Below are positions 1 through 64,000 of a DNA stretch of 64,000 bases, piece after piece (the first letter of the stretch is position 1; the number at the start of each line of letters is the position of its first letter). The stretch comes from Paraprevotella clara YIT 11840. GTDB lineage: Bacteria > Bacteroidota > Bacteroidia > Bacteroidales > Bacteroidaceae. The stretch lies in the NCBI RefSeq assembly GCF_000233955.1, contig NZ_JH376597.1, positions 248,001 to 312,000 on the forward strand, in the 5' to 3' direction. The notes beneath the pieces are model-generated. The model saw only the letters and a program-made list of their open reading frames with translations, was not told where the DNA came from and did no database searches. The position numbers and the translations under genes were made by a program.

Positions 1-373
1 CTGAAAACGACGTAAGGACAAGCTTTTCCGGCTTGATTTTTTGCTATTTGAAGCCTTTCCGCCTGTCAAAGGCTGATGTCAAAATGCCATGTCTATCCGA
101 TTTGTACTATCACGCCCGGTACTCTCCTGCGCAGAACCTCGCAGCCCGGCCTTCCGGATGTTGCCGGAAAGCTCCTTATGGACGACAGATTGTCTTCCCT
201 CCACCCCACGAGAATCGCGTATTTCCGCAGACCTCCGCACGGGGACGCAAATAACGGATTCTCATGAAGGCCGATTTGACTTTTTGACAAAGACGCTTGT
301 CCCTCACATGAAAGCCCACATACCAAAGCCGTCAGTCCGCGAAGCATCCGGTCTGCCATTTTTTCATGTTTTA
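1..373. other. No supported gene
   Basis: Both strands hold several overlapping short open frames, none with a recognisable domain, a convincing promoter or consistent coding character. The longest minus frame (about 88 codons from the ATG at 359) begins with a vaguely hydrophobic stretch but is Arg/Gly/Ser-rich and resembles nothing I know. I treat the stretch as non-coding or as the remnant of a gene outside the window. Confidence 0.5.
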
Positions 374-386
374 TGACATTTTGTCA
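374..386. promoter_or_regulatory. Perfect palindrome upstream of clpB
   Basis: TGACA-TTT-TGTCA is a perfect 5-bp inverted repeat with a 3-base spacer, about 105 bases before the clpB start codon. No consensus TAnnTTTG box is evident next to it. Heat-shock genes often carry an operator or an alternative promoter here, so a regulatory role is plausible. That is inference from position and symmetry only. Confidence 0.4.
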
Positions 387-490
387 GACTATTCCTTATG
401 GCAAACATTTTGATACAGGATAAGTGTGGCTCGAAAACGCCACACTGAAATACAGAAAAATAAACAATTAAATATAGAAAGGAAACAACC

Positions 491-3091
491 ATGACTTTTG
501 ACAAATTTACCATCAAGGCCCAAGAGGCCATTCAGGAAGCCGTCAACCTTGTACAGGCAAGGGGACAGCAAGCCATCGAACCGGAGCACTTGTTGGCCGG
601 TATCCTCAAAGTGGGGGAAAACGTCACGAATTTCCTCTTTCAGAAACTGGGTGTCAACAGCAGGCAAATCGAACAGGTACTGGAAAGCCAGACCGCTTCG
701 CTGCCAAAGGTACAGGGAGGCGAACCCTACCTGAGCCGCGAAAGCAACGAAGTGCTGACACGGGCACAGGATTACGCTTCCAAGGGCGGCGACGAGTTCG
801 TCTCGCTCGAACCGATGCTTCTGGCTTTGCTGACCGTGAAAAGCACGGCCTCCAGAATCCTGAAAGACGCAGGCATCACTGAAAAGGAACTGGCATCTGC
901 CGTCAACGAACTGCGTAAAGGAGAAAAAGTGACTTCCCAAAACAGTGAAGACACTTATCAGGCGCTCAACAAGTACGCCAAGAATCTCATCGAGGAAGCG
1001 CGGAGCGGAAAGCTCGACCCGGTCATCGGACGGGATGAAGAGATACGGCGCGTGCTGCAAATCCTGAGCCGACGTACGAAGAACAACCCCATATTAATCG
1101 GCGAACCGGGTACGGGTAAGACGGCCATCGTGGAAGGACTGGCCCATCGTATCCTGCGGGGCGACGTACCGGAGAACCTGAAAGACAAACAGCTCTACTC
1201 CCTCGACATGGGCGCGCTTATCGCCGGTGCCAAATACAAAGGAGAGTTTGAGGAACGTCTGAAATCCGTCATCAACGAAGTGACGAAAAGCGAAGGGCGC
1301 ATCATCCTCTTCATCGACGAAATCCACACGTTGGTGGGCGCGGGAAAAGGCGAGGGTGCCATGGATGCCGCCAACATCCTGAAGCCTGCCTTGGCACGGG
1401 GCGAGCTGAGAAGCATCGGTGCCACCACGTTGGACGAATACCAGAAGTACTTTGAAAAGGACAAGGCATTGGAGCGCCGTTTCCAGACGGTTATGGTCAA
1501 CGAGCCGGACACGCTCAGCACCATTTCCATCCTGAGGGGACTGAAGGAAAGATATGAGAACCACCACAAGGTGCGTATCCAAGACGACGCCATCATCGCC
1601 GCCGTGGAACTTTCCAACCGCTATATCACCGACCGTTTCCTCCCGGACAAGGCCATCGACCTGATGGACGAGGCGGCAGCCAAACTGCGTATGGAGCGTG
1701 ACTCCGTACCGGAGGAATTGGACGAAATCGAACGCCGGTTGAAACAGTTGGAAATCGAGCGCGAGGCCATCAAACGGGAAAACGACCAGCCCAAACTGGA
1801 ACAACTGAGCAAGGAGATTGCCGAACTGAAAGAACAGGAAAGCAGCTACAAGGCCAAATGGGAGGCCGAACGCGGACTGGTGAACAAAATCCAGCAGAAC
1901 AAACAGCAAATCGAGCAGTTGAAATTCGAAGCCGAACGGGCCGAACGCGAAGGCGACTATGGCAAGGTGGCCGAAATCCGCTACGGCAAGCTCAAGGCAT
2001 TGGAGGACGAAATCAACCGGATACAAGACCAGTTGAAGGACACGCAGGGCGGAGACGCGATGATTAAAGAGGAAGTGACCTCGGAAGACATCGCCGATGT
2101 GGTAAGCCGTTGGACGGGCATCCCCGTGAGCAAGATGCTGCAAAGCGAGCGCGAGAAGCTGCTCCATCTGGAAGAGGAACTCCACAAACGGGTCATCGGG
2201 CAGGACGAAGCCATACAGGCCGTGAGCGATGCCGTGCGGCGCAGCCGTACGGGACTGCAAGACCCGAAACGTCCCATCGGTTCGTTCATCTTCTTGGGAA
2301 CGACCGGTGTAGGCAAGACCGAGCTGGCCAAGGCTTTGGCCGAATACCTCTTCGACGACGAGACGCTGATGACGCGTATCGACATGTCGGAATATCAGGA
2401 GAAATTCAGCGTAAGCCGGTTGATCGGTGCGCCTCCGGGATACGTAGGATACGATGAGGGCGGACAACTCACGGAGGCCGTACGCCGCAAACCTTACTCG
2501 GTAGTTCTGTTCGATGAAATAGAAAAGGCGCATCCGGACGTATTCAACATCCTCTTGCAAGTGCTCGACGACGGCCGCCTGACCGACAATAAGGGACGCG
2601 TGGTGAACTTCAAGAACACCATCATCATCATGACGAGCAACCTGGGGAGTGGTTACATCCAGAGCCAGTTCGAGAAACTGACGCCGCAGACCGGCACACA
2701 AGCCCGCGAAGCCCTCATCGAGGAGACGAAAAAAGAGGTGCTCGGCATGCTGAAGAAGACCATTCGTCCGGAGTTCCTGAACCGTATCGACGAGACCATC
2801 ATGTTCTTGCCGCTCACTCAGGAGCAAATCAAACAGGTGGTGCGCCTGCAAATCAACGGCATCACCCAGATGCTGGAGGGCAACGGCGTGACCTTGCAAC
2901 TGACCGATGCCGCCCTGGACTTCCTGGCCGATGCGGGTTACGATCCCGAGTTCGGTGCCCGTCCGGTCAAACGGGCCATCCAGCGTTACCTGCTGAACGA
3001 CTTGTCGAAGACCATGCTGGCACAGCATATCGACCGGACGAGACCCATCATCGTGGATGCGGACGGAAACGGATTGGTGTTCAGAAACTAA
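491..3091 (+). CDS. clpB: ATP-dependent disaggregase ClpB
   Basis: This is an 866-residue Hsp100 chaperone, the usual ClpB length. ClpB forms a cytoplasmic hexamer that threads aggregated proteins through its pore, working with DnaK/DnaJ/GrpE. Visible parts: an N-terminal Clp-N repeat domain (about 1-150), AAA+ module 1 with Walker A GEPGTGKT near 204-211 and Walker [11 protein letters not shown] near 273, the charged coiled-coil middle domain (about 400-530), and AAA+ module 2 with Walker A GTTGVGKT near 603-610 and Walker [14 protein letters not shown] near 671. The middle domain separates it from ClpA and ClpC. The ATG at 491 gives the canonical start [13 protein letters not shown]. The gene stands alone: a palindrome lies upstream and a strong hairpin terminator follows. 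Confidence 0.97.
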
Positions 3092-3098
3092 GCATAAA

Positions 3099-3141
3099 CA
3101 AAGAGCGGAAATGTGAAACCACACATTCCCGCTCTTTTTGT
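3099..3141 (+). terminator. Intrinsic terminator after clpB
   Basis: AAAGAGCGG and AATGTG pair with CACATT and CCGCTCTTT across a short AAACCA loop, with one mismatch, followed by a T-rich run. It lies eight bases after the clpB stop codon. Confidence 0.85.
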
Positions 3142-3346
3142 TCATATTTCACAATATCCCTACTTTCAAGTATCCATACGCCCATCTCTCCGTCAGTATG
3201 AACTGATAAGATAATCAAGAAATAATGCAATACCTAAAAACAGGTATTTGCTCAATCCGCAAATTACTGATTTTGAACGATTGCAAAATTCTCTTTCCAA
3301 GCCGTATCTTTGCATTCGCAAAACAAACCTCCTAAACTCATAAAAA
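3142..3346. promoter_or_regulatory. Intergenic region with xusA promoter
   Basis: Between clpB and the TonB receptor gene there is no open frame of note. TATCTTTG at 3305-3312 is a consensus Bacteroidales -7 box, with a TTG about 21 bases upstream (3281-3283) as the -33 element. Transcription would start near 3320, leaving a leader of about 25-30 bases. Iron control of this operon would be expected, but I did not find a clear Fur-type palindrome. Confidence 0.7.
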
Positions 3347-5752
3347 TTGAAAACGGTAATCAGATTGTTAAGCCTTACATTGGTATTTATTGCAGGAACA
3401 AATCACCTTTCAGGACAAGCCCGGAAACAGGCTATGGTCTCAGGCAAGGTGATCTCCACTTCGAACGAAATCATGGACTTTGCTACCGTACAAGTCAAAG
3501 GGACTTCTATCGGTACACGCCCCGACGAAAAAGGAATATATCATCTGAAAGTCGATGCGGGAAAGCATACATTGGTGTTTAAGGCTATGGGGTACGCCAC
3601 GGTGGAACGTACCGTCACCCTCCAGGCTGGCGAACGCCAGAAGTTGAATGTCAAAATGCACCAGAAAGATATGGAACTGGCCGAAGTGAAAGTGGAAGCC
3701 AGCCACGTGGGCCGCATCAACAAATCGGCATTCAACGCTGTGGCCGTAGACTTGAAAGGCATGGCCGGACTGAATAAGAACCTGGCCGAAGTGCTGACCA
3801 CCGTTCCGGGCGTCAAGCTGCGCGAGACGGGCGGAATGGGTTCGGACATGCAACTCATGCTCGACGGTTTTACGGGCAAACACGTCAAGATCTTTATCGA
3901 CGGCGTACCGCAGGAAGGAGCCGGAACAGCCCTCAATCTGAACAACCTGCCGGTGAACTTCGCCGAACGCATCGAGGTCTACCGTGGAGTGGTTCCCGTA
4001 GGTTTCGGTACCGATGCCTTGGGCGGGGTCATCAATATCGTCACCAACCAAAGGAAACTCGGCTGGTTTGCCGATGCCTCTTATTCTTACGGCTCGTTCA
4101 ACACCCACAAATCTTTCGTCAACTTCGGACAGTCATTCAAGAACGGTCTGCTGTATGAAATCAACGCTTTCCAGAATCTCTCGGACAACAACTATTACAT
4201 TGACTACTACGTTACGGAATTTAGCGACGACGGTATCTCGGAGAACACTGACAAGACAAAGATTTACCATATAAAACGTTTCAACGACCGTTTCCACAAC
4301 GAAGCCGTGAGCGGCAAAATCGGGGTGGCCGACAAGAAATGGGCCGACCGCCTGATGCTGGGCTTTACCTACACCCACTTTTATAAGGAGATACAAAACG
4401 GAGTGTTGCAGAAAGTCGTATTCGGAGAAAAACACCGTCATGGCTTCTCGTTCATTCCCTCTTTGGAATACCGCAAACGCAACTTGTGGGTCGAGGGACT
4501 CGATGTCATGGCCAATGTCAACTACAACCACAACATCACCCACAACATAGATACGGCATCTTACAAATACAACTGGTTGGGACAACGGAAATATACCGGC
4601 GTGCCCGGGGAGCAATCCAACCAGAACAACGAGGCCAAGAACAAGAACTGGAACGGTACGCTCACGGCCAACTATCGCATCGGCCACGCCCATCTGGTCA
4701 CGCTCAACCATGTGCTGAGCACTTTTGAACGCACCACTCGTTCGTACGTCGCAGGAAGTTCGCGCCTCTCGGACTTCAGCATCCCCAAGCGTTCCCGCAA
4801 GAACGTCACCGGACTGTCTTACCGCTTCATGCCCACAGAGAAATGGAACGCCACGGTGTTCGGCAAGTATTACAACCAATATAACGAAGGCCCCGTATCC
4901 CAAAGCGACGACGGTATCGGCAATTACATACAGATGTCGCAAAAAACGAGTGCTTTCGGCTATGGAGCAGCAGGAACTTACTTCATCCTGAAAAACCTGC
5001 AGGCCAAGCTGTCATACGAGAAAGCTTACCGCCTGCCCTCGACAGACGAACTTTTCGGTGACGAGGACCTGGAAGCCGGACGGGCGAACCTGCGTCCCGA
5101 AAAAAGCGACAATGTCAACTTCAACCTCGGATACACCCCGCGATTCGGTAAGCACGGACTGTACATGGAAGGAAGCCTCATCTACCGCGACACGAAGGAT
5201 TACATCCGTCGCGGATTGGACAACGTGGGCGGTATGGACTTCGGATTCTACGAGAACCACGGACGGGTCAAGACCAAAGGATACAACGTCTCCTTGCGTT
5301 ACAGCTATGCGAACTGGTTCAGCTTGGGCGGAACATTCAACAGCATGGATGCCATCGACCGTGAGAAACGGTTGGCCGAAGGCACGGGGCAGGCTTCGCT
5401 GACCTACGGACAGCGCATCCCCAACCAGCCCTACCGCTACGCCAACTTCGACGCATCATTCTATTGGCATGACTTGTTCGGCAAAGGCAACATGCTCTCG
5501 CTCACTTACGACAGCTACTACCAGCACGAGTTTCCCCTGTACTGGGAAGACTTCGGCGACCCGGACACCAAAGCACGCGTCCCCGAACAGTTCTCCCACA
5601 ATCTCACACTGAATTACAGTGTGGCCAAGGGACGTTACAACTTTTCGCTCGAATGCCGTAACCTGACGGACGAAAAACTTTACGACAATTACAGCCTGCA
5701 AAAGGCCGGACGGGCTTTCTATGGAAAGGTAAGGGTTTACTTCGGGAAATAA
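3347..5752 (+). CDS. xusA: TonB-dependent receptor, XusA-like
   Basis: An 801-residue outer-membrane TonB-dependent receptor. It starts at a TTG codon (MKTVIRLLSLTLVFIAG...), which encodes a signal peptide; no better ATG is available. After the signal come a carboxypeptidase-regulatory-like domain (about 29-110, ATVQVKGTSIGTRPDEKGIYHLKV), a plug domain (about 125-225, with IDGVPQEGAGTALNLNNLP) and a 22-strand-type barrel ending in an aromatic-rich strand (KVRVYFGK). It is shorter than SusC proteins and has no SusD partner. The next two genes, a DUF4374 lipoprotein and a PepSY membrane protein, match the XusABC xenosiderophore system of Bacteroides thetaiotaomicron. The assignment rests on gene order plus family, so another ferric ligand is possible. 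Confidence 0.8.
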   Translation: MKTVIRLLSLTLVFIAGTNHLSGQARKQAMVSGKVISTSNEIMDFATVQVKGTSIGTRPDEKGIYHLKVDAGKHTLVFKAMGYATVERTVTLQAGERQKLNVKMHQKDMELAEVKVEASHVGRINKSAFNAVAVDLKGMAGLNKNLAEVLTTVPGVKLRETGGMGSDMQLMLDGFTGKHVKIFIDGVPQEGAGTALNLNNLPVNFAERIEVYRGVVPVGFGTDALGGVINIVTNQRKLGWFADASYSYGSFNTHKSFVNFGQSFKNGLLYEINAFQNLSDNNYYIDYYVTEFSDDGISENTDKTKIYHIKRFNDRFHNEAVSGKIGVADKKWADRLMLGFTYTHFYKEIQNGVLQKVVFGEKHRHGFSFIPSLEYRKRNLWVEGLDVMANVNYNHNITHNIDTASYKYNWLGQRKYTGVPGEQSNQNNEAKNKNWNGTLTANYRIGHAHLVTLNHVLSTFERTTRSYVAGSSRLSDFSIPKRSRKNVTGLSYRFMPTEKWNATVFGKYYNQYNEGPVSQSDDGIGNYIQMSQKTSAFGYGAAGTYFILKNLQAKLSYEKAYRLPSTDELFGDEDLEAGRANLRPEKSDNVNFNLGYTPRFGKHGLYMEGSLIYRDTKDYIRRGLDNVGGMDFGFYENHGRVKTKGYNVSLRYSYANWFSLGGTFNSMDAIDREKRLAEGTGQASLTYGQRIPNQPYRYANFDASFYWHDLFGKGNMLSLTYDSYYQHEFPLYWEDFGDPDTKARVPEQFSHNLTLNYSVAKGRYNFSLECRNLTDEKLYDNYSLQKAGRAFYGKVRVYFGK

Positions 5753-5785
5753 ACAGCATCATTCACTCAATAAATAATTAAAAAC

Positions 5786-7192
5786 ATGGAAAAAAGATTC
5801 TTTACTTGGGCGCTTGCTGCCGCCCTCTGCGTCGGCGGCGCATTGACTTCATGCAGCGATGACGACACGACTCCCGGCGGAGGCAACGGTAATGGCGGCA
5901 CCACAACTCCGGGTACAAGCAAATACGTCATAGCAGCCAAGGCCGACGAAGGCACTTATCTCGTCACCAGCGAATCACTCGACGAAGGCTCCGTGACGGT
6001 ATTGGGCAACGGTACCGAAGCCATCGGTGCGTCCTATTGGATATTCTACGGCCAACAATACCTCTTCGGGCTGCAATACAATGACGGAAATGCAGGAACC
6101 GGAACTTCTTACGCCCTGAATGCCGCAACCGGAAAGGTAAAAGAAGCACGCGAATACACTTTCAACCGTATCACGACATACGGTACATGGGGCGATAATG
6201 TCATCACCTGCTCCACCAACGACGGCTCGCAGGAAAAAGACGCCCAAGGCAATTTTGCCAAATATCTCCAGTTCAATTATCTGAATGTACATTCGGGCAA
6301 TACAACCACCGGTAAGCGTATCGCCGAGAACTTCCTCGGCAACGGCGAGATTGTCAGCTTTGCCGGTTTCGTGGAGGCAAACGGCAAACTTTATACCTCA
6401 GTCGTTCCTATGGGCATGAGCCACTATGGCGTGAACACCTTCCCTGAAAAGGTCACGGACCAGGCACTCATCGCCACTAGCGACGGCGGCAGCGGTTCCG
6501 GTCAATACACAGCCGGGCAGATTCCTTCCACCCAATATCCTGACAATGCCTTCATCGCCATTTACAGCGGAGACAGTTTCGACGAAACTCCGGTTATCGT
6601 AAAAACCGATAAAATCGGCTTTGCCAGCGGACGCAAGAAATCGCAATACTACCAGACCATTTGGGCTGCCGACAACGGCGACCTCTACGTGTTCTCTCCG
6701 GGTTACGGGCGTACGGCTACCTCTTCTGCCGACCTGAAGAAAGTTACCGGCCAACTGCCATCGGGCGTTGTCCGCATCAAAGCTGGAGAGACTCAATTCG
6801 ATGCCAACTACTACTATAATCTTGAAGAACAGGGTACGGGTCATCCGATGTTCCGCTGCTGGCATATCACAGCCGACTACTTCTTGCTTCAAATGTATAG
6901 CGAGGGTACGATGAGCGGCAAGAATGCGCCGACCAACGAACTGGCCGTATTCAAAGGCGAAAGCGGTAAGCTGACTCAAGTAACCGATGGATTGCCAGCC
7001 CAAGAGCAGATTTCTTCATTGGGTGACCCCTTCTGCGAAAACGGGGTAGCATACGTCCCTGTCACGACCAAGGACGGCGAGGCTCCGGCACTCTACAAGA
7101 TAGACCCGGCTACGGCTAAAGCTACCAAAGGGTTGACCATCATTACCCACAACAGCGTGTCGGCCATCGGCAAACTGGCCGCTACAAACTAA
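5786..7192 (+). CDS. xusB: DUF4374 lipoprotein, XusB-like
   Basis: A 468-residue lipoprotein with signal sequence [23 protein letters not shown]; the lipobox Cys is about residue 23, followed by Asp and Gly/Asn/Thr-rich linkers typical of surface export in Bacteroidota. The remainder shows repeated beta segments ending in G-x-(I/V/L) motifs, as expected for the beta-propeller-like DUF4374 family. In B. thetaiotaomicron the homologue XusB binds enterobactin-type siderophores at the cell surface and passes them to the XusA receptor. It lies 33 bases after xusA and 9 bases before xusC, so the three genes are one transcript. Ligand specificity cannot be read from sequence. Confidence 0.8.
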
Positions 7193-7201
7193 TTTTGAAA
7201 T

Positions 7202-8377
7202 ATGAGAAAAGCATTCGCCAAGATTCATCTTTGGTTTTCCATTCCATTCGGCATCATTATCAGCGTCGTCTGCCTTTCGGGGGCGGCGCTGGTATTTGAG
7301 CAGGATATCACCCGTGCCCTGAATCCCGGTTTTTATCGGGTCGAAGTAGAGGATGGAGCAAAGCCGCTCACGCCTTCCGAACTGGTCACGAAGCTCCGCA
7401 CGCAACTCCCGGACGCATTGCAGATTTCCGGCCTGCAAATGTCGGGCACCCCGGAAGAAGCCTGGATGGTCAGCTTTGAGCACTTAAACCGCAAAACGCT
7501 AAGCGTAAACCCTTACACCGGCGAGATAAACGGATGGAACAAAAGCTATCCTTTCTTTCAGACCATGCGCAAACTTCATCGCTGGCTGATGGATGTTCCG
7601 CCTCGGAAAGGAGACAAGACCGTGGGTAAAACTATTGTCGGTGTCACTACGCTGGTCTTCGTTGCGATACTCATCAGTGGTGTGGTGATTTGGATACCGC
7701 GGACCAAAAAGGCTTTGAAAAACCGCCTTCAGGTATCCTGTAACAAAGGATGGCGGCGTTTCTGTTACGACAGTCACGTATCGCTCGGTTTCTACACCAC
7801 GCTATTCCTACTCGTCATGGCGCTGACCGGACTTACCTGGTCATTCACTTGGTATCGCACAGCCGCGTATTCCCTTTTCGGTGGCACCGCGCCAAAAGTG
7901 GAAAATACGCCTCGACCGGAATATCGGCAAAAGGGACGGAAAGATGCCGCAAAACAGTCCCGTCCGGACGGACAGCGGCATGCCGGCGGAGAAAAAGGCC
8001 GGAAAGGGACCACTTTCAATTATGCCGTATGGGACAAAGCCGCAGACGCTGTCCGCCAGATCTATCCGACCTACAAGTCGGTCAAGCTGGGTACGGAAGG
8101 CATAGAAGTGGCTCCCAACCCGAAGACCGACCGCCGTCAAACGGATAAAATACAATTCGACCCGCAAACCGGTCGCCTCGGCTCCATAACCTATTATAAG
8201 GATGCCCCGGCCTCACAAACGCTGAAAGGTTGGTTTTATGCCTTCCACACCGGCTCCTGGGGCGGCATGTGGACCAAGGTACTTTATTTCCTGGCTGCTT
8301 TCATCGGAGGGATTCTCCCGCTCAGCGGCTATTACTTGTGGTACAAACGAAAGTTCTCGTCTCGACGGAAACGTTAA
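7202..8377 (+). CDS. xusC: PepSY-type inner-membrane protein, XusC-like
   Basis: A 391-residue PepSY-associated membrane protein. Four transmembrane segments are visible: about 9-33, 143-165, 196-218 and 355-375. A PepSY region lies in the periplasmic loop after the first helix (VEVEDGAKPLTPSELVTKL). Histidines beside the helices, near residues 8, 126, 191 and 349, fit the haem-ligating pattern proposed for PepSY_TM ferric reductases. A low-complexity basic stretch (about 235-265, QKGRKDAAKQSRPDGQRHAGGEKG) separates helix 3 from a second PepSY-like region. It probably reduces or releases iron from the siderophore taken up by XusA/B. It is the last gene of the operon and a strong terminator follows. 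Confidence 0.78.
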   Translation: MRKAFAKIHLWFSIPFGIIISVVCLSGAALVFEQDITRALNPGFYRVEVEDGAKPLTPSELVTKLRTQLPDALQISGLQMSGTPEEAWMVSFEHLNRKTLSVNPYTGEINGWNKSYPFFQTMRKLHRWLMDVPPRKGDKTVGKTIVGVTTLVFVAILISGVVIWIPRTKKALKNRLQVSCNKGWRRFCYDSHVSLGFYTTLFLLVMALTGLTWSFTWYRTAAYSLFGGTAPKVENTPRPEYRQKGRKDAAKQSRPDGQRHAGGEKGRKGTTFNYAVWDKAADAVRQIYPTYKSVKLGTEGIEVAPNPKTDRRQTDKIQFDPQTGRLGSITYYKDAPASQTLKGWFYAFHTGSWGGMWTKVLYFLAAFIGGILPLSGYYLWYKRKFSSRRKR

Positions 8378-8400
8378 CGTCTTCGTTCTACGTAATACAC

Positions 8401-8440
8401 ACGTCCCCGGGAAATCCAAAACGGAAATTCCCGGGGACGT
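8401..8440. terminator. Bidirectional terminator between xusC and GT11 gene
   Basis: A 13-bp perfect stem (ACGTCCCCGGGAA with TTCCCGGGGACGT) around a 14-base loop sits between the two convergent genes. The T-run is poor in both directions, but stem stability and position support a shared terminator. Confidence 0.75.
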
Positions 8441-8450
8441 ATCTTATATC

Positions 8451-9248
8451 CTATAGCCCGACCCACTCTTCCGAAAAGATAGGCGGACTGGTCCATGTAG
8501 GGTCGCGGAACCACCGACGAGGATAGATTTTCATACCGTTGCCATCTACGGCCAAATATGCCCCCCAAAAGCTGAACGTGGAATTGGAAATGATATGCCC
8601 GCGGCACAACGTCATCAAATATAAATCCACGTAGTCGGGCAGCAGTTCCGTATGTTCCACATATACGGCATCCTCCATCCAAAGATTCTCCCTCACCCAT
8701 TCCATATCGTCGGAAAAGAAAAAGAAACGCGCATCGGGCCGCTTCTTTCTGACATAAGCAATGGCTTGTTGGAAATAGTCCACTCCACATAAACCGAAAC
8801 TCGAGTTGGAAGGATGCAAATAGTCTCCGCGCCTCACGTGTACCGATACCGGATAATCCACGGCTCTTATCATCTGTACGAAACCGCTCTGCAGTTCTGC
8901 CAAAAACTGACGGAAAAAGAAGTAACGACGAGCATTCGGTATAAAACGCCGGTGCTGACTGTAATCGTCTATCAACACGGCTTCCGGCTTCTCGTCATCA
9001 TACAATCTTTTCAAAACTCCCACGGCACGACAGATTTTGAGCCCCCAAACCACCAGTTTTATCCCCCACGGACAAGAAGGTAATTCCAGTTCAAAACAAT
9101 CGGAAAGCCTCAAACCATTATGCTGTTTCAGCCTACGGTGGTCGTAAAACAGATAAACCTCATCGTGTCCGGACTCCATCAAATCCCGGAAACGACAATA
9201 TTCGAACATCTGGTTCCCCAGTCCTCCTTTCAGACAAACGATTTTCAT
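8451..9248 (-). CDS. GT11 alpha-1,2-fucosyltransferase-like
   Basis: A 265-residue glycosyltransferase family 11 protein. It opens with the family motif MKIVCLKGGLGNQMFEYC and carries VSVHVRRGDYLHPSN (HxRRGDY, the GDP-fucose-binding motif) and the late motif HIISNSTFSFWGAYLA. GT11 enzymes transfer fucose from GDP-fucose in alpha-1,2 linkage, for example onto galactose of O-antigen or capsule. The ATG at 9248 is preferred over the TTG at 9263 because it begins at the conserved MKIV. It follows the GHL10 gene by 17 bases and is probably co-transcribed with it. It is isolated from any visible polysaccharide cluster. Acceptor sugar unknown. Confidence 0.85.
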   Translation of the reverse strand: MKIVCLKGGLGNQMFEYCRFRDLMESGHDEVYLFYDHRRLKQHNGLRLSDCFELELPSCPWGIKLVVWGLKICRAVGVLKRLYDDEKPEAVLIDDYSQHRRFIPNARRYFFFRQFLAELQSGFVQMIRAVDYPVSVHVRRGDYLHPSNSSFGLCGVDYFQQAIAYVRKKRPDARFFFFSDDMEWVRENLWMEDAVYVEHTELLPDYVDLYLMTLCRGHIISNSTFSFWGAYLAVDGNGMKIYPRRWFRDPTWTSPPIFSEEWVGL

Positions 9249-9265
9249 GCCGTCCGCGTACAATT

Positions 9266-10762
9266 CTAAAGACGTATTTTCTTTTTCACCTTTTTCGACT
9301 CGTTTTGCAAACGGTCGAGTGCCGTCACCACATACGTATATTTCCGGCTCCCGTCCTCATAAGGCAGTTTATAGAAAGTGTTCGGCGTAATCGCCACGAT
9401 ATTCTCGGCATATTCCAAATCTATAGGCTCGCCCTCGGCAAAGCGATAAACCACATATTGACGCGCACGGTTCATCTCGCTCGTTCCGCGCGGCTCACGC
9501 CAAAACAGCATATAGCCGTCTTCCGTCCATAAAGTGGTCAGTTTGCGTACTTTCTTCGGACGCTTGTGGTCTATCCACGGCATCTCGGGCTGCAAGGCCG
9601 GATAACGGTGGTAATAGTTGCGCAACATCGTGCCATAATTTCCTTTGTTGTCCACCACTGCCTTGGCATACCATTGGCAACTGCCCTCGATGTTAGGCAA
9701 CGAACGTTGCAAAGCCATCTTGCGCTCCATCTGGTGTTTGTTCGGGTCCACGGGGTCGGCTTTGGCTACCGTACGGTCCACGTCCTGCCCGATGTAGAGA
9801 GGCCGATGTCCGGCATGCTCACTCCACCAGCGTATCAGCGTATCGTAGTCGGCCGCGGAATGCCCGATTTCCCAATACACCTGAGGGATGTTATAATCCA
9901 CCCAACCTTCTTTCACCCATTTCAACACATCGGCATAGAGATCGTCATAGTTCTGCAATCCGCGCGTATTGCTTCCCCTCTTCGGGTCGCTCTTCAAGTT
10001 ACGATAGATACCGAAAGGAGACACGCCGAACTTCACCCAAGGCTTGACGGCATGGATGCAGTCGTGCAACTGACGGATGAAAAGGTTCACATTCTCCCGT
10101 CGCCAGTCATCGCGGTTCATTCCGTTCCCGTAACGCGCATACGTCTGGTCGTCCGGAATGCGCAAACCGCTTTCGGGATAAGGATAAAAGTAATCGTCGA
10201 TATGAATGCCATCCACGTCATAACGCAACAGGATGTCCGTCACGACGTTGCAGATATAGTCCCGGTTCTCGGGCATCCCCGGATCCATAATCAGTTGTTC
10301 GCCATACCAGAAATACCGCTCAGGATGCTTTCTGTAATCATGTGTGGCAGCCAGTTCCTTCGTACCTTTCGTTTTGGCCCGGTAGGGATTGATCCAGGCA
10401 TGCAGTTCCATGCCCCGTGCATGACATTGGGCTATCATCCACTGCAACGGATCCCAGTAGGGAGAAGGCGGCGTGCCCTGCTGTCCGGTCAGATAACGGC
10501 TCCACGGCTCGAAGCTGCTGGCATAAAGCGCGTCGAACTCAGGGCGTACCTGAAACAGGATGGCATTGATACCGCACTTTTGCAGTTCATTCAACTGGTA
10601 CGTCAGCGTACGCTGCATCTCTGCCGTACCCAACCCCATAAACTGATAGTTCACACACTGTATCCATGCGCCGCGAAACTCCCGTTTGGGCGACAACTGG
10701 GCCTGAAGCGCAAAGCTGCAAAGCCACATCATCAAAAGCAAAAGTGATTTTTTATTCATCAT
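9266..10762 (-). CDS. GHL10-family (DUF187) glycoside hydrolase-like protein
   Basis: A 498-residue secreted protein, MMNKKSLLLLMMWLCSFALQAQ being the signal peptide. Residues about 28-380 form a TIM-barrel of the glycosyl hydrolase-like 10 family (YddW/DUF187): REFRGAWIQCVN, INAILFQVRPEFDALYASSFEPWSRYLTG, ELHAWINPYR, VDGIHIDDYFYP and VKFGVSPFGIYRN. The conserved Asp/Glu positions are present. The last ~110 residues look like a fibronectin-III-type beta domain. Characterised relatives act on peptidoglycan or amino-sugar glycans, but the substrate here is unproven. The frame is open a further 284 codons upstream, antisense to uvrA; I reject that extension because the signal peptide and the promoter box place the start at 10762. 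Confidence 0.85.
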   Translation of the reverse strand: MMNKKSLLLLMMWLCSFALQAQLSPKREFRGAWIQCVNYQFMGLGTAEMQRTLTYQLNELQKCGINAILFQVRPEFDALYASSFEPWSRYLTGQQGTPPSPYWDPLQWMIAQCHARGMELHAWINPYRAKTKGTKELAATHDYRKHPERYFWYGEQLIMDPGMPENRDYICNVVTDILLRYDVDGIHIDDYFYPYPESGLRIPDDQTYARYGNGMNRDDWRRENVNLFIRQLHDCIHAVKPWVKFGVSPFGIYRNLKSDPKRGSNTRGLQNYDDLYADVLKWVKEGWVDYNIPQVYWEIGHSAADYDTLIRWWSEHAGHRPLYIGQDVDRTVAKADPVDPNKHQMERKMALQRSLPNIEGSCQWYAKAVVDNKGNYGTMLRNYYHRYPALQPEMPWIDHKRPKKVRKLTTLWTEDGYMLFWREPRGTSEMNRARQYVVYRFAEGEPIDLEYAENIVAITPNTFYKLPYEDGSRKYTYVVTALDRLQNESKKVKKKIRL

Positions 10763-10861
10763 ACACGTTATTTCCGTGCAAAAATACAATAAAAATCCAT
10801 CATGCGTTTGCCAAACATTGACTAACTTTGCAAACATAAGGACAATTAACGAAAACAACTG
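10763..10861. promoter_or_regulatory. Divergent promoters for GHL10 gene and uvrA
   Basis: On the minus strand TATTTTTG (10786 down to 10779) is the -7 box for the GHL10/GT11 pair. On the plus strand TAACTTTG at 10823-10830 is the -7 box for uvrA, with a start near 10838. The -33 elements are weak on both sides. Confidence 0.65.
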
Positions 10862-13669
10862 ATGAACGACTACATACATATCAAGGGGGCGAGGGTGAAC
10901 AACCTGAAGAATATCGACCTGGACATTCCACGCAACAAACTGATTGTCATCACCGGCCTGTCCGGTTCGGGCAAGTCTTCGCTGGCATTCGACACGCTCT
11001 ACGCCGAAGGACAGCGACGTTACGTGGAAAGCCTGTCGGCTTACGCCCGGCAATTTCTCGGACGAATGAGCAAACCGGAATGCGACTACATCAAAGGCAT
11101 CCCGCCCGCCATCGCCATCGAGCAGAAGGTAAGCAGCCGTAATCCCCGTTCCACCGTAGGGACTTCCACCGAGATTTACGAATACCTGCGCCTGTTGTAT
11201 GCCCGTATCGGGCGCACTTTCTCCCCCGTGAGCGGACAGGAGGTGAAAAAAAACACCACGGAAGACGTAGTGCAGTGCATGCTCTCCTATTCCAAAGGCA
11301 CGCGCTTCACCGTACTCGCCCCGTTGCAGGTGCGTGAAGGGCGCACCCTTCAAGAGCAACTGGACAGCGACTTCAAGCAGGGTTTCTCGCGCATCGAAGT
11401 AGACGGCGAGGTCGTGCGCATAGAGGACTTCATGCTGGAACTGGCCTCGGATCCGTCGAAAGGCGAACACCGCACCATCCATCTGCTCATCGACCGCATG
11501 AGTTGCGACGACAGCAAAGATACCATCTCCCGACTGACCGACTCGGCCGAAACCGCTTTTTATGAGGGGAACGGGCAATGTATGTTGCGCATCGTTCCGT
11601 CGGGCATCCTGCACACTTTCTCCACGCGCTTCGAGGCGGACGGCATCACGTTTGAAGAACCGTCGGACAATTTATTCGCGTTCAACTCGCCGGTCGGTGC
11701 CTGCCCCGTATGCGAAGGATTCGGCCGCGTCATCGGCATCGACGAAAAGCTGGTCATCCCCAACTCGGCCCTGAGCGTGTACGACGGAGCCGTGGTCTGC
11801 TGGCGCGGAGAAAAGATGGGCGAATGGAAAACGGAGTTCTGCCGCCGGGCACAGAAGGCCGACTTCCCCATCTTCGAGCCTTATTACAAGTTGACACGGG
11901 AACAAAAGGATTATTTATGGCACGGAAAGACCGGTGCTTCATCGCCCGAAGAGGAAATCTGCATCGACAACTTCTTCAAGATGTTGGAGAAAGACCAATA
12001 CAAGATACAGAACCGCGTCATGTTGGCACGCTACCGGGGCAAAACGATCTGTCCCCAATGCCACGGCACGCGCCTGCGCCCCGAAGCCGGATACGTGAAA
12101 GTGGGCGGACGGGCCATTTCGGATCTGGTGGACCTGCCCGTCACCGAACTGAAGAAATTCTTCGACACGCTGACACTCACCGCCCACGAGGCGGAAGTGG
12201 GCAAACGCCTGCTCACCGAAATCAACAACCGCATCCGTTTCCTGCTCGACGTAGGACTGGGATACCTCACCCTGAACCGCCTGAGCAATACGCTTTCGGG
12301 CGGCGAAAGCCAACGCATCAACCTGGCCACGTCATTGGGCAGTAGCCTGGTGGGGTCGCTCTACATCCTGGACGAACCGAGCATCGGACTGCACAGCCGT
12401 GATACGGACAAACTTATCCGCGTGCTCCGGCAATTACAGCAATTAGGCAACACGGTCATCGTGGTGGAACACGATGAGGAAATCATCCGTGCGGCAGACT
12501 ATATCATCGACATCGGGCCGCAAGCCGGACGCTTGGGCGGCGAGGTGGTATTCCAAGGCGACCTGCAACAGATGCTGGCCGAGAAACCGCAGGACACGCG
12601 AAGCTACACCGTGAAATACCTGACGGGACAGGAAACCATCGCCTTGCCGGACAGCGTACGCCCGTGGACAAACTATATCGAAGTGAAAGGCGCACGGGCC
12701 AACAACCTGCGCGGAATCGACGTACGCTTCCCGCTCAACGTCATGACGGTGGTCACGGGAGTCAGTGGGTCGGGTAAGTCCACCCTCGTGCGCGACATAT
12801 TCTATCGCGCCATGAAACGGCAATTCGACGAAGTGGCCGACCGTCCGGGCGAGTTCCTCGGACTGGAAGGCGACCTGCAAATGGTAAAGAATATCGAGTT
12901 CGTGGACCAGAATCCCATCGGCAAGTCTTCGCGCAGCAACCCCGTCACCTACATCAAGGCCTACGACGAGATACGCAAACTGTTCGCCGCACAACCGCTG
13001 TCCCAACAAATGGGCTTCACGCCCGGCTTCTTCTCTTTCAACACCGAAGGCGGACGTTGCGAGGAATGCAAAGGCGAAGGGACGGTCACGGTGGAAATGC
13101 AGTTCATGGCCGACCTCGTGCTGGAATGCGAGTCGTGCCACGGCAAACGGTTCAAAAGCGACCTGTTGGAAGTGAAATTCGGCGGGCAGAACATTTATGA
13201 CGTGCTCAACATGACGGTAAACCAAGCCATCGAGTTCTTCGACGCGCACGGGCAATCCAAGATATCCAAAAAGCTCAAACCGCTGCAAGACGTGGGACTG
13301 GGCTACATCAAGTTGGGCCAATCGTCCAATACCCTTTCGGGCGGCGAGAACCAGCGCGTGAAACTGGCCTACTATCTCGGCATGGAGAAAACGGAACCGA
13401 CCATTTTCATCTTCGACGAACCGACCACGGGGCTGCATTTCCACGACATCAAACGCCTGCTGGCAGCTTTCGACGCCCTCATCCTGCGCGGCCATACGCT
13501 CGTCATCATCGAACACAATATGGACGTCATCAAATGTGCCGACCACATCATCGACCTCGGCCCGGAAGGAGGCGCGCAAGGCGGCAACGTGGTCGTGTGC
13601 GGCACACCGCACGAAGTAGCGGCCTGTCCGGACAGCTATACAGGCCGCTACCTGAAAGAAAAGCTCTGA
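10862..13669 (+). CDS. uvrA: Excinuclease ABC subunit A
   Basis: A 935-residue UvrA, the damage-recognition ATPase of nucleotide excision repair; it dimerises and loads UvrB at lesions. Two ABC modules are visible: Walker A GLSGSGKSS near 32-40 and GVSGSGKST near 633-641, with signature motifs LSGGESQRI near 478 and LSGGENQRV near 826. Zinc-binding cysteines occur at CPVCEGFG (about 281), CPQCHG (about 397) and CEECKGEG...CESCHG (about 734-760). The length matches bacterial UvrA and all key motifs are intact. Bacteroidota often carry more than one uvrA, so this may not be the only copy. It is monocistronic, with a consensus promoter upstream and a hairpin downstream. Confidence 0.96.
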   Translation: MNDYIHIKGARVNNLKNIDLDIPRNKLIVITGLSGSGKSSLAFDTLYAEGQRRYVESLSAYARQFLGRMSKPECDYIKGIPPAIAIEQKVSSRNPRSTVGTSTEIYEYLRLLYARIGRTFSPVSGQEVKKNTTEDVVQCMLSYSKGTRFTVLAPLQVREGRTLQEQLDSDFKQGFSRIEVDGEVVRIEDFMLELASDPSKGEHRTIHLLIDRMSCDDSKDTISRLTDSAETAFYEGNGQCMLRIVPSGILHTFSTRFEADGITFEEPSDNLFAFNSPVGACPVCEGFGRVIGIDEKLVIPNSALSVYDGAVVCWRGEKMGEWKTEFCRRAQKADFPIFEPYYKLTREQKDYLWHGKTGASSPEEEICIDNFFKMLEKDQYKIQNRVMLARYRGKTICPQCHGTRLRPEAGYVKVGGRAISDLVDLPVTELKKFFDTLTLTAHEAEVGKRLLTEINNRIRFLLDVGLGYLTLNRLSNTLSGGESQRINLATSLGSSLVGSLYILDEPSIGLHSRDTDKLIRVLRQLQQLGNTVIVVEHDEEIIRAADYIIDIGPQAGRLGGEVVFQGDLQQMLAEKPQDTRSYTVKYLTGQETIALPDSVRPWTNYIEVKGARANNLRGIDVRFPLNVMTVVTGVSGSGKSTLVRDIFYRAMKRQFDEVADRPGEFLGLEGDLQMVKNIEFVDQNPIGKSSRSNPVTYIKAYDEIRKLFAAQPLSQQMGFTPGFFSFNTEGGRCEECKGEGTVTVEMQFMADLVLECESCHGKRFKSDLLEVKFGGQNIYDVLNMTVNQAIEFFDAHGQSKISKKLKPLQDVGLGYIKLGQSSNTLSGGENQRVKLAYYLGMEKTEPTIFIFDEPTTGLHFHDIKRLLAAFDALILRGHTLVIIEHNMDVIKCADHIIDLGPEGGAQGGNVVVCGTPHEVAACPDSYTGRYLKEKL

Positions 13670-13702
13670 AGTCCGGCCTAAACCACCCAATAAGATAAAT
13701 AA

Positions 13703-13736
13703 GAAGCCCCTCACACATTCACCGTGCGAGGGGCTT
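13703..13736. terminator. Bidirectional terminator, uvrA / giant gene
   Basis: GAAGCCCCTC pairs with GAGGGGCTTC, and ACAC/GTGC extends it with one mismatch around a 6-base loop. It lies between the convergent ends of uvrA and the fimbrial operon and is T-rich downstream on the minus strand. Confidence 0.75.
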
Positions 13737-13761
13737 CACCAACCTTAAAATCCACTATCCT

Positions 13762-16700
13762 CTATCGGACCATGGCTTTTACCACTGTAGTCCGTCCGTC
13801 TGCACCGGCCACCTTGAAGAGATAAGCTCCTTTTGCCAGTGCGAAAGTCACTTCGCTTCCGACAGCCTCCTCTACAGCCACGGCTTTACCGTCTACCGTC
13901 ACCACGGTCACGACATCGCCGTCGTTCACACCAAACACGGTGGCCTTGCCCATGCCGGACTTCACATATATCGCATGCCGTTGGTCTGCATCCATACGTT
14001 TGAAACTCAAAGTGAAGCGTCCCTCAGCAACTCCCGCTTCCGCCGTCCGGAACGAGTAAGCCCCTTCTTTCAGGTCGGCAGCCTTGCCCGTCGCTGCATC
14101 TTTCAGCATCACATATTCATAATCTTCGGCCTCGCAATCTTCCGGAATACCGATGGAATACATACCTGCTTCCGGCAGGCTCACGCCCACGCCTATCGTA
14201 CCTTCACGGTCGATGGCCGAAAGCAACGAATAACGTCCGCCGTCGCGTACGGCAAAGATCTCAGGTTCGCCGTTGTCGTTCATCCATTTCACACCGTCGC
14301 GCGCCAAGTCGAATTCCGTTGAGGCCTCTTCCGACGGCACCGCCGTCAACTGCAACTCGTCATAGATGCCGTCGTTTTCCTCCAGGCCACGCTTACCGGC
14401 TGCGGAAGCGACATACAAGGCCAACTTCGTACTCCTCGTGTTGTGGTCTATCTCTGCCTTACGCATGCCCACCGTAAATGTTTCCGTCTCTTTCAGGGTC
14501 GCCGTCTGGGTGAATACTGCGCTGCCCACCGGGATATTGCCCTGTGTACGCTCTCCATCAGCCCCCATACCATCCGTGTAATATCCGTTATTGGCATAAC
14601 CGTAAATCACACGGCCGTATTCCATATCCTCGTAGTTCATCGTACAGAGGTAAGGCGAACCGAAGAGATTCCAGCTCATATTCTCCTTGTGGGTGAACTT
14701 GTCTCCGGTGTCGCTTGACGAACTCCAAGGACTGTTGAAGTTATACTTCTGCAACACGACATTCTTCGGTTGTCCGTCTTCCTCATAGCTTGTACCATAG
14801 AAACGGAGTTTCACGTCCTGTACCGGACTACCTTGTGCTTCGAAGAGCAAGCCTTCCGTCACGGCAGACAAATCGGCGGAAACGTCTTGCCAAGCCTTAG
14901 AATCTTTCGAAGCGAACTTGTAGTCATACTTCGCACGCTCCAGACCATTATACCTGTAAGCTTTCACGTTGCTTGCCTCGAGCCCGTCATTTCCGTTCAC
15001 GGTCATTTCCTTCAGGCGGAACGGCATGGCTACCAAATCCTTATAACCGTTTGTGGCTGTCAACTTACGTTCGGCTGCAAAGTTCCTCAAATCCACTCGC
15101 TTACCGTTGCCCCACAGGCCTGCGCCGTGTTCCAGCAACAGGAAGCCCGGATTGAACGGTGAGGAAGCCGCATAGTCGCGCTCCAATCGAAGTTCATGGC
15201 CTTCACGGACATAAACCACAGACTTACCGTGCGGATAGTCATCGTCAGTCACCGTGGCGAAGTTAACACCCTCTCCGCCGACGATATTCCAAGTTTCGAA
15301 GCAGCCGTTATCCACTTGATTACGGATACGCTTGTTACCTGCAATATCTTTCTCGTGGCCGACCATCGTCATTATCGCTTGAAGACCATCATCAGAGCCC
15401 TTGTCTATGTTCGTTTCGTCTGTTTCCTTTAACTGGTATTTCCAGTAACCGTCCGTTACATAGCCATTCTCCGAACCATTCTGGACGACATTTTGCTTTT
15501 GGCCGGTTGTAAGTCTTCCGCTGTTCACAACTGTCACATTCACGGCTTTTCCTTCACCATTCACAGTTGCCCCGTCAGCCAAGGTATTATACAAAATACC
15601 ATTTGTACCAACCAGTATCGATGCTCCGGCTGTCAGGATGGAAGTGCCCAGTATACCGTTGCCCTCTACCGAAGACGTACCCGACACCTCAAAGCCGTCC
15701 ACCACGCTTGCACCCGAGACAGTTACCCCTCCCTTCAGGGCAGAACGGTCGGCAGTTTCCAACAATCCGCTACGAGCCATTAATACCTTTTCCACCGAAT
15801 TATCCTCTGCCACAGTCTCGGTATTCATGCCTCCGTACACCTTCACACCGCCACGAGTCAAATGCAACTGCTCGTTGCTTTCCACATTCTGATGCACAAA
15901 CACATAACCATTGTTTCCAGAAGAAGTATTGGCATAAACCGTAGCCAAATCCACAGCTCCCTGCAAGTCGCTTATGGCATGTTCCCAACTGCTTCCGCTG
16001 TTGTCACTGCCGGCCACACCCTGCTTCACATAGATGTATTGACTCAGTTCCGAAGCATATTCGTATGCTCCGACATCGATTCTCTCGCCTACTACACGGT
16101 GCTTTCCGGCCAAATCCTGTTCACTACCCAAATCAGATGCCACATGTGAGGTATAGGACTCATTCCGACCTTGGTTCAGCAACGTAAAACTGGGTCGAAT
16201 GTTGTAGTCACGCTTCAATATATCATCATTATTCGGATCCACGAAGTTCGGTCCGTTCTCCAGATCTGTATTTTCAGCGTTCAACACTTTATTGCCATTG
16301 CCAGCAGTAGCTCCACTAAATCCGGCTGTTCCGCTATTCCATGCCACCGAGTTATACACTTCGGCCGAACCGTTGATACCCGCTACATTATTGTTAGCAA
16401 ACGTGGCATTCACCACCTCGACCTGACTGCTCGAAACAACATTTAATCCTGTCTCGCCATCGGCAAAAAGCGTATTGGCTATCAAAGCCCCCTCATCGGC
16501 TGCATCCGATATTTTCATGCCGAATTCGCCTGTTTTCCGGAAAGCAGAATTTTTCAGTGTAAGCTTACCGTTCCCCGAAGTCGTAGCATTTAATCCTCCT
16601 CGGGCATTCTGGAACGAAAGACCGGAAACACTCACCGGCTTACCGTTGGTAGCGACACTCAGCAAGGTGACACTTTTATCACTGCCGCCTCCTGCCAACA

Positions 16701-19700
16701 CCGTAGGCTCACCGAAATCCTGAATACCGGATTCGTTATAGGAACCGTTTACGGTCAATGCCGATACATATGTATTATCTGTTCCGCTCATGGAGATTTG
16801 GTAAGCTATGTCACCCACAATCAAGTTATTCCCCATAGTGTACGTACCGGATTTGATATGCACTTCTTTTTCAGTTTTCAAACCACCGGTAGCATTGGCC
16901 ATGGCGTTCAACGCCCCACGCAAGTCGGAAGTAGCATTGTCCCAGCTCGATCCGTCGCGCTTTCCGCTTTCCGTAGTAGCCACATACACGATATCCCGAT
17001 CAGATAGTTTCTCAGGATACTGATACTCGAACACACCGATATCTATTTTCTTAACCATTGGCTTACCGTCCGGTCCTGTCGGACCGGCATAACGGGAAGC
17101 AGTACTTTTCATATATAAAGTATTATATGATGCAAAGTCACCTGTCATCCACTCCTTATATGCCCCAGTAGCCTGAGTCATATCCGATTCTGCCGCAGCC
17201 AACTGACCATCACCGGCATCTACCAACACGGAAATCGCTACCGGTTCCCATTTCGCAGAAACCTTATTTCCCTCCGTTCCGGCCACCGTAGACGGGTCGT
17301 CGAAACGCGGACCATTGACAGCGTTGTTTTCCTGGTCAAGAAGAACAAAACCATTAGTCTGTACACCAAGTTCTACATCAAAGGCCGAATTATTGATACC
17401 CGTAGTCGCAAGATGAACAGGATTACCTGCACACTCATTACCCCACACGGCTGTGTTTGTCATTTTACTTGCATTGTTGCTTGTACTTTCCACATAAACA
17501 GCCGCATACTGTCCTGCTTTATTCCGTACAAAAGTATTGTTCATCAAGTCGACCTCTCCGATACCGCTCACCGCAACAGCACCGCCCCACGACGGGTTGT
17601 CCTCCGTTCCTATGTCCGTACCATTATTGGCCCATAACGTATTGACAGCTTTCAACCAATAGGCTTTATCTGCTCCAGCTAAATAGAGTGCACCGCCGCG
17701 AATATTCCATCCTTCACTTTCATCTACATCATTGCCTATTTCTGCATCTTCTACCGTTCCGTTTCCTGCAAAGATCGACCCTACGGATGTTACATTCGCA
17801 TTCAGTGCATACACAGCACCTCCACGCACAGCCTTATTATTCAGCAAACGACAACGAACCAACTTATAATCTACGCCTACGGTATAAATACCGGCGCCAC
17901 GGCCTACCTCCGAACGACCTTTCATCACGTTGTAAGTCTCACCATCCATAATGGTCAATCCATCCAGAGTCACACCTCCCAAATCAGATACCTGCGCATC
18001 AGCTTTGCTATACAACACATGATAAACGTTCTTTTCCTTGGCCGAAAGATTGACATGTCCCGAAAGAATCGTCGGGTGTGCCATTTCCCAAGGTTCGGTA
18101 ATACCATTCGAGTTCAAGTCTCCGCTTTCACGGGCATCCAATAAATTTAAGATGTCCGCATCAGTACTTTCTTTTAAGTCCTTCAGTTCACCTTTATTAA
18201 ATAGTTTATCCAACCCATACGAATAATTTTCCTCTCCCGAGAATCCACCGAAGATCTGCACACCTTGCGGAATTACAAATGAATTCTGGCGTTGGTTCGG
18301 CTCACCCGTTTCAGGGTCAGCGTCCTTACGTGCATTACGCGGCTTGTAAGTCCCTTCAGCCATCCATATCTCAAAATCCGTGTCCTCGCCAAAGTCGGTC
18401 GCCCTTACCTTATTAATATAATCCAAGGCTTCATCCAAAGAAGCAAGTCCCGTATAGAATGAACATCCTTTCAATTCATCTTCCCGTCCAGCCTCTTCAT
18501 TGCTCAATTCAACATTTGCCGTTAGCGACACAAAGATTCTCTTAATAATTTCACCTTCATTTCTCGGCATTCTCATACTACCACCTAAATAAGCATAAGC
18601 CCCGGCATCTATTTTCTCCAAATCCTGTGCTCCCTGTTGCTGTATGCGAGAAATTCCTTGCATATCGTAAGCAGCAACTTCATTTTTCGATTGCAATTCC
18701 TGTTGCAATACCGATGTGGTTCCTCCTTTCACCAACAGCGAGAACGGACGCGGGATGTAATAACCTTTAAAATAAAGATCTTTATCTGCTTCCATCTTAT
18801 GGTTCCCGTAATTACCCGGCAACTCATAAGTTTCTACGAAACAGTTATTGAACGGATAGAAGCCTCCTTTTCCATTTTCCTCCGTGTCAATGCCTCCAAA
18901 CAAAGCATCCTCAAATTTCTCATCCGTCACACCACTGATATTCTTGTCACTCGGAGCTGTATTCCCCCACACTACGGTATTGACCGTCAGAGCAGCACCG
19001 TCTTCCAGATAAAAACCTCCGCCTACTTCGGCAGCCTCGTTTTCTACTACTGTACCCGAAATAACATGTGCACGATTATCTTTCGTCACACCATCTTCAG
19101 CCGACAAGTACATACCGGCCCCCTTATCGGCTTTGTTCTGCATTACGCCGCAACCGGACACCATACCACCGGGCAACACGAACAATCCGCCGCCTTCGAT
19201 GGCTTCGTTGTTACGAACCACACAGTTGCGTATGTGTGCCCCCTTCGGCACGACGGCACCGCCACCACGGGTGTTGAAACTACCGCTACCGGAAGAAGCC
19301 GTAGCCAGACCGTCTTCCAAATAGACTCCGTCAAGCACCGTCTGTTTATCCAAAGCAGCCGTTCCATCCTGTCCGAACTGTACGGCATGATAACCGTTCA
19401 CCGCCTGACGGCCTCCGGCCTCATCGCTCACTGCACTCAACACAGTCATATATTGCGCAGCGTTGCGATTGTCATCATTCCAGTTTCCATCATTCTGATA
19501 TATACCGCCCACATAAGAACCTTCATTATATCCGCCCATCACGGTCACGCCTTCCGGAATCACGAACGTGTAACTCTTCGGATCGTTCGGATTAGCCAGC
19601 GTATTGGAATGATACACAGTAGTATAACTTTCATATCCGGCAATCTTCACAATCGCCGTATTACCCTCTGTCACACGCTGTCCTGCCGCATTCAGCACTT

Positions 19701-22700
19701 CCTGCAACTTCATGGCACAGGCTGCATTAGCCGGAGAAGAAGCGTCTGCCGTACCGTTACCGTTAAAGGTCACATAATACACTCCTTTATCATCAGGCTT
19801 AACCATATCTTCATTCTTGCGTTCGTAAGCACCGGCGTCCACCGTACAGTCTTTCACGCGGTCGGTGTAATCCATATCGGTGTAATCGAACAAGTCTATC
19901 GTATTACCATCTATCTCAATAATATTTTCACCCATATTCAAGGCTATACATCCGGCCTTCAGATGATAATTTCCGACTACGCTATTTTCAAACAGCTCAA
20001 TATTCCCTTTCTTACAATTCTTAAACTCTATTTGTGTTCCGTAATTATCAATCTTCTCGGAAATGGAATTGTAACAAGCCATCTTTCCTGCATTCGATGC
20101 CAAATCCTTATCGCCGGTCAACCCTTTATACCCAGTATTTCCAACAGTAATACAATTATACAACAAAAGTCTGCCGTTCGGGTCGCTGTTGTCATCATGG
20201 TACACACAAATACCGCCATTTCCACGGGTTGTGTGTTCTGTACTATTTCCTACTACCGTATTATTGAAGAACTCTCCGTTCTCAATGAAGAAACCGCCGC
20301 CATCCGCATGCACTCCAACTGTTTTGTTTCCACTGACAACACAGTTATAAGCCGTACCGTCGTATAAATATCCTCCGCCACCATAAGCTGTATGCTGATT
20401 ACTCCGTCCTAAGGTATTATTCGTAATATAACAGTTTACAAGGGAACCTTGGTCGCAATACACACCGCCACCACGCAATTCCTTATTCGTATTGGTACTG
20501 GAATTTATATTGTCGGTCACAATACTGTTGGCCAATGTCACATTGGTAAATATCAACGCTCCGGCACCGCCGTTTCGTTTTCCGCTATCACCCAAATAAC
20601 TTATCTCATTTGAATTGATATAACCGTTTGTCAGTGTGAAACCATCCCAAGTTGTAGGCGTTCCAAAACGATTGGAACTCTCTGCCATCTGATAGTCGCC
20701 TTTGCCCGTTCCCACATAAATATATTCACCACCGGAAACATACTTGTGCGTACCTTTGCCCTCACCCACTTCGTTATAGCCGGGCTTGGTCAATATATGC
20801 GTACAAATTCCGGGAGTGGCAAAATCAGGAGACGATGTGGAATAATATCTCGACTCCTCCGCCTTTCTGTGAGTTGACAAGTTCGAAGCAGCCAGATAAT
20901 ATGCCTCTTTTGGATTAAATTCCACGTACTCTCCGTTTTCATTTTCCGTATATTTATACCAACGTTCATCAAATACAACTCCTCCTTCCTGCGTTATAGA
21001 ATGGGTTCCAAAACCAACTCCTACTTGTACAAAAAACTTCTCTACATAATATTCAAAACCACCATTCCAATAAGACCCGGTTCTATAGGAATAAGCCGTT
21101 CTCTCTGACGCCGTACAATGCTTATACGTCCCATTTCCTGCACTTGTTTGATAATAGGCATCTTCATTAATATTAACATAAACATAATTGGCAATGCCCT
21201 GTACTGCCTCTACATAGTCTCCACCGTTCTGCGACCATACATAGCCGCCACCGGAAGCCTCCTCATAATGCTCTTCTGCTTTTATATAATCACCTTTATT
21301 TGCACCTACATATTCATAAGATATGCTACTTGCATTTATCGGATTGTATTTGTCGGCCTGTCCTAACACACGGCGTGTGGTTGCTTGGTCTTTCGTTTTA
21401 GGCATGAGAATCGTTTCATAATCTTCCGCCTTGTAAGTCCCGTCATGATATACGAATTTGGAAACAAACGGATGCCGTTCGTCCATACCCGGTGCTCCGC
21501 TATTTGGGAAAGCACCGTATACATTCACTCCTTCCAAAATCTCAAAACAGTTTTGCGAGCCGCTCTTAGGGTCTTGCTCATAAGTACCGGCAGCCACCCA
21601 CACCTGCGGCCTCGCTCCATTCGGAAGTTTGATACCAGCCGCCGTTTCCACAGCCTTACGTACTGTGGCAAAAGGTTTTTCCCACGACAGACCATAGCCA
21701 TCGGTATCTTTACCGGTATTCCGTACATAATATACCGTACCACTCTCCGGCAAATCAGCCTCGTACGCTCCCAAGTCAGGTATACCTCCCAAGTCACGTC
21801 CCCGTCCGGAGATGTCTTCGGCGACACCCGCTACCGCCGTGGCTTGATTAATCAAAACGGCCGCATCCGTAGAACTGGTCAGCGGACGGAACTCTGAATA
21901 TCCTCCTAAATACGTATCATAGCCTAAAGTAGCTCCCTGCACATTCGTCGGATTGGCAAAGTTCTTGGCCCCATCGGCCGATGACGTCTTCAAACTTTGC
22001 GTGTCTCTTCCGGACGTATTTCCGGCACTGAACGAGGTGGAATAATTTCCTCCCGGTGCGGCACCCTTATTGTTCACCACCGTAACATAATGCATCGTCA
22101 AGTTGTTTGCAGCAATAACCGAAGCACTCTCCGTCGTATTCGTATTATTGTTCACCACGCAATTCACCAACGTCAAATTGCTGCCGTCTTGTGCAGAAAT
22201 AGCCGCAGCCTCCACGGCCGTATTGTTTTCGAAAACCGTGTTGCGTACCGTTACCGTAGCCCCTTTGCCCACCAGCATACCGGCTCCGGACTTGTATGTG
22301 CTCGACACGGCATAACCGCCCACGACATGGAAACCATCGATTTCCACATTGGCACCTTCGGCCACTGTGATACAATGGTATAACCCATCCTCCAAAGCCT
22401 TGCCTTTGGGATTACCGTCTATCACGGAACGGTACTCCAAAGGTTTGCGTGCAGCACTGCCATCCTCTACGCGATAGCCGCCTTTGATAACCAACGGCAA
22501 ACTCGTTTTCAGCACATTGATAGTAGCCGTCTTGGGGTCGAGATTAGTAAAACTGTAACGCGGATAGCAATCGCCTTCACGTACCAAAATCTCAAACCGT
22601 TCAACTCCGTCCGTCGCCTGCACATTGGCAAAATATTCTATCGCTTCGTTGATCGAACGGTAAGCCTTAGCCCAAGAACTTCCGTCGTGTTCTGCATCCG

Positions 22701-25599
22701 TACAACTTACATCGACATAAAGACGCCATACCTTATTATCCGGTTCATGTTCAAGGGTTCTTTTTTTCGTCATCACAGCTCCTACGCTCGGCTTTTGAGC
22801 AAACAGATCCCCTTTGATATCCAACTCGGGAGCCAATACCACTTCCTCGGGGAAACGTCCTAATTCCAAACCTATAGAACGCAAGTTAGAACCTTTCTGC
22901 GGGAACCAATAATACTCCACCTTCTTCAAGTTCGCGTCCACTCCTCCCTGGCTGGGCATGCCGCTCTGTTCAAAATCAGGCGTAATAACCCCTTCTGCAT
23001 CAGAAGAGTTGTCATCACTCAAAGACACCATGTCCTGTTGGAGCGTATTGTTCCATACAGAGTTGTTCATGCCCGACACTGCCGTATTGAAGAAACGTAC
23101 GGTCTTCACCGTAGGATTCACGGCATACATCGGCACGTTTCTCTCCTTAATCAGATTGTTCCACAATACGGAATTAACCGAAAGGCTGTAACCTTTCACA
23201 TACAGTCCGCCCGTTTGTGCCGATTCGTTGTCGGCAGGGTCCACCGTACCCACGGAGACATTGTTGACCATCGTGGTTTGCAGCATCACACCTCCTTGGT
23301 TACAATAGACCGCACCGTTGTGGCGGCTCGTATTGTTGCTCACCACCGACGTAGACAATATCTGATATTCGGGGTGCATGCTACCGTCCGTCCACTCCGT
23401 ATCGGAAACCATATAGACGGCAGCCCCGTCGTAACCCGAATTATTCGTCAGCATGGAACGCAGCACGATACCGGAATTGTCCACATAAACGGCTCCTCCC
23501 TGCTGTCCTTCATTATTATACAGCAACGAACCGATGATGCGTCCGCCATAAAGGTATACACCACCACCTTTTCCCGTGGCTGCATTCTCCGTCACCACGC
23601 AATTTGTAAGGTTTGCATTTCCGGCCATATAGACTCCGGCTCCGCGGTCGCCGAAGAAATTTTCTTTCGTACCTTTAGCCTCCTGAGCCGACCCTCCTTT
23701 GATGGTCACTCCGTCGAGCACGGTCACATTCTTGAACGCAGTACCGTCCGGTTGGGCGAACCATACCACGTGATTGGAATTACTGCCTGTCACGCTCCAT
23801 TTATTATCAGCCGTATTATATTCACATTTTCCTCCGCCCGTTGCAGCTCCTCCATAGGCATTCCCCACAAACACGGTAGAATGTTTGTACTGCCAAGGCA
23901 TGCTTCCTTTTTTATTATCCCGCTCAGCTCTGGTGGTCTCATTCCCTTCAAACCCGCCATACACGCTCACGCCATCTTTCATGACGAAAGCCGCCGAACG
24001 GTCGGTACTTTCACCGCTCATATAAACTGAAGGCTGGTAAGTACCGGCTGCCACCCATACTTCTCCACCTTGGCCTCCGTCCGCCAATTTGTTAATGGCA
24101 GCCTGTACACTTTTAAGAGCATTGCCCCAATCAGAGCCGTTCTTGCTGTCATCTCCATCCGGCTTTACACGCAAGATACGGTCGACCGGCACAGCCTGAA
24201 ACTCGTATGCACCGATATCCGTCGCTTTGCCCACTGTTCGCGCACTTCCACCCAAATCATAGCCTCCATACGTTGCCGAAGCATAGGCATCATCCTGGCC
24301 TTTGTCGATAAAGGCAGATCCTTCGAGTGCCTGCCAGTTCCAAAGCGGATAAGCATTATAAAGCCAGTTGAAATCGCGGTCGAAACTCGTTTTCAAAGAG
24401 GGCGAAGCAAAAAAAGGCGATGCCTGCGAACGGTCATTATTCTTGTCGCTTACATATACATTTCCAAAAACATCCACACGATTGGAGCCTTCACCCTCAA
24501 CCTCGTGATAAGAAGAATTTCTAAATCCGGGAGTAAACTCAGAAAACAACGTGGTATTGCCCCAAACTACGGTATTGACGACCTTAGCATTCTCATTTTT
24601 ACCACTATTATCCGTGAGGTCCACACCTGCCACAGTATTACGGGCAATCGTAGAGTTAAGCACGCTCGCATCAGGAGAAATACGCACTCCGCCGTTTTCG
24701 TTGTTGAAGATCGAGGTGTTGACCACAGTACCCTTACCGGCGATGTAAATACCGCCGCCTTTGTTGGCCACTTCCGCTATCAATCCGGCCTCATTATTAT
24801 ATACCACACATTGGTTAATATAAGAATTGCTGCTGGTAACCTTTCCCGCCTTCTCGTCCACATAAATAGCTCCGCCGTTCTGTACGGCATAATTGTTAAA
24901 GAAGAAACAACGTTCTATACGGTAAGCACAAGAGTATGTTTCATGTCCCGTCACCAATACACCACCACCATTCACTGAGGCATGACCGCCCACAATCGTA
25001 AAACCGTCCAAAACGGAAACGGCATCGTTTATATTGTTCGCAACGCTGTTATTGAGGTTCATCGTCAACACATGCTCTGCATTGTCCGAACGAAGAGCGT
25101 TGGAAGAGCTAATCAAATTGACATGGTCGATCGTGTCGTTCATACTAATATCGCCCGAAAGGATAGAGCGACATGCGAAATTATAGGCTTTACCCAAAGT
25201 TGCACGTTGCTCCAAAGAAGTCTCATTTCCTTTGAAACCGCCGTAAAGCTTCACGCCGGCCTTCAACGTCCAGCCCTCTTTAGGAGCCAAATAAACCTGT
25301 CGGTATTCGTTACTATTTTTACGGATTTCCTCGAAACCCTGCACCCAGATTTCTTCGCCGGGCAGCGCTTGCTGCAAAGCTTCTTCGAGGGTGACCAATT
25401 TTGCTTTATCCGTACTTGACCAAGCCCCATCAATGGGTAACCCGTTGTAATCTACCGGGGCGTTTCCATCCGGTGTCACATAAAAATCCTGTGCCATGGC
25501 CATTTGCGTGGACATCAGCCCACACAGACACACAAGCGTGCCGAGAAACCTTGTTCCCTCCTTCTTGCGATTTGACAGATATGTTAACAATATATTCAT
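13762..25599 (-). CDS. Giant secreted beta-helix protein, last gene of fimbrial operon
   Basis: About 3945 residues from the ATG at 25599; the frame is open 22 codons further, but the signal peptide (RFLGTLVCLCGLMSTQMAMAQ) fits this start. I read eight right-handed parallel beta-helix modules. Most open with a strand such as YYVRNTGKDTDGYGLSW and pass through VWVAAGTY, GVxVYGGFxGNE, LDGxTIxGG, NCVVxxNxAxxGGGVY and VVWGN motifs; several end in D(I/L/V)GAYE. Approximate starts: residues 38, 474, 955, 1285, 1936, 2352, 2866, 3186. A tyrosine-rich insertion lies at about 1423-1636. The last ~500 residues are a non-helical beta region ending in a DUF6383 domain. It starts 22 bases after the accessory lipoprotein gene, so it belongs to the operon. 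I infer an adhesin, fimbrial tip or surface glycan-binding protein; no ligand or enzymatic site is recognisable. Confidence 0.85.
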   Translation of the reverse strand: MNILLTYLSNRKKEGTRFLGTLVCLCGLMSTQMAMAQDFYVTPDGNAPVDYNGLPIDGAWSSTDKAKLVTLEEALQQALPGEEIWVQGFEEIRKNSNEYRQVYLAPKEGWTLKAGVKLYGGFKGNETSLEQRATLGKAYNFACRSILSGDISMNDTIDHVNLISSSNALRSDNAEHVLTMNLNNSVANNINDAVSVLDGFTIVGGHASVNGGGVLVTGHETYSCAYRIERCFFFNNYAVQNGGAIYVDEKAGKVTSSNSYINQCVVYNNEAGLIAEVANKGGGIYIAGKGTVVNTSIFNNENGGVRISPDASVLNSTIARNTVAGVDLTDNSGKNENAKVVNTVVWGNTTLFSEFTPGFRNSSYHEVEGEGSNRVDVFGNVYVSDKNNDRSQASPFFASPSLKTSFDRDFNWLYNAYPLWNWQALEGSAFIDKGQDDAYASATYGGYDLGGSARTVGKATDIGAYEFQAVPVDRILRVKPDGDDSKNGSDWGNALKSVQAAINKLADGGQGGEVWVAAGTYQPSVYMSGESTDRSAAFVMKDGVSVYGGFEGNETTRAERDNKKGSMPWQYKHSTVFVGNAYGGAATGGGKCEYNTADNKWSVTGSNSNHVVWFAQPDGTAFKNVTVLDGVTIKGGSAQEAKGTKENFFGDRGAGVYMAGNANLTNCVVTENAATGKGGGVYLYGGRIIGSLLYNNEGQQGGAVYVDNSGIVLRSMLTNNSGYDGAAVYMVSDTEWTDGSMHPEYQILSTSVVSNNTSRHNGAVYCNQGGVMLQTTMVNNVSVGTVDPADNESAQTGGLYVKGYSLSVNSVLWNNLIKERNVPMYAVNPTVKTVRFFNTAVSGMNNSVWNNTLQQDMVSLSDDNSSDAEGVITPDFEQSGMPSQGGVDANLKKVEYYWFPQKGSNLRSIGLELGRFPEEVVLAPELDIKGDLFAQKPSVGAVMTKKRTLEHEPDNKVWRLYVDVSCTDAEHDGSSWAKAYRSINEAIEYFANVQATDGVERFEILVREGDCYPRYSFTNLDPKTATINVLKTSLPLVIKGGYRVEDGSAARKPLEYRSVIDGNPKGKALEDGLYHCITVAEGANVEIDGFHVVGGYAVSSTYKSGAGMLVGKGATVTVRNTVFENNTAVEAAAISAQDGSNLTLVNCVVNNNTNTTESASVIAANNLTMHYVTVVNNKGAAPGGNYSTSFSAGNTSGRDTQSLKTSSADGAKNFANPTNVQGATLGYDTYLGGYSEFRPLTSSTDAAVLINQATAVAGVAEDISGRGRDLGGIPDLGAYEADLPESGTVYYVRNTGKDTDGYGLSWEKPFATVRKAVETAAGIKLPNGARPQVWVAAGTYEQDPKSGSQNCFEILEGVNVYGAFPNSGAPGMDERHPFVSKFVYHDGTYKAEDYETILMPKTKDQATTRRVLGQADKYNPINASSISYEYVGANKGDYIKAEEHYEEASGGGYVWSQNGGDYVEAVQGIANYVYVNINEDAYYQTSAGNGTYKHCTASERTAYSYRTGSYWNGGFEYYVEKFFVQVGVGFGTHSITQEGGVVFDERWYKYTENENGEYVEFNPKEAYYLAASNLSTHRKAEESRYYSTSSPDFATPGICTHILTKPGYNEVGEGKGTHKYVSGGEYIYVGTGKGDYQMAESSNRFGTPTTWDGFTLTNGYINSNEISYLGDSGKRNGGAGALIFTNVTLANSIVTDNINSSTNTNKELRGGGVYCDQGSLVNCYITNNTLGRSNQHTAYGGGGYLYDGTAYNCVVSGNKTVGVHADGGGFFIENGEFFNNTVVGNSTEHTTRGNGGICVYHDDNSDPNGRLLLYNCITVGNTGYKGLTGDKDLASNAGKMACYNSISEKIDNYGTQIEFKNCKKGNIELFENSVVGNYHLKAGCIALNMGENIIEIDGNTIDLFDYTDMDYTDRVKDCTVDAGAYERKNEDMVKPDDKGVYYVTFNGNGTADASSPANAACAMKLQEVLNAAGQRVTEGNTAIVKIAGYESYTTVYHSNTLANPNDPKSYTFVIPEGVTVMGGYNEGSYVGGIYQNDGNWNDDNRNAAQYMTVLSAVSDEAGGRQAVNGYHAVQFGQDGTAALDKQTVLDGVYLEDGLATASSGSGSFNTRGGGAVVPKGAHIRNCVVRNNEAIEGGGLFVLPGGMVSGCGVMQNKADKGAGMYLSAEDGVTKDNRAHVISGTVVENEAAEVGGGFYLEDGAALTVNTVVWGNTAPSDKNISGVTDEKFEDALFGGIDTEENGKGGFYPFNNCFVETYELPGNYGNHKMEADKDLYFKGYYIPRPFSLLVKGGTTSVLQQELQSKNEVAAYDMQGISRIQQQGAQDLEKIDAGAYAYLGGSMRMPRNEGEIIKRIFVSLTANVELSNEEAGREDELKGCSFYTGLASLDEALDYINKVRATDFGEDTDFEIWMAEGTYKPRNARKDADPETGEPNQRQNSFVIPQGVQIFGGFSGEENYSYGLDKLFNKGELKDLKESTDADILNLLDARESGDLNSNGITEPWEMAHPTILSGHVNLSAKEKNVYHVLYSKADAQVSDLGGVTLDGLTIMDGETYNVMKGRSEVGRGAGIYTVGVDYKLVRCRLLNNKAVRGGAVYALNANVTSVGSIFAGNGTVEDAEIGNDVDESEGWNIRGGALYLAGADKAYWLKAVNTLWANNGTDIGTEDNPSWGGAVAVSGIGEVDLMNNTFVRNKAGQYAAVYVESTSNNASKMTNTAVWGNECAGNPVHLATTGINNSAFDVELGVQTNGFVLLDQENNAVNGPRFDDPSTVAGTEGNKVSAKWEPVAISVLVDAGDGQLAAAESDMTQATGAYKEWMTGDFASYNTLYMKSTASRYAGPTGPDGKPMVKKIDIGVFEYQYPEKLSDRDIVYVATTESGKRDGSSWDNATSDLRGALNAMANATGGLKTEKEVHIKSGTYTMGNNLIVGDIAYQISMSGTDNTYVSALTVNGSYNESGIQDFGEPTVLAGGGSDKSVTLLSVATNGKPVSVSGLSFQNARGGLNATTSGNGKLTLKNSAFRKTGEFGMKISDAADEGALIANTLFADGETGLNVVSSSQVEVVNATFANNNVAGINGSAEVYNSVAWNSGTAGFSGATAGNGNKVLNAENTDLENGPNFVDPNNDDILKRDYNIRPSFTLLNQGRNESYTSHVASDLGSEQDLAGKHRVVGERIDVGAYEYASELSQYIYVKQGVAGSDNSGSSWEHAISDLQGAVDLATVYANTSSGNNGYVFVHQNVESNEQLHLTRGGVKVYGGMNTETVAEDNSVEKVLMARSGLLETADRSALKGGVTVSGASVVDGFEVSGTSSVEGNGILGTSILTAGASILVGTNGILYNTLADGATVNGEGKAVNVTVVNSGRLTTGQKQNVVQNGSENGYVTDGYWKYQLKETDETNIDKGSDDGLQAIMTMVGHEKDIAGNKRIRNQVDNGCFETWNIVGGEGVNFATVTDDDYPHGKSVVYVREGHELRLERDYAASSPFNPGFLLLEHGAGLWGNGKRVDLRNFAAERKLTATNGYKDLVAMPFRLKEMTVNGNDGLEASNVKAYRYNGLERAKYDYKFASKDSKAWQDVSADLSAVTEGLLFEAQGSPVQDVKLRFYGTSYEEDGQPKNVVLQKYNFNSPWSSSSDTGDKFTHKENMSWNLFGSPYLCTMNYEDMEYGRVIYGYANNGYYTDGMGADGERTQGNIPVGSAVFTQTATLKETETFTVGMRKAEIDHNTRSTKLALYVASAAGKRGLEENDGIYDELQLTAVPSEEASTEFDLARDGVKWMNDNGEPEIFAVRDGGRYSLLSAIDREGTIGVGVSLPEAGMYSIGIPEDCEAEDYEYVMLKDAATGKAADLKEGAYSFRTAEAGVAEGRFTLSFKRMDADQRHAIYVKSGMGKATVFGVNDGDVVTVVTVDGKAVAVEEAVGSEVTFALAKGAYLFKVAGADGRTTVVKAMVR

Positions 25600-25621
25600 G
25601 CTTATAGTATATTTATGGTTT

Positions 25622-26626
25622 TTATTTTGATGTCGATGTAGACGGGATAAGAGAGATATTACCATCCCCGGTAAAACTTTCCCCTTTTACGGTGAAATTC
25701 ACCTTATGCCAAGTAGCCCGTCCCAATTTGTCATTGAAAGTTGCGATATAGGTTTTGCTCCCCTTCGGAGTCTCATTTGTAGCGTAATCCACAATAAAAC
25801 GGAATTTGTTCGCCACGCCCGGAAAAGTATAGAAATAGGTTCGACCGTTGCGTTCGCTGATTGGGCTGTTCGCTTTATAGGCAGACTTATAGATGTCATT
25901 CGCATCGCCAAGAGAAGGCAATTGCTGTATTTCATTTTCCGGGAAAAAAAGCCCGCTGTCCAAACCGAAAAATTCAATCTCGTTCATCTTCACCTTGGTA
26001 TATACACCGCTCGCATAAGCGTCTTCCACATCCCATTGCACGTCCACTTTCGTAATCAGACGCGACAATATGATGTGCAATTCCGTCCTTTCGTCTTTCT
26101 TAATCTCCATTGGCGCGTCCCCACTCGCAAGCTTCGCCCCACTGAACAAGCTGAGCATATAAGCCTTTTTATCCTCAGGAGTTGTGATATTACTCAACCG
26201 TGCCGTTCTCAAGTTCTTTATGGCCTCTTCGTTCGAGGCCGACACAGTCGGTGCACCCGCTACTGTCTTGTAAGCCACCCCATAAAGCCCTTTCAACGTC
26301 CCGGCATAGGCATTAAACGGATGAGGGTTAGCGGCCACCAGTTCCTCTTTTGTCAGCGTATATTGCAACACTTGTCCCCAGTCGTACACCAAGAATAAGT
26401 CCAGTTTATCCCAATCGGCCACATCGTCACCCGGTGATTCACCCGGATCGCCCATATCTTTCAGCACGGGAATATCCAATCTGATACCCACCGACACTTC
26501 GCAATCCTTCTCACGAACCGGCTCCGCTCCCGGGCCTTCATCATTGTCGCTGCACGCCGCAAAAAGAGGAAGGCACACCACAAGCCATAACCCCCATTCC
26601 AAGATTTTATTCCAATGTTTTTTCAT
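25622..26626 (-). CDS. Fimbrial accessory lipoprotein (minor fimbrillin-like)
   Basis: A 334-residue lipoprotein, MKKHWNKILEWGLWLVVCLPLFAAC with the lipobox Cys at residue 25. The ATG at 26626 is chosen over a start 28 codons upstream because it begins the signal sequence and avoids overlap with the preceding gene. The body is rich in beta segments and has the shape of FimB/Mfa2- or fimbrillin-type proteins: an early CEVSVGIRLDIP strand, a central LSRLITKVDVQWDV segment that recurs in fimbrillin folds, and a C-terminal WHKVNFTVKG strand. I cannot place it in a named family with certainty. Between the Mfa2-type gene and the giant gene, it is likely a minor pilin or adaptor linking shaft and tip. 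Confidence 0.6.
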   Translation of the reverse strand: MKKHWNKILEWGLWLVVCLPLFAACSDNDEGPGAEPVREKDCEVSVGIRLDIPVLKDMGDPGESPGDDVADWDKLDLFLVYDWGQVLQYTLTKEELVAANPHPFNAYAGTLKGLYGVAYKTVAGAPTVSASNEEAIKNLRTARLSNITTPEDKKAYMLSLFSGAKLASGDAPMEIKKDERTELHIILSRLITKVDVQWDVEDAYASGVYTKVKMNEIEFFGLDSGLFFPENEIQQLPSLGDANDIYKSAYKANSPISERNGRTYFYTFPGVANKFRFIVDYATNETPKGSKTYIATFNDKLGRATWHKVNFTVKGESFTGDGNISLIPSTSTSK

Positions 26627-26654
26627 ATCTTGTTTCTCCTCTCTTTCCTTAGGT

Positions 26655-27617
26655 TTACATTTCCTGGTCGTAATCGTTACCAGGCTTCCAGTCGGTGTTG
26701 ATTTCCACACCGGCCGTTACGTCTACGGCTTCGCCGCTCCCGTCCGAAATGTTGAACGTGGCTTCCAGCACACGTCCGGCCCGAATCGGGTCTTCCACGG
26801 TGAATATATGTTGTATGGTTCTGTCTTCGCATTCGGAATAGAAATACAGCTTCCAGTGGCCTTCGCCTTCCGCCCTGCGGTACACGCTTCCGCCGGTGCA
26901 GGGATAGCTGTAGAATTCAAACTCGGTGAGCCGTGCCGCCTCGGTCACTTTGAAGTCCGATGCGTCCGTCCTCAGCCGGTCGTTGCTGATGTAAGCGTCC
27001 TCCCAGCACAAGAATCCTTGTTGCGTGCGGGAGAGATAGCATTTGATGTTTCTCATCGTCTCGGGGTGGTTCACGTGAAGTTTCACCTTGCCCACCACCG
27101 GGCTCATCAATACGGTGTAATGTTCCGTCTTTTCTTCCTCCATCCGCATGCTCAGCACGCCGGAGAAAGGCGGATAGGCCAAAGCCTTGATGGTGTCCGG
27201 GGAGATGGGCGTTTCGTCCACCACCACGTCTTCCAACACGTTGTCGAACGTGTGCAGACCGCCTCCCACGCGGTCGTTGTTGTGGTTGGCCACGGCCAGG
27301 TGGTCGTAGTTGTCCACAGGGAGCGTCACCTTGAAAAACAGTTCCTCCGGCATGTCTTCGGGCTGGAACACAAGGTCACGGTAAAGATTTTGCGGCGAAT
27401 TCCAGAAACCCAGATGAAGGGACAGCAGTTCGGCCTCGAACTCGGGATCCACGCCGTGTTGCAAGTCGATTTGATAGGACACCGTAATTTCCCTCATCTC
27501 TACATTGGGCGGACAGTCGGACAAATCCTCGTCCACACAAGCCGTCAACGACAAAGCCGCCCCGGCCCATAGTCCTAACTTATATATATATGTATCTATC
27601 TTCTTCATAGGTTTCAT
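26655..27617 (-). CDS. FimB/Mfa2-family fimbrial anchor lipoprotein
   Basis: A 320-residue lipoprotein starting at the ATG at 27617, which has AGGTGG at proper distance; 27608 is an alternative. The signal ends at LSLTAC (Cys near 27) and is followed by VDEDLSDCPPN, the typical (E/D)DLS-x-CP motif of FimB/Mfa2 proteins. In Porphyromonas gingivalis Mfa2 anchors the short fimbria in the outer membrane and controls its length. The gene follows the major pilin gene after a gap of about 180 bases containing strong hairpins, and precedes the accessory lipoprotein gene by 28 bases. The anchor role is by homology. Confidence 0.8.
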   Translation of the reverse strand: MKPMKKIDTYIYKLGLWAGAALSLTACVDEDLSDCPPNVEMREITVSYQIDLQHGVDPEFEAELLSLHLGFWNSPQNLYRDLVFQPEDMPEELFFKVTLPVDNYDHLAVANHNNDRVGGGLHTFDNVLEDVVVDETPISPDTIKALAYPPFSGVLSMRMEEEKTEHYTVLMSPVVGKVKLHVNHPETMRNIKCYLSRTQQGFLCWEDAYISNDRLRTDASDFKVTEAARLTEFEFYSYPCTGGSVYRRAEGEGHWKLYFYSECEDRTIQHIFTVEDPIRAGRVLEATFNISDGSGEAVDVTAGVEINTDWKPGNDYDQEM

Positions 27618-27658
27618 AAAAGCCACCTTTCAAATTAATTCATTGGTTTTAAAATCAA

Positions 27659-27757
27659 GCAGCGCGGCTGCACGCCCCGGACTGCCGCGCAGCACAAGGC
27701 CGCACAATCCGCGCTGCGATGAGTCTGCGGCGCAGCGGCTGTCAGGCCGCTATGCGC
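27659..27757 (-). promoter_or_regulatory. GC-rich hairpin cluster after the major pilin gene
   Basis: In an otherwise AT-rich spacer, GCAGCGCGG (27659-27667) is a perfect inverted match to CCGCGCTGC (27709-27717). A second hairpin pairs GCGC-AGCGGC (27730-27739) with GCCGCT-(AT)-GCGC (27746-27757) around TGTCAG. No T-run follows on the minus strand. The position, directly after the pilin gene and before the anchor gene, suggests partial termination or 3'-end protection that would make pilin mRNA more abundant than anchor and tip mRNA. That role is inference. Confidence 0.5.
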
Positions 27758-27796
27758 CACAGGATTTGTCCTCCACCAGGGAAGGAAACTACTTTT

Positions 27797-29014
27797 TTAG
27801 ATATCCAAATCGTAAGCAATACCCTTGCTCCACTCAGTTTCGAACTCAACACCGATAAACACGTCTGTCTTCTCAGGAGGAGTGATAGTTCCTTTACCCC
27901 AATCCGTGATGTTAGCATTTAACAAAGTCGTATATGCTGCTTCAAAGATTTGACGTTCTGTATTGCCTTTATAATCTTTGGCCAACTTCACTGAATAATA
28001 AACAAATCCTTTATCTGCAACAGTTTCTTTTGTCTGCAAAGTCAATGTACGTCCAGTGTTATTTTGGAATCTGAAGCTGACAACTATATTCTCCTCATTT
28101 TCAGGAGCCACCACTGTGTAGAAATTGGCACCAATGACTTTCAGAGGCTCATCATTCGTTGCCCCCGTAAACTCAATCTTATTCTCCTTCAAAGTTGCAT
28201 CTGCAGGAGCTTCAAATACCTTAACGGAACCAGTCTGATTGAATTTAGCGTCCATCTCTGCAGGTTGACCTTCGATAACAATACCAGTCAATGTCATGTT
28301 GGCGTTAATTTCAGTTGCCCAATTCCCGTCATTCAATTCATTTTGACCTTCCACTGTAGAAAATTCGTCTTTTACAAAAGTAGAAGTCGTACGGACTCCG
28401 GCAGCAAGCACACCCATGGCATACTTCACACCACTTAATTTAATGGCCTTGGCGTCGCCAACCGTTGTAGCATTTTCATTCCAATCTCCAAGCTGCCAAT
28501 AGCTGTAATTATCCTCAACTGACGTAGACGAAGTTGCAAATTTAGTAATATCCGCATAATAAGTCAAATCATAGGGTTTCTTGTAATCCGCCGCTGCAGC
28601 TTCGCCAGTAATTCCGGCAGTTTCTGCAGTAAAAGTCATTCCCTGAGCCACGTTGGCAACATTACCATAAACTAAGAATTCGTTGACTGTCTTCAACAAG
28701 TTTACAGACTGAGCATTGCTCTGCTTTGTCCCCGCTGTAATCGAACCCAAATTAATAGGAGTCTGCCAAGTCCCATTAAAGACAGGCACTACCGTCACAT
28801 TTGTAATGCTTTGAACCGTTCCGTCCAAGTTTACATCACCAGCAGCCAATCTTTTACTCGGCATGCCACTGGCATACACACCCATTGTCACCTTAGACGC
28901 TGCCACTTCGGGAGCACCCCCAACAACTTCCTCTTCATTTGAACAAGAAGTCAATCCCATTGTACTGGCCACGATTGCCGCAGCAAACAAGTACATTCCA
29001 TTTCTCATTTTCAT
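27797..29014 (-). CDS. Mfa1-family major fimbrial subunit
   Basis: A 405-residue fimbrillin precursor. The N terminus is MKMRNGMYLFAAAIVASTMGLTSC, a lipoprotein signal with Cys24, followed by an acidic linker. A Ser/Thr/Val-rich beta-sandwich core follows (VTNVTVVPVFNGTW, VNEFLVYGNVANVAQG), and the C terminus ends in DVFIGVEFETEWSKGIAYDLDI, resembling the terminal strand of Mfa1-type (type V) pilins. Such pilins are lipidated, exported, cleaved by a protease and polymerised by strand exchange at the surface. It lies between the DUF3868 gene and the Mfa2-type gene, as in other Bacteroidales fimbrial loci. The protease site cannot be placed with confidence. Confidence 0.8.
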   Translation of the reverse strand: MKMRNGMYLFAAAIVASTMGLTSCSNEEEVVGGAPEVAASKVTMGVYASGMPSKRLAAGDVNLDGTVQSITNVTVVPVFNGTWQTPINLGSITAGTKQSNAQSVNLLKTVNEFLVYGNVANVAQGMTFTAETAGITGEAAAADYKKPYDLTYYADITKFATSSTSVEDNYSYWQLGDWNENATTVGDAKAIKLSGVKYAMGVLAAGVRTTSTFVKDEFSTVEGQNELNDGNWATEINANMTLTGIVIEGQPAEMDAKFNQTGSVKVFEAPADATLKENKIEFTGATNDEPLKVIGANFYTVVAPENEENIVVSFRFQNNTGRTLTLQTKETVADKGFVYYSVKLAKDYKGNTERQIFEAAYTTLLNANITDWGKGTITPPEKTDVFIGVEFETEWSKGIAYDLDI

Positions 29015-29075
29015 AATTCTAAAATTTAATGAATAAATAAAAAGTTAATAACTCTATAATTAGAAAATCTCGTAA

Positions 29076-30416
29076 TTATCGTCCTTCCACGGCCCGTACA
29101 CCCTCCAGGTTGCCTGCGGCCTCGCTGTCGCCGGCCTTCACGGCCCGTTCGAAGCATTCCACAGCCTCCGCCCGGTGTCCCGTCTTGAAGTAGGCCACGC
29201 CCAACGTGTTCCACTTGCGCTCGTCGGCCAACGGTTCGAGCAGCGTCACCGCCTCGGCGTCTCGTCCCTCGCGCACCAACGCCACAGCACGATTGATGGC
29301 CTCCGCCCCCTTGTCCGGCACGGCCTCATAGTAGGCACGGATATATCCCGAATTACGCTGGTCGGCAAAGACAGACTGTTTCAGGTATTGGTAAGGCCGT
29401 CCGCCGTTGAGCTTGCGGATACGCTGCTCGCGCAGGTTCTCGTCCGGCGTGTTGTCGATGATTTGCAGCAGCTCCTGACGCTCGTCCAGATCGCTCTCGG
29501 CGATGACATCGCGCAAGTCGGCCCAGGCTTCTCCCGCGCCCACCACTTCATACACGTCGTCCGGCATATCGACCCGTGCATCGAGATAATCTTTCAAGAC
29601 TTCGGCACGCCGTCCGGCCAGATGCTCATTGAAAGCCACGGAGCCTTCGATGGAGGCCAAGCCCACAATCACCACTTTCACGATGGAGGAGGTCTTGTCG
29701 TCCTTCACGCGCCGCATCATGTCCACGATGCGGGCCAGCGTGGCTTCGTTGTCTCGGAAGTCTTCGCGCAAGTCCCACTTACCCACGGGGAAGTGCACGT
29801 AAAGTGCGTCTTTCATCTTACGCAAAGGGATATCCCGCGTATAGGGCTTATATTCGCTGATGGGTTTCAGCACGGGTTCGCGTACGGCAATCTGCTCGGC
29901 TACGCTCAGCACGGGCATGACCGCCTTGGGTTTCGGCGTGAACCAACGCGTGGCGCCCAAATCGAGCGCAGCCAGCGGCCGCACATCGCAGCAGTTCTCA
30001 AACTCACAGTCCACTGTGAGCGAAAGAGCCGACGCACGCATCCACGGCTCCACCCCTACCACCTTATTATAATATAAGGTGTCGGCAGCAGCAGCCACAG
30101 CGACACGCTCTTCGCCACGCAAGGCCGCGCGACGGTCGAAATAACGGCGGTTGCGCTTGCCGGCCAGCTCCACAGGAGGCAGCGTCAGCGTATCGCCTGC
30201 CTTCGTAGTGAGACGCGGCGTAAGGATGAGACGGTCGTCCGACGTGATTTCCACATCGCCGGCAGCCACGGAAAAGGCCACTTTGAGCTGCGTGCTGTCC
30301 TGCCACGACAACACGGGTTCTCCCGTCGGCACCACCTGTTGGGCCGACAACGGACAGGAAGACAGGCACAAGGCCGCGGCCCCCATCCATGCTTGTATGT
30401 CATTGATTCTCTTCAT
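29076..30416 (-). CDS. DUF3868 / OmpA-like and TPR fimbrial-locus protein
   Basis: A 446-residue exported protein. A signal peptide (AWMGAAALCLSSCPLSAQQ) leads to a DUF3868-like N-terminal beta domain (about 30-150). Next comes an OmpA_C-like domain (about 200-330: YVHFPVGKWDLREDFRDNE...VVIVGLASIEGS...RRAEVLKDYL). The C-terminal ~70 residues form a tetratricopeptide-like helix pair (WNTLGVAYFKTGHRAEAVECFERAVKAG). The OmpA-like fold suggests peptidoglycan attachment. Its place before the pilin genes, together with DUF3575, is recurrent in Bacteroidales fimbrial operons, so a role in assembly or anchoring is likely but unproven. Confidence 0.75.
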   Translation of the reverse strand: MKRINDIQAWMGAAALCLSSCPLSAQQVVPTGEPVLSWQDSTQLKVAFSVAAGDVEITSDDRLILTPRLTTKAGDTLTLPPVELAGKRNRRYFDRRAALRGEERVAVAAAADTLYYNKVVGVEPWMRASALSLTVDCEFENCCDVRPLAALDLGATRWFTPKPKAVMPVLSVAEQIAVREPVLKPISEYKPYTRDIPLRKMKDALYVHFPVGKWDLREDFRDNEATLARIVDMMRRVKDDKTSSIVKVVIVGLASIEGSVAFNEHLAGRRAEVLKDYLDARVDMPDDVYEVVGAGEAWADLRDVIAESDLDERQELLQIIDNTPDENLREQRIRKLNGGRPYQYLKQSVFADQRNSGYIRAYYEAVPDKGAEAINRAVALVREGRDAEAVTLLEPLADERKWNTLGVAYFKTGHRAEAVECFERAVKAGDSEAAGNLEGVRAVEGR

Positions 30417-30430
30417 CTTCTCTGTTGGCT

Positions 30431-31009
30431 TTACTTAAACACATAAATAAAAGACACGGACAACTTGGTGGGCACGAAACGGTGGGTGGTGCGCTCTTCC
30501 AACTTGTCGCCACACTTGCGGCACTCGTAGGCATCGAAGTCGGCGAAAGAATAACCCAACCCCAACTCGGCCTCCAGGCTCCAATGACGGCTCAGAATCC
30601 AATGGTAACCGTAGCCCAGCCCCACAGCCCATTCATTACCCTGCACGCGCTGGTCTTCCAACTTGGGCCACAGGCCGAAAGGCAGGTTCACCCCTCCGGC
30701 GTTAAACCGCGTGTAAGAAGCATGAAGCCCCAGGAAGTGTCCGCCGAACGGGCGGCAAATCCAGTAACGGTACTCCGGCTGCACCCGCAGGTGGCGCCAC
30801 TTCTTGTTGTCGGAGAACGTCCAGGGATTCCACGAAAGCCCCAAGGCCATCGTAGACTTGCGCCCCACCTTTACCTCCGGCTCCAGATTCAACGAAGCGG
30901 TAGCCCAGTTCACCAAATCCGTCTTTAACGCTACGGTCTGTGCTTGAACGGCAACGAACCAACCGCACAGCCCCAGCAAACATAAGATAAGTCGTTTGCT
31001 CTTCATCAT
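30431..31009 (-). CDS. DUF3575 outer-membrane protein, first gene of fimbrial operon
   Basis: A 192-residue protein with signal peptide MMKSKRLILCLLGLCGWFVAVQAQ, then alternating amphipathic strands ending in an aromatic residue (PTKLSVSFIYVFK), as in small outer-membrane beta-barrels. The motif VALKTDLVNWATASLNLEPEVKVG is typical of DUF3575. A Cys pair (ECRKCGD) lies in a predicted loop. The start is one of two adjacent ATGs at 31009/31006; the frame runs 48 codons further up, but that part is non-coding leader. It heads the fimbrial operon, 14 bases before the DUF3868 gene. Confidence 0.78.
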   Translation of the reverse strand: MMKSKRLILCLLGLCGWFVAVQAQTVALKTDLVNWATASLNLEPEVKVGRKSTMALGLSWNPWTFSDNKKWRHLRVQPEYRYWICRPFGGHFLGLHASYTRFNAGGVNLPFGLWPKLEDQRVQGNEWAVGLGYGYHWILSRHWSLEAELGLGYSFADFDAYECRKCGDKLEERTTHRFVPTKLSVSFIYVFK

Positions 31010-31378
31010 GGTTTTCAGTTTATAGAATATACGTAAAAGCCCGCTTCCGGAAGAAAGCGGACAATATGCCCTTCGCCCGGCATGCCGGAACGGCACGGGG
31101 CTTACCCACAAAAGACAATAAGATATTACATGTGTGTGTGTGTGTTTACACAAATATTTGGAACAGCCAAATATAATTTGTTAAAAATACAATTAAAAAC
31201 ACATACCTTACCCCACAAAATATCCAAAAAACGATATTTTTCGTCCTTGCACACCGCTACCGACAACGGGCTCCACAGCGTGGTGCCTTTCCGGTTTCTA
31301 TATGCAAGTTCGTTTTTCATCATCTCATTTGGATAATATTACAGGACAAATATAGAGGTTATAAACAAAACAAACAAA
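31010..31378 (-). promoter_or_regulatory. Fimbrial operon promoter and long structured leader
   Basis: On the minus strand TTTG (31378-31375), 20 bases, then TATATTTG (31354-31347) is a full-consensus promoter, giving a leader of about 330 bases. A second TATATTTG box (31175-31168) lacks a good -33 element. The leader contains a (TG)7 dinucleotide run at 31131-31145, a CCGGCATGCCGG palindrome at 31077-31088 flanked by GGGGC/GCCC, and a hairpin at 31041-31060 (CCGCTT/AAGCGG) ending in CTTTT about 30 bases before the first gene. Such structure fits attenuation or slippage control; this is not shown by sequence alone. Confidence 0.65.
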
Positions 31379-31438
31379 TTTTCTCGATATTTTTTTTAAA
31401 AAACATTATAAACATCATATTATTCTTATTCTTCACAC

Positions 31439-31753
31439 TCCCACACCAGAGTTTTTCAAAAAATATCCTTCATCTTTCAGGTTATATGATAAAACATTGT
31501 CATACAACATATTACGGGCTGAAGGATAAAAGGGTCATCTTTCAGCTTTCCTTCATGACTGAGAACGACAAAACGTTCTGCGCCAAACTTTTTATCGTTC
31601 TCAGCCAAACGTTTTATCATTCGGCTGAGAACGAATTGAAGCACGGCTGAAGGATACCTGAAACATCCTTCATCCCGTAACACAAACATTATGAGATTCT
31701 TACCATAGCACCTGAAAGATGAAGGATATTTTTTGAAAAACTCTGGTGTGGGA
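31439..31753. repeat. 315-bp imperfect palindrome with 44-bp perfect terminal inverted repeats
   Basis: Positions 31439-31482 and 31710-31753 are exact reverse complements over 44 bases, enclosing 227 bp. The interior is collinear with itself in inverted orientation without indels: after 29 diverged bases, TTACGGG-x-TGAAGGAT matches on both sides, then shorter TTCAG and TTCA blocks at identical spacing. The centre holds TCGTTCTCAGCC (31595-31606) and its reverse complement GGCTGAGAACGA (31623-31634). The octamer TGAAGGAT recurs about five times. No open frame and no TAnnTTTG promoter lie inside. It is most like a MITE or a giant hairpin. Confidence 0.85.
31574..31610 (+). repeat. Dispersed motif copy A (GTTCTGCGCCAAA and TCTCAGCCAAAC)
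   Basis: CGTTCTGCGCCAAAC lies at 31574-31588 and TCTCAGCCAAAC at 31599-31610, inside the palindrome. The same words recur in the intergenic regions at 47.0 kb and 59.5 kb. Confidence 0.75.
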
Positions 31754-31797
31754 TGGAAGGCCTGAAAGTACGTGAACAAAAACAAGAAAGACAAAAA

Positions 31798-31870
31798 TAC
31801 AAAAGAACATAAGGTTTAATTTTTCAAATTCCGTTTGCGGAAATCGATACCCTCCTTATGTTCTTTTGTA
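31798..31870 (-). terminator. Hairpin downstream of secG
   Basis: TACAAAAGAACATAAGG at 31798-31814 is matched by its exact reverse complement at 31854-31870, and pairing continues outward for about 12 more bases with three mismatches. A smaller TTCCG/CGGAA hairpin sits in the loop. Read on the minus strand it follows secG by about 70 bases and runs into a T-rich stretch, so it probably ends the rlmN-to-secG transcription unit. Confidence 0.6.
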
Positions 31871-31938
31871 CTTCTGTCTTTTATTATCCGGAGGAAAGCT
31901 TCCGCCCCTCCCCCGTCGTCAAACGACCGGCTTCCGCC

Positions 31939-32310
31939 TTATTGCGCGGGTGCCTGCTGTGCCGGAGCTTGTCCGGCCGGAGCAGCCTGTTGCTGCGGCT
32001 GGCTGGCACCGAATCCCGGCAAGTTGTTGGAATTTACGGCCTTTTGCTCGGTGGCCGCCTTCATCATGGCAGACTCTTCCGTAGCCACCTTGGGAATGAA
32101 GAATACCGAAACCACGCTCAATACGACCATGGCGGCAGCCAATCCCCAAGTCACTTTTTCAATCACATCCGTCGTCTTGCGCACGCCCATAATCTGATTG
32201 GAAGCGGAGAAGCTGGAAGCGAGACCTCCACCTTTGGACTCCTGAATGAGTACAACCAGACACATCAGAATGGCAAGAATGACGATGAGAACAACCAATA
32301 CTGTGTACAT
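31939..32310 (-). CDS. secG: Preprotein translocase subunit SecG
   Basis: A 123-residue inner-membrane protein with two transmembrane helices (about 2-22 and 55-75) joined by the SecG signature loop (LVVLIQESKGGGLASSFSASNQIMGVRKTTD). SecG stimulates SecYEG-driven protein export. The C-terminal ~25 residues are a Pro/Ala/Gln-rich tail (SQPQQQAAPAGQAPAQQ) common in Bacteroidota SecG. It follows the TPR gene with a 2-base gap, so it is the last gene of a tightly packed run. Confidence 0.93.
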   Translation of the reverse strand: MYTVLVVLIVILAILMCLVVLIQESKGGGLASSFSASNQIMGVRKTTDVIEKVTWGLAAAMVVLSVVSVFFIPKVATEESAMMKAATEQKAVNSNNLPGFGASQPQQQAAPAGQAPAQQAPAQ

Positions 32311-32312
32311 GT

Positions 32313-33059
32313 TTACGATTTTTTATTTTTATTATTTATTATCAATTTCTCCAAGAAACGAATCTGGTCTGCAAAGTAACGGTTTTTTTTTGGATATTTC
32401 AAACTTAACCGCCTTATAATTTCCATCGCTTTGGTATATCGGCCTTGTTTTATATAAATTTTAGCCAATGTTTCGGTAAAATAGTCCTCGTCCTCCTCGT
32501 TTTCGCCCTCGGCGGGAAGAGCGGGAGTCTGCAACTCGCTGTCGGCATCCTGATTCAGTACGATGCGTTTATCCCCTTGCCCGATAAATTCGTCTATCAG
32601 TTCCTGATGCTGCATGCGGGGCACTGCCGTAATCGTATCGGGAGCGTCTTCGCTCTGCATCAGATATGCCATATAGTCTGTAGAGGCATCCACCGGTTTC
32701 GGACGGTGGGGCTTCTCCTCCGGCAAGTTGGCCAGAAAATTGTCTATGAGCGAATAGGTGCGGTCTTCTTCCACCTCTCCCGCCTTCTCGGCTTTCGTCT
32801 GATACTTTTTGACGGGTTCGAACCGATAGTTTACGCCTTCTATCAAACGGAACAGGGCCTTACGGTCGGGCAGAAAAAAGGCGGCGCGACGAAGCTCCCG
32901 GTCGAAAGCCGCATCGTGCAAGAGGTACAGATTGCGCAAATAGAGCAGACGGGCCGGCTGAAAGTAAGGATAGTCACCGACCAGCTTTTCCAGGCGGGGC
33001 AACGTTTCCTTATCCAGTTTCTCCGGATGCTTGATATAATCCGATAAGTTCAAATCCAT
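32313..33059 (-). CDS. TPR-type protein of the lptE-secG cluster
   Basis: A 248-residue soluble protein without a signal peptide. The N-terminal half is helical (LSDYIKHPEKLDKETLPRLEKLVGDYPYFQPARLLYLRNLYLLHD), an acidic linker follows (about 140-195), and the C terminus has a TPR-like pair (YFTETLAKIYIKQGRYTKAMEIIRRLSLKYPKKNRYFADQIRFLEKLI). Such a protein is found between lptE and secG in many Bacteroidales; its role is unknown. It starts 4 bases after lptE. Confidence 0.7.
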   Translation of the reverse strand: MDLNLSDYIKHPEKLDKETLPRLEKLVGDYPYFQPARLLYLRNLYLLHDAAFDRELRRAAFFLPDRKALFRLIEGVNYRFEPVKKYQTKAEKAGEVEEDRTYSLIDNFLANLPEEKPHRPKPVDASTDYMAYLMQSEDAPDTITAVPRMQHQELIDEFIGQGDKRIVLNQDADSELQTPALPAEGENEEDEDYFTETLAKIYIKQGRYTKAMEIIRRLSLKYPKKNRYFADQIRFLEKLIINNKNKKS

Positions 33060-33063
33060 ATCC

Positions 33064-33591
33064 TTACCAATTCGCTACGGTTGCATTAAATATCTGGTCT
33101 ACAATATCCTTCACCATCTGGGTCACCAGTTCTTCCTGTACGGCCGTCAGTTGCTGCGACGAATCATACTGGGACGTGGCGCTGAACTTCTGTTCGAAAT
33201 CCTCGTTGTGGTTGGCATTATTCACAAAACGGACATTCACCGTCATCTTCAACTGCACCTGCGACGAAAACCCGTCGGCAGACACGGCCTTGTTGAACTG
33301 GCTGTATTCCACAATCTCGCCCGAAAGCTGCAAATCCCCGTTACGGTTCACCTGCCTCAACTTGGTCTGGCGGGCAAAGACATCGGTCAGTTGGTTGCTG
33401 AAAATAGACTGCATGGGCGCCCATACGTATGCAGAACGGATGGGGAAAGCCGAAATCTGTATCGTCTTGGTTTTCGTATAGTCGATGGATGCCCCGTTGA
33501 ATTTATAGGAGATGGAACAGGCCGCCAAAAAAAAGACACAAGACAGAAGCCCGACCGCTTTGCTTTTAAAGATCCTCTTTATCCAAACCAT
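33064..33591 (-). CDS. lptE: LPS-assembly lipoprotein LptE
   Basis: A 175-residue lipoprotein; the signal runs to FFLAAC (Cys near 25), then SISYKFNGASIDYTKTKTIQISAFP, the characteristic start of Bacteroidota LptE. The fold ends in helices (LTAVQEELVTQMVKDIVDQIFNATVANW). LptE plugs the LptD barrel that inserts lipopolysaccharide into the outer membrane. Its start overlaps the last 26 bases of the sigma-54 activator gene, suggesting translational coupling. lptD is not in the window. Confidence 0.88.
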   Translation of the reverse strand: MVWIKRIFKSKAVGLLSCVFFLAACSISYKFNGASIDYTKTKTIQISAFPIRSAYVWAPMQSIFSNQLTDVFARQTKLRQVNRNGDLQLSGEIVEYSQFNKAVSADGFSSQVQLKMTVNVRFVNNANHNEDFEQKFSATSQYDSSQQLTAVQEELVTQMVKDIVDQIFNATVANW

Positions 33592-34792
33592 ATTCCTTTA
33601 TTTTACGATAAAGCGTCCGTTCGGAGATGTTCAGTTCCAGGGCGGCCTTGCGACGCTTGCCCCGGTTCTTCTCCAAAGCCCTCACTATCATCTGGCGTTC
33701 CACGTCGTTCAACGACACAGCCTCTTCCACATACTCTTCCGGAGTCTGGAATTCATCCGCTCCTTTGGCTGCGTGAGCCACAGGATAAGTGATATCCGGC
33801 TGATAGTAGGTTATCGGCTGTTCGACAACCTGGGGGGCAGAAGACCGCTCACGCTCCACCCGCTGCCCGTGCACCAACTTTTTCAGCTCCGTCACGTCGT
33901 TGCGCAAATCGAAAAGTATCTTGTACAGCAACTCGCGTTCGTTTTCAAAACTATGGCCTTCGTTCCGTTTGTTCAACGGCACAATATCATGCGTCACCGG
34001 ATCTTCGGGGATATAACCGGACAAGATTTCAGGAGTAATTATCCGCTCCGGGGAGAGGATGGAAATCTGTTCCGTCACGTTCTTCAGTTGGCGGACGTTT
34101 CCCGGCCACGAATATCTTTTCAGCCTTTCCTGGGCTGCTTCCGTCAGTTCCACCGGATCCGGCATATTATACTTTTCCGCCGTGTCCATCGCAAACTTCT
34201 TGAAGAGCAGCACCACGTCGTCTCCCCGTTCGCGAAGAGCCGGCATCTTGACGGGAATCGTGTTCAAGCGGTAGAACAAGTCCTCGCGGAAACGGCCGTC
34301 GCGGATGGCCTGCGCCATGTTGACATTGGTAGCCGCCACGATGCGCACGTCCGTCTTGCGCACGTCGCTCGAACCGACCCGGATGTATTCGCCCGTCTCC
34401 AGCACACGCAACAAGCGTGCCTGCGTGGCCAAGGGCAGCTCTCCCACCTCATCGAGAAACAGCGTACCTCCGTTGGCCGCCCCGAAATAGCCTTCGCGCT
34501 CTCCTATCGCCCCGGTAAAAGCTCCTTTCTCATGACCGAACAGTTCGGAATCTATCGTTCCCTCAGGAATGGAACCGCAATTCACGGCAAAGTATTTCTT
34601 CGTCTTTCTCAGGCTGTTGTCGTGGATAATACGGGGAATGATTTCCTTTCCCACACCGCTCTCTCCGGTGATCAATACGGATAAGTCCGTCTTGGCCACT
34701 TGCAAAGCAATGTCCACTGCATGGTTCAACCCTTCCGAATTGCCCACGATACCATATCTTCTTTTCTGTGCCTGAACGTCGGATGTATTCAT
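33566..34792 (-). CDS. Sigma-54-dependent transcriptional activator without receiver domain
   Basis: A 408-residue AAA+ enhancer-binding protein. The central domain begins almost at the N terminus (GNSEGLNHAVDIA), with Walker A GESGVGKE at 43-50, the sigma-54-contacting GAFTGA loop at 90-95, Walker B LFLDEVGE at 111-118 and the R-finger region RFREDLFYRLN. The C terminus is a Fis-type helix-turn-helix (RQMIVRALEKNRGKRRKAALELNISERTLYRKIKEYGL). No receiver, GAF or PAS domain is present, so its activity must be controlled by amount or by partners. Fused by overlap to lptE and upstream of secG, it may control envelope genes. Targets are unknown. Confidence 0.9.
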   Translation of the reverse strand: MNTSDVQAQKRRYGIVGNSEGLNHAVDIALQVAKTDLSVLITGESGVGKEIIPRIIHDNSLRKTKKYFAVNCGSIPEGTIDSELFGHEKGAFTGAIGEREGYFGAANGGTLFLDEVGELPLATQARLLRVLETGEYIRVGSSDVRKTDVRIVAATNVNMAQAIRDGRFREDLFYRLNTIPVKMPALRERGDDVVLLFKKFAMDTAEKYNMPDPVELTEAAQERLKRYSWPGNVRQLKNVTEQISILSPERIITPEILSGYIPEDPVTHDIVPLNKRNEGHSFENERELLYKILFDLRNDVTELKKLVHGQRVERERSSAPQVVEQPITYYQPDITYPVAHAAKGADEFQTPEEYVEEAVSLNDVERQMIVRALEKNRGKRRKAALELNISERTLYRKIKEYGLDKEDL

Positions 34793-34876
34793 ATCTTCTA
34801 CCCAAATGCGATTGTCGACAAAATTACATAAAAAATCCCGTGGGACACAACTTTAACCGTATTAATTTAAGAAAAA

Positions 34877-35872
34877 CTAAGCAGACTTGTTGCCCAACTT
34901 GATCAACAGCAAACCGACGGCCGTCCACACCAATTCCCGCAAGCGGATAATCAAACCGGTATAAACACCGTATGCGCCGGCCAGGGAAAGTCCGCCCACA
35001 GCCAACGCGAAGCCGCCTTCACGCGCGCCCATCCCCATCGGAATAAAGAAAAACAAATTGGCAAAAAGCGACGTGAATGCCTGTATCAGCACGCAATCCC
35101 AAAAGGAAACATGGTCGGTCAGTATCAACAAGATGAACTGGATTTCAAGACAACCGGCCACCCGCACGGCGAACTCTATGAACAACGACAGATAGAACGT
35201 GGACTTGCGCTGTGCATGCAAGGCGGCTATCTGGCTGTCCACCTTCCGTATGGACTCTTCCCGCGTGTCGATGAACCGCCGCAGACGGGACTTCAATCCG
35301 GGTATGTGGGCCAACAGGCGCAAGGCTTTCATGGCCAGTCCGTTTTTATATCCTTTCTGGAAAAAGTAAATGCCCGTACCGCAGAAAGCGGAACAGACGA
35401 CCATGAACACCGCCATTCCGGCCGACATCTCCCGGCCATAGAGCCACAAGTAAAGGAGGATGGAGAAAGTCCAGAAACAGAAATGGGAAAAGATGTGCAT
35501 CATGGCATAGAGAATCACGCTGGATGTCGCCTTGGCCGCCCCTACGTACGGTGTCAGTTCCATAATACGGTAAGGCTCGCCGCCGAGAAGTCCCACCGGA
35601 GTGACGTAGTTCAGCGCATAACCGCTGATCGTGTACTTATAAATCTTCAGAAAAGGCACTTTCGGTGCCGCCCCGTCGTGGATGATGACCGACCACGACC
35701 AGGCGTTGGCCAGATAGAGAAAGACCCATAAGAGGATGACGGCAGGAAACCAGTATCCCGCCCGACGGACGTTGTCCCATAATTCCGAATAGGACAGGTC
35801 CGAAGTGCAGAGCATAATGATAATGGCCACCACGCCGATGGCCAGAAACACGTTACGGTAGAGAGGCTTCAT
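34877..35872 (-). CDS. Flippase-like / LPG-synthase transmembrane family protein
   Basis: A 331-residue integral membrane protein with about eight hydrophobic segments, of the YbhN/UPF0104 (lysylphosphatidylglycerol synthase TM region) family. The motif NYVTPVGLLGGEPYRIMEL near 95-113 and the late FFIPMGMGAREGGFAL are hallmarks of the family. There is no MprF catalytic domain, so it does not itself aminoacylate lipids; lipid or polyisoprenoid flipping is the usual inference. It begins one base after the pdxA stop. Confidence 0.83.
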   Translation of the reverse strand: MKPLYRNVFLAIGVVAIIIMLCTSDLSYSELWDNVRRAGYWFPAVILLWVFLYLANAWSWSVIIHDGAAPKVPFLKIYKYTISGYALNYVTPVGLLGGEPYRIMELTPYVGAAKATSSVILYAMMHIFSHFCFWTFSILLYLWLYGREMSAGMAVFMVVCSAFCGTGIYFFQKGYKNGLAMKALRLLAHIPGLKSRLRRFIDTREESIRKVDSQIAALHAQRKSTFYLSLFIEFAVRVAGCLEIQFILLILTDHVSFWDCVLIQAFTSLFANLFFFIPMGMGAREGGFALAVGGLSLAGAYGVYTGLIIRLRELVWTAVGLLLIKLGNKSA

Positions 35873-35873
35873 G

Positions 35874-36965
35874 TTATTCTTCCGGAGCGTTCAGTTTGAG
35901 TTTGTCGCTGTCGTCACGACGCTCGTGATACTGCTTGCGCAAAGGATGGGCATACGCCTCTTCGTAACGGACACGGTTACGATACACATCCAATGCCGCA
36001 TAGACCGCCTGGCGGAAAGATGCCTCGTCTGCCTTTCCCTGTCCGGCGATATCGTAAGCCGTACCGTGGTCGGGAGAGGTACGGACAATGGGTAGCCCGG
36101 CCGTATAATTCACCCCGTCCGTCATAGACAGCGCCTTGAACGGTGCTAATCCCTGGTCGTGGTACATGGCCAGCACACCGTCGAAATGCTCGTACGTACG
36201 GTTTCCGAAAAAGCCGTCGGCCGCATAAGGGCCGAAACAGAAGACGCCTTCTTTCTCCATATCCTGGAGAGCCGGCCGGATAATATCCCTTTCCTCCGTA
36301 CCCAACAGACCGTCGTCACCGGCATGGGGGTTCAACGCCAATACGGCAATACGCGGATTCGACACATTGAAATCCTTGCGCAGCGCCTCATGGAAAATAC
36401 GGATTTTTTGCATTACGGCTTCCTTGGTTATCGCCTGCGCCACGTCGCGGATCGGCAAATGTGTGGTCACCAAAGCCACGCGAAGCACATCATTCATCAA
36501 AATCATCAGTGCCTCCCGGCCTTCCCCGGCGCGCTCCTGTATATATTCCGTATGTCCGGGGAAATGGAAACCGTCGCCCTGAATCGTCGCCTTGTTGATA
36601 GGCGCCGTCACTAATACGTCGAACAGCCCCTCGCGATAATCCGCCATAGCCCTTTCCAAAGCCGCCAAAGCCGCCTTACCGCTCTCGGCCGAAGGCTGTC
36701 CGAAATCGATCTTCACCTCGTCCGTCAAACAGTCCACCAGATTCAAGCGCCCCTCCACGGCCTCATCCGCTTTCTGTATCGTGACGAAATTTGTCGTCAG
36801 TTCCATCGCCTTACGGTGATAAGTGGCCACTTTGGGCGAACCATATATAATAGGTGTACATAACTCCAACATCATCGGTTCGCTGAAAAGCTTCAGGATA
36901 ATCTCGTATCCCACACCGTTTATGTCACCGTGGGTTATCCCCACCAAGATCTTACCATTCCTCAT
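35874..36965 (-). CDS. pdxA: 4-hydroxythreonine-4-phosphate dehydrogenase
   Basis: A 363-residue PdxA. It oxidises 4-phosphohydroxy-L-threonine to the aminoketone that PdxJ condenses with deoxyxylulose phosphate in pyridoxal-phosphate synthesis. Recognisable motifs: GITHGDINGVGYEIILK at the N terminus, VTAPINKATIQ..FHFPGHTEYI (the metal/substrate histidine), LNPHAGDDGLLGTEE, AMYHDQGLAPFKAL and VRTSPDHGTAYDIAGQGKAD. These carry the metal-binding His and Asp residues, all intact. It sits 17 bases after the DUF4837 gene. pdxJ is not seen here. Confidence 0.95.
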   Translation of the reverse strand: MRNGKILVGITHGDINGVGYEIILKLFSEPMMLELCTPIIYGSPKVATYHRKAMELTTNFVTIQKADEAVEGRLNLVDCLTDEVKIDFGQPSAESGKAALAALERAMADYREGLFDVLVTAPINKATIQGDGFHFPGHTEYIQERAGEGREALMILMNDVLRVALVTTHLPIRDVAQAITKEAVMQKIRIFHEALRKDFNVSNPRIAVLALNPHAGDDGLLGTEERDIIRPALQDMEKEGVFCFGPYAADGFFGNRTYEHFDGVLAMYHDQGLAPFKALSMTDGVNYTAGLPIVRTSPDHGTAYDIAGQGKADEASFRQAVYAALDVYRNRVRYEEAYAHPLRKQYHERRDDSDKLKLNAPEE

Positions 36966-36982
36966 ATCTTTCGTTTCTGATT

Positions 36983-38044
36983 TTATTCTTGTTCTTTTCC
37001 TGCCACCACGCTGACTTCGGGTATGCTGGCTTTCAATTCACGGGCTTGCTCACCCGGCAAGCAAAGGGTGTACAACGCAGCCTCCAACCGACGGATCAAT
37101 CCCCGCTTCATTTTCTCCGGTGCATAGACAAAGCCTTCCGCCACCACCACACGGTTGTTCAACGTGTCCACCCGGGAATGACTGACGAACGGACCGCCCA
37201 TGGCATCGTGCTCCATCTTCCACAGTCCGCGGGTCTCCATGGCATACTCCCCTTTCACCGCAATGGGTTTTACCGACGTGCAGAGGGTATCGGTGGCCAT
37301 ATACATGCGTGGTTCCGTACCGGGTATGTTCGCTTTCATCACCGAATCGCGCTTGGCCAGCACATATTGTTTATTAAACGTCCGGGGACCTTCGTAGGGA
37401 TAGGAATACATGCAGATGTTCACCAACCCCGAGGCCGTGTTGGAAGATGCCCAGAAGAAATCCTTCCCTTTCTTGTAACTTTTGATTTCCACCGGTGCCC
37501 AAAATTGGCAACTGAAGATGGAATCGGCCAAGTATGACACGACCTCCGAATGTTTTTTCTCCAATTCATTGATTTGCCTATTCATTTCCATTTTCACCAA
37601 AAAGTCGATGATGGATTGGGCATTCTTTTGCACAAAAGCGGCAAAGTCCTTTTCATTCGGACTTTGAATAGTCAGCACGACTTGCGGACGGGCATACACA
37701 TCGCGCGTAAACTTCATTTTGGTCTGTGTATATTGGTTGGGAGCTATATCCACCTTTATAATGTTCCGAAAAATGTTCAACACCTGATTGAAACGTTGCG
37801 GGTCGGTTTGCGAAATCCGGAACGAACGCTCGGGCTGCGGAAGGCCGGGAATATCCGTATCCAATACATCAAACAGCGCACGTCCCGCAGGACACTGCCA
37901 CAGAGAATCGCCCACAACGACCAACACCTCATACGGGCGTCCGCTTGAGGAGGGCTTAGCCAAATGGTCACAGGCCGCCAAAAATGTTACTACAGCCCAT
38001 ATTCCACACCATAACATCCACCTGTATTCCAATTTCCTTTTCAT
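36983..38044 (-). CDS. DUF4837 lipoprotein
   Basis: A 353-residue lipoprotein (signal to FLAAC, Cys near 25) of the DUF4837 family that recurs beside rlmN and pdxA in Bacteroidales. Visible features: GRPYEVLVVVGDSLWQCPAGRALFDVLDTDIPGLPQPE near the N terminus and a long mixed alpha/beta body. The ATG at 38044 is chosen over one ten codons upstream because it starts the signal peptide. Function unknown; the conserved neighbourhood suggests an envelope role. Confidence 0.85.
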   Translation of the reverse strand: MKRKLEYRWMLWCGIWAVVTFLAACDHLAKPSSSGRPYEVLVVVGDSLWQCPAGRALFDVLDTDIPGLPQPERSFRISQTDPQRFNQVLNIFRNIIKVDIAPNQYTQTKMKFTRDVYARPQVVLTIQSPNEKDFAAFVQKNAQSIIDFLVKMEMNRQINELEKKHSEVVSYLADSIFSCQFWAPVEIKSYKKGKDFFWASSNTASGLVNICMYSYPYEGPRTFNKQYVLAKRDSVMKANIPGTEPRMYMATDTLCTSVKPIAVKGEYAMETRGLWKMEHDAMGGPFVSHSRVDTLNNRVVVAEGFVYAPEKMKRGLIRRLEAALYTLCLPGEQARELKASIPEVSVVAGKEQE

Positions 38045-38060
38045 AGTCCTATTCTGTTTA

Positions 38061-39095
38061 TTAAAGTTCCACACCTTGTTGCTTCGCCGTGCTCAACAAC
38101 CCGCAAGCGGCAAAAATATCCTGTCCGCGCGATGCCCGGATGGTAGAAAAAAGTCCGTGTCCGGTCAGATAATCCCGAAAGCGTAACATGCCTTCCTCCG
38201 ACGTCCCCTTCAAGTCCACACCGGGAACAGGATGGAAGCGAATCAGATTCATCCGGCATTCCAATCCGTCGAGCAAGCGCAAGAGTTCCTTGGCATGCGC
38301 CGGGGTATCGTTCACCCCTTCGAACATCGTATATTCGAAAGAAAGACGACGCTGATGCGTAAAGTCGTACTCCCGGAGCAACGCCACTATTTCCCGCAGG
38401 CCGTAGCTGTTCTCGGCCGGCATCAACAGGGCACGCTGGTCGGCAAAAGGATTATGCAGACTGACAGCCAGATGACATTCACTCTCGTCCAAGAAACGTT
38501 TCAGCCCCTTGCGCAATCCGACGGTAGACACCGTGATGCGCTTAGGACTCCAGGCATAGCCATAATCGGCCGTCAGAATCTCCGTGGCGCGCAACACGTT
38601 ATCCAAATTGTCCAACGGTTCTCCCTGTCCCATAAATACCACATTGGTCAGGGTGTCGCGTTCCGGCAACGAATACAGTTGGTTCAGGATATCGGCTGCC
38701 GTCAATTGTCCGGAAAAGCCCTGTTTTCCGGTCATGCAAAAACGGCAGTTCATCCTGCACCCCACCTGGGAAGACACGCAAAGCGTAGCCCGGTCGCCAT
38801 CGGGGATATACACAGTCTCCACATATCCGCCCGCCGCCGTACGGTACAGATACTTCACGGTCCCGTCTGCCGAGCGTTGACCGTCCACCGGCGCCGCACA
38901 GCCCACGGTATAACGTTCGTTCAACAAACGACGGTTCTTCGCCGAAATATTGGTCATTTCGTCAATGGAAGCCACCTTCTTCCCATACAGCCATTCCGCC
39001 ATCTGACGGGCGGCAAAGGACGGCATACCGATTTCTCCCGCCACGGCCTTCAACTCCGCCAGCGTCATGCCCAATAATGCTATCTTATCCTCCAC
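38061..39095 (-). CDS. rlmN: 23S rRNA (adenine-2503-C2)-methyltransferase RlmN
   Basis: A 344-residue radical-SAM methyltransferase that methylates C2 of A2503 in 23S rRNA, and A37 in some tRNAs. The cluster motif CRMNCRFC lies near residue 113, preceded by TLCVSSQVG, and VFMGQGEPLDN follows. The catalytic Cys regions are seen in KYLYRTAAGGYVETVYIP and the late QDIFAACGLL (Cys near 334). The annotated start is a GTG at 39095; the ATG at 39068 is an alternative, but the extra residues MEDKIALLG resemble the family N terminus. TAACTTTG on the minus strand (39131-39124) is its promoter box; it heads the run down to secG. Confidence 0.93.
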   Translation of the reverse strand: MEDKIALLGMTLAELKAVAGEIGMPSFAARQMAEWLYGKKVASIDEMTNISAKNRRLLNERYTVGCAAPVDGQRSADGTVKYLYRTAAGGYVETVYIPDGDRATLCVSSQVGCRMNCRFCMTGKQGFSGQLTAADILNQLYSLPERDTLTNVVFMGQGEPLDNLDNVLRATEILTADYGYAWSPKRITVSTVGLRKGLKRFLDESECHLAVSLHNPFADQRALLMPAENSYGLREIVALLREYDFTHQRRLSFEYTMFEGVNDTPAHAKELLRLLDGLECRMNLIRFHPVPGVDLKGTSEEGMLRFRDYLTGHGLFSTIRASRGQDIFAACGLLSTAKQQGVEL

Positions 39096-39123
39096 GGTTA
39101 TCTCTTCTCCTTTATTTTACAGG

Positions 39124-39182
39124 CAAAGTTACGGAAAAAAGAGAAAACTTTCCACTATATTGGACTTCTATTAGTATATTTG
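39124..39182. promoter_or_regulatory. Divergent promoter boxes, rlmN / fusion gene
   Basis: Minus strand: TAACTTTG at 39131-39124, about 30 bases from the rlmN start. Plus strand: TATATTTG at 39175-39182, start near 39190, for the GT2/SpoIID fusion gene. The -33 elements are weak. Confidence 0.6.
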
Positions 39183-39207
39183 CACGCTATAATACATAAA
39201 TTACCAC

Positions 39208-42200
39208 ATGAAATCGTCATCACATTCTCCACGAATAGACTGTTTCCTCCCTTGCGGAACGGAAAATCAAACCGCCGGACTGGTACAGGAACTCCGCGAC
39301 AGCCGATGGACAGGCCGTATCTACGGGTTATGCCCCGCAGGCGTCGGGGCCATCCTGCCGGAGACCTGCCTGCCGTTACCTACCGACGGGATTTTCAGCA
39401 CACAGACTATCCTGGACATGGCTCGCCTCTGCGAGGCCGAATACTGCTTGTTCTACCACAAATCCTTGCCGCTGGAACTGGGATTCCATGCCCTCGACCG
39501 ACTGTTGCGTGTGGCCGACGACACCCATGCCGACTTGCTTTATGCCGACCACTACGCCATACAGGACGGGACACGGCAACCCCATCCGCTCATAGACTAC
39601 CAAAAGGGCAGCCTGCGCGACGATTTCGACTTCGGCCCGTTGGTCCTGATACGTACCGAAGCCCTGAAAGCATACGCCGGACAAGAGAATCTGCCCGACT
39701 ATCATTTCGCAGGATGGTATGACTTACGTCTGTATCTGAGCCGTCACGGCGAGTTGTTCCATTTAAACGAACTCCTTTATACGAAAACGGAAACCGACGC
39801 CCGGAAAAGCGGAGAGAAAAACTTCGACTACGTAGACCCGAAAAACCGCACCGTGCAAATCGAAATGGAAAAAGCCTGCACGGAGCACCTGAAACAAATC
39901 GGGGCTTATCTGGCTCCCGACGAATTCGACGAAGTAGATTTCCATACCGAAGATTTTCCTTGTGAGGCCACAGTCGTCATTCCGGTACGCAACCGGGTCC
40001 GTACTATCGAAGATGCCATCCGCAGCGTGCTGTCCCAAGAAACAGATTTCGATTTCAACCTTATCGTGGCAGACAATCATTCCACTGACGGAACGACGGA
40101 AGCCATCGCACGTTATGCCGCCCGTGACCCTCGCGTCGTCCACCTTATCCCCGAACGCAGCGACTTAGGCATCGGAGGCTGTTGGAACTTGGCCGTACAT
40201 CACCCGCGCTGCGGGCGCTTCGTCGTCCAGTTGGATTCGGACGACCTGTACAGCTCTCCACAGACTTTGCAACGCATCATACAAACTTTTTATCATGAAA
40301 AGGCGGCCATGGTCATCGGGTCCTACCGCATGACGGACTTCTCCCTGCAAACTCTGCCGCCGGGCCTGATAGACCACAAGGAATGGACACCCGAAAACGG
40401 ACGCAACAATGCCTTGCGCATCAACGGACTGGGTGCCCCGCGCGCTTTCTTCACTCCGATTCTGAGGAAGCTGCAAATCCCGAACACCAGTTACGGGGAA
40501 GATTATGCGCTCGGCTTATGCTTTTCACGCTACTATCGCATCGGGCGCATTTATGAAGAACTTTACTTGTGCCGGCGTTGGGAAGGCAATTCCGACGCGG
40601 CACTGAGCATAGAAAAAGTCAATGCCCACAATCTTTATAAGGATCGGTTGCGTACTATCGAGATAGAAGCCCGCCGCCGGTTGAACCGACTGTGGGCACA
40701 CCCGCTGAATCCCGAAGAAATGCAGGCTTTCTTCCGCAAGCAATTAGAGGACTGGGACGAAGCCCGGCAACGTTACGAAGACCTGCAAAAAGCGGAGACC
40801 AAGGAACTGGTCATCGGCGACCATACGCTGACCGCCCAGTTCAATCCGGCACGCATGACCTCGACCGGAGCCAGCATCTCTGCCGAAGCCTTGGCCACAC
40901 GCCCGTGTTTTCTTTGCGACCTGAACCGGCCGGAGGCACAACATGCCCTACCCATAGAAGGACATTATCAACTGTTGGTGAACCCTTATCCCATCTTACC
41001 GGAACACTTTACCATTCCGGCACGGAGACATACTCCGCAAAGCATCCTGCCTCACTTCAAGACCTTGCGCAACATGGCCTGGAACATACCGGAAGCCGTC
41101 TTTTTCTACAACGGCCCCGTATGCGGCGCTTCAGCCCCCGACCATATGCACTTCCAGGCCGGGAAACGGGGTGTGCTGCCCATCGAACGGGACTGGAAAA
41201 GTTACGAAATGGGGATGGAAAAACTCTATCCTCTGCAACCGGCCGAAGAAGAGAGCATCGAGGAAATCATGATGCAGAACGCCAACTGCGGACTTTACAT
41301 CCTCAAAAGTTATATCTGTCCGGTATTTGTCATCCGCACCCGTCCGTCGGAACATCCCTGCCTGCTTTTTGAAAAACTCTACTATGCCCTTCCGCTCTGC
41401 GACGGGGAAAGCGAACCGCGTATGAATATCCTTTGCTGGCGGCAATCCTGGAACGCCGGACGCGAAGACGAAATCGTCATCTTGATTTTCCCACGCAAGA
41501 AACACAGACCGGCTTGCTACGGACAGACCGGCGAGCATCAACTGCTCGTCAGCCCCGGAGCCTTGGATATGGGCGGGCTGCTCATCACACCGCGAGAAAA
41601 AGATTTCCGAACCCTCACGGCCGGACTGGCTACGGACATTCTGCGTGAAGTGACGCTGAGCGAGGAAGAGCTGCAGCCGGTCATCGGGCAGTTCACCCGT
41701 CATCTGAAGAAAGACGGCACGGAAAACACGGAGCCACGCACGGCTCCTGAACGGCTTCATGAAGGCACGGAACCCGAGGTCAGCGTAGGCATCATGAGCC
41801 GGCAACGCATTCGTTTCTCTCTCAACGCCACCTACTCGGCCAAAGGCAGCCTCGTAAGGGGTGAGCAAACGGTGGAATGCAGCGAAGGAGGCATCTTGTG
41901 GAACGGGAACCTGTACCGGGAACTGACTTTTACCCCACAGGAAAACAAAGCTTCTTTCTCGCTTTACGATGTGACGATCGGCATTAAATTCCATTGGGAA
42001 CGGCAAGAGACGCAAATCTTCAGCGGCACACTGAAATTAGTGGTGGAAGAAGAAAAAATCGTGGCCATCAACGTGTTGCCGGTAGAAGATTACCTCATCA
42101 GTGTCATTTCCAGCGAAATGAGTGCCTCCGCCTCTCCTGAGTTCCTGAAAGCATCGGCCGTCATCAGCCGCAGTTGGCTCTATGCCCAGATAGAAAAGCG

Positions 42201-43095
42201 CAAACAACTGAGTAACCACGACCGTGGATTCTTCTCATTCAGCAAAAGCGACGGAGAGCTGATCCGTTGGTACGACCGCGAAGACCATACGATATTCGAC
42301 GTATGCGCCGACGACCATTGCCAACGCTATCAGGGCATCACACGAGCCAGCAACGAGGCCGTGGTGGAAGCCGTCAAAGCCACGCGCGGCCAAATCCTCA
42401 CGTCGGGGGATGACATCTGCGACGCACGTTTCTCGAAATGCTGCGGCGGAGCGACCGAAGAATTCGAATATTGCTGGGAAGACAAGCATCTGTCTTACCT
42501 GACCAGCATCAGAGACATTGCGCCCGAGAACCTGTCGGGCATCCGTCCGGCACTGCCGGACCTTACCCGGGAAGAAGAGGCGGAAAAGTGGATACGGAGC
42601 AACCCGCCTTCGTTCTGCCACACGGAAGACGAAGAAATACTCCGCCAAGTGCTGAACGACTACGACCGGGAGACGACGGACTTCTACCGTTGGCGCGTGG
42701 AATATACGCAAGACGAATTGTCCGGACTCATCGCGGAAAATCTGAAAACGGACTTCGGCAGCATCCTCGACCTTATCCCGGTAGAGCGCGGACGGGGAGG
42801 ACATATCAGCCGGCTGAAAATCGTCGGCACACAAGAGACGCTCGTCATCGGAAAGGAGTTGGAAATACGCCGTGTATTGAGCCGCACCCACCTGTTCAGT
42901 TCGGCATTCGTGGTCGACAAGGAGGATTTGCACGACGGCATTCCCGGCCGGTTCGTCCTCCACGGTGCCGGATGGGGACACGGCGTGGGCATGTGCCAGA
43001 TCGGGGCGGCGGTCATGGGAGCCAAAGGTTACCGTTACGACGAAATCCTGAAACATTATTATGACGGAATCACCATCCGGAAAGTCTACCCCTAA
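39208..43095 (+). CDS. Four-part fusion: GT2-like, GT2, DUF4922 (HIT-like), SpoIID
   Basis: A 1295-residue protein with no signal peptide. Residues about 8-235 resemble a degenerate GT2 domain. About 248-480 is a full GT2 domain ([39 protein letters not shown] as the DxD region). About 540-850 is a DUF4922/GalT-like domain with a histidine motif (DHMHFQAG near 643) and [11 protein letters not shown]. About 858-1295 is a SpoIID/LytB domain ([16 protein letters not shown] near 956, then [15 protein letters not shown] near 1253). SpoIID enzymes are lytic transglycosylases for peptide-free glycan strands; DUF4922 relatives are nucleotidyl transferases or phosphorylases. The AmpG-like and kinase genes following with almost no gap point to peptidoglycan recycling. 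Without a signal, how SpoIID could meet murein is unclear. Confidence 0.8.
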
Positions 43096-43102
43096 CAGCT
43101 TT

Positions 43103-44431
43103 ATGAAAAGAAACCCGTACGCCATAGACGACCGGCAAACGCCGGAAGCCCCAAGCCGGAACCCATGGAAATGGATTCCTACACTGTACTTTGCCGAAGC
43201 ATTGCCCTACGTGACGGTCATGAGCATCTCCACCGTCATGTACGAACGCATGGGGCTTTCCAACGCCGAAATCGCTTTCTACACCAGCGCACTCTACCTC
43301 CCGTGGGTCGTCAAACCCCTATGGAGCCCGTTCATCGACCTTGCCAAAAGCAAAAGATGGTGGATACTGGCCATGGAGTTCCTCATCGCCGCTGCCATAG
43401 CCGGAGTGGCCTTCACGCTTCCCTCCGCCCATTTCCTCGTCTTTACCCTGATGTTCCTGTGGCTGATGGCTTTCAGCAGTGCCACCCACGACATCGCGGC
43501 CGACGGTTTTTACATGTTGGCGCTCGACCCGCACGAGCAAAGCCTGTATGTGGGCATCAGAAGTACGTTCTACCGCATCGCTACCATAGCGGGCAGCGGA
43601 CTGCTCATCATGCTGGCGGGCACGTTGGAAACTTTCACCCGTCGCATCGCCTACTCGTGGAGCATCGCTTTCTACGTGCTGGCGGCATTCTTCATTGCCG
43701 TGACCGCCTACCACTTTTTCCACTTGCCGCGCCCCGACTGCGACCGGACACGAAAAGCCGTATCGGCCCGTAGACTGTTGAAAGACATCTGGCTCACCGT
43801 CATATCATTTTTCCGGAAACCGCAGCCCGTCGCTGCCGTCCTTTTCATGCTTTTCTACCGTCTGCCGGAAGCATTGCTCATCCGGATTTCCAACCTGTTC
43901 ATGATTAAACCCGTCAGCGAAGGCGGACTGGGGCTTTCCACGCAGGAAGTAGGGTTCGTACAGGGAACGGTAGGCGTACTCGGCCTGACCCTCGGCGGCA
44001 TCATAGGCGGTATAGCCGCCTCGCGCGACGGGCTGAAAAGGTGGCTGTGGCCGATGGTATGGAGCATCACGCTACCGGATCTTGTATATGTCTATCTGAG
44101 TTACTTCCAGTCTACGAATTTCCTGCTTATCAACGCCATGGTATTCATCGAGCAATTCGGTTACGGTTTCGGCTTCACCGCCTACATGTTATTCCTCCTA
44201 TATTATTCGCAGGGGGAACAACAGACTTCACACTATGCCTTCTGCACGGCTTTCATGGCCCTGTCGATGATGTTGCCGGGCGCTGTGGCCGGAGAATTGC
44301 AGGAAGCCGTGGGTTACTTCCACTTCTTCCTTATCGTAATGGCCTGTTGCCTGGTGACGGTCGGTGTCACCGCACTGCTGAAAATAGACCCGGAATTCGG
44401 AAAAAAAGAACACCATGGAGACAAAGCATGA
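43103..44431 (+). CDS. AmpG-like muropeptide permease (MFS)
   Basis: A 442-residue major-facilitator protein with about twelve transmembrane helices. The first helices (WIPTLYFAEALPYVTVMSISTVMYERMGLSNAEIAFYTSALYLPWVVKPLWSPFID) match the AmpG/acetyl-CoA-transporter branch, which imports anhydro-muropeptides or GlcNAc-anhydroMurNAc. Further signatures are SATHDIAADGFYM and GFTAYMLFLLYYS. The ATG at 43103 begins 7 bases after the upstream stop; a longer frame from 43061 would overlap it. The end overlaps the kinase gene by 17 bases. Substrate is inferred from family and context. Confidence 0.82.
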   Translation: MKRNPYAIDDRQTPEAPSRNPWKWIPTLYFAEALPYVTVMSISTVMYERMGLSNAEIAFYTSALYLPWVVKPLWSPFIDLAKSKRWWILAMEFLIAAAIAGVAFTLPSAHFLVFTLMFLWLMAFSSATHDIAADGFYMLALDPHEQSLYVGIRSTFYRIATIAGSGLLIMLAGTLETFTRRIAYSWSIAFYVLAAFFIAVTAYHFFHLPRPDCDRTRKAVSARRLLKDIWLTVISFFRKPQPVAAVLFMLFYRLPEALLIRISNLFMIKPVSEGGLGLSTQEVGFVQGTVGVLGLTLGGIIGGIAASRDGLKRWLWPMVWSITLPDLVYVYLSYFQSTNFLLINAMVFIEQFGYGFGFTAYMLFLLYYSQGEQQTSHYAFCTAFMALSMMLPGAVAGELQEAVGYFHFFLIVMACCLVTVGVTALLKIDPEFGKKEHHGDKA

Positions 44432-45311
44432 CATACGGAAGGCCTTGCTGGTGGCCGACGGAGGTTCTACAAAAACCGACTGGTGCCTGGCGTTCCCCCA
44501 CCGGGAACCTCAGCTTTTTCGTACGCGCGGTCTCAACCCGGCTCTGTTGGAACTTCCCGCCATCCGGGAAATCCTGCAAACGGAACTGCTGTCCCGGCTG
44601 ACGCCCCATCTTCAAGACCCTGAAGCCGAAATCCATATCTATTATTACGGCGCGGGATGTTTGCCTTCCGTCTGCACCAAGATGGAACAGGCTCTTACCG
44701 GACTCCTCCCCCGCTCTACGGCCGAAGTCCATTCCGATCTGTTGGGAGCTGCACGGGCCTTATGTGGACACGAAGCCGGCATTGCCTGCATTCTGGGCAC
44801 CGGTTCCAACTCCTGCCGTTACGACGGCCAGGATATCGTGCAACATGTGTCCCCGTTGGGATATATCTTAGGAGACGAAGGCAGCGGTACGGCGTTAGGC
44901 AAACGCCTGATAGGCGACTGGCTCAAAGGACTTTTAGACGAAGAACTAAGCGGAAAACTGGCGGAAAGCTACGGATGGGACGAGGCCGACATTATCCGGA
45001 AAGTGTACCGGGAACCGGAGGCCAACCGTTTTCTGGCTTCCTTCACGCCTTTCCTGAAAGCTCACCGTACCCATCCGGCCGTCCACCGTATCCTCACAGA
45101 CTGTTTCAAAGCTTTTTTTGAACGGAACATCATGGCTTACCGCCCCGGACCGCTTGCCGTACACTTCGTGGGCAGCATAGCCGCCATTTTCCGTGAAGAA
45201 TTAGAGGAAACCGCCGGAATATACGGCATACGGATAGGAAATATCCTCAGAGAACCGATAGGCCGGATGGTAGCTTACCATCAGCAAAAACTGAAAAACG
45301 AAACTGATTAA
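44415..45311 (+). CDS. BadF/BadG-type amino-sugar kinase (MurK-like)
   Basis: A 298-residue ASKHA-fold kinase. PHOSPHATE-1 motif LLVADGGSTKTDWCL lies near the N terminus, GTGSNSCRYDGQDI near 131 and GYILGDEGSGTALGKRL near 153-170, as in GlcNAc and MurNAc kinases of the BadF/BadG/BcrA/BcrD family. Bacteroidota use such enzymes (MurK) to phosphorylate MurNAc or GlcNAc salvaged from peptidoglycan. The overlap with the permease gene and the SpoIID fusion upstream support that role; a murQ etherase is not in the window. Confidence 0.83.
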   Translation: METKHDIRKALLVADGGSTKTDWCLAFPHREPQLFRTRGLNPALLELPAIREILQTELLSRLTPHLQDPEAEIHIYYYGAGCLPSVCTKMEQALTGLLPRSTAEVHSDLLGAARALCGHEAGIACILGTGSNSCRYDGQDIVQHVSPLGYILGDEGSGTALGKRLIGDWLKGLLDEELSGKLAESYGWDEADIIRKVYREPEANRFLASFTPFLKAHRTHPAVHRILTDCFKAFFERNIMAYRPGPLAVHFVGSIAAIFREELEETAGIYGIRIGNILREPIGRMVAYHQQKLKNETD

Positions 45312-45372
45312 AAGATTTTTAAGGAAAATGCAGTGTTTTTCGCAAAATATGTTTTATAGCATAGTTTTTCAT

Positions 45373-45404
45373 TTGCACACACCTGAAAATGGCCTTATCT
45401 TTGC
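45373..45404 (+). promoter_or_regulatory. Consensus promoter of candidate sRNA 1
   Basis: TTTG at 45373-45376, 20 bases, then TATCTTTG at 45397-45404 matches the Bacteroidales housekeeping promoter at both elements. Transcription would start near 45411. Confidence 0.75.
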
Positions 45405-45410
45405 ATCGTT

Positions 45411-45500
45411 ATCCTGAAAACAATCTTTTTACCTTAAACAAAACTAATACCTAAAAAACTAAAGAATACGGGTCGCTGTGAAGCGGCCCGTATTTCTTTT
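45411..45500 (+). ncRNA. Candidate small RNA 1
   Basis: A stretch of about 88 bases without an open frame runs from a full-consensus promoter to a strong terminator (45465-45494, AATACGGGTCGCT against AGCGGCCCGTATT, one GU pair, GTGA loop, then a T-rich run). The terminator may also end the kinase operon. The 5' half contains ACCTTAAA (45431-45438) and CTAATAC (45444-45450), which are complementary to TTTAAGGT and GTATTAG of candidate sRNA 2, and the flanking bases extend this similarity. I cannot assign a known RNA family. Confidence 0.6.
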
Positions 45501-45514
45501 ACCCCTTTAAAAAA

Positions 45515-45548
45515 GGTCCCGTCACCAGCCGAGGCCGATAACGGGACC
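45515..45548 (-). terminator. Terminator of the 45.5-46.5 kb lipoprotein gene
   Basis: GGTCCCGT (45515-45522) pairs with ACGGGACC (45541-45548); on the minus strand the stem is followed by TTTTTT. It starts six bases after the stop codon of the lipoprotein gene. Confidence 0.85.
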
Positions 45549-45553
45549 ACCGT

Positions 45554-46462
45554 TCAGGGGCAACTGACGGGAAAGTAATCGAATGAAAAGCGTGGGACTC
45601 CACCGTAAGACAGTATCGCAGCATTCTTTTCCGGTTGGAGGGTGAATGTGAGAGACTGCGTTTCGCTGCGATTTTCTCCGTCTCCCACCTTTTCGTATGT
45701 GACCGTCTGCGGAATGTGACGGGTGGTCTTCCCCCACAGTCCGGCATACCAAATAAAATCATAAAGCCCCGGAAAACAATTCATCTCTTGGAGGTAGATA
45801 CCGGGATTCAACTTCAGGGAATCCTGCATATCATAACCAAAAGTATAAATCTCATGTCTCTCGTATAGATTGTTCGTATGGGAGACATCGGAAACCACCG
45901 TCTCCAGATTCCCGTCTTTCCAAGTGTACCGCGCCACGCCGGTTTCTCTGCAGCCCGAACTGTTTTCACGATGGTAGTTCATCTCGGTGATATGTCCCTC
46001 GGAGTCGTAAGAAGCCGATACCTCTCCCCGAAAAGGACGGGCTTTTCCGCCGTTTGCCGCTTCTTGCTCCATGCCGTTGAATTCCATATAAACCACATGG
46101 CCTTCCGGAGCGACACGAACAGGCTTGAAACAAACCTCACGGACACGACCGGTGGCTACGGACTTCTTTTCCTTGAAAACCCGAAACGCCAGTGGATGAG
46201 TCTCCACTATAAAAGTACCATATTCCGTACTATAGCCTCCGACCATCCGTCCGTCACGATATTTAAACCGGGTCATATCACTGTCCTCCCGGCTCCATCC
46301 GGCAATCGGGCGTACGATACCCATATCTCGCAAACAGGGAACCGACACAGCGGCTTCCCCTTCTAAGGGATGCGATTTTTTATTACTCCGACAGGCCACA
46401 CAGCCACAGGCCATATACGCAACGAGCCATATTTTCATCAAGCTACGGATCATTCTTATCAT
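45554..46462 (-). CDS. Lipoprotein of unknown function (DUF4595-like)
   Basis: About 302 residues. An N-terminal hydrophobic stretch (MKIWLVAYMACGCVAC) ends in cysteines that could be lipidated, though the lipobox is not classical. The ATG at 46438 is an alternative start. The body alternates beta strands with charged turns (YRDGRMVGGYSTEYGTFIVETHPL, SASYDSEGHITEMNYHRENSSGCRETGVARYTWKDGNLETV), the pattern of DUF4595/YD-like lipoproteins of Bacteroidota. I do not recognise it with certainty. No TAnnTTTG box points at it in the present orientation, but an invertible-type promoter segment begins 42 bases upstream, facing away. It has its own terminator and is unlinked to neighbours. Confidence 0.7.
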   Translation of the reverse strand: MIRMIRSLMKIWLVAYMACGCVACRSNKKSHPLEGEAAVSVPCLRDMGIVRPIAGWSREDSDMTRFKYRDGRMVGGYSTEYGTFIVETHPLAFRVFKEKKSVATGRVREVCFKPVRVAPEGHVVYMEFNGMEQEAANGGKARPFRGEVSASYDSEGHITEMNYHRENSSGCRETGVARYTWKDGNLETVVSDVSHTNNLYERHEIYTFGYDMQDSLKLNPGIYLQEMNCFPGLYDFIWYAGLWGKTTRHIPQTVTYEKVGDGENRSETQSLTFTLQPEKNAAILSYGGVPRFSFDYFPVSCP

Positions 46463-46503
46463 ATTCCTGCGTTACTATTATTTTATCTTCCCAATACGGT
46501 TTA

Positions 46504-46673
46504 TCTCTTGGTAAGAGATAGACCGGCCTTCAAAATATACTATTTTACAGCCATTTAAAAAATACAAAGTTTAGAAAACTATCGCCTTTCTTAGCTTTTT
46601 TTACACGTTTACTTGGCATTATCTGTCTTTTTACCTACATTTGCAAGCGGTAGTCTATCTCTTACCAAGAGAT
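46504..46673. promoter_or_regulatory. Candidate invertible promoter segment
   Basis: 21-bp perfect inverted repeats at 46504-46524 and 46653-46673 (core ATCTCTT...AAGAGAT) enclose 128 bp. Inside, TTG at 46613-46615, 20 bases, then TACATTTG at 46636-46643 is a full-consensus promoter pointing right. Its start (about 46650) falls at the right repeat, which folds into a 12-bp hairpin followed by TTTTTT, so transcription would end at once. Inversion would place the -7 box at 46541-46534 on the minus strand, about 65 bases before the lipoprotein start, where the left repeat lacks a T-run. I read the present state as OFF. Each repeat is itself nearly palindromic, so two copied terminators are an alternative. 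Confidence 0.6.
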
Positions 46674-46682
46674 GGACTTTTT
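46652..46682 (+). terminator. Hairpin terminator immediately after the 46.6-kb promoter
   Basis: AGTCTATCTCTT pairs with AAGAGATGGACT (one TG pair) around an ACC loop, followed by a run of T. It overlaps the right inverted repeat and begins within a few bases of the predicted transcription start. Confidence 0.75.
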
Positions 46683-46782
46683 TTCATCCCCCAATAGACC
46701 TCGGAAAAACGGCTAAAAAACAGCAAACAAGATGCTCCGTTTATAAAAAACGTTAAATACAACCATTTTCATTTCCCTCTTA

Positions 46783-46812
46783 TTGTTTATTTCAAAAAAG
46801 TCCGTAACTTTG
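46783..46812 (+). promoter_or_regulatory. Consensus promoter of candidate sRNA 2
   Basis: TTG at 46783-46785, 19 bases, then TAACTTTG at 46805-46812. Transcription would start near 46819. As at sRNA 1, the box continues as TTTGCATCG. Confidence 0.75.
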
Positions 46813-46818
46813 CATCGT

Positions 46819-46912
46819 GTTTTTCATAGTATTAGATTTAAGGTTAACAAAGGTTGGGTCAGAGCGCTGACCCTTTTTTTATATCCTTACTGTGAAGTAG
46901 GGATATTTTTTT
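46819..46912 (+). ncRNA. Candidate small RNA 2 with tandem terminators
   Basis: From the promoter, about 37 bases containing GTATTAG-A-TTTAAGGT (46829-46844) lead to a first terminator (GGGTCAG-AGCG-CTGACCC then seven T, 46856-46880). A second follows at once (ATATCCTTAC against GTAGGGATAT, then T-run, 46881-46912). The second hairpin's apex ACTGTGAAGT matches the apex GCTGTGAAGC of the sRNA 1 terminator, with a compensating change in the closing pair. No open frame fits. A paralogous sRNA family of Bacteroides is possible, but I cannot name it. Confidence 0.6.
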
Positions 46913-47010
46913 GTAGTCGGAAAAAGAAAGACTACGGGGAGTTCCACAGTATCCCTCAGCCACTTACAGAAGCATCGTTTATCTATATTTTTCCGTCCAC
47001 AAGCACCACT

Positions 47011-47113
47011 GAAAATCAATCGTTTACATTCTCAAAATCGTTCTGCGCCAAATGAAAAATCGTTTGGCTGAGATTGATTTTTCAATCTGCTGCAAACGAT
47101 TTTTCAATCTCCG
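47011..47113 (+). repeat. Dispersed motif copy B
   Basis: Contains CGTTCTGCGCCAAA (47039-47052), GTTTGGCTGAGA (47062-47073) and two TTTTTCAATCT-CxGC words (47077-47093 and 47098-47113); GAAAATCAATC (47011-47021) pairs with GATTGATTTTTC (47072-47083). The same words occur in copies A and C. It lies just upstream of the DUF418 promoter. Confidence 0.7.
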
Positions 47114-47127
47114 CAAGATTATTTTTG

Positions 47128-47158
47128 TTGGTATAGATGAAAAAAATCCCTATTTTTG
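47128..47158 (+). promoter_or_regulatory. Promoter of the DUF418 gene
   Basis: TTG at 47128-47130, 20 bases, then TATTTTTG at 47151-47158. It decides the start codon: the ATG at 47137 lies upstream of the transcription start, so 47188 is used. Confidence 0.75.
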
Positions 47159-47187
47159 CAAAACATACAAAGCAAAAAGGAAAAAAC

Positions 47188-48357
47188 ATGCAAAACACCA
47201 TGAAAAGACATCCACGCGTGGACGTGGCTGACGTATTACGCGGAATAGCCGTAATGGGCATCATCCTGCTACATTCCATCGAACATTTCAATTTCTACTC
47301 CTTTCCCGACACGGCAGGACAAAGCGAATGGCTGAACTTCAGCGACAAAGCCATCTGGGACGGTATGTTCTTCCTCTTCGGCGGAAAAGCATACGCCGTT
47401 TTCGCATTGCTCTTCGGTTTCAGTTTCTTCATCCAATACGACAACCAGCGGCTGCGCGGAAAAGATTTCAGGGGACGGTTTTGCTGGCGGCTCGCCCTTC
47501 TTTTCCTTTTCGGCAACCTGAACGCCTCGTTCTTTACGGCGGAGGTGTTGGTGCTCTACTCTTTAGTGGGCTTCATCCTTCCGCTCACCTGCCGTCTGAA
47601 AGACAAATGGCTGCTGATACTGGCCTGCGTCCTGCTCATCCAGCCCCTGCCCTTATACTACGCCATCCGGGCGGCCTGCGACCCGGCATTCGTCACTCCG
47701 GCCGTACCCACCGGACATTTATGGGCACAAACTTTCGCCGTACAACAAGGCGGCACGTTCTGGGAAACCGTGCGCGTGAACCTTTGGGAGGGGCAACTGG
47801 CCAGTCTGGCCTGGGCCTGGGACAACGGACGCGTGTTCCAGACGGCGGCCCTGTTCCTCTTCGGACTGCTCATCGGCCGACGGGGCTTGTTCCTGAAAGA
47901 AAACCTGAAAGTGTGGAACAAGATACTTTGCGGAGCCTTAGTTGCATTTTTCCCGCTGTACGGGCTTGGCAACATGCTGCCGGACTTCATCAGCAATCCG
48001 TCCGTGCTGACCCCGCTGAGCCTTGTGGTAAGTTCTTTGTATAAATTCGCTTTCATGCTGGTATTGGTCTCGGGCGGGCTGATGGCTTTTTACCGTACCC
48101 GGATGCAACCGTTCATGAGCAAAATCATCCCATACGGCAAAATGAGCCTGACGAACTACATCACCCAAAGCATGGCCGGAGCTATGCTCTATTACAACTG
48201 GGGCTTTTCCCTACACGACGATTTGGGCATCACGGCCAGCCTGTTGGCCGGAATGGCGTTCTTCATCCTGCAGTTCTCTTTCTGCAAATGGTGGATGAAA
48301 CACCATGACCACGGCCCGTTGGAATATGTGTGGAAACGGGCCACATGGCTGAAATGA
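47188..48357 (+). CDS. DUF418 (YeiB-type) membrane protein
   Basis: A 389-residue integral membrane protein with about nine to ten hydrophobic segments. RVDVADVLRGIAVMGIILLHSIEHFN is the heparan-acetyltransferase-like opening found in DUF418 and acyltransferase-3-type proteins. The C-terminal third carries the DUF418 signature (YGKMSLTNYITQSMAGAMLYYNWGFSL...FFILQFSFCKWWMKHHDHGPLEYVWKRATW). Transport or membrane acylation has been suggested for the family, without a firm function. Its own promoter lies directly upstream; the beta-helix gene begins 37 bases after its stop. Confidence 0.85.
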   Translation: MQNTMKRHPRVDVADVLRGIAVMGIILLHSIEHFNFYSFPDTAGQSEWLNFSDKAIWDGMFFLFGGKAYAVFALLFGFSFFIQYDNQRLRGKDFRGRFCWRLALLFLFGNLNASFFTAEVLVLYSLVGFILPLTCRLKDKWLLILACVLLIQPLPLYYAIRAACDPAFVTPAVPTGHLWAQTFAVQQGGTFWETVRVNLWEGQLASLAWAWDNGRVFQTAALFLFGLLIGRRGLFLKENLKVWNKILCGALVAFFPLYGLGNMLPDFISNPSVLTPLSLVVSSLYKFAFMLVLVSGGLMAFYRTRMQPFMSKIIPYGKMSLTNYITQSMAGAMLYYNWGFSLHDDLGITASLLAGMAFFILQFSFCKWWMKHHDHGPLEYVWKRATWLK

Positions 48358-48394
48358 CCCGTATGGTTACGAATGTTCCTTAACCTTTTATATA

Positions 48395-49927
48395 ATGAGA
48401 ACTTTATTCCTTCTTATTTTCTTGGGGCTGGGCGGAAACATTTTCGTCCCCGCCCATGCCAAGTCCAAACCACGCGGAGGACAAAACTATTATGTAGACG
48501 CGCAAAACGGCGACGACCGCGCCGACGGCAAAAGTGAAAAGACGGCTTGGAAAAGCCTGTTGCGGACGAAAGAGTTACAGTTGCGTGCCGGTGATTCCTT
48601 ATTATTGCGCAGAAACTCCTCGTTCAACGGACTGCTGGAAGTATCGGCCGAAGGGAAGGCAGGCCGTCCGGTCGTAATCGGCGCTTACGGCACAGGCAGA
48701 AAACCTTGTATTCAGGCTCCGGACTCGTCGCTGTACACGGTCTTGGTACGCAACTCCGACTATCTCACTTTGGAGAATCTGGAAGTCGTGAACACGGGAA
48801 AGCAAAGGATGGCGAACCGCACGGGCGTGAAAGTGCTCTGCAAAGATTACGGCGTGTCGCACGACATCGTGCTCCGGGCACTCCATATCCACGACGTGAA
48901 CGGCAGCCTGATCAAACAGAAAGGGGGAGGTTCGGGCATACTTATTGTCAACCGGGGTAAAGATACGCCCTCGACGTTCGACGGATTACGGGTGGAAGAC
49001 TGCGTCATCCGGAGGTGTGAACGAAACGGCATCATCTGGTCCGGTTACAGTAACCGCGAACATTGGCATCCCAATACCCGTACCGTCATACGCAAAAACC
49101 TGATAGAGGAAGTCCCGGGCGACGGTATCGTCCCCATCGGATGCGACGGCGCCTTGATAGAATACAACCTGATGCGCAACTGCCCGGGCACGTTGCCCCA
49201 CAGCGAGGCGGCAGCCGGCCTGTGGCCTTGGAGTTGCGACAACACCGTGATACAGTTCAACGAAGTGAGCGACCATAAGGCTCCGTGGGACGCACAAGGA
49301 TTCGACTCGGATTACAACTGCCGCAACACGACCATACAATATAACTACAGCCACGACAACGACGGCGGACTGGTTCTGATTTGTAATTCAGGTACGGACC
49401 CCGGTGCAGGCAACCAAGGCAGCGTGGTACAATACAATGTAAGCATCAATGATGCCATCCGTCCGCGTGCGACCCGCAGCGGCATTTTTTCCGCCAATAT
49501 CCACATAGCCGGTCCTTGCAAGAACACGTTGGTCAAACGAAACCTCTTGCATGTCAATCCCAAGACGGAGCCATTCATAGACCGCAGTATCATCACGTCC
49601 GATGCGTGGGACGGCTATGCGGATTCTACCGTATTCCGGGAAAATGTATTCTTCGTCCCGCAGGAATCGGAGATTCGCCTGAACCGCTCCACCCGTAACA
49701 CGTTCGACGGGAACTATTATCTGGGAAACATAAAAGGACGGCCCGAAGACCCGAACGGCAGAAACGCATCGGACTATTACAACCAGTGCATCAGCAAAGA
49801 CCCGTCCGGCTTCAACAGCTTGTCTTTCCTCTTCGACACGGTGGTTATCGGCGACGGCTCAGCCATACTGAAAGCAGTGAACCGGGACACCATCCACCGC
49901 TTCTTTGAAACGATGAAAGAAGAATGA
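48395..49927 (+). CDS. Secreted right-handed parallel beta-helix protein
   Basis: A 510-residue secreted protein. The signal peptide MRTLFLLIFLGLGGNIFVPAHA is followed by NYYVDAQNGDDRADGKSEKTAWKSL, the opening strand used by many Bacteroidota beta-helix proteins. The body is a single helix with rungs such as IVLRALHIHDVNGS, LRVEDCVIRRCERNGI, TVIRKNLIEEVPGDGI, TVIQFNEVSDHKAP and TTIQYNYSHDNDGG. The fold is shared by polysaccharide lyases and glycoside hydrolases; NGIIW, DGIVPIG and HDNDGG turns could line a substrate groove, but I cannot identify catalytic residues. A glycan-degrading role is likely. A terminator follows. Confidence 0.8.
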   Translation: MRTLFLLIFLGLGGNIFVPAHAKSKPRGGQNYYVDAQNGDDRADGKSEKTAWKSLLRTKELQLRAGDSLLLRRNSSFNGLLEVSAEGKAGRPVVIGAYGTGRKPCIQAPDSSLYTVLVRNSDYLTLENLEVVNTGKQRMANRTGVKVLCKDYGVSHDIVLRALHIHDVNGSLIKQKGGGSGILIVNRGKDTPSTFDGLRVEDCVIRRCERNGIIWSGYSNREHWHPNTRTVIRKNLIEEVPGDGIVPIGCDGALIEYNLMRNCPGTLPHSEAAAGLWPWSCDNTVIQFNEVSDHKAPWDAQGFDSDYNCRNTTIQYNYSHDNDGGLVLICNSGTDPGAGNQGSVVQYNVSINDAIRPRATRSGIFSANIHIAGPCKNTLVKRNLLHVNPKTEPFIDRSIITSDAWDGYADSTVFRENVFFVPQESEIRLNRSTRNTFDGNYYLGNIKGRPEDPNGRNASDYYNQCISKDPSGFNSLSFLFDTVVIGDGSAILKAVNRDTIHRFFETMKEE

Positions 49928-49941
49928 CCTTTTCAAAAAAC

Positions 49942-49975
49942 AACGGGAGCCGGTCTTGCCAACCTTGCTCCCGTT
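49942..49975. terminator. Bidirectional terminator, beta-helix gene / pfkA
   Basis: AACGGGAGC pairs perfectly with GCTCCCGTT around a 16-base loop, between the convergent gene ends. T-runs are weak on both sides. Confidence 0.7.
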
Positions 49976-50007
49976 ACACCTTATTATAATAGGGCTTTGC
50001 CCCTTCC

Positions 50008-50985
50008 TTAAATGGACAAGATGCCCAATACATTTATCAACTCTTTCTTCACCGGCTTGTCGCTCTTGATGGCATTGCAGAACGGCACGTACACCACTTC
50101 GTCATTCTTGATGCCGATCATCACGTTACGCTGCCCTTCGCGCAAAGCCGTAATGGCGCCTACCCCCAGACGGGAAGCCAAAATACGGTCGTAAGCACTC
50201 GGAGAACCGCCACGCTGCAAATGCCCGAGAATAGACACGCGCACGTCGAACTCGGGATATTCTTTCTTCACCCGGTCGGCATAATACATGGCACCGCACT
50301 TGGGGCTTTCGGACACGATGACCATACTGGAACTCTTGCTCTTGCGGATCCCCCGGCTGATGAACTGTTCCAACTGGTCGGCATTGGAAGAGTCTTCGGG
50401 AATGATGGCAGCTTCCGCCCCGCTGGCTATCGCACTGTTCTGCGCCAGGAAACCGGCGTCGCGCCCCATCACTTCGATGAAGAATATACGTTCGTGTGAA
50501 GTCGCGGTATCGCGAATCTTGTCTACACACTGCACAATGGTATTCAGCGTCGTGTCGTAACCGATTGTGGAATCCGTTCCGCTCAGGTCATTGTCGATGG
50601 TACCGGGCAGACCGATGCAGGGCACATCGAACTCCTCTGCAAAAATGCGCGCGCCCTCAAGCGAACCGTTACCTCCTATGATAATCAAGGCGTCAATCCC
50701 CTGTTCCACCATATTATCATAGGCCTTTTTACGCCCCTCCGGCGTAAGAAATTCCTTGCTGCGAGCCGTCTTCAGAATCGTTCCTCCTCTTTGGATGATA
50801 TTGCTCACATTCTCCGTCGTAAAATCCTGAATTTCGTTGTTAATCAAACCTTCATAACCACGATATATACCTTTTACCTTCAAACCGGCTGCTATCCCGG
50901 CGCGCGTAACGGCACGAATAGCGGCATTCATTCCCGGAGCATCTCCTCCGGAAGTCAAAATACCTATACAATTAATCTTTCCCAT
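50008..50985 (-). CDS. pfkA: 6-phosphofructokinase
   Basis: A 325-residue group-A phosphofructokinase, phosphorylating fructose-6-phosphate in glycolysis. [16 protein letters not shown] opens the protein. The nucleotide loop reads GGNGSLEGA (104-112) and the catalytic motif [12 protein letters not shown] begins at 127, with the base Asp at 131; MGRDAGFLA and [15 protein letters not shown] complete the substrate site. GGNGS is noteworthy: E. coli has GGDGS, the Asp contacting Mg-ATP, while the following Gly favours ATP over pyrophosphate. The Asn may alter metal binding. Bacteroides usually carry several pfk paralogues. The gene has its own terminator and sits divergent to rpsA. Confidence 0.93.
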
Positions 50986-51059
50986 GTTAGATGATTATAA
51001 ATGACGCTGCAAAGATACAAACAAAAACAAGAAATACATTCATTTTCTTGCCTTTTTAA

Positions 51060-51090
51060 TTGCATAATTATACCTTTTATCGTAACTTTG
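51060..51090 (+). promoter_or_regulatory. rpsA promoter
   Basis: TTG at 51060-51062, 20 bases, then TAACTTTG at 51083-51090: a full-consensus promoter, with an AT-rich leader of about 55 bases before rpsA. Confidence 0.75.
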
Positions 51091-51151
51091 CGCCCGATTA
51101 TAAACAACATAATGTCTAACATTATTAATTTTATTATTTTCAATTAATTAA

Positions 51152-52945
51152 ATGGCAGAATTAAAGAACGTAGCACCGTTGGCAGACTTCGACTGGAATG
51201 CTTATGAAAGCGGTGACACTCAGGTGAACGAGAGCCGCGAAGCTCAGGAAAAGGCCTACGAAGGCTCTTTAAACAAAGTAAATGACCACGAAGTGGTTGA
51301 CGGTACGGTTATCGCGATGAACAAGCGTGAAGTGGTGGTAAACATCGGCTTCAAGTCAGACGGTATCATCCCGATGAGCGAATTCCGCTACAATCCCGAT
51401 TTGAAGGTCGGAGACAAAGTTGAGGTTTACATTGAAAACCAAGAGGACAAAAAAGGACAGCTCATCCTTTCTCACAAGAAGGCACGCGCTACCCGTTCTT
51501 GGGATCGTGTGAACGAAGCTCTCGAAAATGAAGAGATCATCAAGGGTTACATCAAATGCCGTACGAAAGGCGGTATGATTGTGGACGTATTCGGTATTGA
51601 AGCTTTCTTGCCGGGTTCACAAATCGACGTGAAACCTATCCGCGACTACGATGTATTCGTAGGAAAGACTATGGAATTCAAGGTCGTTAAAATCAACCAG
51701 GAATTCAAGAATGTCGTTGTTTCGCACAAGGCTCTTATCGAAGCCGAATTGGAACAACAGAAAAAAGAAATCATCAGCAAGCTTGAAAAAGGACAGGTAC
51801 TCGAGGGTACCGTTAAGAATATCACCTCTTACGGCGTCTTCATCGACTTGGGCGGCGTAGACGGTTTGATTCACATCACCGACCTCTCTTGGGGACGCGT
51901 GAGCGACCCGAAAGAAGTGGTACAGCTTGACCAGAAGATCAATGTGGTTATCCTTGACTTCGACGACGAGAAGAAGCGTATCGCATTAGGTCTGAAACAA
52001 CTGACTCCGCATCCTTGGGACGCTTTGGATCCGAACTTGAAAGTAGGTGACAAAGTAAAAGGCAAAGTTGTCGTGATGGCCGATTACGGTGCATTCATCG
52101 AAATCGCTCCGGGTGTAGAAGGCTTGATCCACGTATCGGAAATGTCCTGGAGCCAGCACTTGCGTTCCGCACAGGACTTCATGAAGGTAGGTGACGAAGT
52201 AGAAGCTGTCATTCTGACCTTGGACCGTGAAGAACGTAAAATGTCTTTGGGTATCAAGCAATTGAAAGCCGATCCTTGGGAAAACATCGAAGAGAAATAC
52301 CCCGTGGGTTCCAAACATACGGCCAAAGTACGCAACTTTACGAACTTCGGTGTATTCGTTGAGATAGAAGAAGGCGTAGACGGCTTGATTCATATCTCCG
52401 ACCTTTCTTGGACCAAGAAGATCAAACATCCGTCTGAATTCACGCAGATTGGCGCAGAAATCGAGGTTCAGGTATTGGAAATCGACAAAGAAAACCGTCG
52501 TTTGAGCTTGGGTCACAAGCAACTTGAAGAGAACCCTTGGGATGTGTTTGAAACCGTATTCACGGTGAACTCTATTCACGAAGGTACTATCGTCGAGATG
52601 TTGGACAAAGGTGCCGTAATCCAATTGGAATATGGTGTAGAAGGTTTTGCTACTCCGAAACATCTGGTAAAAGAAGACGGCAGCCAGGCTCAACTGAACG
52701 AAAAATTGCAGTTCAAGGTAATTGAATTTAACAAGGAAAGCAAACGTATCATCTTGTCTCACAGCCGTATCTACGAAGATGCACAGCGCGCTGAAGCTAA
52801 AGAAGCCAAGAAGAATACGAGCAACGCCAAGAAGGGCGCTAAGAAAGAAGAAGCTCCGGTAATTCAAAACCAAGCTGCTGCTACCACTTTGGGTGACATC
52901 GATGCATTGGCTGCATTGAAAGCTCAAATGGAAAAAGGCGAATAA
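51152..52945 (+). CDS. rpsA: 30S ribosomal protein S1
   Basis: A 597-residue S1 with six S1/OB domains, each visible by its opening VxGTVxxxxxxGxxVxxG and closing LSHKKA/LGHKQL/LGIKQL strands: about 45-115, 125-195, 205-285, 290-375, 380-460 and 465-540. S1 unwinds mRNA leaders on the small subunit, which matters in Bacteroidota where Shine-Dalgarno pairing is weak. The C-terminal tail is Lys/Ala-rich (EAKEAKKNTSNAKKGAKKEE). Codon use is markedly biased to frequent codons, as for a highly expressed gene. It is monocistronic, between a consensus promoter and a strong terminator. Confidence 0.97.
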   Translation: MAELKNVAPLADFDWNAYESGDTQVNESREAQEKAYEGSLNKVNDHEVVDGTVIAMNKREVVVNIGFKSDGIIPMSEFRYNPDLKVGDKVEVYIENQEDKKGQLILSHKKARATRSWDRVNEALENEEIIKGYIKCRTKGGMIVDVFGIEAFLPGSQIDVKPIRDYDVFVGKTMEFKVVKINQEFKNVVVSHKALIEAELEQQKKEIISKLEKGQVLEGTVKNITSYGVFIDLGGVDGLIHITDLSWGRVSDPKEVVQLDQKINVVILDFDDEKKRIALGLKQLTPHPWDALDPNLKVGDKVKGKVVVMADYGAFIEIAPGVEGLIHVSEMSWSQHLRSAQDFMKVGDEVEAVILTLDREERKMSLGIKQLKADPWENIEEKYPVGSKHTAKVRNFTNFGVFVEIEEGVDGLIHISDLSWTKKIKHPSEFTQIGAEIEVQVLEIDKENRRLSLGHKQLEENPWDVFETVFTVNSIHEGTIVEMLDKGAVIQLEYGVEGFATPKHLVKEDGSQAQLNEKLQFKVIEFNKESKRIILSHSRIYEDAQRAEAKEAKKNTSNAKKGAKKEEAPVIQNQAAATTLGDIDALAALKAQMEKGE

Positions 52946-52980
52946 ACCACATTCCTAAACAGGAAAAAATACGAAAGAAA

Positions 52981-53012
52981 GGGCGATGATTATTTCTCAT
53001 CGCCCTTTTTTT
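52981..53012 (+). terminator. rpsA terminator
   Basis: GGGCGATGA pairs with TCATCGCCC around a 7-base loop, followed by seven T. Confidence 0.92.
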
Positions 53013-53015
53013 ATG

Positions 53016-53023
53016 TATTTTTG
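53016..53023 (+). promoter_or_regulatory. Promoter box of rnz
   Basis: TATTTTTG directly after the rpsA terminator would start transcription near 53030, 20 bases before the rnz ATG. Confidence 0.6.
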
Positions 53024-53049
53024 TACAATGTAACTCATATCCGAAAAGC

Positions 53050-53964
53050 ATGGAAAAGTTTGAACTGACAATATTGGGATGCGGGTCTGCACTACCTACC
53101 ACACGGCACTTCGCCACTTCACAGGTCATTAACATCCGCGAAAAGTTATATATGATTGATTGCGGCGAAGGTGCCCAACTCCAAATGAGGCGCTCACGGC
53201 TTAAATTCTCGCGACTGAACCATGTATTCATCTCCCACCTGCACGGCGACCACTGTTTCGGTTTAATAGGTCTCATCTCTACTTTTGGCTTATTAGGACG
53301 TACGGCTCCTCTATATGTACATGCCCCGGCGGCATTCGGTCCCATATTGCAAAGCCTGCTGGGCTTTTTTTGTAAGGGACTGGATTTCCGTGTTGAGTTT
53401 TACCCCGTAGATACCTCGCGCCATGCTTTGATTCACGAAGACCGCTCCGTTTCCATTTACTCCATTCCCCTGCGCCACCGTATCGAATGCTGCGGTTTTC
53501 TGTTTCAGGAGAAAGCTACCTTGCCACACATCCGACGCGACATGATCGATTTTTACCGTATCCCGATCTGTGAAATCAATAATATTAAAAACGGAATGGA
53601 CTGGACTACGGAAGACGGTACACTCGTCCCGAACCATCGGCTTACCGAACCATCGGATCCTCCACGTTCTTTCGCCTATTGCTCGGATACATGTTATCTG
53701 CCTGAACTTACCCAGTACATCCGGAAAGCAGATTTGCTATTTCATGAAGCCACATTCTTGCACGAAGACCTGGCACGAGCACAAGAAACATTCCATACCA
53801 CAGCCCGGCAGGCAGCCACACTCGCACGGGACAGCCAAGTCAAAAAGCTCTGTATCGGTCACTTCTCTGCACGGTATGAAGACGAAAGCCTGCTCCTGAA
53901 AGAAGCCCAAAGTATATTTGAACCTACAATCCTCGCAAAAGAGAATCTTCTCATAAAAATTTAA
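53050..53964 (+). CDS. rnz: Ribonuclease Z
   Basis: A 304-residue metallo-beta-lactamase-fold endonuclease that trims the 3' ends of tRNA precursors. The opening LTILGCGSALPTTRHFATSQVI and the metal motif HLHGDH at 63-68 are diagnostic of RNase Z. Further ligands lie at YCSDTCY (Asp), LFHEATF (His) and IGHFSARY (His). The length matches the short form (RNase Z-S). It is expressed separately from rpsA by its own promoter box. Confidence 0.95.
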   Translation: MEKFELTILGCGSALPTTRHFATSQVINIREKLYMIDCGEGAQLQMRRSRLKFSRLNHVFISHLHGDHCFGLIGLISTFGLLGRTAPLYVHAPAAFGPILQSLLGFFCKGLDFRVEFYPVDTSRHALIHEDRSVSIYSIPLRHRIECCGFLFQEKATLPHIRRDMIDFYRIPICEINNIKNGMDWTTEDGTLVPNHRLTEPSDPPRSFAYCSDTCYLPELTQYIRKADLLFHEATFLHEDLARAQETFHTTARQAATLARDSQVKKLCIGHFSARYEDESLLLKEAQSIFEPTILAKENLLIKI

Positions 53965-53996
53965 TGAGGAAAAAAAGCGTTTTTTACACAATAAAA

Positions 53997-54028
53997 TTTG
54001 TTTCTTTCGTTAGGAATACCTACATTTG
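53997..54028 (+). promoter_or_regulatory. Promoter of the small sorting-domain protein gene
   Basis: TTTG at 53997-54000, 20 bases, then TACATTTG at 54021-54028: consensus at both elements, starting near 54035. Confidence 0.75.
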
Positions 54029-54042
54029 TGCCATTAGAATAA

Positions 54043-54363
54043 ATGAAGAATAAGACTATGATGAAAAAGACACTTCTTTTAATATTGACGACCTTCCTCC
54101 TGAATACCGCAGGAGTTTGTTGGGCGCAAGAAGAGAAGAACGAGCCGGAGACAGAACTTTCGGCCACATCCATAGTCGTAAAAGGTTCTACTTTATCGGT
54201 CTATAATGCCAACGGAAACATATTGGAGATTTTCTCCCTGACGGGCACTAAGGTGGCAACGATAAGAATCGACAGCAACGAAAAAACGGTAGACTTATCT
54301 CTGAAGAAAGGCTGTTATATATTAAAGGTAAATAAAGTAGTGCGCAAGATTTCCATCCACTAA
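54043..54363 (+). CDS. Small secreted protein: signal peptide plus sorting-type C-terminal domain
   Basis: A 106-residue protein. The signal peptide (MMKKTLLLILTTFLLNTAGVCWAQ) is followed by a short acidic linker (EEKNEPETELSA), then about 65 residues that look like a Por/T9SS type A sorting domain or DUF6383-like beta fold: LSVYNANGNILEIFSLTGTKVATIRI...VDLSLKKGCYILKVNKVVRKISIH. Normally such a domain is the tail of a large cargo; here it is nearly the entire protein. The ATGs at 54058 or 54061 are alternative starts. The L,D-transpeptidase gene begins 8 bases after its stop, so the two are co-transcribed from a consensus promoter. Function unknown. Confidence 0.75.
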   Translation: MKNKTMMKKTLLLILTTFLLNTAGVCWAQEEKNEPETELSATSIVVKGSTLSVYNANGNILEIFSLTGTKVATIRIDSNEKTVDLSLKKGCYILKVNKVVRKISIH

Positions 54364-54371
54364 TTCATGTA

Positions 54372-55898
54372 ATGGGATTTTCTCGTTTTTTTAGTCTCTT
54401 ACTCTTCTGTCTGATTATCGTTTCATGCCATGAAGAGAAAAAAAATGCAAACATCAACGTCCAATTGGACGATCTTGCGGATTGGAATATACGGGAATAT
54501 AGCCTGTCCAGTCGGAAAATACGACATGAAATCGACAGTTTACGGTTGCTTCCTCTCAGAATGTATGCCGACGAGTATACCCGTAAATACTACGCCTCCG
54601 GCGCTCCTTTCCTTTGGATTACCCGCTCGGGAATAGATGAAAAAGCAGATACTTTACTGGCTTATCTCCAAAAGGCTTCTTCGTCCGGTCTACGGGAAAG
54701 TAATTTTTATATATCCGAGCTTCAAACAAACCTGCGACGAATCCGTCAACTGGATTTCGACCCCGAAAACAACATCAATGCCGTTTTCGGACGCACTGAG
54801 TTTCTACTTACGAAAGCTTATCTCAGATACGTATGCGGACAACGCTTCGGATACGTCCAACCGAACCAGATTTTCAATCGGTTAGAACAAACGGACACGA
54901 CGCAAAAAGCTCCTTTCCGCCGATTGTATGACATTGAAACGGAAAGCGCGGATCAAGAATTTGTCCATAAAGCCCTCTCTTTGCTGAAAGACGGGAACTT
55001 TACCGATTTCTTTCGGGACATACAACCTGATAATCCATTATACCGTCAGTTGACAGACCATTACCTGCAAACACAAAATCCGGAAACGCGCCGCAAAGCC
55101 ATCGTCAATATCGAACGGAGCCGTTGGCGAACCCCTTTCGCCGCACACGACAAGTACGTCTGGGTCAATTTGGCTGCTGCAACGCTTTATGCCGTAGACG
55201 AAAACAAGCCGGAATATCTGGACATGAAAATATGTATCGGCAGTCCAAAAAACAAAACTCCCATGTTGCAAAGCCGCATCGAACGAGTGGATATGAATCC
55301 ATATTGGAACATCCCGTACAGCATTGTAAAAAAGGAGATAGCCCCGCGACATGCAGGAGATGAGGCTTATTTCTCACGCAACCGTTACCGCATCTTCAAT
55401 AAGGAGACCGGGGAGGAACTACCACCTGCTGCGGTCACTTCCGACATGCTTACCAGTGGCCGTTACAGAGTACGTCAAGACAACGGAGAAGGTAATTCGT
55501 TGGGAAGACTGATATTCAGGTTTCCCAACAATTTCTCCATCTACTTGCACGACACCAACAACAGACAGGCTTTCAAACGCACAAACAGAGCCATCAGCCA
55601 CGGATGTATCCGAATAGAAAAACCACTCGAACTGGCCGTCTTTTTATTGAATTCACCCGAAGAAAAAACAGTAAACAAGCTCCGGGAAGCTATCGGCCTG
55701 CCTCCGTTGAATTCATCCGTCCCCATAGAAAAGAAAGAAGGCGAACAGTTGAAAGTAGGTATACAACGGTTCGACCCTTCCATACCAGTCGTCATAGACT
55801 ATTACACCCTCTATCCGAAGCCGGACGGCGGATGGGAAGAAAGTCCCGACCCCTACGGCTACGATGAAATTTTGCTCAAAAAACTGGAAGCGTTTTAA
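54372..55898 (+). CDS. L,D-transpeptidase (YkuD family) lipoprotein
   Basis: A 508-residue lipoprotein, signal MGFSRFFSLLLFCLIIVSC (Cys near 19). The N-terminal ~250 residues form the helical scaffold seen in YcbB/LdtD-type enzymes. The YkuD domain (about 255-440) holds KYVWVNLAAATLYAVDEN and the catalytic ISHGCIRIEKP (Cys near 411), with the usual preceding His in IYLHDTN. Such enzymes form 3-3 peptidoglycan cross-links or attach proteins to murein through an acyl-enzyme on Cys. The C-terminal ~60 residues are a beta tail. Co-transcription with the small sorting-domain protein hints at a link between murein and surface-protein attachment, which is speculative. Confidence 0.88.
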   Translation: MGFSRFFSLLLFCLIIVSCHEEKKNANINVQLDDLADWNIREYSLSSRKIRHEIDSLRLLPLRMYADEYTRKYYASGAPFLWITRSGIDEKADTLLAYLQKASSSGLRESNFYISELQTNLRRIRQLDFDPENNINAVFGRTEFLLTKAYLRYVCGQRFGYVQPNQIFNRLEQTDTTQKAPFRRLYDIETESADQEFVHKALSLLKDGNFTDFFRDIQPDNPLYRQLTDHYLQTQNPETRRKAIVNIERSRWRTPFAAHDKYVWVNLAAATLYAVDENKPEYLDMKICIGSPKNKTPMLQSRIERVDMNPYWNIPYSIVKKEIAPRHAGDEAYFSRNRYRIFNKETGEELPPAAVTSDMLTSGRYRVRQDNGEGNSLGRLIFRFPNNFSIYLHDTNNRQAFKRTNRAISHGCIRIEKPLELAVFLLNSPEEKTVNKLREAIGLPPLNSSVPIEKKEGEQLKVGIQRFDPSIPVVIDYYTLYPKPDGGWEESPDPYGYDEILLKKLEAF

Positions 55899-55946
55899 AC
55901 TATCTTCCCTTCCGGGTGTCCTATCTAAACAACGACTTATACCAGT

Positions 55947-56492
55947 ATGAATTCTACGGAGGAAACGTCACTCATCCACCGGTTGAACCAGCCGGAATAT
56001 CAACGCCAAGCATTCGAACAATTGGTGAACCTTTACAGCCCGCAACTGTATCGGCAAATCCGCCGTATGGTATACAGTCATGACGACACCAATGACATCT
56101 TGCAAAATACGTTTATCAAAGCCTGGGTCAATTTAGACACCTTCCGCGGCGATGCCCGTTTGAGTACGTGGCTTTATCGTATTGCCACCAATGAAACCCT
56201 GAACTTCCTACAACGGAAAAAAGACATGACCGGACTGGACGATGCCCCGACGGCCATCGTCAACCAACTGACGGCCGATGAATATTTCGATGGAAATGAA
56301 ACGGAGCTTCAGTTGCAAAAAGCCATCGCCAGTTTGCCGGACAAGCAACGCGCCGTATTCCATTTAAAGTATTATGAAGAAATGAAATACGAAGAAATGA
56401 GCAGCATATTAAACACCAGCGTAGGCGCCTTAAAAGCCTCCTACCATCATGCCGTGAAAAAAATATGCGATTTTTTTAAATCACAAGATTAA
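55947..56492 (+). CDS. ECF-type RNA polymerase sigma factor
   Basis: A 181-residue group-IV sigma factor. Region 2 (about 20-90) includes LYRQIRRMVYSHDDTNDILQNTFIKAWVNLDTFRGDARLSTWLYRIATNE. Region 4 (about 120-175) includes LQKAIASLPDKQRAVFHLKYYEEMKYEEMSSILNTSVGALKASYHHAVKKI. It lies 48 bases after the transpeptidase gene and heads the next two genes. A single-membrane-span protein follows, a common layout for an anti-sigma factor, and then a Spy-like periplasmic protein. That suggests an envelope-stress regulon. The stimulus is unknown. Confidence 0.92.
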   Translation: MNSTEETSLIHRLNQPEYQRQAFEQLVNLYSPQLYRQIRRMVYSHDDTNDILQNTFIKAWVNLDTFRGDARLSTWLYRIATNETLNFLQRKKDMTGLDDAPTAIVNQLTADEYFDGNETELQLQKAIASLPDKQRAVFHLKYYEEMKYEEMSSILNTSVGALKASYHHAVKKICDFFKSQD

Positions 56493-56532
56493 ACCTTTTG
56501 AATCCGGAAATATCAAATATACAAAGAAAGGA

Positions 56533-56916
56533 ATGCCAGTTATGAAAGAAGAAGATTTCATCCGAAAAAAATACGGTTCCGGCAACCCGTTCAAGGTTCC
56601 GGAGGGGTATTTCGAGCAGTTTACGTCCGAGTTGATGAGTAAATTGCCGGAGAAGGAAATGAAGCCTGTTCTCTCTATGCCCTCCCGCCGACGAACACGC
56701 ATGCGCACGGTATGGTATGCTGTGGCCGCCGCCCTGTGCGGTGCCATGTTTCTCGGAACATATTATCTCCAATCCGTAATTCACCCCCACGGTGAAAGCC
56801 CTGTGGCACAATATGGAGAGACCATAGAAACCGAAGACATTTATATGGACGACGTACTTGATTACGCCATGGTCAGCAACCACGAAATCGCCCTATACTT
56901 GACAGATGTGTATTAA
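56533..56916 (+). CDS. Single-span membrane protein, probable anti-sigma factor
   Basis: A 127-residue protein. The N-terminal half is charged and would be cytoplasmic (MKEEDFIRKKYGSGNPFKVPEGYFEQFTSELMSKLPEKE). One transmembrane segment (RTVWYAVAAALCGAMFLGTYYLQS, about 58-80) leads to an acidic periplasmic tail. The F-x-VPEGYF-x-x-F motif recurs in Bacteroidota proteins encoded beside ECF sigma factors. No zinc-binding HxxxCxxC anti-sigma motif is present. The ATG at 56542, three codons on, is an alternative start. The regulatory role is inferred from position and topology. Confidence 0.65.
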   Translation: MPVMKEEDFIRKKYGSGNPFKVPEGYFEQFTSELMSKLPEKEMKPVLSMPSRRRTRMRTVWYAVAAALCGAMFLGTYYLQSVIHPHGESPVAQYGETIETEDIYMDDVLDYAMVSNHEIALYLTDVY

Positions 56917-56935
56917 TTCATAGACATAAAACCAG

Positions 56936-57397
56936 ATGAAAAGAAAAATACTGCCCCTGTTCGTCCTGTTTTGGGTACTCGGTCACATACAGTTCATGGC
57001 CCAACCGCCCAAAGGACAGTTCTCTCCTCAAGATTTTGTGAAGCATCTGGAGAGTTTCATCGTACGTGAAGCCTGCCTGACTCCAGCCGAAGCCACGGCC
57101 TTTTTCCCGATTTTCCATGAACTGCATGACAAACAACGAGGTATCAACTGGCAAATCAGGGAACTTAAAAAAAGAAGTCTGCCGGCTCACTCGACGGACA
57201 AAGATTATTATAATCTCATCAAAGAGATCAACAAATTAAAGATTGAGTCGGCCGAATTGGAAGATGTTTACTACAAAAAAATGTGTAAAGCGGTTCCCGC
57301 CCGGAAAGTGCATGAAGCCATGCAGGCCGAAGACCGCTTCCACCGTCGTATGCTACGCAAGTTCAGCAACCGGCCGGACAGGTCCAAGCAAAAGTAA
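56936..57397 (+). CDS. Spy/CpxP-like periplasmic protein
   Basis: A 153-residue exported protein with signal MKRKILPLFVLFWVLGHIQFMAQ. The mature part is all-helical and rich in charged residues: FVKHLESFIVREACLTPAEATAFFPIFHELHDKQRGINWQIRELKKR, then a long helix IKEINKLKIESAELEDVYYKKMCKAVP. The LTPAEA..FFPIFHEL motif matches the Spy/CpxP LTxxQ pattern in position. Such proteins are ATP-independent periplasmic chaperones or stress sensors induced by envelope damage. It follows the anti-sigma candidate by 19 bases, completing a three-gene envelope-stress unit that ends in a strong terminator. Confidence 0.7.
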   Translation: MKRKILPLFVLFWVLGHIQFMAQPPKGQFSPQDFVKHLESFIVREACLTPAEATAFFPIFHELHDKQRGINWQIRELKKRSLPAHSTDKDYYNLIKEINKLKIESAELEDVYYKKMCKAVPARKVHEAMQAEDRFHRRMLRKFSNRPDRSKQK

Positions 57398-57424
57398 GCA
57401 CAGCTCGCCATGCTGTGCTTTTTT
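57396..57424 (+). terminator. Terminator after the Spy-like gene
   Basis: AAGCACAGC pairs perfectly with GCTGTGCTT around a 7-base loop, followed by TTTT. The stem begins at the stop codon. Confidence 0.9.
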
Positions 57425-57493
57425 GTTTCAAGTTCATTTCTAAAGAATACATAAAAAAGCCCCCTCCCTCTCCCGACAACAGATTAATCTTCG

Positions 57494-57501
57494 TAACTTT
57501 G
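57494..57501 (+). promoter_or_regulatory. Promoter box of the SLC13 gene
   Basis: TAACTTTG, 27 bases before the start codon; transcription near 57508. Confidence 0.6.
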
Positions 57502-57527
57502 AAGAAGATTATGATATAAACCCTAAC

Positions 57528-59402
57528 ATGTTTTCATCCATGCTGACCACCCTCTGCATCTTGATTCTTTCCGCCATATTTTTTGTCAGCGGAAAAATAC
57601 GTTCCGATATCGTGGCATTGTGCGCCTTGGTAGCCCTGCTGATATTCCATATTCTCACTCCGGAAGAAGCCTTGTCGGGGTTCTCCAACTCCGTAGTCAT
57701 TATGATGGTCGGCCTGTTTGTCGTCGGAGGGGCCATCTTCCAGACCGGACTGGCCAAAATGCTCAGTTCGCGCATTCTCAAACTGGCCGGAAACAGCGAA
57801 CTACGCCTGTTTATCCTCATCATGGCCGTCACCTCGGCCATCGGCGCTTTCGTCAGCAACACCGGCACCGTGGCCCTGATGCTCCCGATCGTCGTCAGTT
57901 TGGCAGCATCCAATCCCCACATGAACGCCAGCCGACTACTCATGCCGCTGGCCTTTGCCAGCAGTATGGGCGGCATGATGACCCTAATCGGTACGCCTCC
58001 CAACCTCGTCATACAAAACACGTTGACAGACGCCGGCTATCCCAGCCTTTCTTTCTTTTCATTTCTTCCCGTAGGACTTATCTGCGTAGTCGTAGGCACC
58101 ATTGTCCTGCTGCCACTCAGCAAAATCTTCTTATCCAAGCGAGGCGCAGAAAGCCGCACAGGCAAGCATTCCGGAAAGTCGCTCAAAGAGTTAGTGCATG
58201 AATACGGACTCTCCGACAACCTTTTCCGGTTGAGAATCCCTGCAAAGTCCGTGCTGAAAGGCAAAACCATCGTAGACTTGGACATACGCCGCAGGTACGG
58301 GCTGAACATTCTGGAAGTACGGAGAGGAGAGGCATCGCAACACCGTTTCCTGAAGACCATCACGCAAAAATTGGCTGAACCGAACACCATCCTGCAAGCA
58401 GAAGATATTCTATATGTCAAAGGAGATTTCGAACAAGTAAACGCTTGGGCCGCAGCACACCGACTGGAAATTCTCGACGGCCGGGCCTCGGAAGACATAC
58501 GCAGAGACCGTTCGCTGGATTTCTATGACATAGGCATCGCTGAAATCGTCTTAATGCCGGCCTCAAGAATCGTCAACCACACGATTAAAGAAATAGGCTT
58601 CAGAGACAAATTCAATGTTAACGTATTGGGTATCCGCCGTAAGAAAGAATACCTGTTGCAGGATTTGGGCGACCTTCGCATTCACTCCGGTGACGTACTA
58701 CTCATACAAGGAACGTGGAGCGATATCTCGCGGCTGAGCAAAGAAGATGAAGACTGGGTCGTATTGGGAGAGCCGCTCGACGAAGCGGCCAAGGTGACCC
58801 TGGACTACAAAGCCCCGCTGGCAGCGGCCATCATGATACTGATGGTCGCCATGATGGTATTCGACTTCATCCCCGTAGCCCCCGTCACGGCGGTCATGAT
58901 AGCCGGCATACTGATGGTACTGACCGGATGTTTCCGCAATGTGGAAGCGGCCTATAAAACCATCAATTGGGAAAGCATCGTGCTGATTGCCGCCATGCTT
59001 CCCATGTCGTTAGCCCTGGAAAAAACGGGAGGAGCCGAGTTCATATCCAACAGCCTTGTCAACGGACTGGGCAGTTACGGCCCGTTGGCACTCATGGCCG
59101 GAATCTATTTCACGACCTCCCTGATGACCATGTTCATCAGTAATACGGCGACGGCCGTATTGCTGGCCCCCATAGCCTTGCAAAGTGCGCTACAGATTGG
59201 TGTAAGCCCAGTCCCCTTCCTGTTTGCCGTCACCCTCGGTGCCAGCATGTGTTTCGCGTCCCCGTTTTCTACGCCTCCCAACGCGTTGGTCATGCCGGCC
59301 GGCCAATACACTTTCATGGATTACGTCAAAGTCGGTTTGCCATTGCAAATCATTATGGGTATCGTCATGATATTCGTACTGCCCTTGCTTTTCCCCTTCT
59401 GA
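57528..59402 (+). CDS. SLC13/DASS-type permease with two RCK_C (TrkA-C) domains
   Basis: A 624-residue inner-membrane transporter. Two halves of the DASS fold are separated by a cytoplasmic insert. The first half carries SNTGTVALMLPIVVSLA and LIGTPPNLVIQN (the sodium/substrate SNT and GTPPN motifs, near 107 and 158); the second has FISNTATAVLLAPIAL near 545 and SPFSTPPNALVM. The insert (about 215-420) contains two RCK_C domains (LKGKTIVDLDIRRRYGLNIL... and VNHTIKEIGFRDKFNVNVLGI...), which usually bind small ligands or nucleotides and gate transport. Substrates may be dicarboxylates, sulfate or other anions. It is monocistronic. Confidence 0.88.
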   Translation: MFSSMLTTLCILILSAIFFVSGKIRSDIVALCALVALLIFHILTPEEALSGFSNSVVIMMVGLFVVGGAIFQTGLAKMLSSRILKLAGNSELRLFILIMAVTSAIGAFVSNTGTVALMLPIVVSLAASNPHMNASRLLMPLAFASSMGGMMTLIGTPPNLVIQNTLTDAGYPSLSFFSFLPVGLICVVVGTIVLLPLSKIFLSKRGAESRTGKHSGKSLKELVHEYGLSDNLFRLRIPAKSVLKGKTIVDLDIRRRYGLNILEVRRGEASQHRFLKTITQKLAEPNTILQAEDILYVKGDFEQVNAWAAAHRLEILDGRASEDIRRDRSLDFYDIGIAEIVLMPASRIVNHTIKEIGFRDKFNVNVLGIRRKKEYLLQDLGDLRIHSGDVLLIQGTWSDISRLSKEDEDWVVLGEPLDEAAKVTLDYKAPLAAAIMILMVAMMVFDFIPVAPVTAVMIAGILMVLTGCFRNVEAAYKTINWESIVLIAAMLPMSLALEKTGGAEFISNSLVNGLGSYGPLALMAGIYFTTSLMTMFISNTATAVLLAPIALQSALQIGVSPVPFLFAVTLGASMCFASPFSTPPNALVMPAGQYTFMDYVKVGLPLQIIMGIVMIFVLPLLFPF

Positions 59403-59715
59403 ATTCACCTTCGGAGTAGCAGATAATCTTAAGCTAAAGATAGGGTTCGGACACACTCCGAACCGTCTTCAGATATTGGATTTTCATTCTGCGCCAAACA
59501 ATTTTTCAATCTCCTGCGATTGATTTTTTGTTTGGCGCAGAACGATTTCACGTTGTAAGGCAGATGATTTTTACCTCTCAAAAAAGCACAAAAAGTTACC
59601 TTAAACAAAAAACATGCAACACAGCCGAAAACAAGATAATCCCATACCGCTTACCTTTGCAACGTACCGAAAGGACAGGAAAAACAATATAAATAAAAAA
59701 CATCATTTGAATGCC
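59403..59715. other. Intergenic region with dispersed motif copy C and GH43 promoter
   Basis: No protein gene. It contains the inverted-repeat element at 59485-59545 and, further on, TACCTTTG at 59652-59659, the promoter box of the GH43 gene (start near 59666). The open frame from 59614 begins upstream of that box and is not used. Confidence 0.7.
59485..59545. repeat. Dispersed motif copy C as an inverted repeat
   Basis: TTCTGCGCCAAACA (59487-59500) is matched by its exact reverse complement at 59529-59542; pairing extends to about 25 bases per arm with a few mismatches, around TCTCCTGC-like sequence. The TTTTTCAATCTCCTGC word is shared with copy B. It may also serve as terminator of the SLC13 gene, but there is no T-run. 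Confidence 0.75.
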
Positions 59716-59721
59716 ATGTAT
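59664..59721 (+). repeat. Leader repeat, first copy
   Basis: 58 bases beginning GTACCGAAAGGACAG and ending in the GH43 start codon (ATGTAT) recur at 63655-63712 with two mismatches and no indel. The first copy begins almost exactly at the predicted transcription start. Confidence 0.9.
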
Positions 59722-61608
59722 ACACCCATAATAAAAATCAGCCAAAGAGGCGTGCTCTTACTAACACTGACTTGTTTTGCCTCTTACCCTCGCCTAAACG
59801 CTCATATAAATAGTGATTCGACCAAACAAAAACATGAAACAGCCGAATTATATGAAGAGATACGGCCTTGTACAAAAAAACATCAGGAAGACACTGCCAA
59901 ATTGAACGAACAAGCACAAAACGGCTATTGGGGCGATATGGGTGACGGTACTTACCGTAATCCCATCATTGCCGCCGATTTCAGTGACCCTGACCCAATA
60001 CGGGTCGGTGACGACTTTTACATGGTAACCTCCACATTTGAAACCTCTCCCGGAGTCACGGTACTTCATTCCAAAGACCTTGTGAACTGGGAAATCATAG
60101 GAGCGGTTTTTGACGACTTGTCTAAAGTGTCTCCGGCTTTCTCTTTCCGGAAAATGCGACGTTACAACGGAGGAGTATATGCTCCGTGCATCCGTTATCA
60201 CAAAGGAAAGTTTTATGTGTATGTTAATCTATATACCGATGGCATGTTCGTCGCAACCACCCGTAACCCTGCCGGGAAATGGGACGTACAGCCTCTGAAA
60301 GACAAGTTCGGCCAACCTTTACAAGTAGAAGGATGGACCGATCCCTGCCCGATATGGGACGAAAACGGGAACGCCTATTTGGCCAGCAGTACCCCAGGTA
60401 AAAACTGGTTTGGCTACCTGTTTCAGATGAGTCCGGACGGCACACAATTATTAGATGCCGAAACCGAACACATGAAACAGCGAGGTATCGTGTACGAATA
60501 CCCCAAAGGAGGTACATTGTACAGCCGGAATTATTCCACGGAAGGAAACAAACTATATCGGAGAAACGGGTATTACTACCTCCTTCACATTGAATTCTTA
60601 GACGGAGGAAATGGAGCGGGAACTTACGTCTATCGTTCCCGGAACCTATACGGAACAAAAGCCGACGGTAGCCCCGGAACACCGGGAGACATCGGTACAT
60701 ACGAAATAAAACGTATTGACCCGCACGGGAATCCTTATCGGCAGGTACTTCCGGGACAAGGCGGCTTGGTGGATACTCCGGACGGGCGGTGGTACTGGAT
60801 TGCACAATTCAATCGATACGGCTCGGACGGACGCACTCCCTGCCTCGTACCTGTGACCTGGATAGATGATTGGCCTGTCATCGGTGATTCCGTATCCTCT
60901 CCCAATGAATACGGAAAAATGTGTTGGAGAGCTGCCAAACCCGTCCAATCTTCTCATACCACGCTACCTCACGGCAGCGACGACTTCTCCTTCTCCACAC
61001 TTAAAAAGCTATGGGCTTGGAACCACCAACCGGACAGTTCGCATTGGTCGTTGAGTGTACGCCCTGGATTTCTCCGTCTTTATGCGGATGCTACGGCAGA
61101 TTCAACAGATTCGTTCTTCAAAGCAGCCAATACCCTTCACCAACGCTACATGAGTTCCGACACGGTCATCATCACCATAAAAGTGGACGTGACGGGTACC
61201 ACCCAAGGACAAAAAGCCGGACTGACACATTTCAATGGCGGAGTGCACTATGCTTTTTGCGGAATAGCTGATTACGGTAACAGCAAACATATTATCTACG
61301 AAGCAGACGGAAAGAGCAAAAACGGCCCACGACTCCCGTCCAACCTAAAAACCTTGTACATCCGGTCGGTTTCCGGTTTCGAAAAGCGTGATACAAACCG
61401 GCAATACACTACGGAAGGGCAACATTTCCTCTATAGCATAGACGGACAAAACTTCTACCCTTTCGGTGATGAATACAGAATGGGAACAGGTAACTTTAGA
61501 GGAGACATGGTAGGAATCTGTACGTATAATAACCAAAACAACAGGGGTTATATAGACGTTGACAAGTTCCATTACCACATCAAAAACAAACCGGCCACGC
61601 GGCCATAA
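59716..61608 (+). CDS. Glycoside hydrolase family 43 protein
   Basis: A 630-residue secreted enzyme; the ATG at 59716 starts a signal-like segment (ISQRGVLLLTLTCFASYPRLNA). The GH43 five-bladed propeller spans about 80-400: YRNPIIAADFSDPDPIRVGDDFYMVTSTFETSPGV (general-base Asp in DPDPI), YAPCIRYHKGKFYVYVN, WTDPCPIWDENGNAYL (pKa-modulating Asp region) and GGTLYSRNYSTEGNKLYRRNGYYYLLHIE (general-acid Glu region). A C-terminal beta-sandwich (about 425-625) is the usual GH43_C/DUF1349-like domain. The family includes xylosidases, arabinofuranosidases and galactosidases acting on plant hemicellulose or pectin. The TIM-barrel/DUF1080 gene follows by 27 bases. No SusC/SusD pair is in view. Confidence 0.88.
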   Translation: MYTPIIKISQRGVLLLTLTCFASYPRLNAHINSDSTKQKHETAELYEEIRPCTKKHQEDTAKLNEQAQNGYWGDMGDGTYRNPIIAADFSDPDPIRVGDDFYMVTSTFETSPGVTVLHSKDLVNWEIIGAVFDDLSKVSPAFSFRKMRRYNGGVYAPCIRYHKGKFYVYVNLYTDGMFVATTRNPAGKWDVQPLKDKFGQPLQVEGWTDPCPIWDENGNAYLASSTPGKNWFGYLFQMSPDGTQLLDAETEHMKQRGIVYEYPKGGTLYSRNYSTEGNKLYRRNGYYYLLHIEFLDGGNGAGTYVYRSRNLYGTKADGSPGTPGDIGTYEIKRIDPHGNPYRQVLPGQGGLVDTPDGRWYWIAQFNRYGSDGRTPCLVPVTWIDDWPVIGDSVSSPNEYGKMCWRAAKPVQSSHTTLPHGSDDFSFSTLKKLWAWNHQPDSSHWSLSVRPGFLRLYADATADSTDSFFKAANTLHQRYMSSDTVIITIKVDVTGTTQGQKAGLTHFNGGVHYAFCGIADYGNSKHIIYEADGKSKNGPRLPSNLKTLYIRSVSGFEKRDTNRQYTTEGQHFLYSIDGQNFYPFGDEYRMGTGNFRGDMVGICTYNNQNNRGYIDVDKFHYHIKNKPATRP

Positions 61609-61635
61609 TAATAACTTTATCAATACCACTTTATC

Positions 61636-63654
61636 ATGTTCAAAAGAATCATCTTAATTTGCATGTGTCTGACATGCAGTATGCTGCCGGAAAGCTATGC
61701 CCAACGTGCAGAAAATCTGAACTTAAACCGTATCGTACAACCACCTTACCATTGCTATGGACGCCTTGCTGACGGTTGTCCTCATGCAGAGGAACTGGGA
61801 TGGAAAGTGGGTGTCCAGTTCTATACCTTTCATAAATATACCTTTTTCGAAGCCATAGACCTGACCCGTGCCTTAGGACTACATTATATAGAAGCCACCA
61901 TCGGGGCACGGATTTGCGAGGAAAGTACACAAAACATCCATGCCGGACTCTCCCCTGAATGGCGGGAACGCATCAAGCGGAAGCTGGCTGAAAGCGGAGT
62001 GAAATGCGAATCCATATATTATTGGATGGACGGTAGCGGAAAAGGCTTTGAAGATATCGTAAAATTTTGCAAAGATATGGGATGGATGATTGTCAGTGAC
62101 CCGCGCCGTGCAGAACAAGGTGGGCAACCGGTCGCATTTTATGAAAAGATTTTGGAAAAGCACGGTGTGAAAATGGTTTTCACAAACCACCCGAAAGCAG
62201 CAGCTTATTGGAATCCGGATTTCACCGTAGAAGACACTCAAAACCACGGTTCCTGCATCGGAGCATCCATTGACATTGGGCACTACATGCGAGGTGGATT
62301 CGACACGTATGAAATTACACGACGCTACATTGATATAGGCAAGATGTATCATTTTCATTTACGAGATGTAAGTACCATATCCCCCCACGGACTCGATGTC
62401 CCATGTGGTACCGGCAAGGGACGATTGAAAGAGATATTTCAAGCTCTGAACGATAGTCAAACCAAGCCTTTAATGATGCTGGAATATGAACATGATTTCG
62501 ATAACCCGATGCCTTACCTCATCCAAAGTGTAAACGAAATCAATAGACTCTGCGAAGAACTTATCAAAGCTAACGACGAAAAGGCCCGGACGGGCGATAC
62601 CATCCTATTGCCGGCATACAAAGCTCGGATTTCTCCCGAAATGACTATGCAAGGGAAAGGTACCGAAGCCTCCATCCACGGTTGGAACCATCCGTCCCAA
62701 TCCATATCATGGTCCGCTTCTCTCTTGCCGGGACACTATCAAGTGTTGATGCGATATGCGCAACCCCATGCCGGAAGTGCTATGACCTTGGAAGCCGACG
62801 GGCAGGAACTGGCCGCTTTGTTTAAGCCCACTTTCACTTGGTTTGACTACACCACAGAAAAGATCGGCATTATCAATATTCCCCAAGGAGGAAATGTAAC
62901 GATTACATTACGAGGTATACAAAAGGGCATCAAACGCAACAAAGAAGGTAAACTGAAAGCAGACGAAGCTTTCCCTGACGTACAATCTCTGATACTTGTT
63001 CCGACATCCCTTCCGACCACATCGGAAGCGACTGGCATTCCAGCTCATTTCGAAGGCACTCGTCTCTTCAACGGTAAAGATTTTGAGGGTTGGGAAGGTA
63101 ACGATGGAGAATACAGTATGGCACATTTTCGTATCGAAAAACGAGCCATCGTAGGCGGAAACATAAACAAGGACCTTGAACACAATCAATTCATACGCAC
63201 CACACGAAAATATAAAAACTTCGAACTACGACTGAAGTATAAAGTGAAAGCTTCGGACGAAAGCTATAATGGCGGAATACAATTCCGAAGTGTTCCTTGC
63301 ACTATCCCCGGACGTTCATTCGAAATGGTCGGTTATCAGGCCGATATTATCTCTTGGAAACAGGGCGCACTATATGATGAACAACGTCGTTGGGACTTTC
63401 TTGGAATGCCAACCGGAGTACCCCAAAATTACAAAGCCGACCAATGGAACGATCTTATTATACGTTGTGAAGGACCACGTATACGCATTTGGCTGAATGG
63501 AGTCAAAACGACAGATTATATAGAACCTTACATCGATGAACCATTCGAAGGTATAGGCACTATTAACCAAGAGGGTCATATAGCTCTGCAAATACACGAG
63601 GGTAAAGCTTGTGAAGTTTGGTACAAAGACATTGAAATAGAAGAAATAAAATAG
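61636..63654 (+). CDS. Secreted xylose-isomerase-like TIM barrel fused to DUF1080
   Basis: A 672-residue secreted protein (signal MFKRIILICMCLTCSMLPESYA). Residues about 45-310 form an AP_endonuc_2/sugar-isomerase-like TIM barrel: VGVQFYTFHKYTFFEAIDLTRALGLHYIEA, SIDIGHYMRGG, YHFHLRDVS and LMMLEYEHDFD supply the usual metal-ligand Glu, Asp and His. About 320-470 is a beta-rich carbohydrate-binding-like domain (HYQVLMRYAQPHAGSAMTLEADGQ). About 480-672 is DUF1080, a concanavalin-like domain (LFNGKDFEGWEG...NGGIQFRS...YQADI...IEEI). DUF1080 proteins include 3-keto-glycoside hydrolases, and TIM proteins of this type can act on 3-keto sugars. With GH43 upstream, glycoside breakdown outside the cytoplasm is likely; the exact reaction is inferred. 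Confidence 0.85.
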   Translation: MFKRIILICMCLTCSMLPESYAQRAENLNLNRIVQPPYHCYGRLADGCPHAEELGWKVGVQFYTFHKYTFFEAIDLTRALGLHYIEATIGARICEESTQNIHAGLSPEWRERIKRKLAESGVKCESIYYWMDGSGKGFEDIVKFCKDMGWMIVSDPRRAEQGGQPVAFYEKILEKHGVKMVFTNHPKAAAYWNPDFTVEDTQNHGSCIGASIDIGHYMRGGFDTYEITRRYIDIGKMYHFHLRDVSTISPHGLDVPCGTGKGRLKEIFQALNDSQTKPLMMLEYEHDFDNPMPYLIQSVNEINRLCEELIKANDEKARTGDTILLPAYKARISPEMTMQGKGTEASIHGWNHPSQSISWSASLLPGHYQVLMRYAQPHAGSAMTLEADGQELAALFKPTFTWFDYTTEKIGIINIPQGGNVTITLRGIQKGIKRNKEGKLKADEAFPDVQSLILVPTSLPTTSEATGIPAHFEGTRLFNGKDFEGWEGNDGEYSMAHFRIEKRAIVGGNINKDLEHNQFIRTTRKYKNFELRLKYKVKASDESYNGGIQFRSVPCTIPGRSFEMVGYQADIISWKQGALYDEQRRWDFLGMPTGVPQNYKADQWNDLIIRCEGPRIRIWLNGVKTTDYIEPYIDEPFEGIGTINQEGHIALQIHEGKACEVWYKDIEIEEIK

Positions 63655-63712
63655 GTACCGAAAGGACAGAAAAAACAATATAAACAAAAAACATCATTTG
63701 AATGCCATGTAT
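63655..63712 (+). repeat. Leader repeat, second copy
   Basis: Second copy of the 58-base GH43 leader (56 of 58 identical), beginning immediately after the stop codon of the TIM/DUF1080 gene and including the start codon of the DUF1593 gene. No promoter box precedes this copy. Confidence 0.9.
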
Positions 63713-64000
63713 GTATCTACGTTAAAACTTCAACCCGGAATATGCCTGAAAACGCTGTTCGCATTACTATTGGCCGCCTCCGCCTCTGCATGCCATTGCC
63801 GTAACGCACGGACGCATCCGGACAAGCAAAGACTTATCGTCACCACGGACCTCGGAGGCACGGACCCGGACGATACCCAGTCGATGATTCATCTTTTGGT
63901 ATGTTCCAATGCGATAGACATCGAAGGGTTGGTCAGCTCGCAGGTCTGGTCGGACATGCCGGACAAGGTGGACCGAATTCATGAAGTTGTCGGGCAATTT
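63707..64000 (+). CDS. DUF1593 (nucleoside-hydrolase-like) protein, 3' end outside the window
   Basis: 98 residues are visible before the window ends. A signal-like segment (ICLKTLFALLLAASASACHC) may be a lipoprotein signal. Then LIVTTDLGGTDPDDTQSMIHLLVCSNAIDIEGLVSSQVWSD is the start of the DUF1593 nucleoside-hydrolase-like fold: D-L-x-G-T-D-P-D-D-x-Q-S, with the metal-binding Asp cluster. Such proteins occur among Bacteroidota polysaccharide-degradation genes. The start at 63707 is supported by the copied leader, whose equivalent ATG is the GH43 start. Likely co-transcribed with the two genes upstream. Confidence 0.8.
   Translation, partial: MYVSTLKLQPGICLKTLFALLLAASASACHCRNARTHPDKQRLIVTTDLGGTDPDDTQSMIHLLVCSNAIDIEGLVSSQVWSDMPDKVDRIHEVVGQF

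Follow-up and report, generated by a model that had tools for sequence, protein, structure and literature searches.

Why does a consensus promoter in Paraprevotella clara YIT 11840 lie between two perfect inverted repeats, with its back to a putative lipoprotein gene and running straight into a terminator? The locus was found in a window of 64,000 nucleotides, the whole stretch of DNA analysed here (positions 248001–312000 of contig C21 in the P. clara genome, referred to as G000), and an earlier note on this DNA had read it as an ON/OFF switch for the lipoprotein. The best overall explanation, to which we assign a probability of about 0.87, is that positions 46497–46683 form an inverton of a genus-restricted family, moved by a tyrosine recombinase encoded elsewhere in the genome. 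The relevant features of the window are the following.

45554–46462, minus strand: proposed target, a putative lipoprotein of 302 aa with a DUF4595 domain (PF15283), which scores exactly at the curated cut-off
46503–46523, unstranded: left arm, a 21-bp inverted repeat with the core TCTCTT-GGT-AAGAGA at 46504–46518
46524–46652, unstranded: inter-arm segment of 129 bp, proposed to be invertible, reversal being seen in sibling elements
46613–46643, plus strand: promoter, TTG (46613–46615)-N20-TACATTTG (46636–46643), facing away from the lipoprotein gene in the sequenced orientation
46652–46683, plus strand: hairpin terminator, formed by the right arm together with a T-run, at which rightward transcription should stop after about 30 nt
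46653–46673, unstranded: right arm, a 21-bp inverted repeat with the core TCTCTT-ACC-AAGAGA at 46658–46672

The element lies between genes and its arms are 100% complementary, confirming the perfect 21-bp repeats described before, with the corrections that they begin at 46503 instead of 46504 and are separated by 129 instead of 128 bp. Each arm is itself palindromic around a 3-nt centre, and the centre of the right arm, ACC, is the reverse complement of that of the left arm, GGT; the left core is further embedded in a longer imperfect palindrome at about 46497–46525. The consensus promoter claimed between the arms is present on the plus strand, and its predicted transcription start, read from the sequence, is at about 46650, which leaves some 3 bp to the right arm. 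Rightward firing into a terminator is borne out by folding: the right arm and its T-run form a hairpin of −14.9 kcal/mol (z −4.64), a stability reached by 0 of 200 shuffles. The lipoprotein gene, which matched no NCBIfam family, starts 41 bp from the left-arm core site and, as had been noted, seems to have no promoter of its own: no leftward TAnnTTTG occurs in the segment, and none was seen by eye in the 40 bp before the gene start. Inversion would by simple arithmetic place the promoter about 64 bases from that start, where about 65 had been estimated, and an OFF state of the sequenced orientation fits the sequence.

To the right, the element is followed by an FopS sRNA (RF04319, 78.9 bits; 46817–46883, plus strand), 144 bp beyond the right arm and with a promoter-like TAACTTTG just 5' of it as judged by eye, and then by a DUF418 gene at 47137. 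An Rfam family for the element itself was discarded, as the scan of the window matched FopS alone, a neighbour and not the element. What looks like another small RNA lies on the plus strand at about 45385–45500: the stretch has a promoter-like sequence, a leader rich in A and a strong GC hairpin with its T-run. No Rfam family reaches its gathering score there, and the P. xylaniphila sequence is almost the same.

The arms belong to a family of sites with the consensus TCTCTT-NNN-AAGAGA, or nearly so, in which NNN varies between loci. The exact pattern TCTCTTNNNAAGAGA occurs 28 times in G000, forming 14 pairs, versus 0 occurrences of a reversed control pattern (which yields one or two matches in 5 of 17 other genomes of the genus); two further pairs with one half-site mismatch bring the genome to 16 elements. 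Eleven genomes of the genus, picked for holding the exact pattern (the single site of G016 being left out and G011 entering via fetched loci), contributed 132 exact or near-exact sites at the fetched loci. These form 55 pairs at distances of 60–420 bp and make up 52 elements, three of them with a doubled site, while 25 of the 132 sites are partnerless under this distance filter. Among 301 sampled genomes of the host family, GCTCTCTTNNNAAGAGATA is found in seven, all within the 18 of the genus, and its control gave one match, in one other genome. A longer form of the site was found in ten stretches among named genomes, five in Paraprevotella and five as lone sites elsewhere, which may be chance matches. 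Viral contigs held no stretch with the window site and 33 stretches with GCTCTCTTNNNAAGAGATA, one match each. In P. xylaniphila YIT 11841 (G017), the elements at C23:62052, C32:68393 and C87:57753 carry a doubled site on one side, the copies 25–39 bp apart and with the same centre, and so resemble the repeat duplication that has been reported for a B. fragilis promoter, as far as that description is available (PMC3090145).

In all 55 pairs the NNN centres of the two sites are reverse-complementary, with a chance expectation of 1 in 64 for each pair and with orthologs among them that are not independent. Matched, inverted centres are what strand exchange within a shared spacer demands. Two elements, C28 in G000 and C78 in G006, have their outer half-sites in direct repeat, yet their centres are inverted. 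In three ortholog pairs between G000 and P. xylaniphila the centre has changed in both arms together (AAG/AAC, AGT/AAT and GGT/CAC). The notion that private spacers insulate the loci from each other found no support, the 16 elements of G000 sharing eight centre classes (AGG and ACT four times each, ACG and ACC twice each, and four singletons).

Orientation was compared between G000 and P. xylaniphila by alignment scores of the flanks and inner segments of ten orthologous elements. Four of them (C15:3556, C28:9929, C39:1656 and C3:160563) have the inner segment turned round with respect to the two flanks, four others (C15:26565, C16:4292, C23:28252 and the window element) do not, and two, including C23:149813, gave no clear orientation. 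Ten further comparisons involving other genomes added three reversals, all involving C78 of G006, and seven unreversed cases. The flipped arrangement sought in relatives thus exists for four sibling elements, and not for the window element, which has one orientation in the two genomes that hold it.

This sameness would suit a family that inverts while the window copy is locked, a fixed promoter running into its terminator. We regard such a locked copy as improbable. Its arms have stayed perfect in both species, over 21 bp in G000 and 25 bp in P. xylaniphila, the promoter boxes are conserved though they seem to serve nothing on the right, and an unchanged orientation is not unusual in a comparison that left three other elements unchanged and two unclear. 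Far less probable still is a reading without inversion, in which chance has put the promoter between a pair of bidirectional terminators or of dispersed REP-like hairpins. Each arm can indeed form a hairpin, and the right arm with its T-run makes a good terminator, but an outward T-run accompanies just 6 of 104 arms (counted, like the promoter and phasing statistics below, with the outer pair of three triple-site loci left out), terminators need not have the reverse-complementary centres found in all 55 pairs, and the segments of sibling elements are reversed between species. On the same T-run count, the idea that arms generally double as terminators was dropped. P. xylaniphila keeps the TTG and TACATTTG of the window promoter unchanged. 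Returning to the inverton reading, the ON/OFF switch proposed for the lipoprotein gains support from the sibling reversals and from a sibling element, described below, that precedes a paralogue of the gene in the ON orientation.

Promoters are placed in these elements in a regular way. Within segments trimmed by 4 bp, 34 of 52 elements have one outward-facing TAnnTTTG 5–20 bp from a segment end and none has it at both ends, compared with 1.35 expected from mononucleotide shuffles. The elements without an exact TAnnTTTG near an end number 18 of 52, including 5 of the 16 in G000, where the remaining 11 carry the exact outward motif. The distances between arms are also structured: measured start to start, they cluster at 153–155, 164–165, 173–177, 184–190 and 207–211, and the remaining three are 199, 309 and 322. 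Over the range of 145–215, which leaves out the pairs at 309 and 322, the spacing has a period of about 11 bp, both in G000 (n = 16, R = 0.78 at 11.0) and when one element is taken per ortholog set, as grouped by us (n = 21, R = 0.72 at 11.1), with 0 of 5000 uniform sets reaching as high a value in either case; old duplications could inflate this periodicity, although between different loci the inner segments have no more than short stretches of 16–51 bp in common.

Assemblers break contigs where both orientations of a segment coexist, so that contig ends at the sites are an indirect sign of inversion. Across nine draft genomes, i.e., without G000, G017, G011 and G016, 14 of 68 sites have a contig end no more than 100 bp away, versus 0.55 expected with rounded genome sizes. 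Such breaks occur in six of the nine genomes, with 6 of 13 sites in G010 and none in G003 (0/1), G006 (0/9) and G015 (0/5). By their coordinates, none of the 28 sites in G000 or the 26 in P. xylaniphila is within 100 bp of a contig end.

All 16 elements of G000 have a flanking open reading frame, found mechanically, that an outward promoter could drive, at a distance of at most 200 bp in 15 cases and of 546 bp at C28. Matches to Pfam at E 0.001 were obtained for 13 of 19 candidate target proteins, and include glycosyltransferases (PF05686, PF01531), NusG-like proteins (twice), an outer-membrane barrel, OmpA, DUF3575, a leucine-rich-repeat protein, an M6 peptidase with a BACON domain and a hybrid two-component regulator; from their position, we take the NusG-like proteins to be UpxY-like. 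The mirror case of the window element is the one at C31:44574. The gene 35 bp from it encodes a paralogue of the window lipoprotein (29% identity at E 5e-29) that matches no Pfam family, and the promoter of the element, pointing into this gene, is in the ON orientation. A third, more distant relative was found in G010 (32.7% identity, DUF4595 below the cut-off) with a matched site pair upstream, and the promoter of this element, judged by eye, points away from the gene. Relatives of the window lipoprotein behind such switches at three loci suggest a surface role that is worth varying. The view of the window switch as one member of a set, predicted as it is from sequence, is well supported.

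Which enzyme would move these elements? A serine invertase found no candidate, with no PF00239 (Resolvase) match in G000 while 10 of 14 control genomes were positive. Phage_integrase matches number 25 in G000, none of them on C21, the contig of the window, which agrees with the earlier observation that no recombinase lies in the window. XerC/XerD-like genes were also found, and were set aside as candidates since they are probably the housekeeping pair. The genus also harbors a superfamily of recombinases mostly of ~400 aa. Among 33 genes of this superfamily examined, 18 have an inverted repeat, of several motifs, starting 24–106 bp beyond the matched end, and eight of these 18 have a TCTCT-type element or a variant of it 24–63 bp away.

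A candidate for the recombinase gene elsewhere in the genome is G000:C8:2233–3438, which lies beside a MatE gene and encodes a tyrosine recombinase with Arm-DNA-bind_5, Phage_int_SAM_5 and Phage_integrase domains. In 8 of the 8 genomes with a member of its clade (support 98/96), that member and the same MatE gene are divergently oriented neighbours, and no repeat pair was found just past the gene end in the 7 of 7 genomes with enough downstream sequence, the eighth, G004, having just 54 bp. The eight genomes with the MatE-adjacent recombinase hold 28, 26, 13, 11, 9, 8, 8 and 7 exact sites, versus 6, 5, 4, 1 and 1 sites and none in five for the ten genomes of the genus without it (Mann–Whitney p = 0.0002, uncorrected for ancestry or completeness). 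The clade is present in eight genomes versus seven for GCTCTCTTNNNAAGAGATA, G007 having eight core sites but not GCTCTCTTNNNAAGAGATA. Three genomes have the MatE gene with no recombinase found around it, and hold 0, 0 and 1 sites. The two sister genes of the clade (L234 in G003 and L235 in G002) have one in-frame stop each, in genomes with 1 and 0 sites; a co-decay of enzyme and sites is possible, with the two genomes just 78% and 70% complete and the stops potentially sequencing errors. In G011, a recombinase with an in-frame stop is found beside an intact site pair.

Alternatively, the element could be inverted by another recombinase, XerC/XerD or a different member of the ~400-aa superfamily, which would be equally compatible with a switch. 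The foremost example is a shorter G000 gene, C16:187247–188080 (L236), right past which lies a TCTCT-type inverted pair, TCTCTGCGCAAGAGA / TCTCTTGCGCAGAGA, with the variant centre GCGCA / TGCGC and outside the 16 elements counted. With this gene, with the eight superfamily genes that adjoin TCTCT-type elements or variants and with up to six sites in genomes that lack the MatE-adjacent gene, the alternative has some substance. We nevertheless think it rather unlikely, given that the two other full-length G000 relatives examined (on C33 and C19) are closely followed by repeats of other motifs, that the site of the C16 gene is divergent and that the number of sites tracks the MatE-adjacent clade. 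Judging from co-occurrence, we slightly favor G000:C8:2233–3438 as the likely enzyme, a preference tempered by the C16 gene, which adjoins a TCTCT-type pair in the same genome. Other recombinase clades (L157–L186 and L231–L236) have private inverted repeats just beyond the genes, TATAATATGAAGCGGC, TCTCCTAATATGAGATGGATATT and CCTCTACGCAAGAGG being examples of the motifs, which would amount to several parallel inversion systems in one genus.

In the mechanism we propose, the recombinase encoded elsewhere, most likely by G000:C8:2233–3438, would bind the TCTC/GAGA half-sites of both arms, the two sites would be brought together over a short DNA loop, and strands would be exchanged inside the common central spacer TTNNNAA, flipping the 129 bp between the arms. 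As sequenced, the promoter would run right into the hairpin terminator and leave the lipoprotein gene OFF; once inverted, it would face left and the gene would be ON, its transcript having a leader of about 64 nt. A bolder version is offered tentatively, at somewhat less than even odds: one vertically inherited MatE-adjacent recombinase would run a switchboard of ~16 promoters, with common half-sites and locus-specific 3-bp centres copied from arm to arm, and would act only on sites spaced by whole helical turns (~11 bp per turn).

Comparable arrangements are known. In E. coli, the tyrosine recombinase genes fimB/fimE read towards the short invertible promoter fimS. Several other Paraprevotella recombinase genes likewise read towards short elements, whereas the window element has no adjoining recombinase. 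B. fragilis has two master tyrosine invertases, Tsr19 (BF2766) and Tsr0667, that act on local and distant repeat-flanked promoters (PMC4747536). As far as that source is available, the Paraprevotella system would share with them a tyrosine recombinase, and has in common promoters within inverted repeats, the −7 motif TAnnTTTG and candidate targets among surface polysaccharide or outer-membrane genes (PMC4747536). It differs, against descriptions that are partial and give no repeat sequences, in its genus-restricted TCTCTTNNNAAGAGA and locus-specific matched centres, and in a candidate gene that is not closely followed by a repeat pair in any of the 7 genomes with enough sequence. Mpi of B. fragilis, a serine recombinase described in the same partial source as acting on 13 invertible regions, would be similar in that one enzyme serves many surface-gene promoters genome-wide (PMC4747536). 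Unlike in the case of Mpi, no Resolvase-family gene was found in the P. clara genome. Inverton groups and repeat motifs were reportedly described by Jiang et al. 2019. The invertons of the hCom2 study, according to the part of it available, likewise have short inverted repeats around a Bacteroidota promoter, and nearby invertase genes oriented beyond the reach of the inverton promoter (PMC11892184). The Paraprevotella site may be identical with a repeat motif of Jiang et al. or of that study, and a literature search for inverton and Paraprevotella gave no match.

One odd promoter has led to a mapped set of 16 candidate switches in a gut commensal, with a named candidate enzyme. As the crossover centres are matched within elements and variable between them, a search for switches in relatives can do without reads. 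The periodic spacing of 11 bp provides natural data on how DNA loops while recombining in vivo, and if the switchboard reading is true, switch lengths would record the helical repeat and the loop limits of DNA in the living cell. The set adjoins genes for NusG-like proteins, glycosyltransferases, outer-membrane proteins and lipoproteins, and the bacterium can probably turn many of its surface genes on and off at random.
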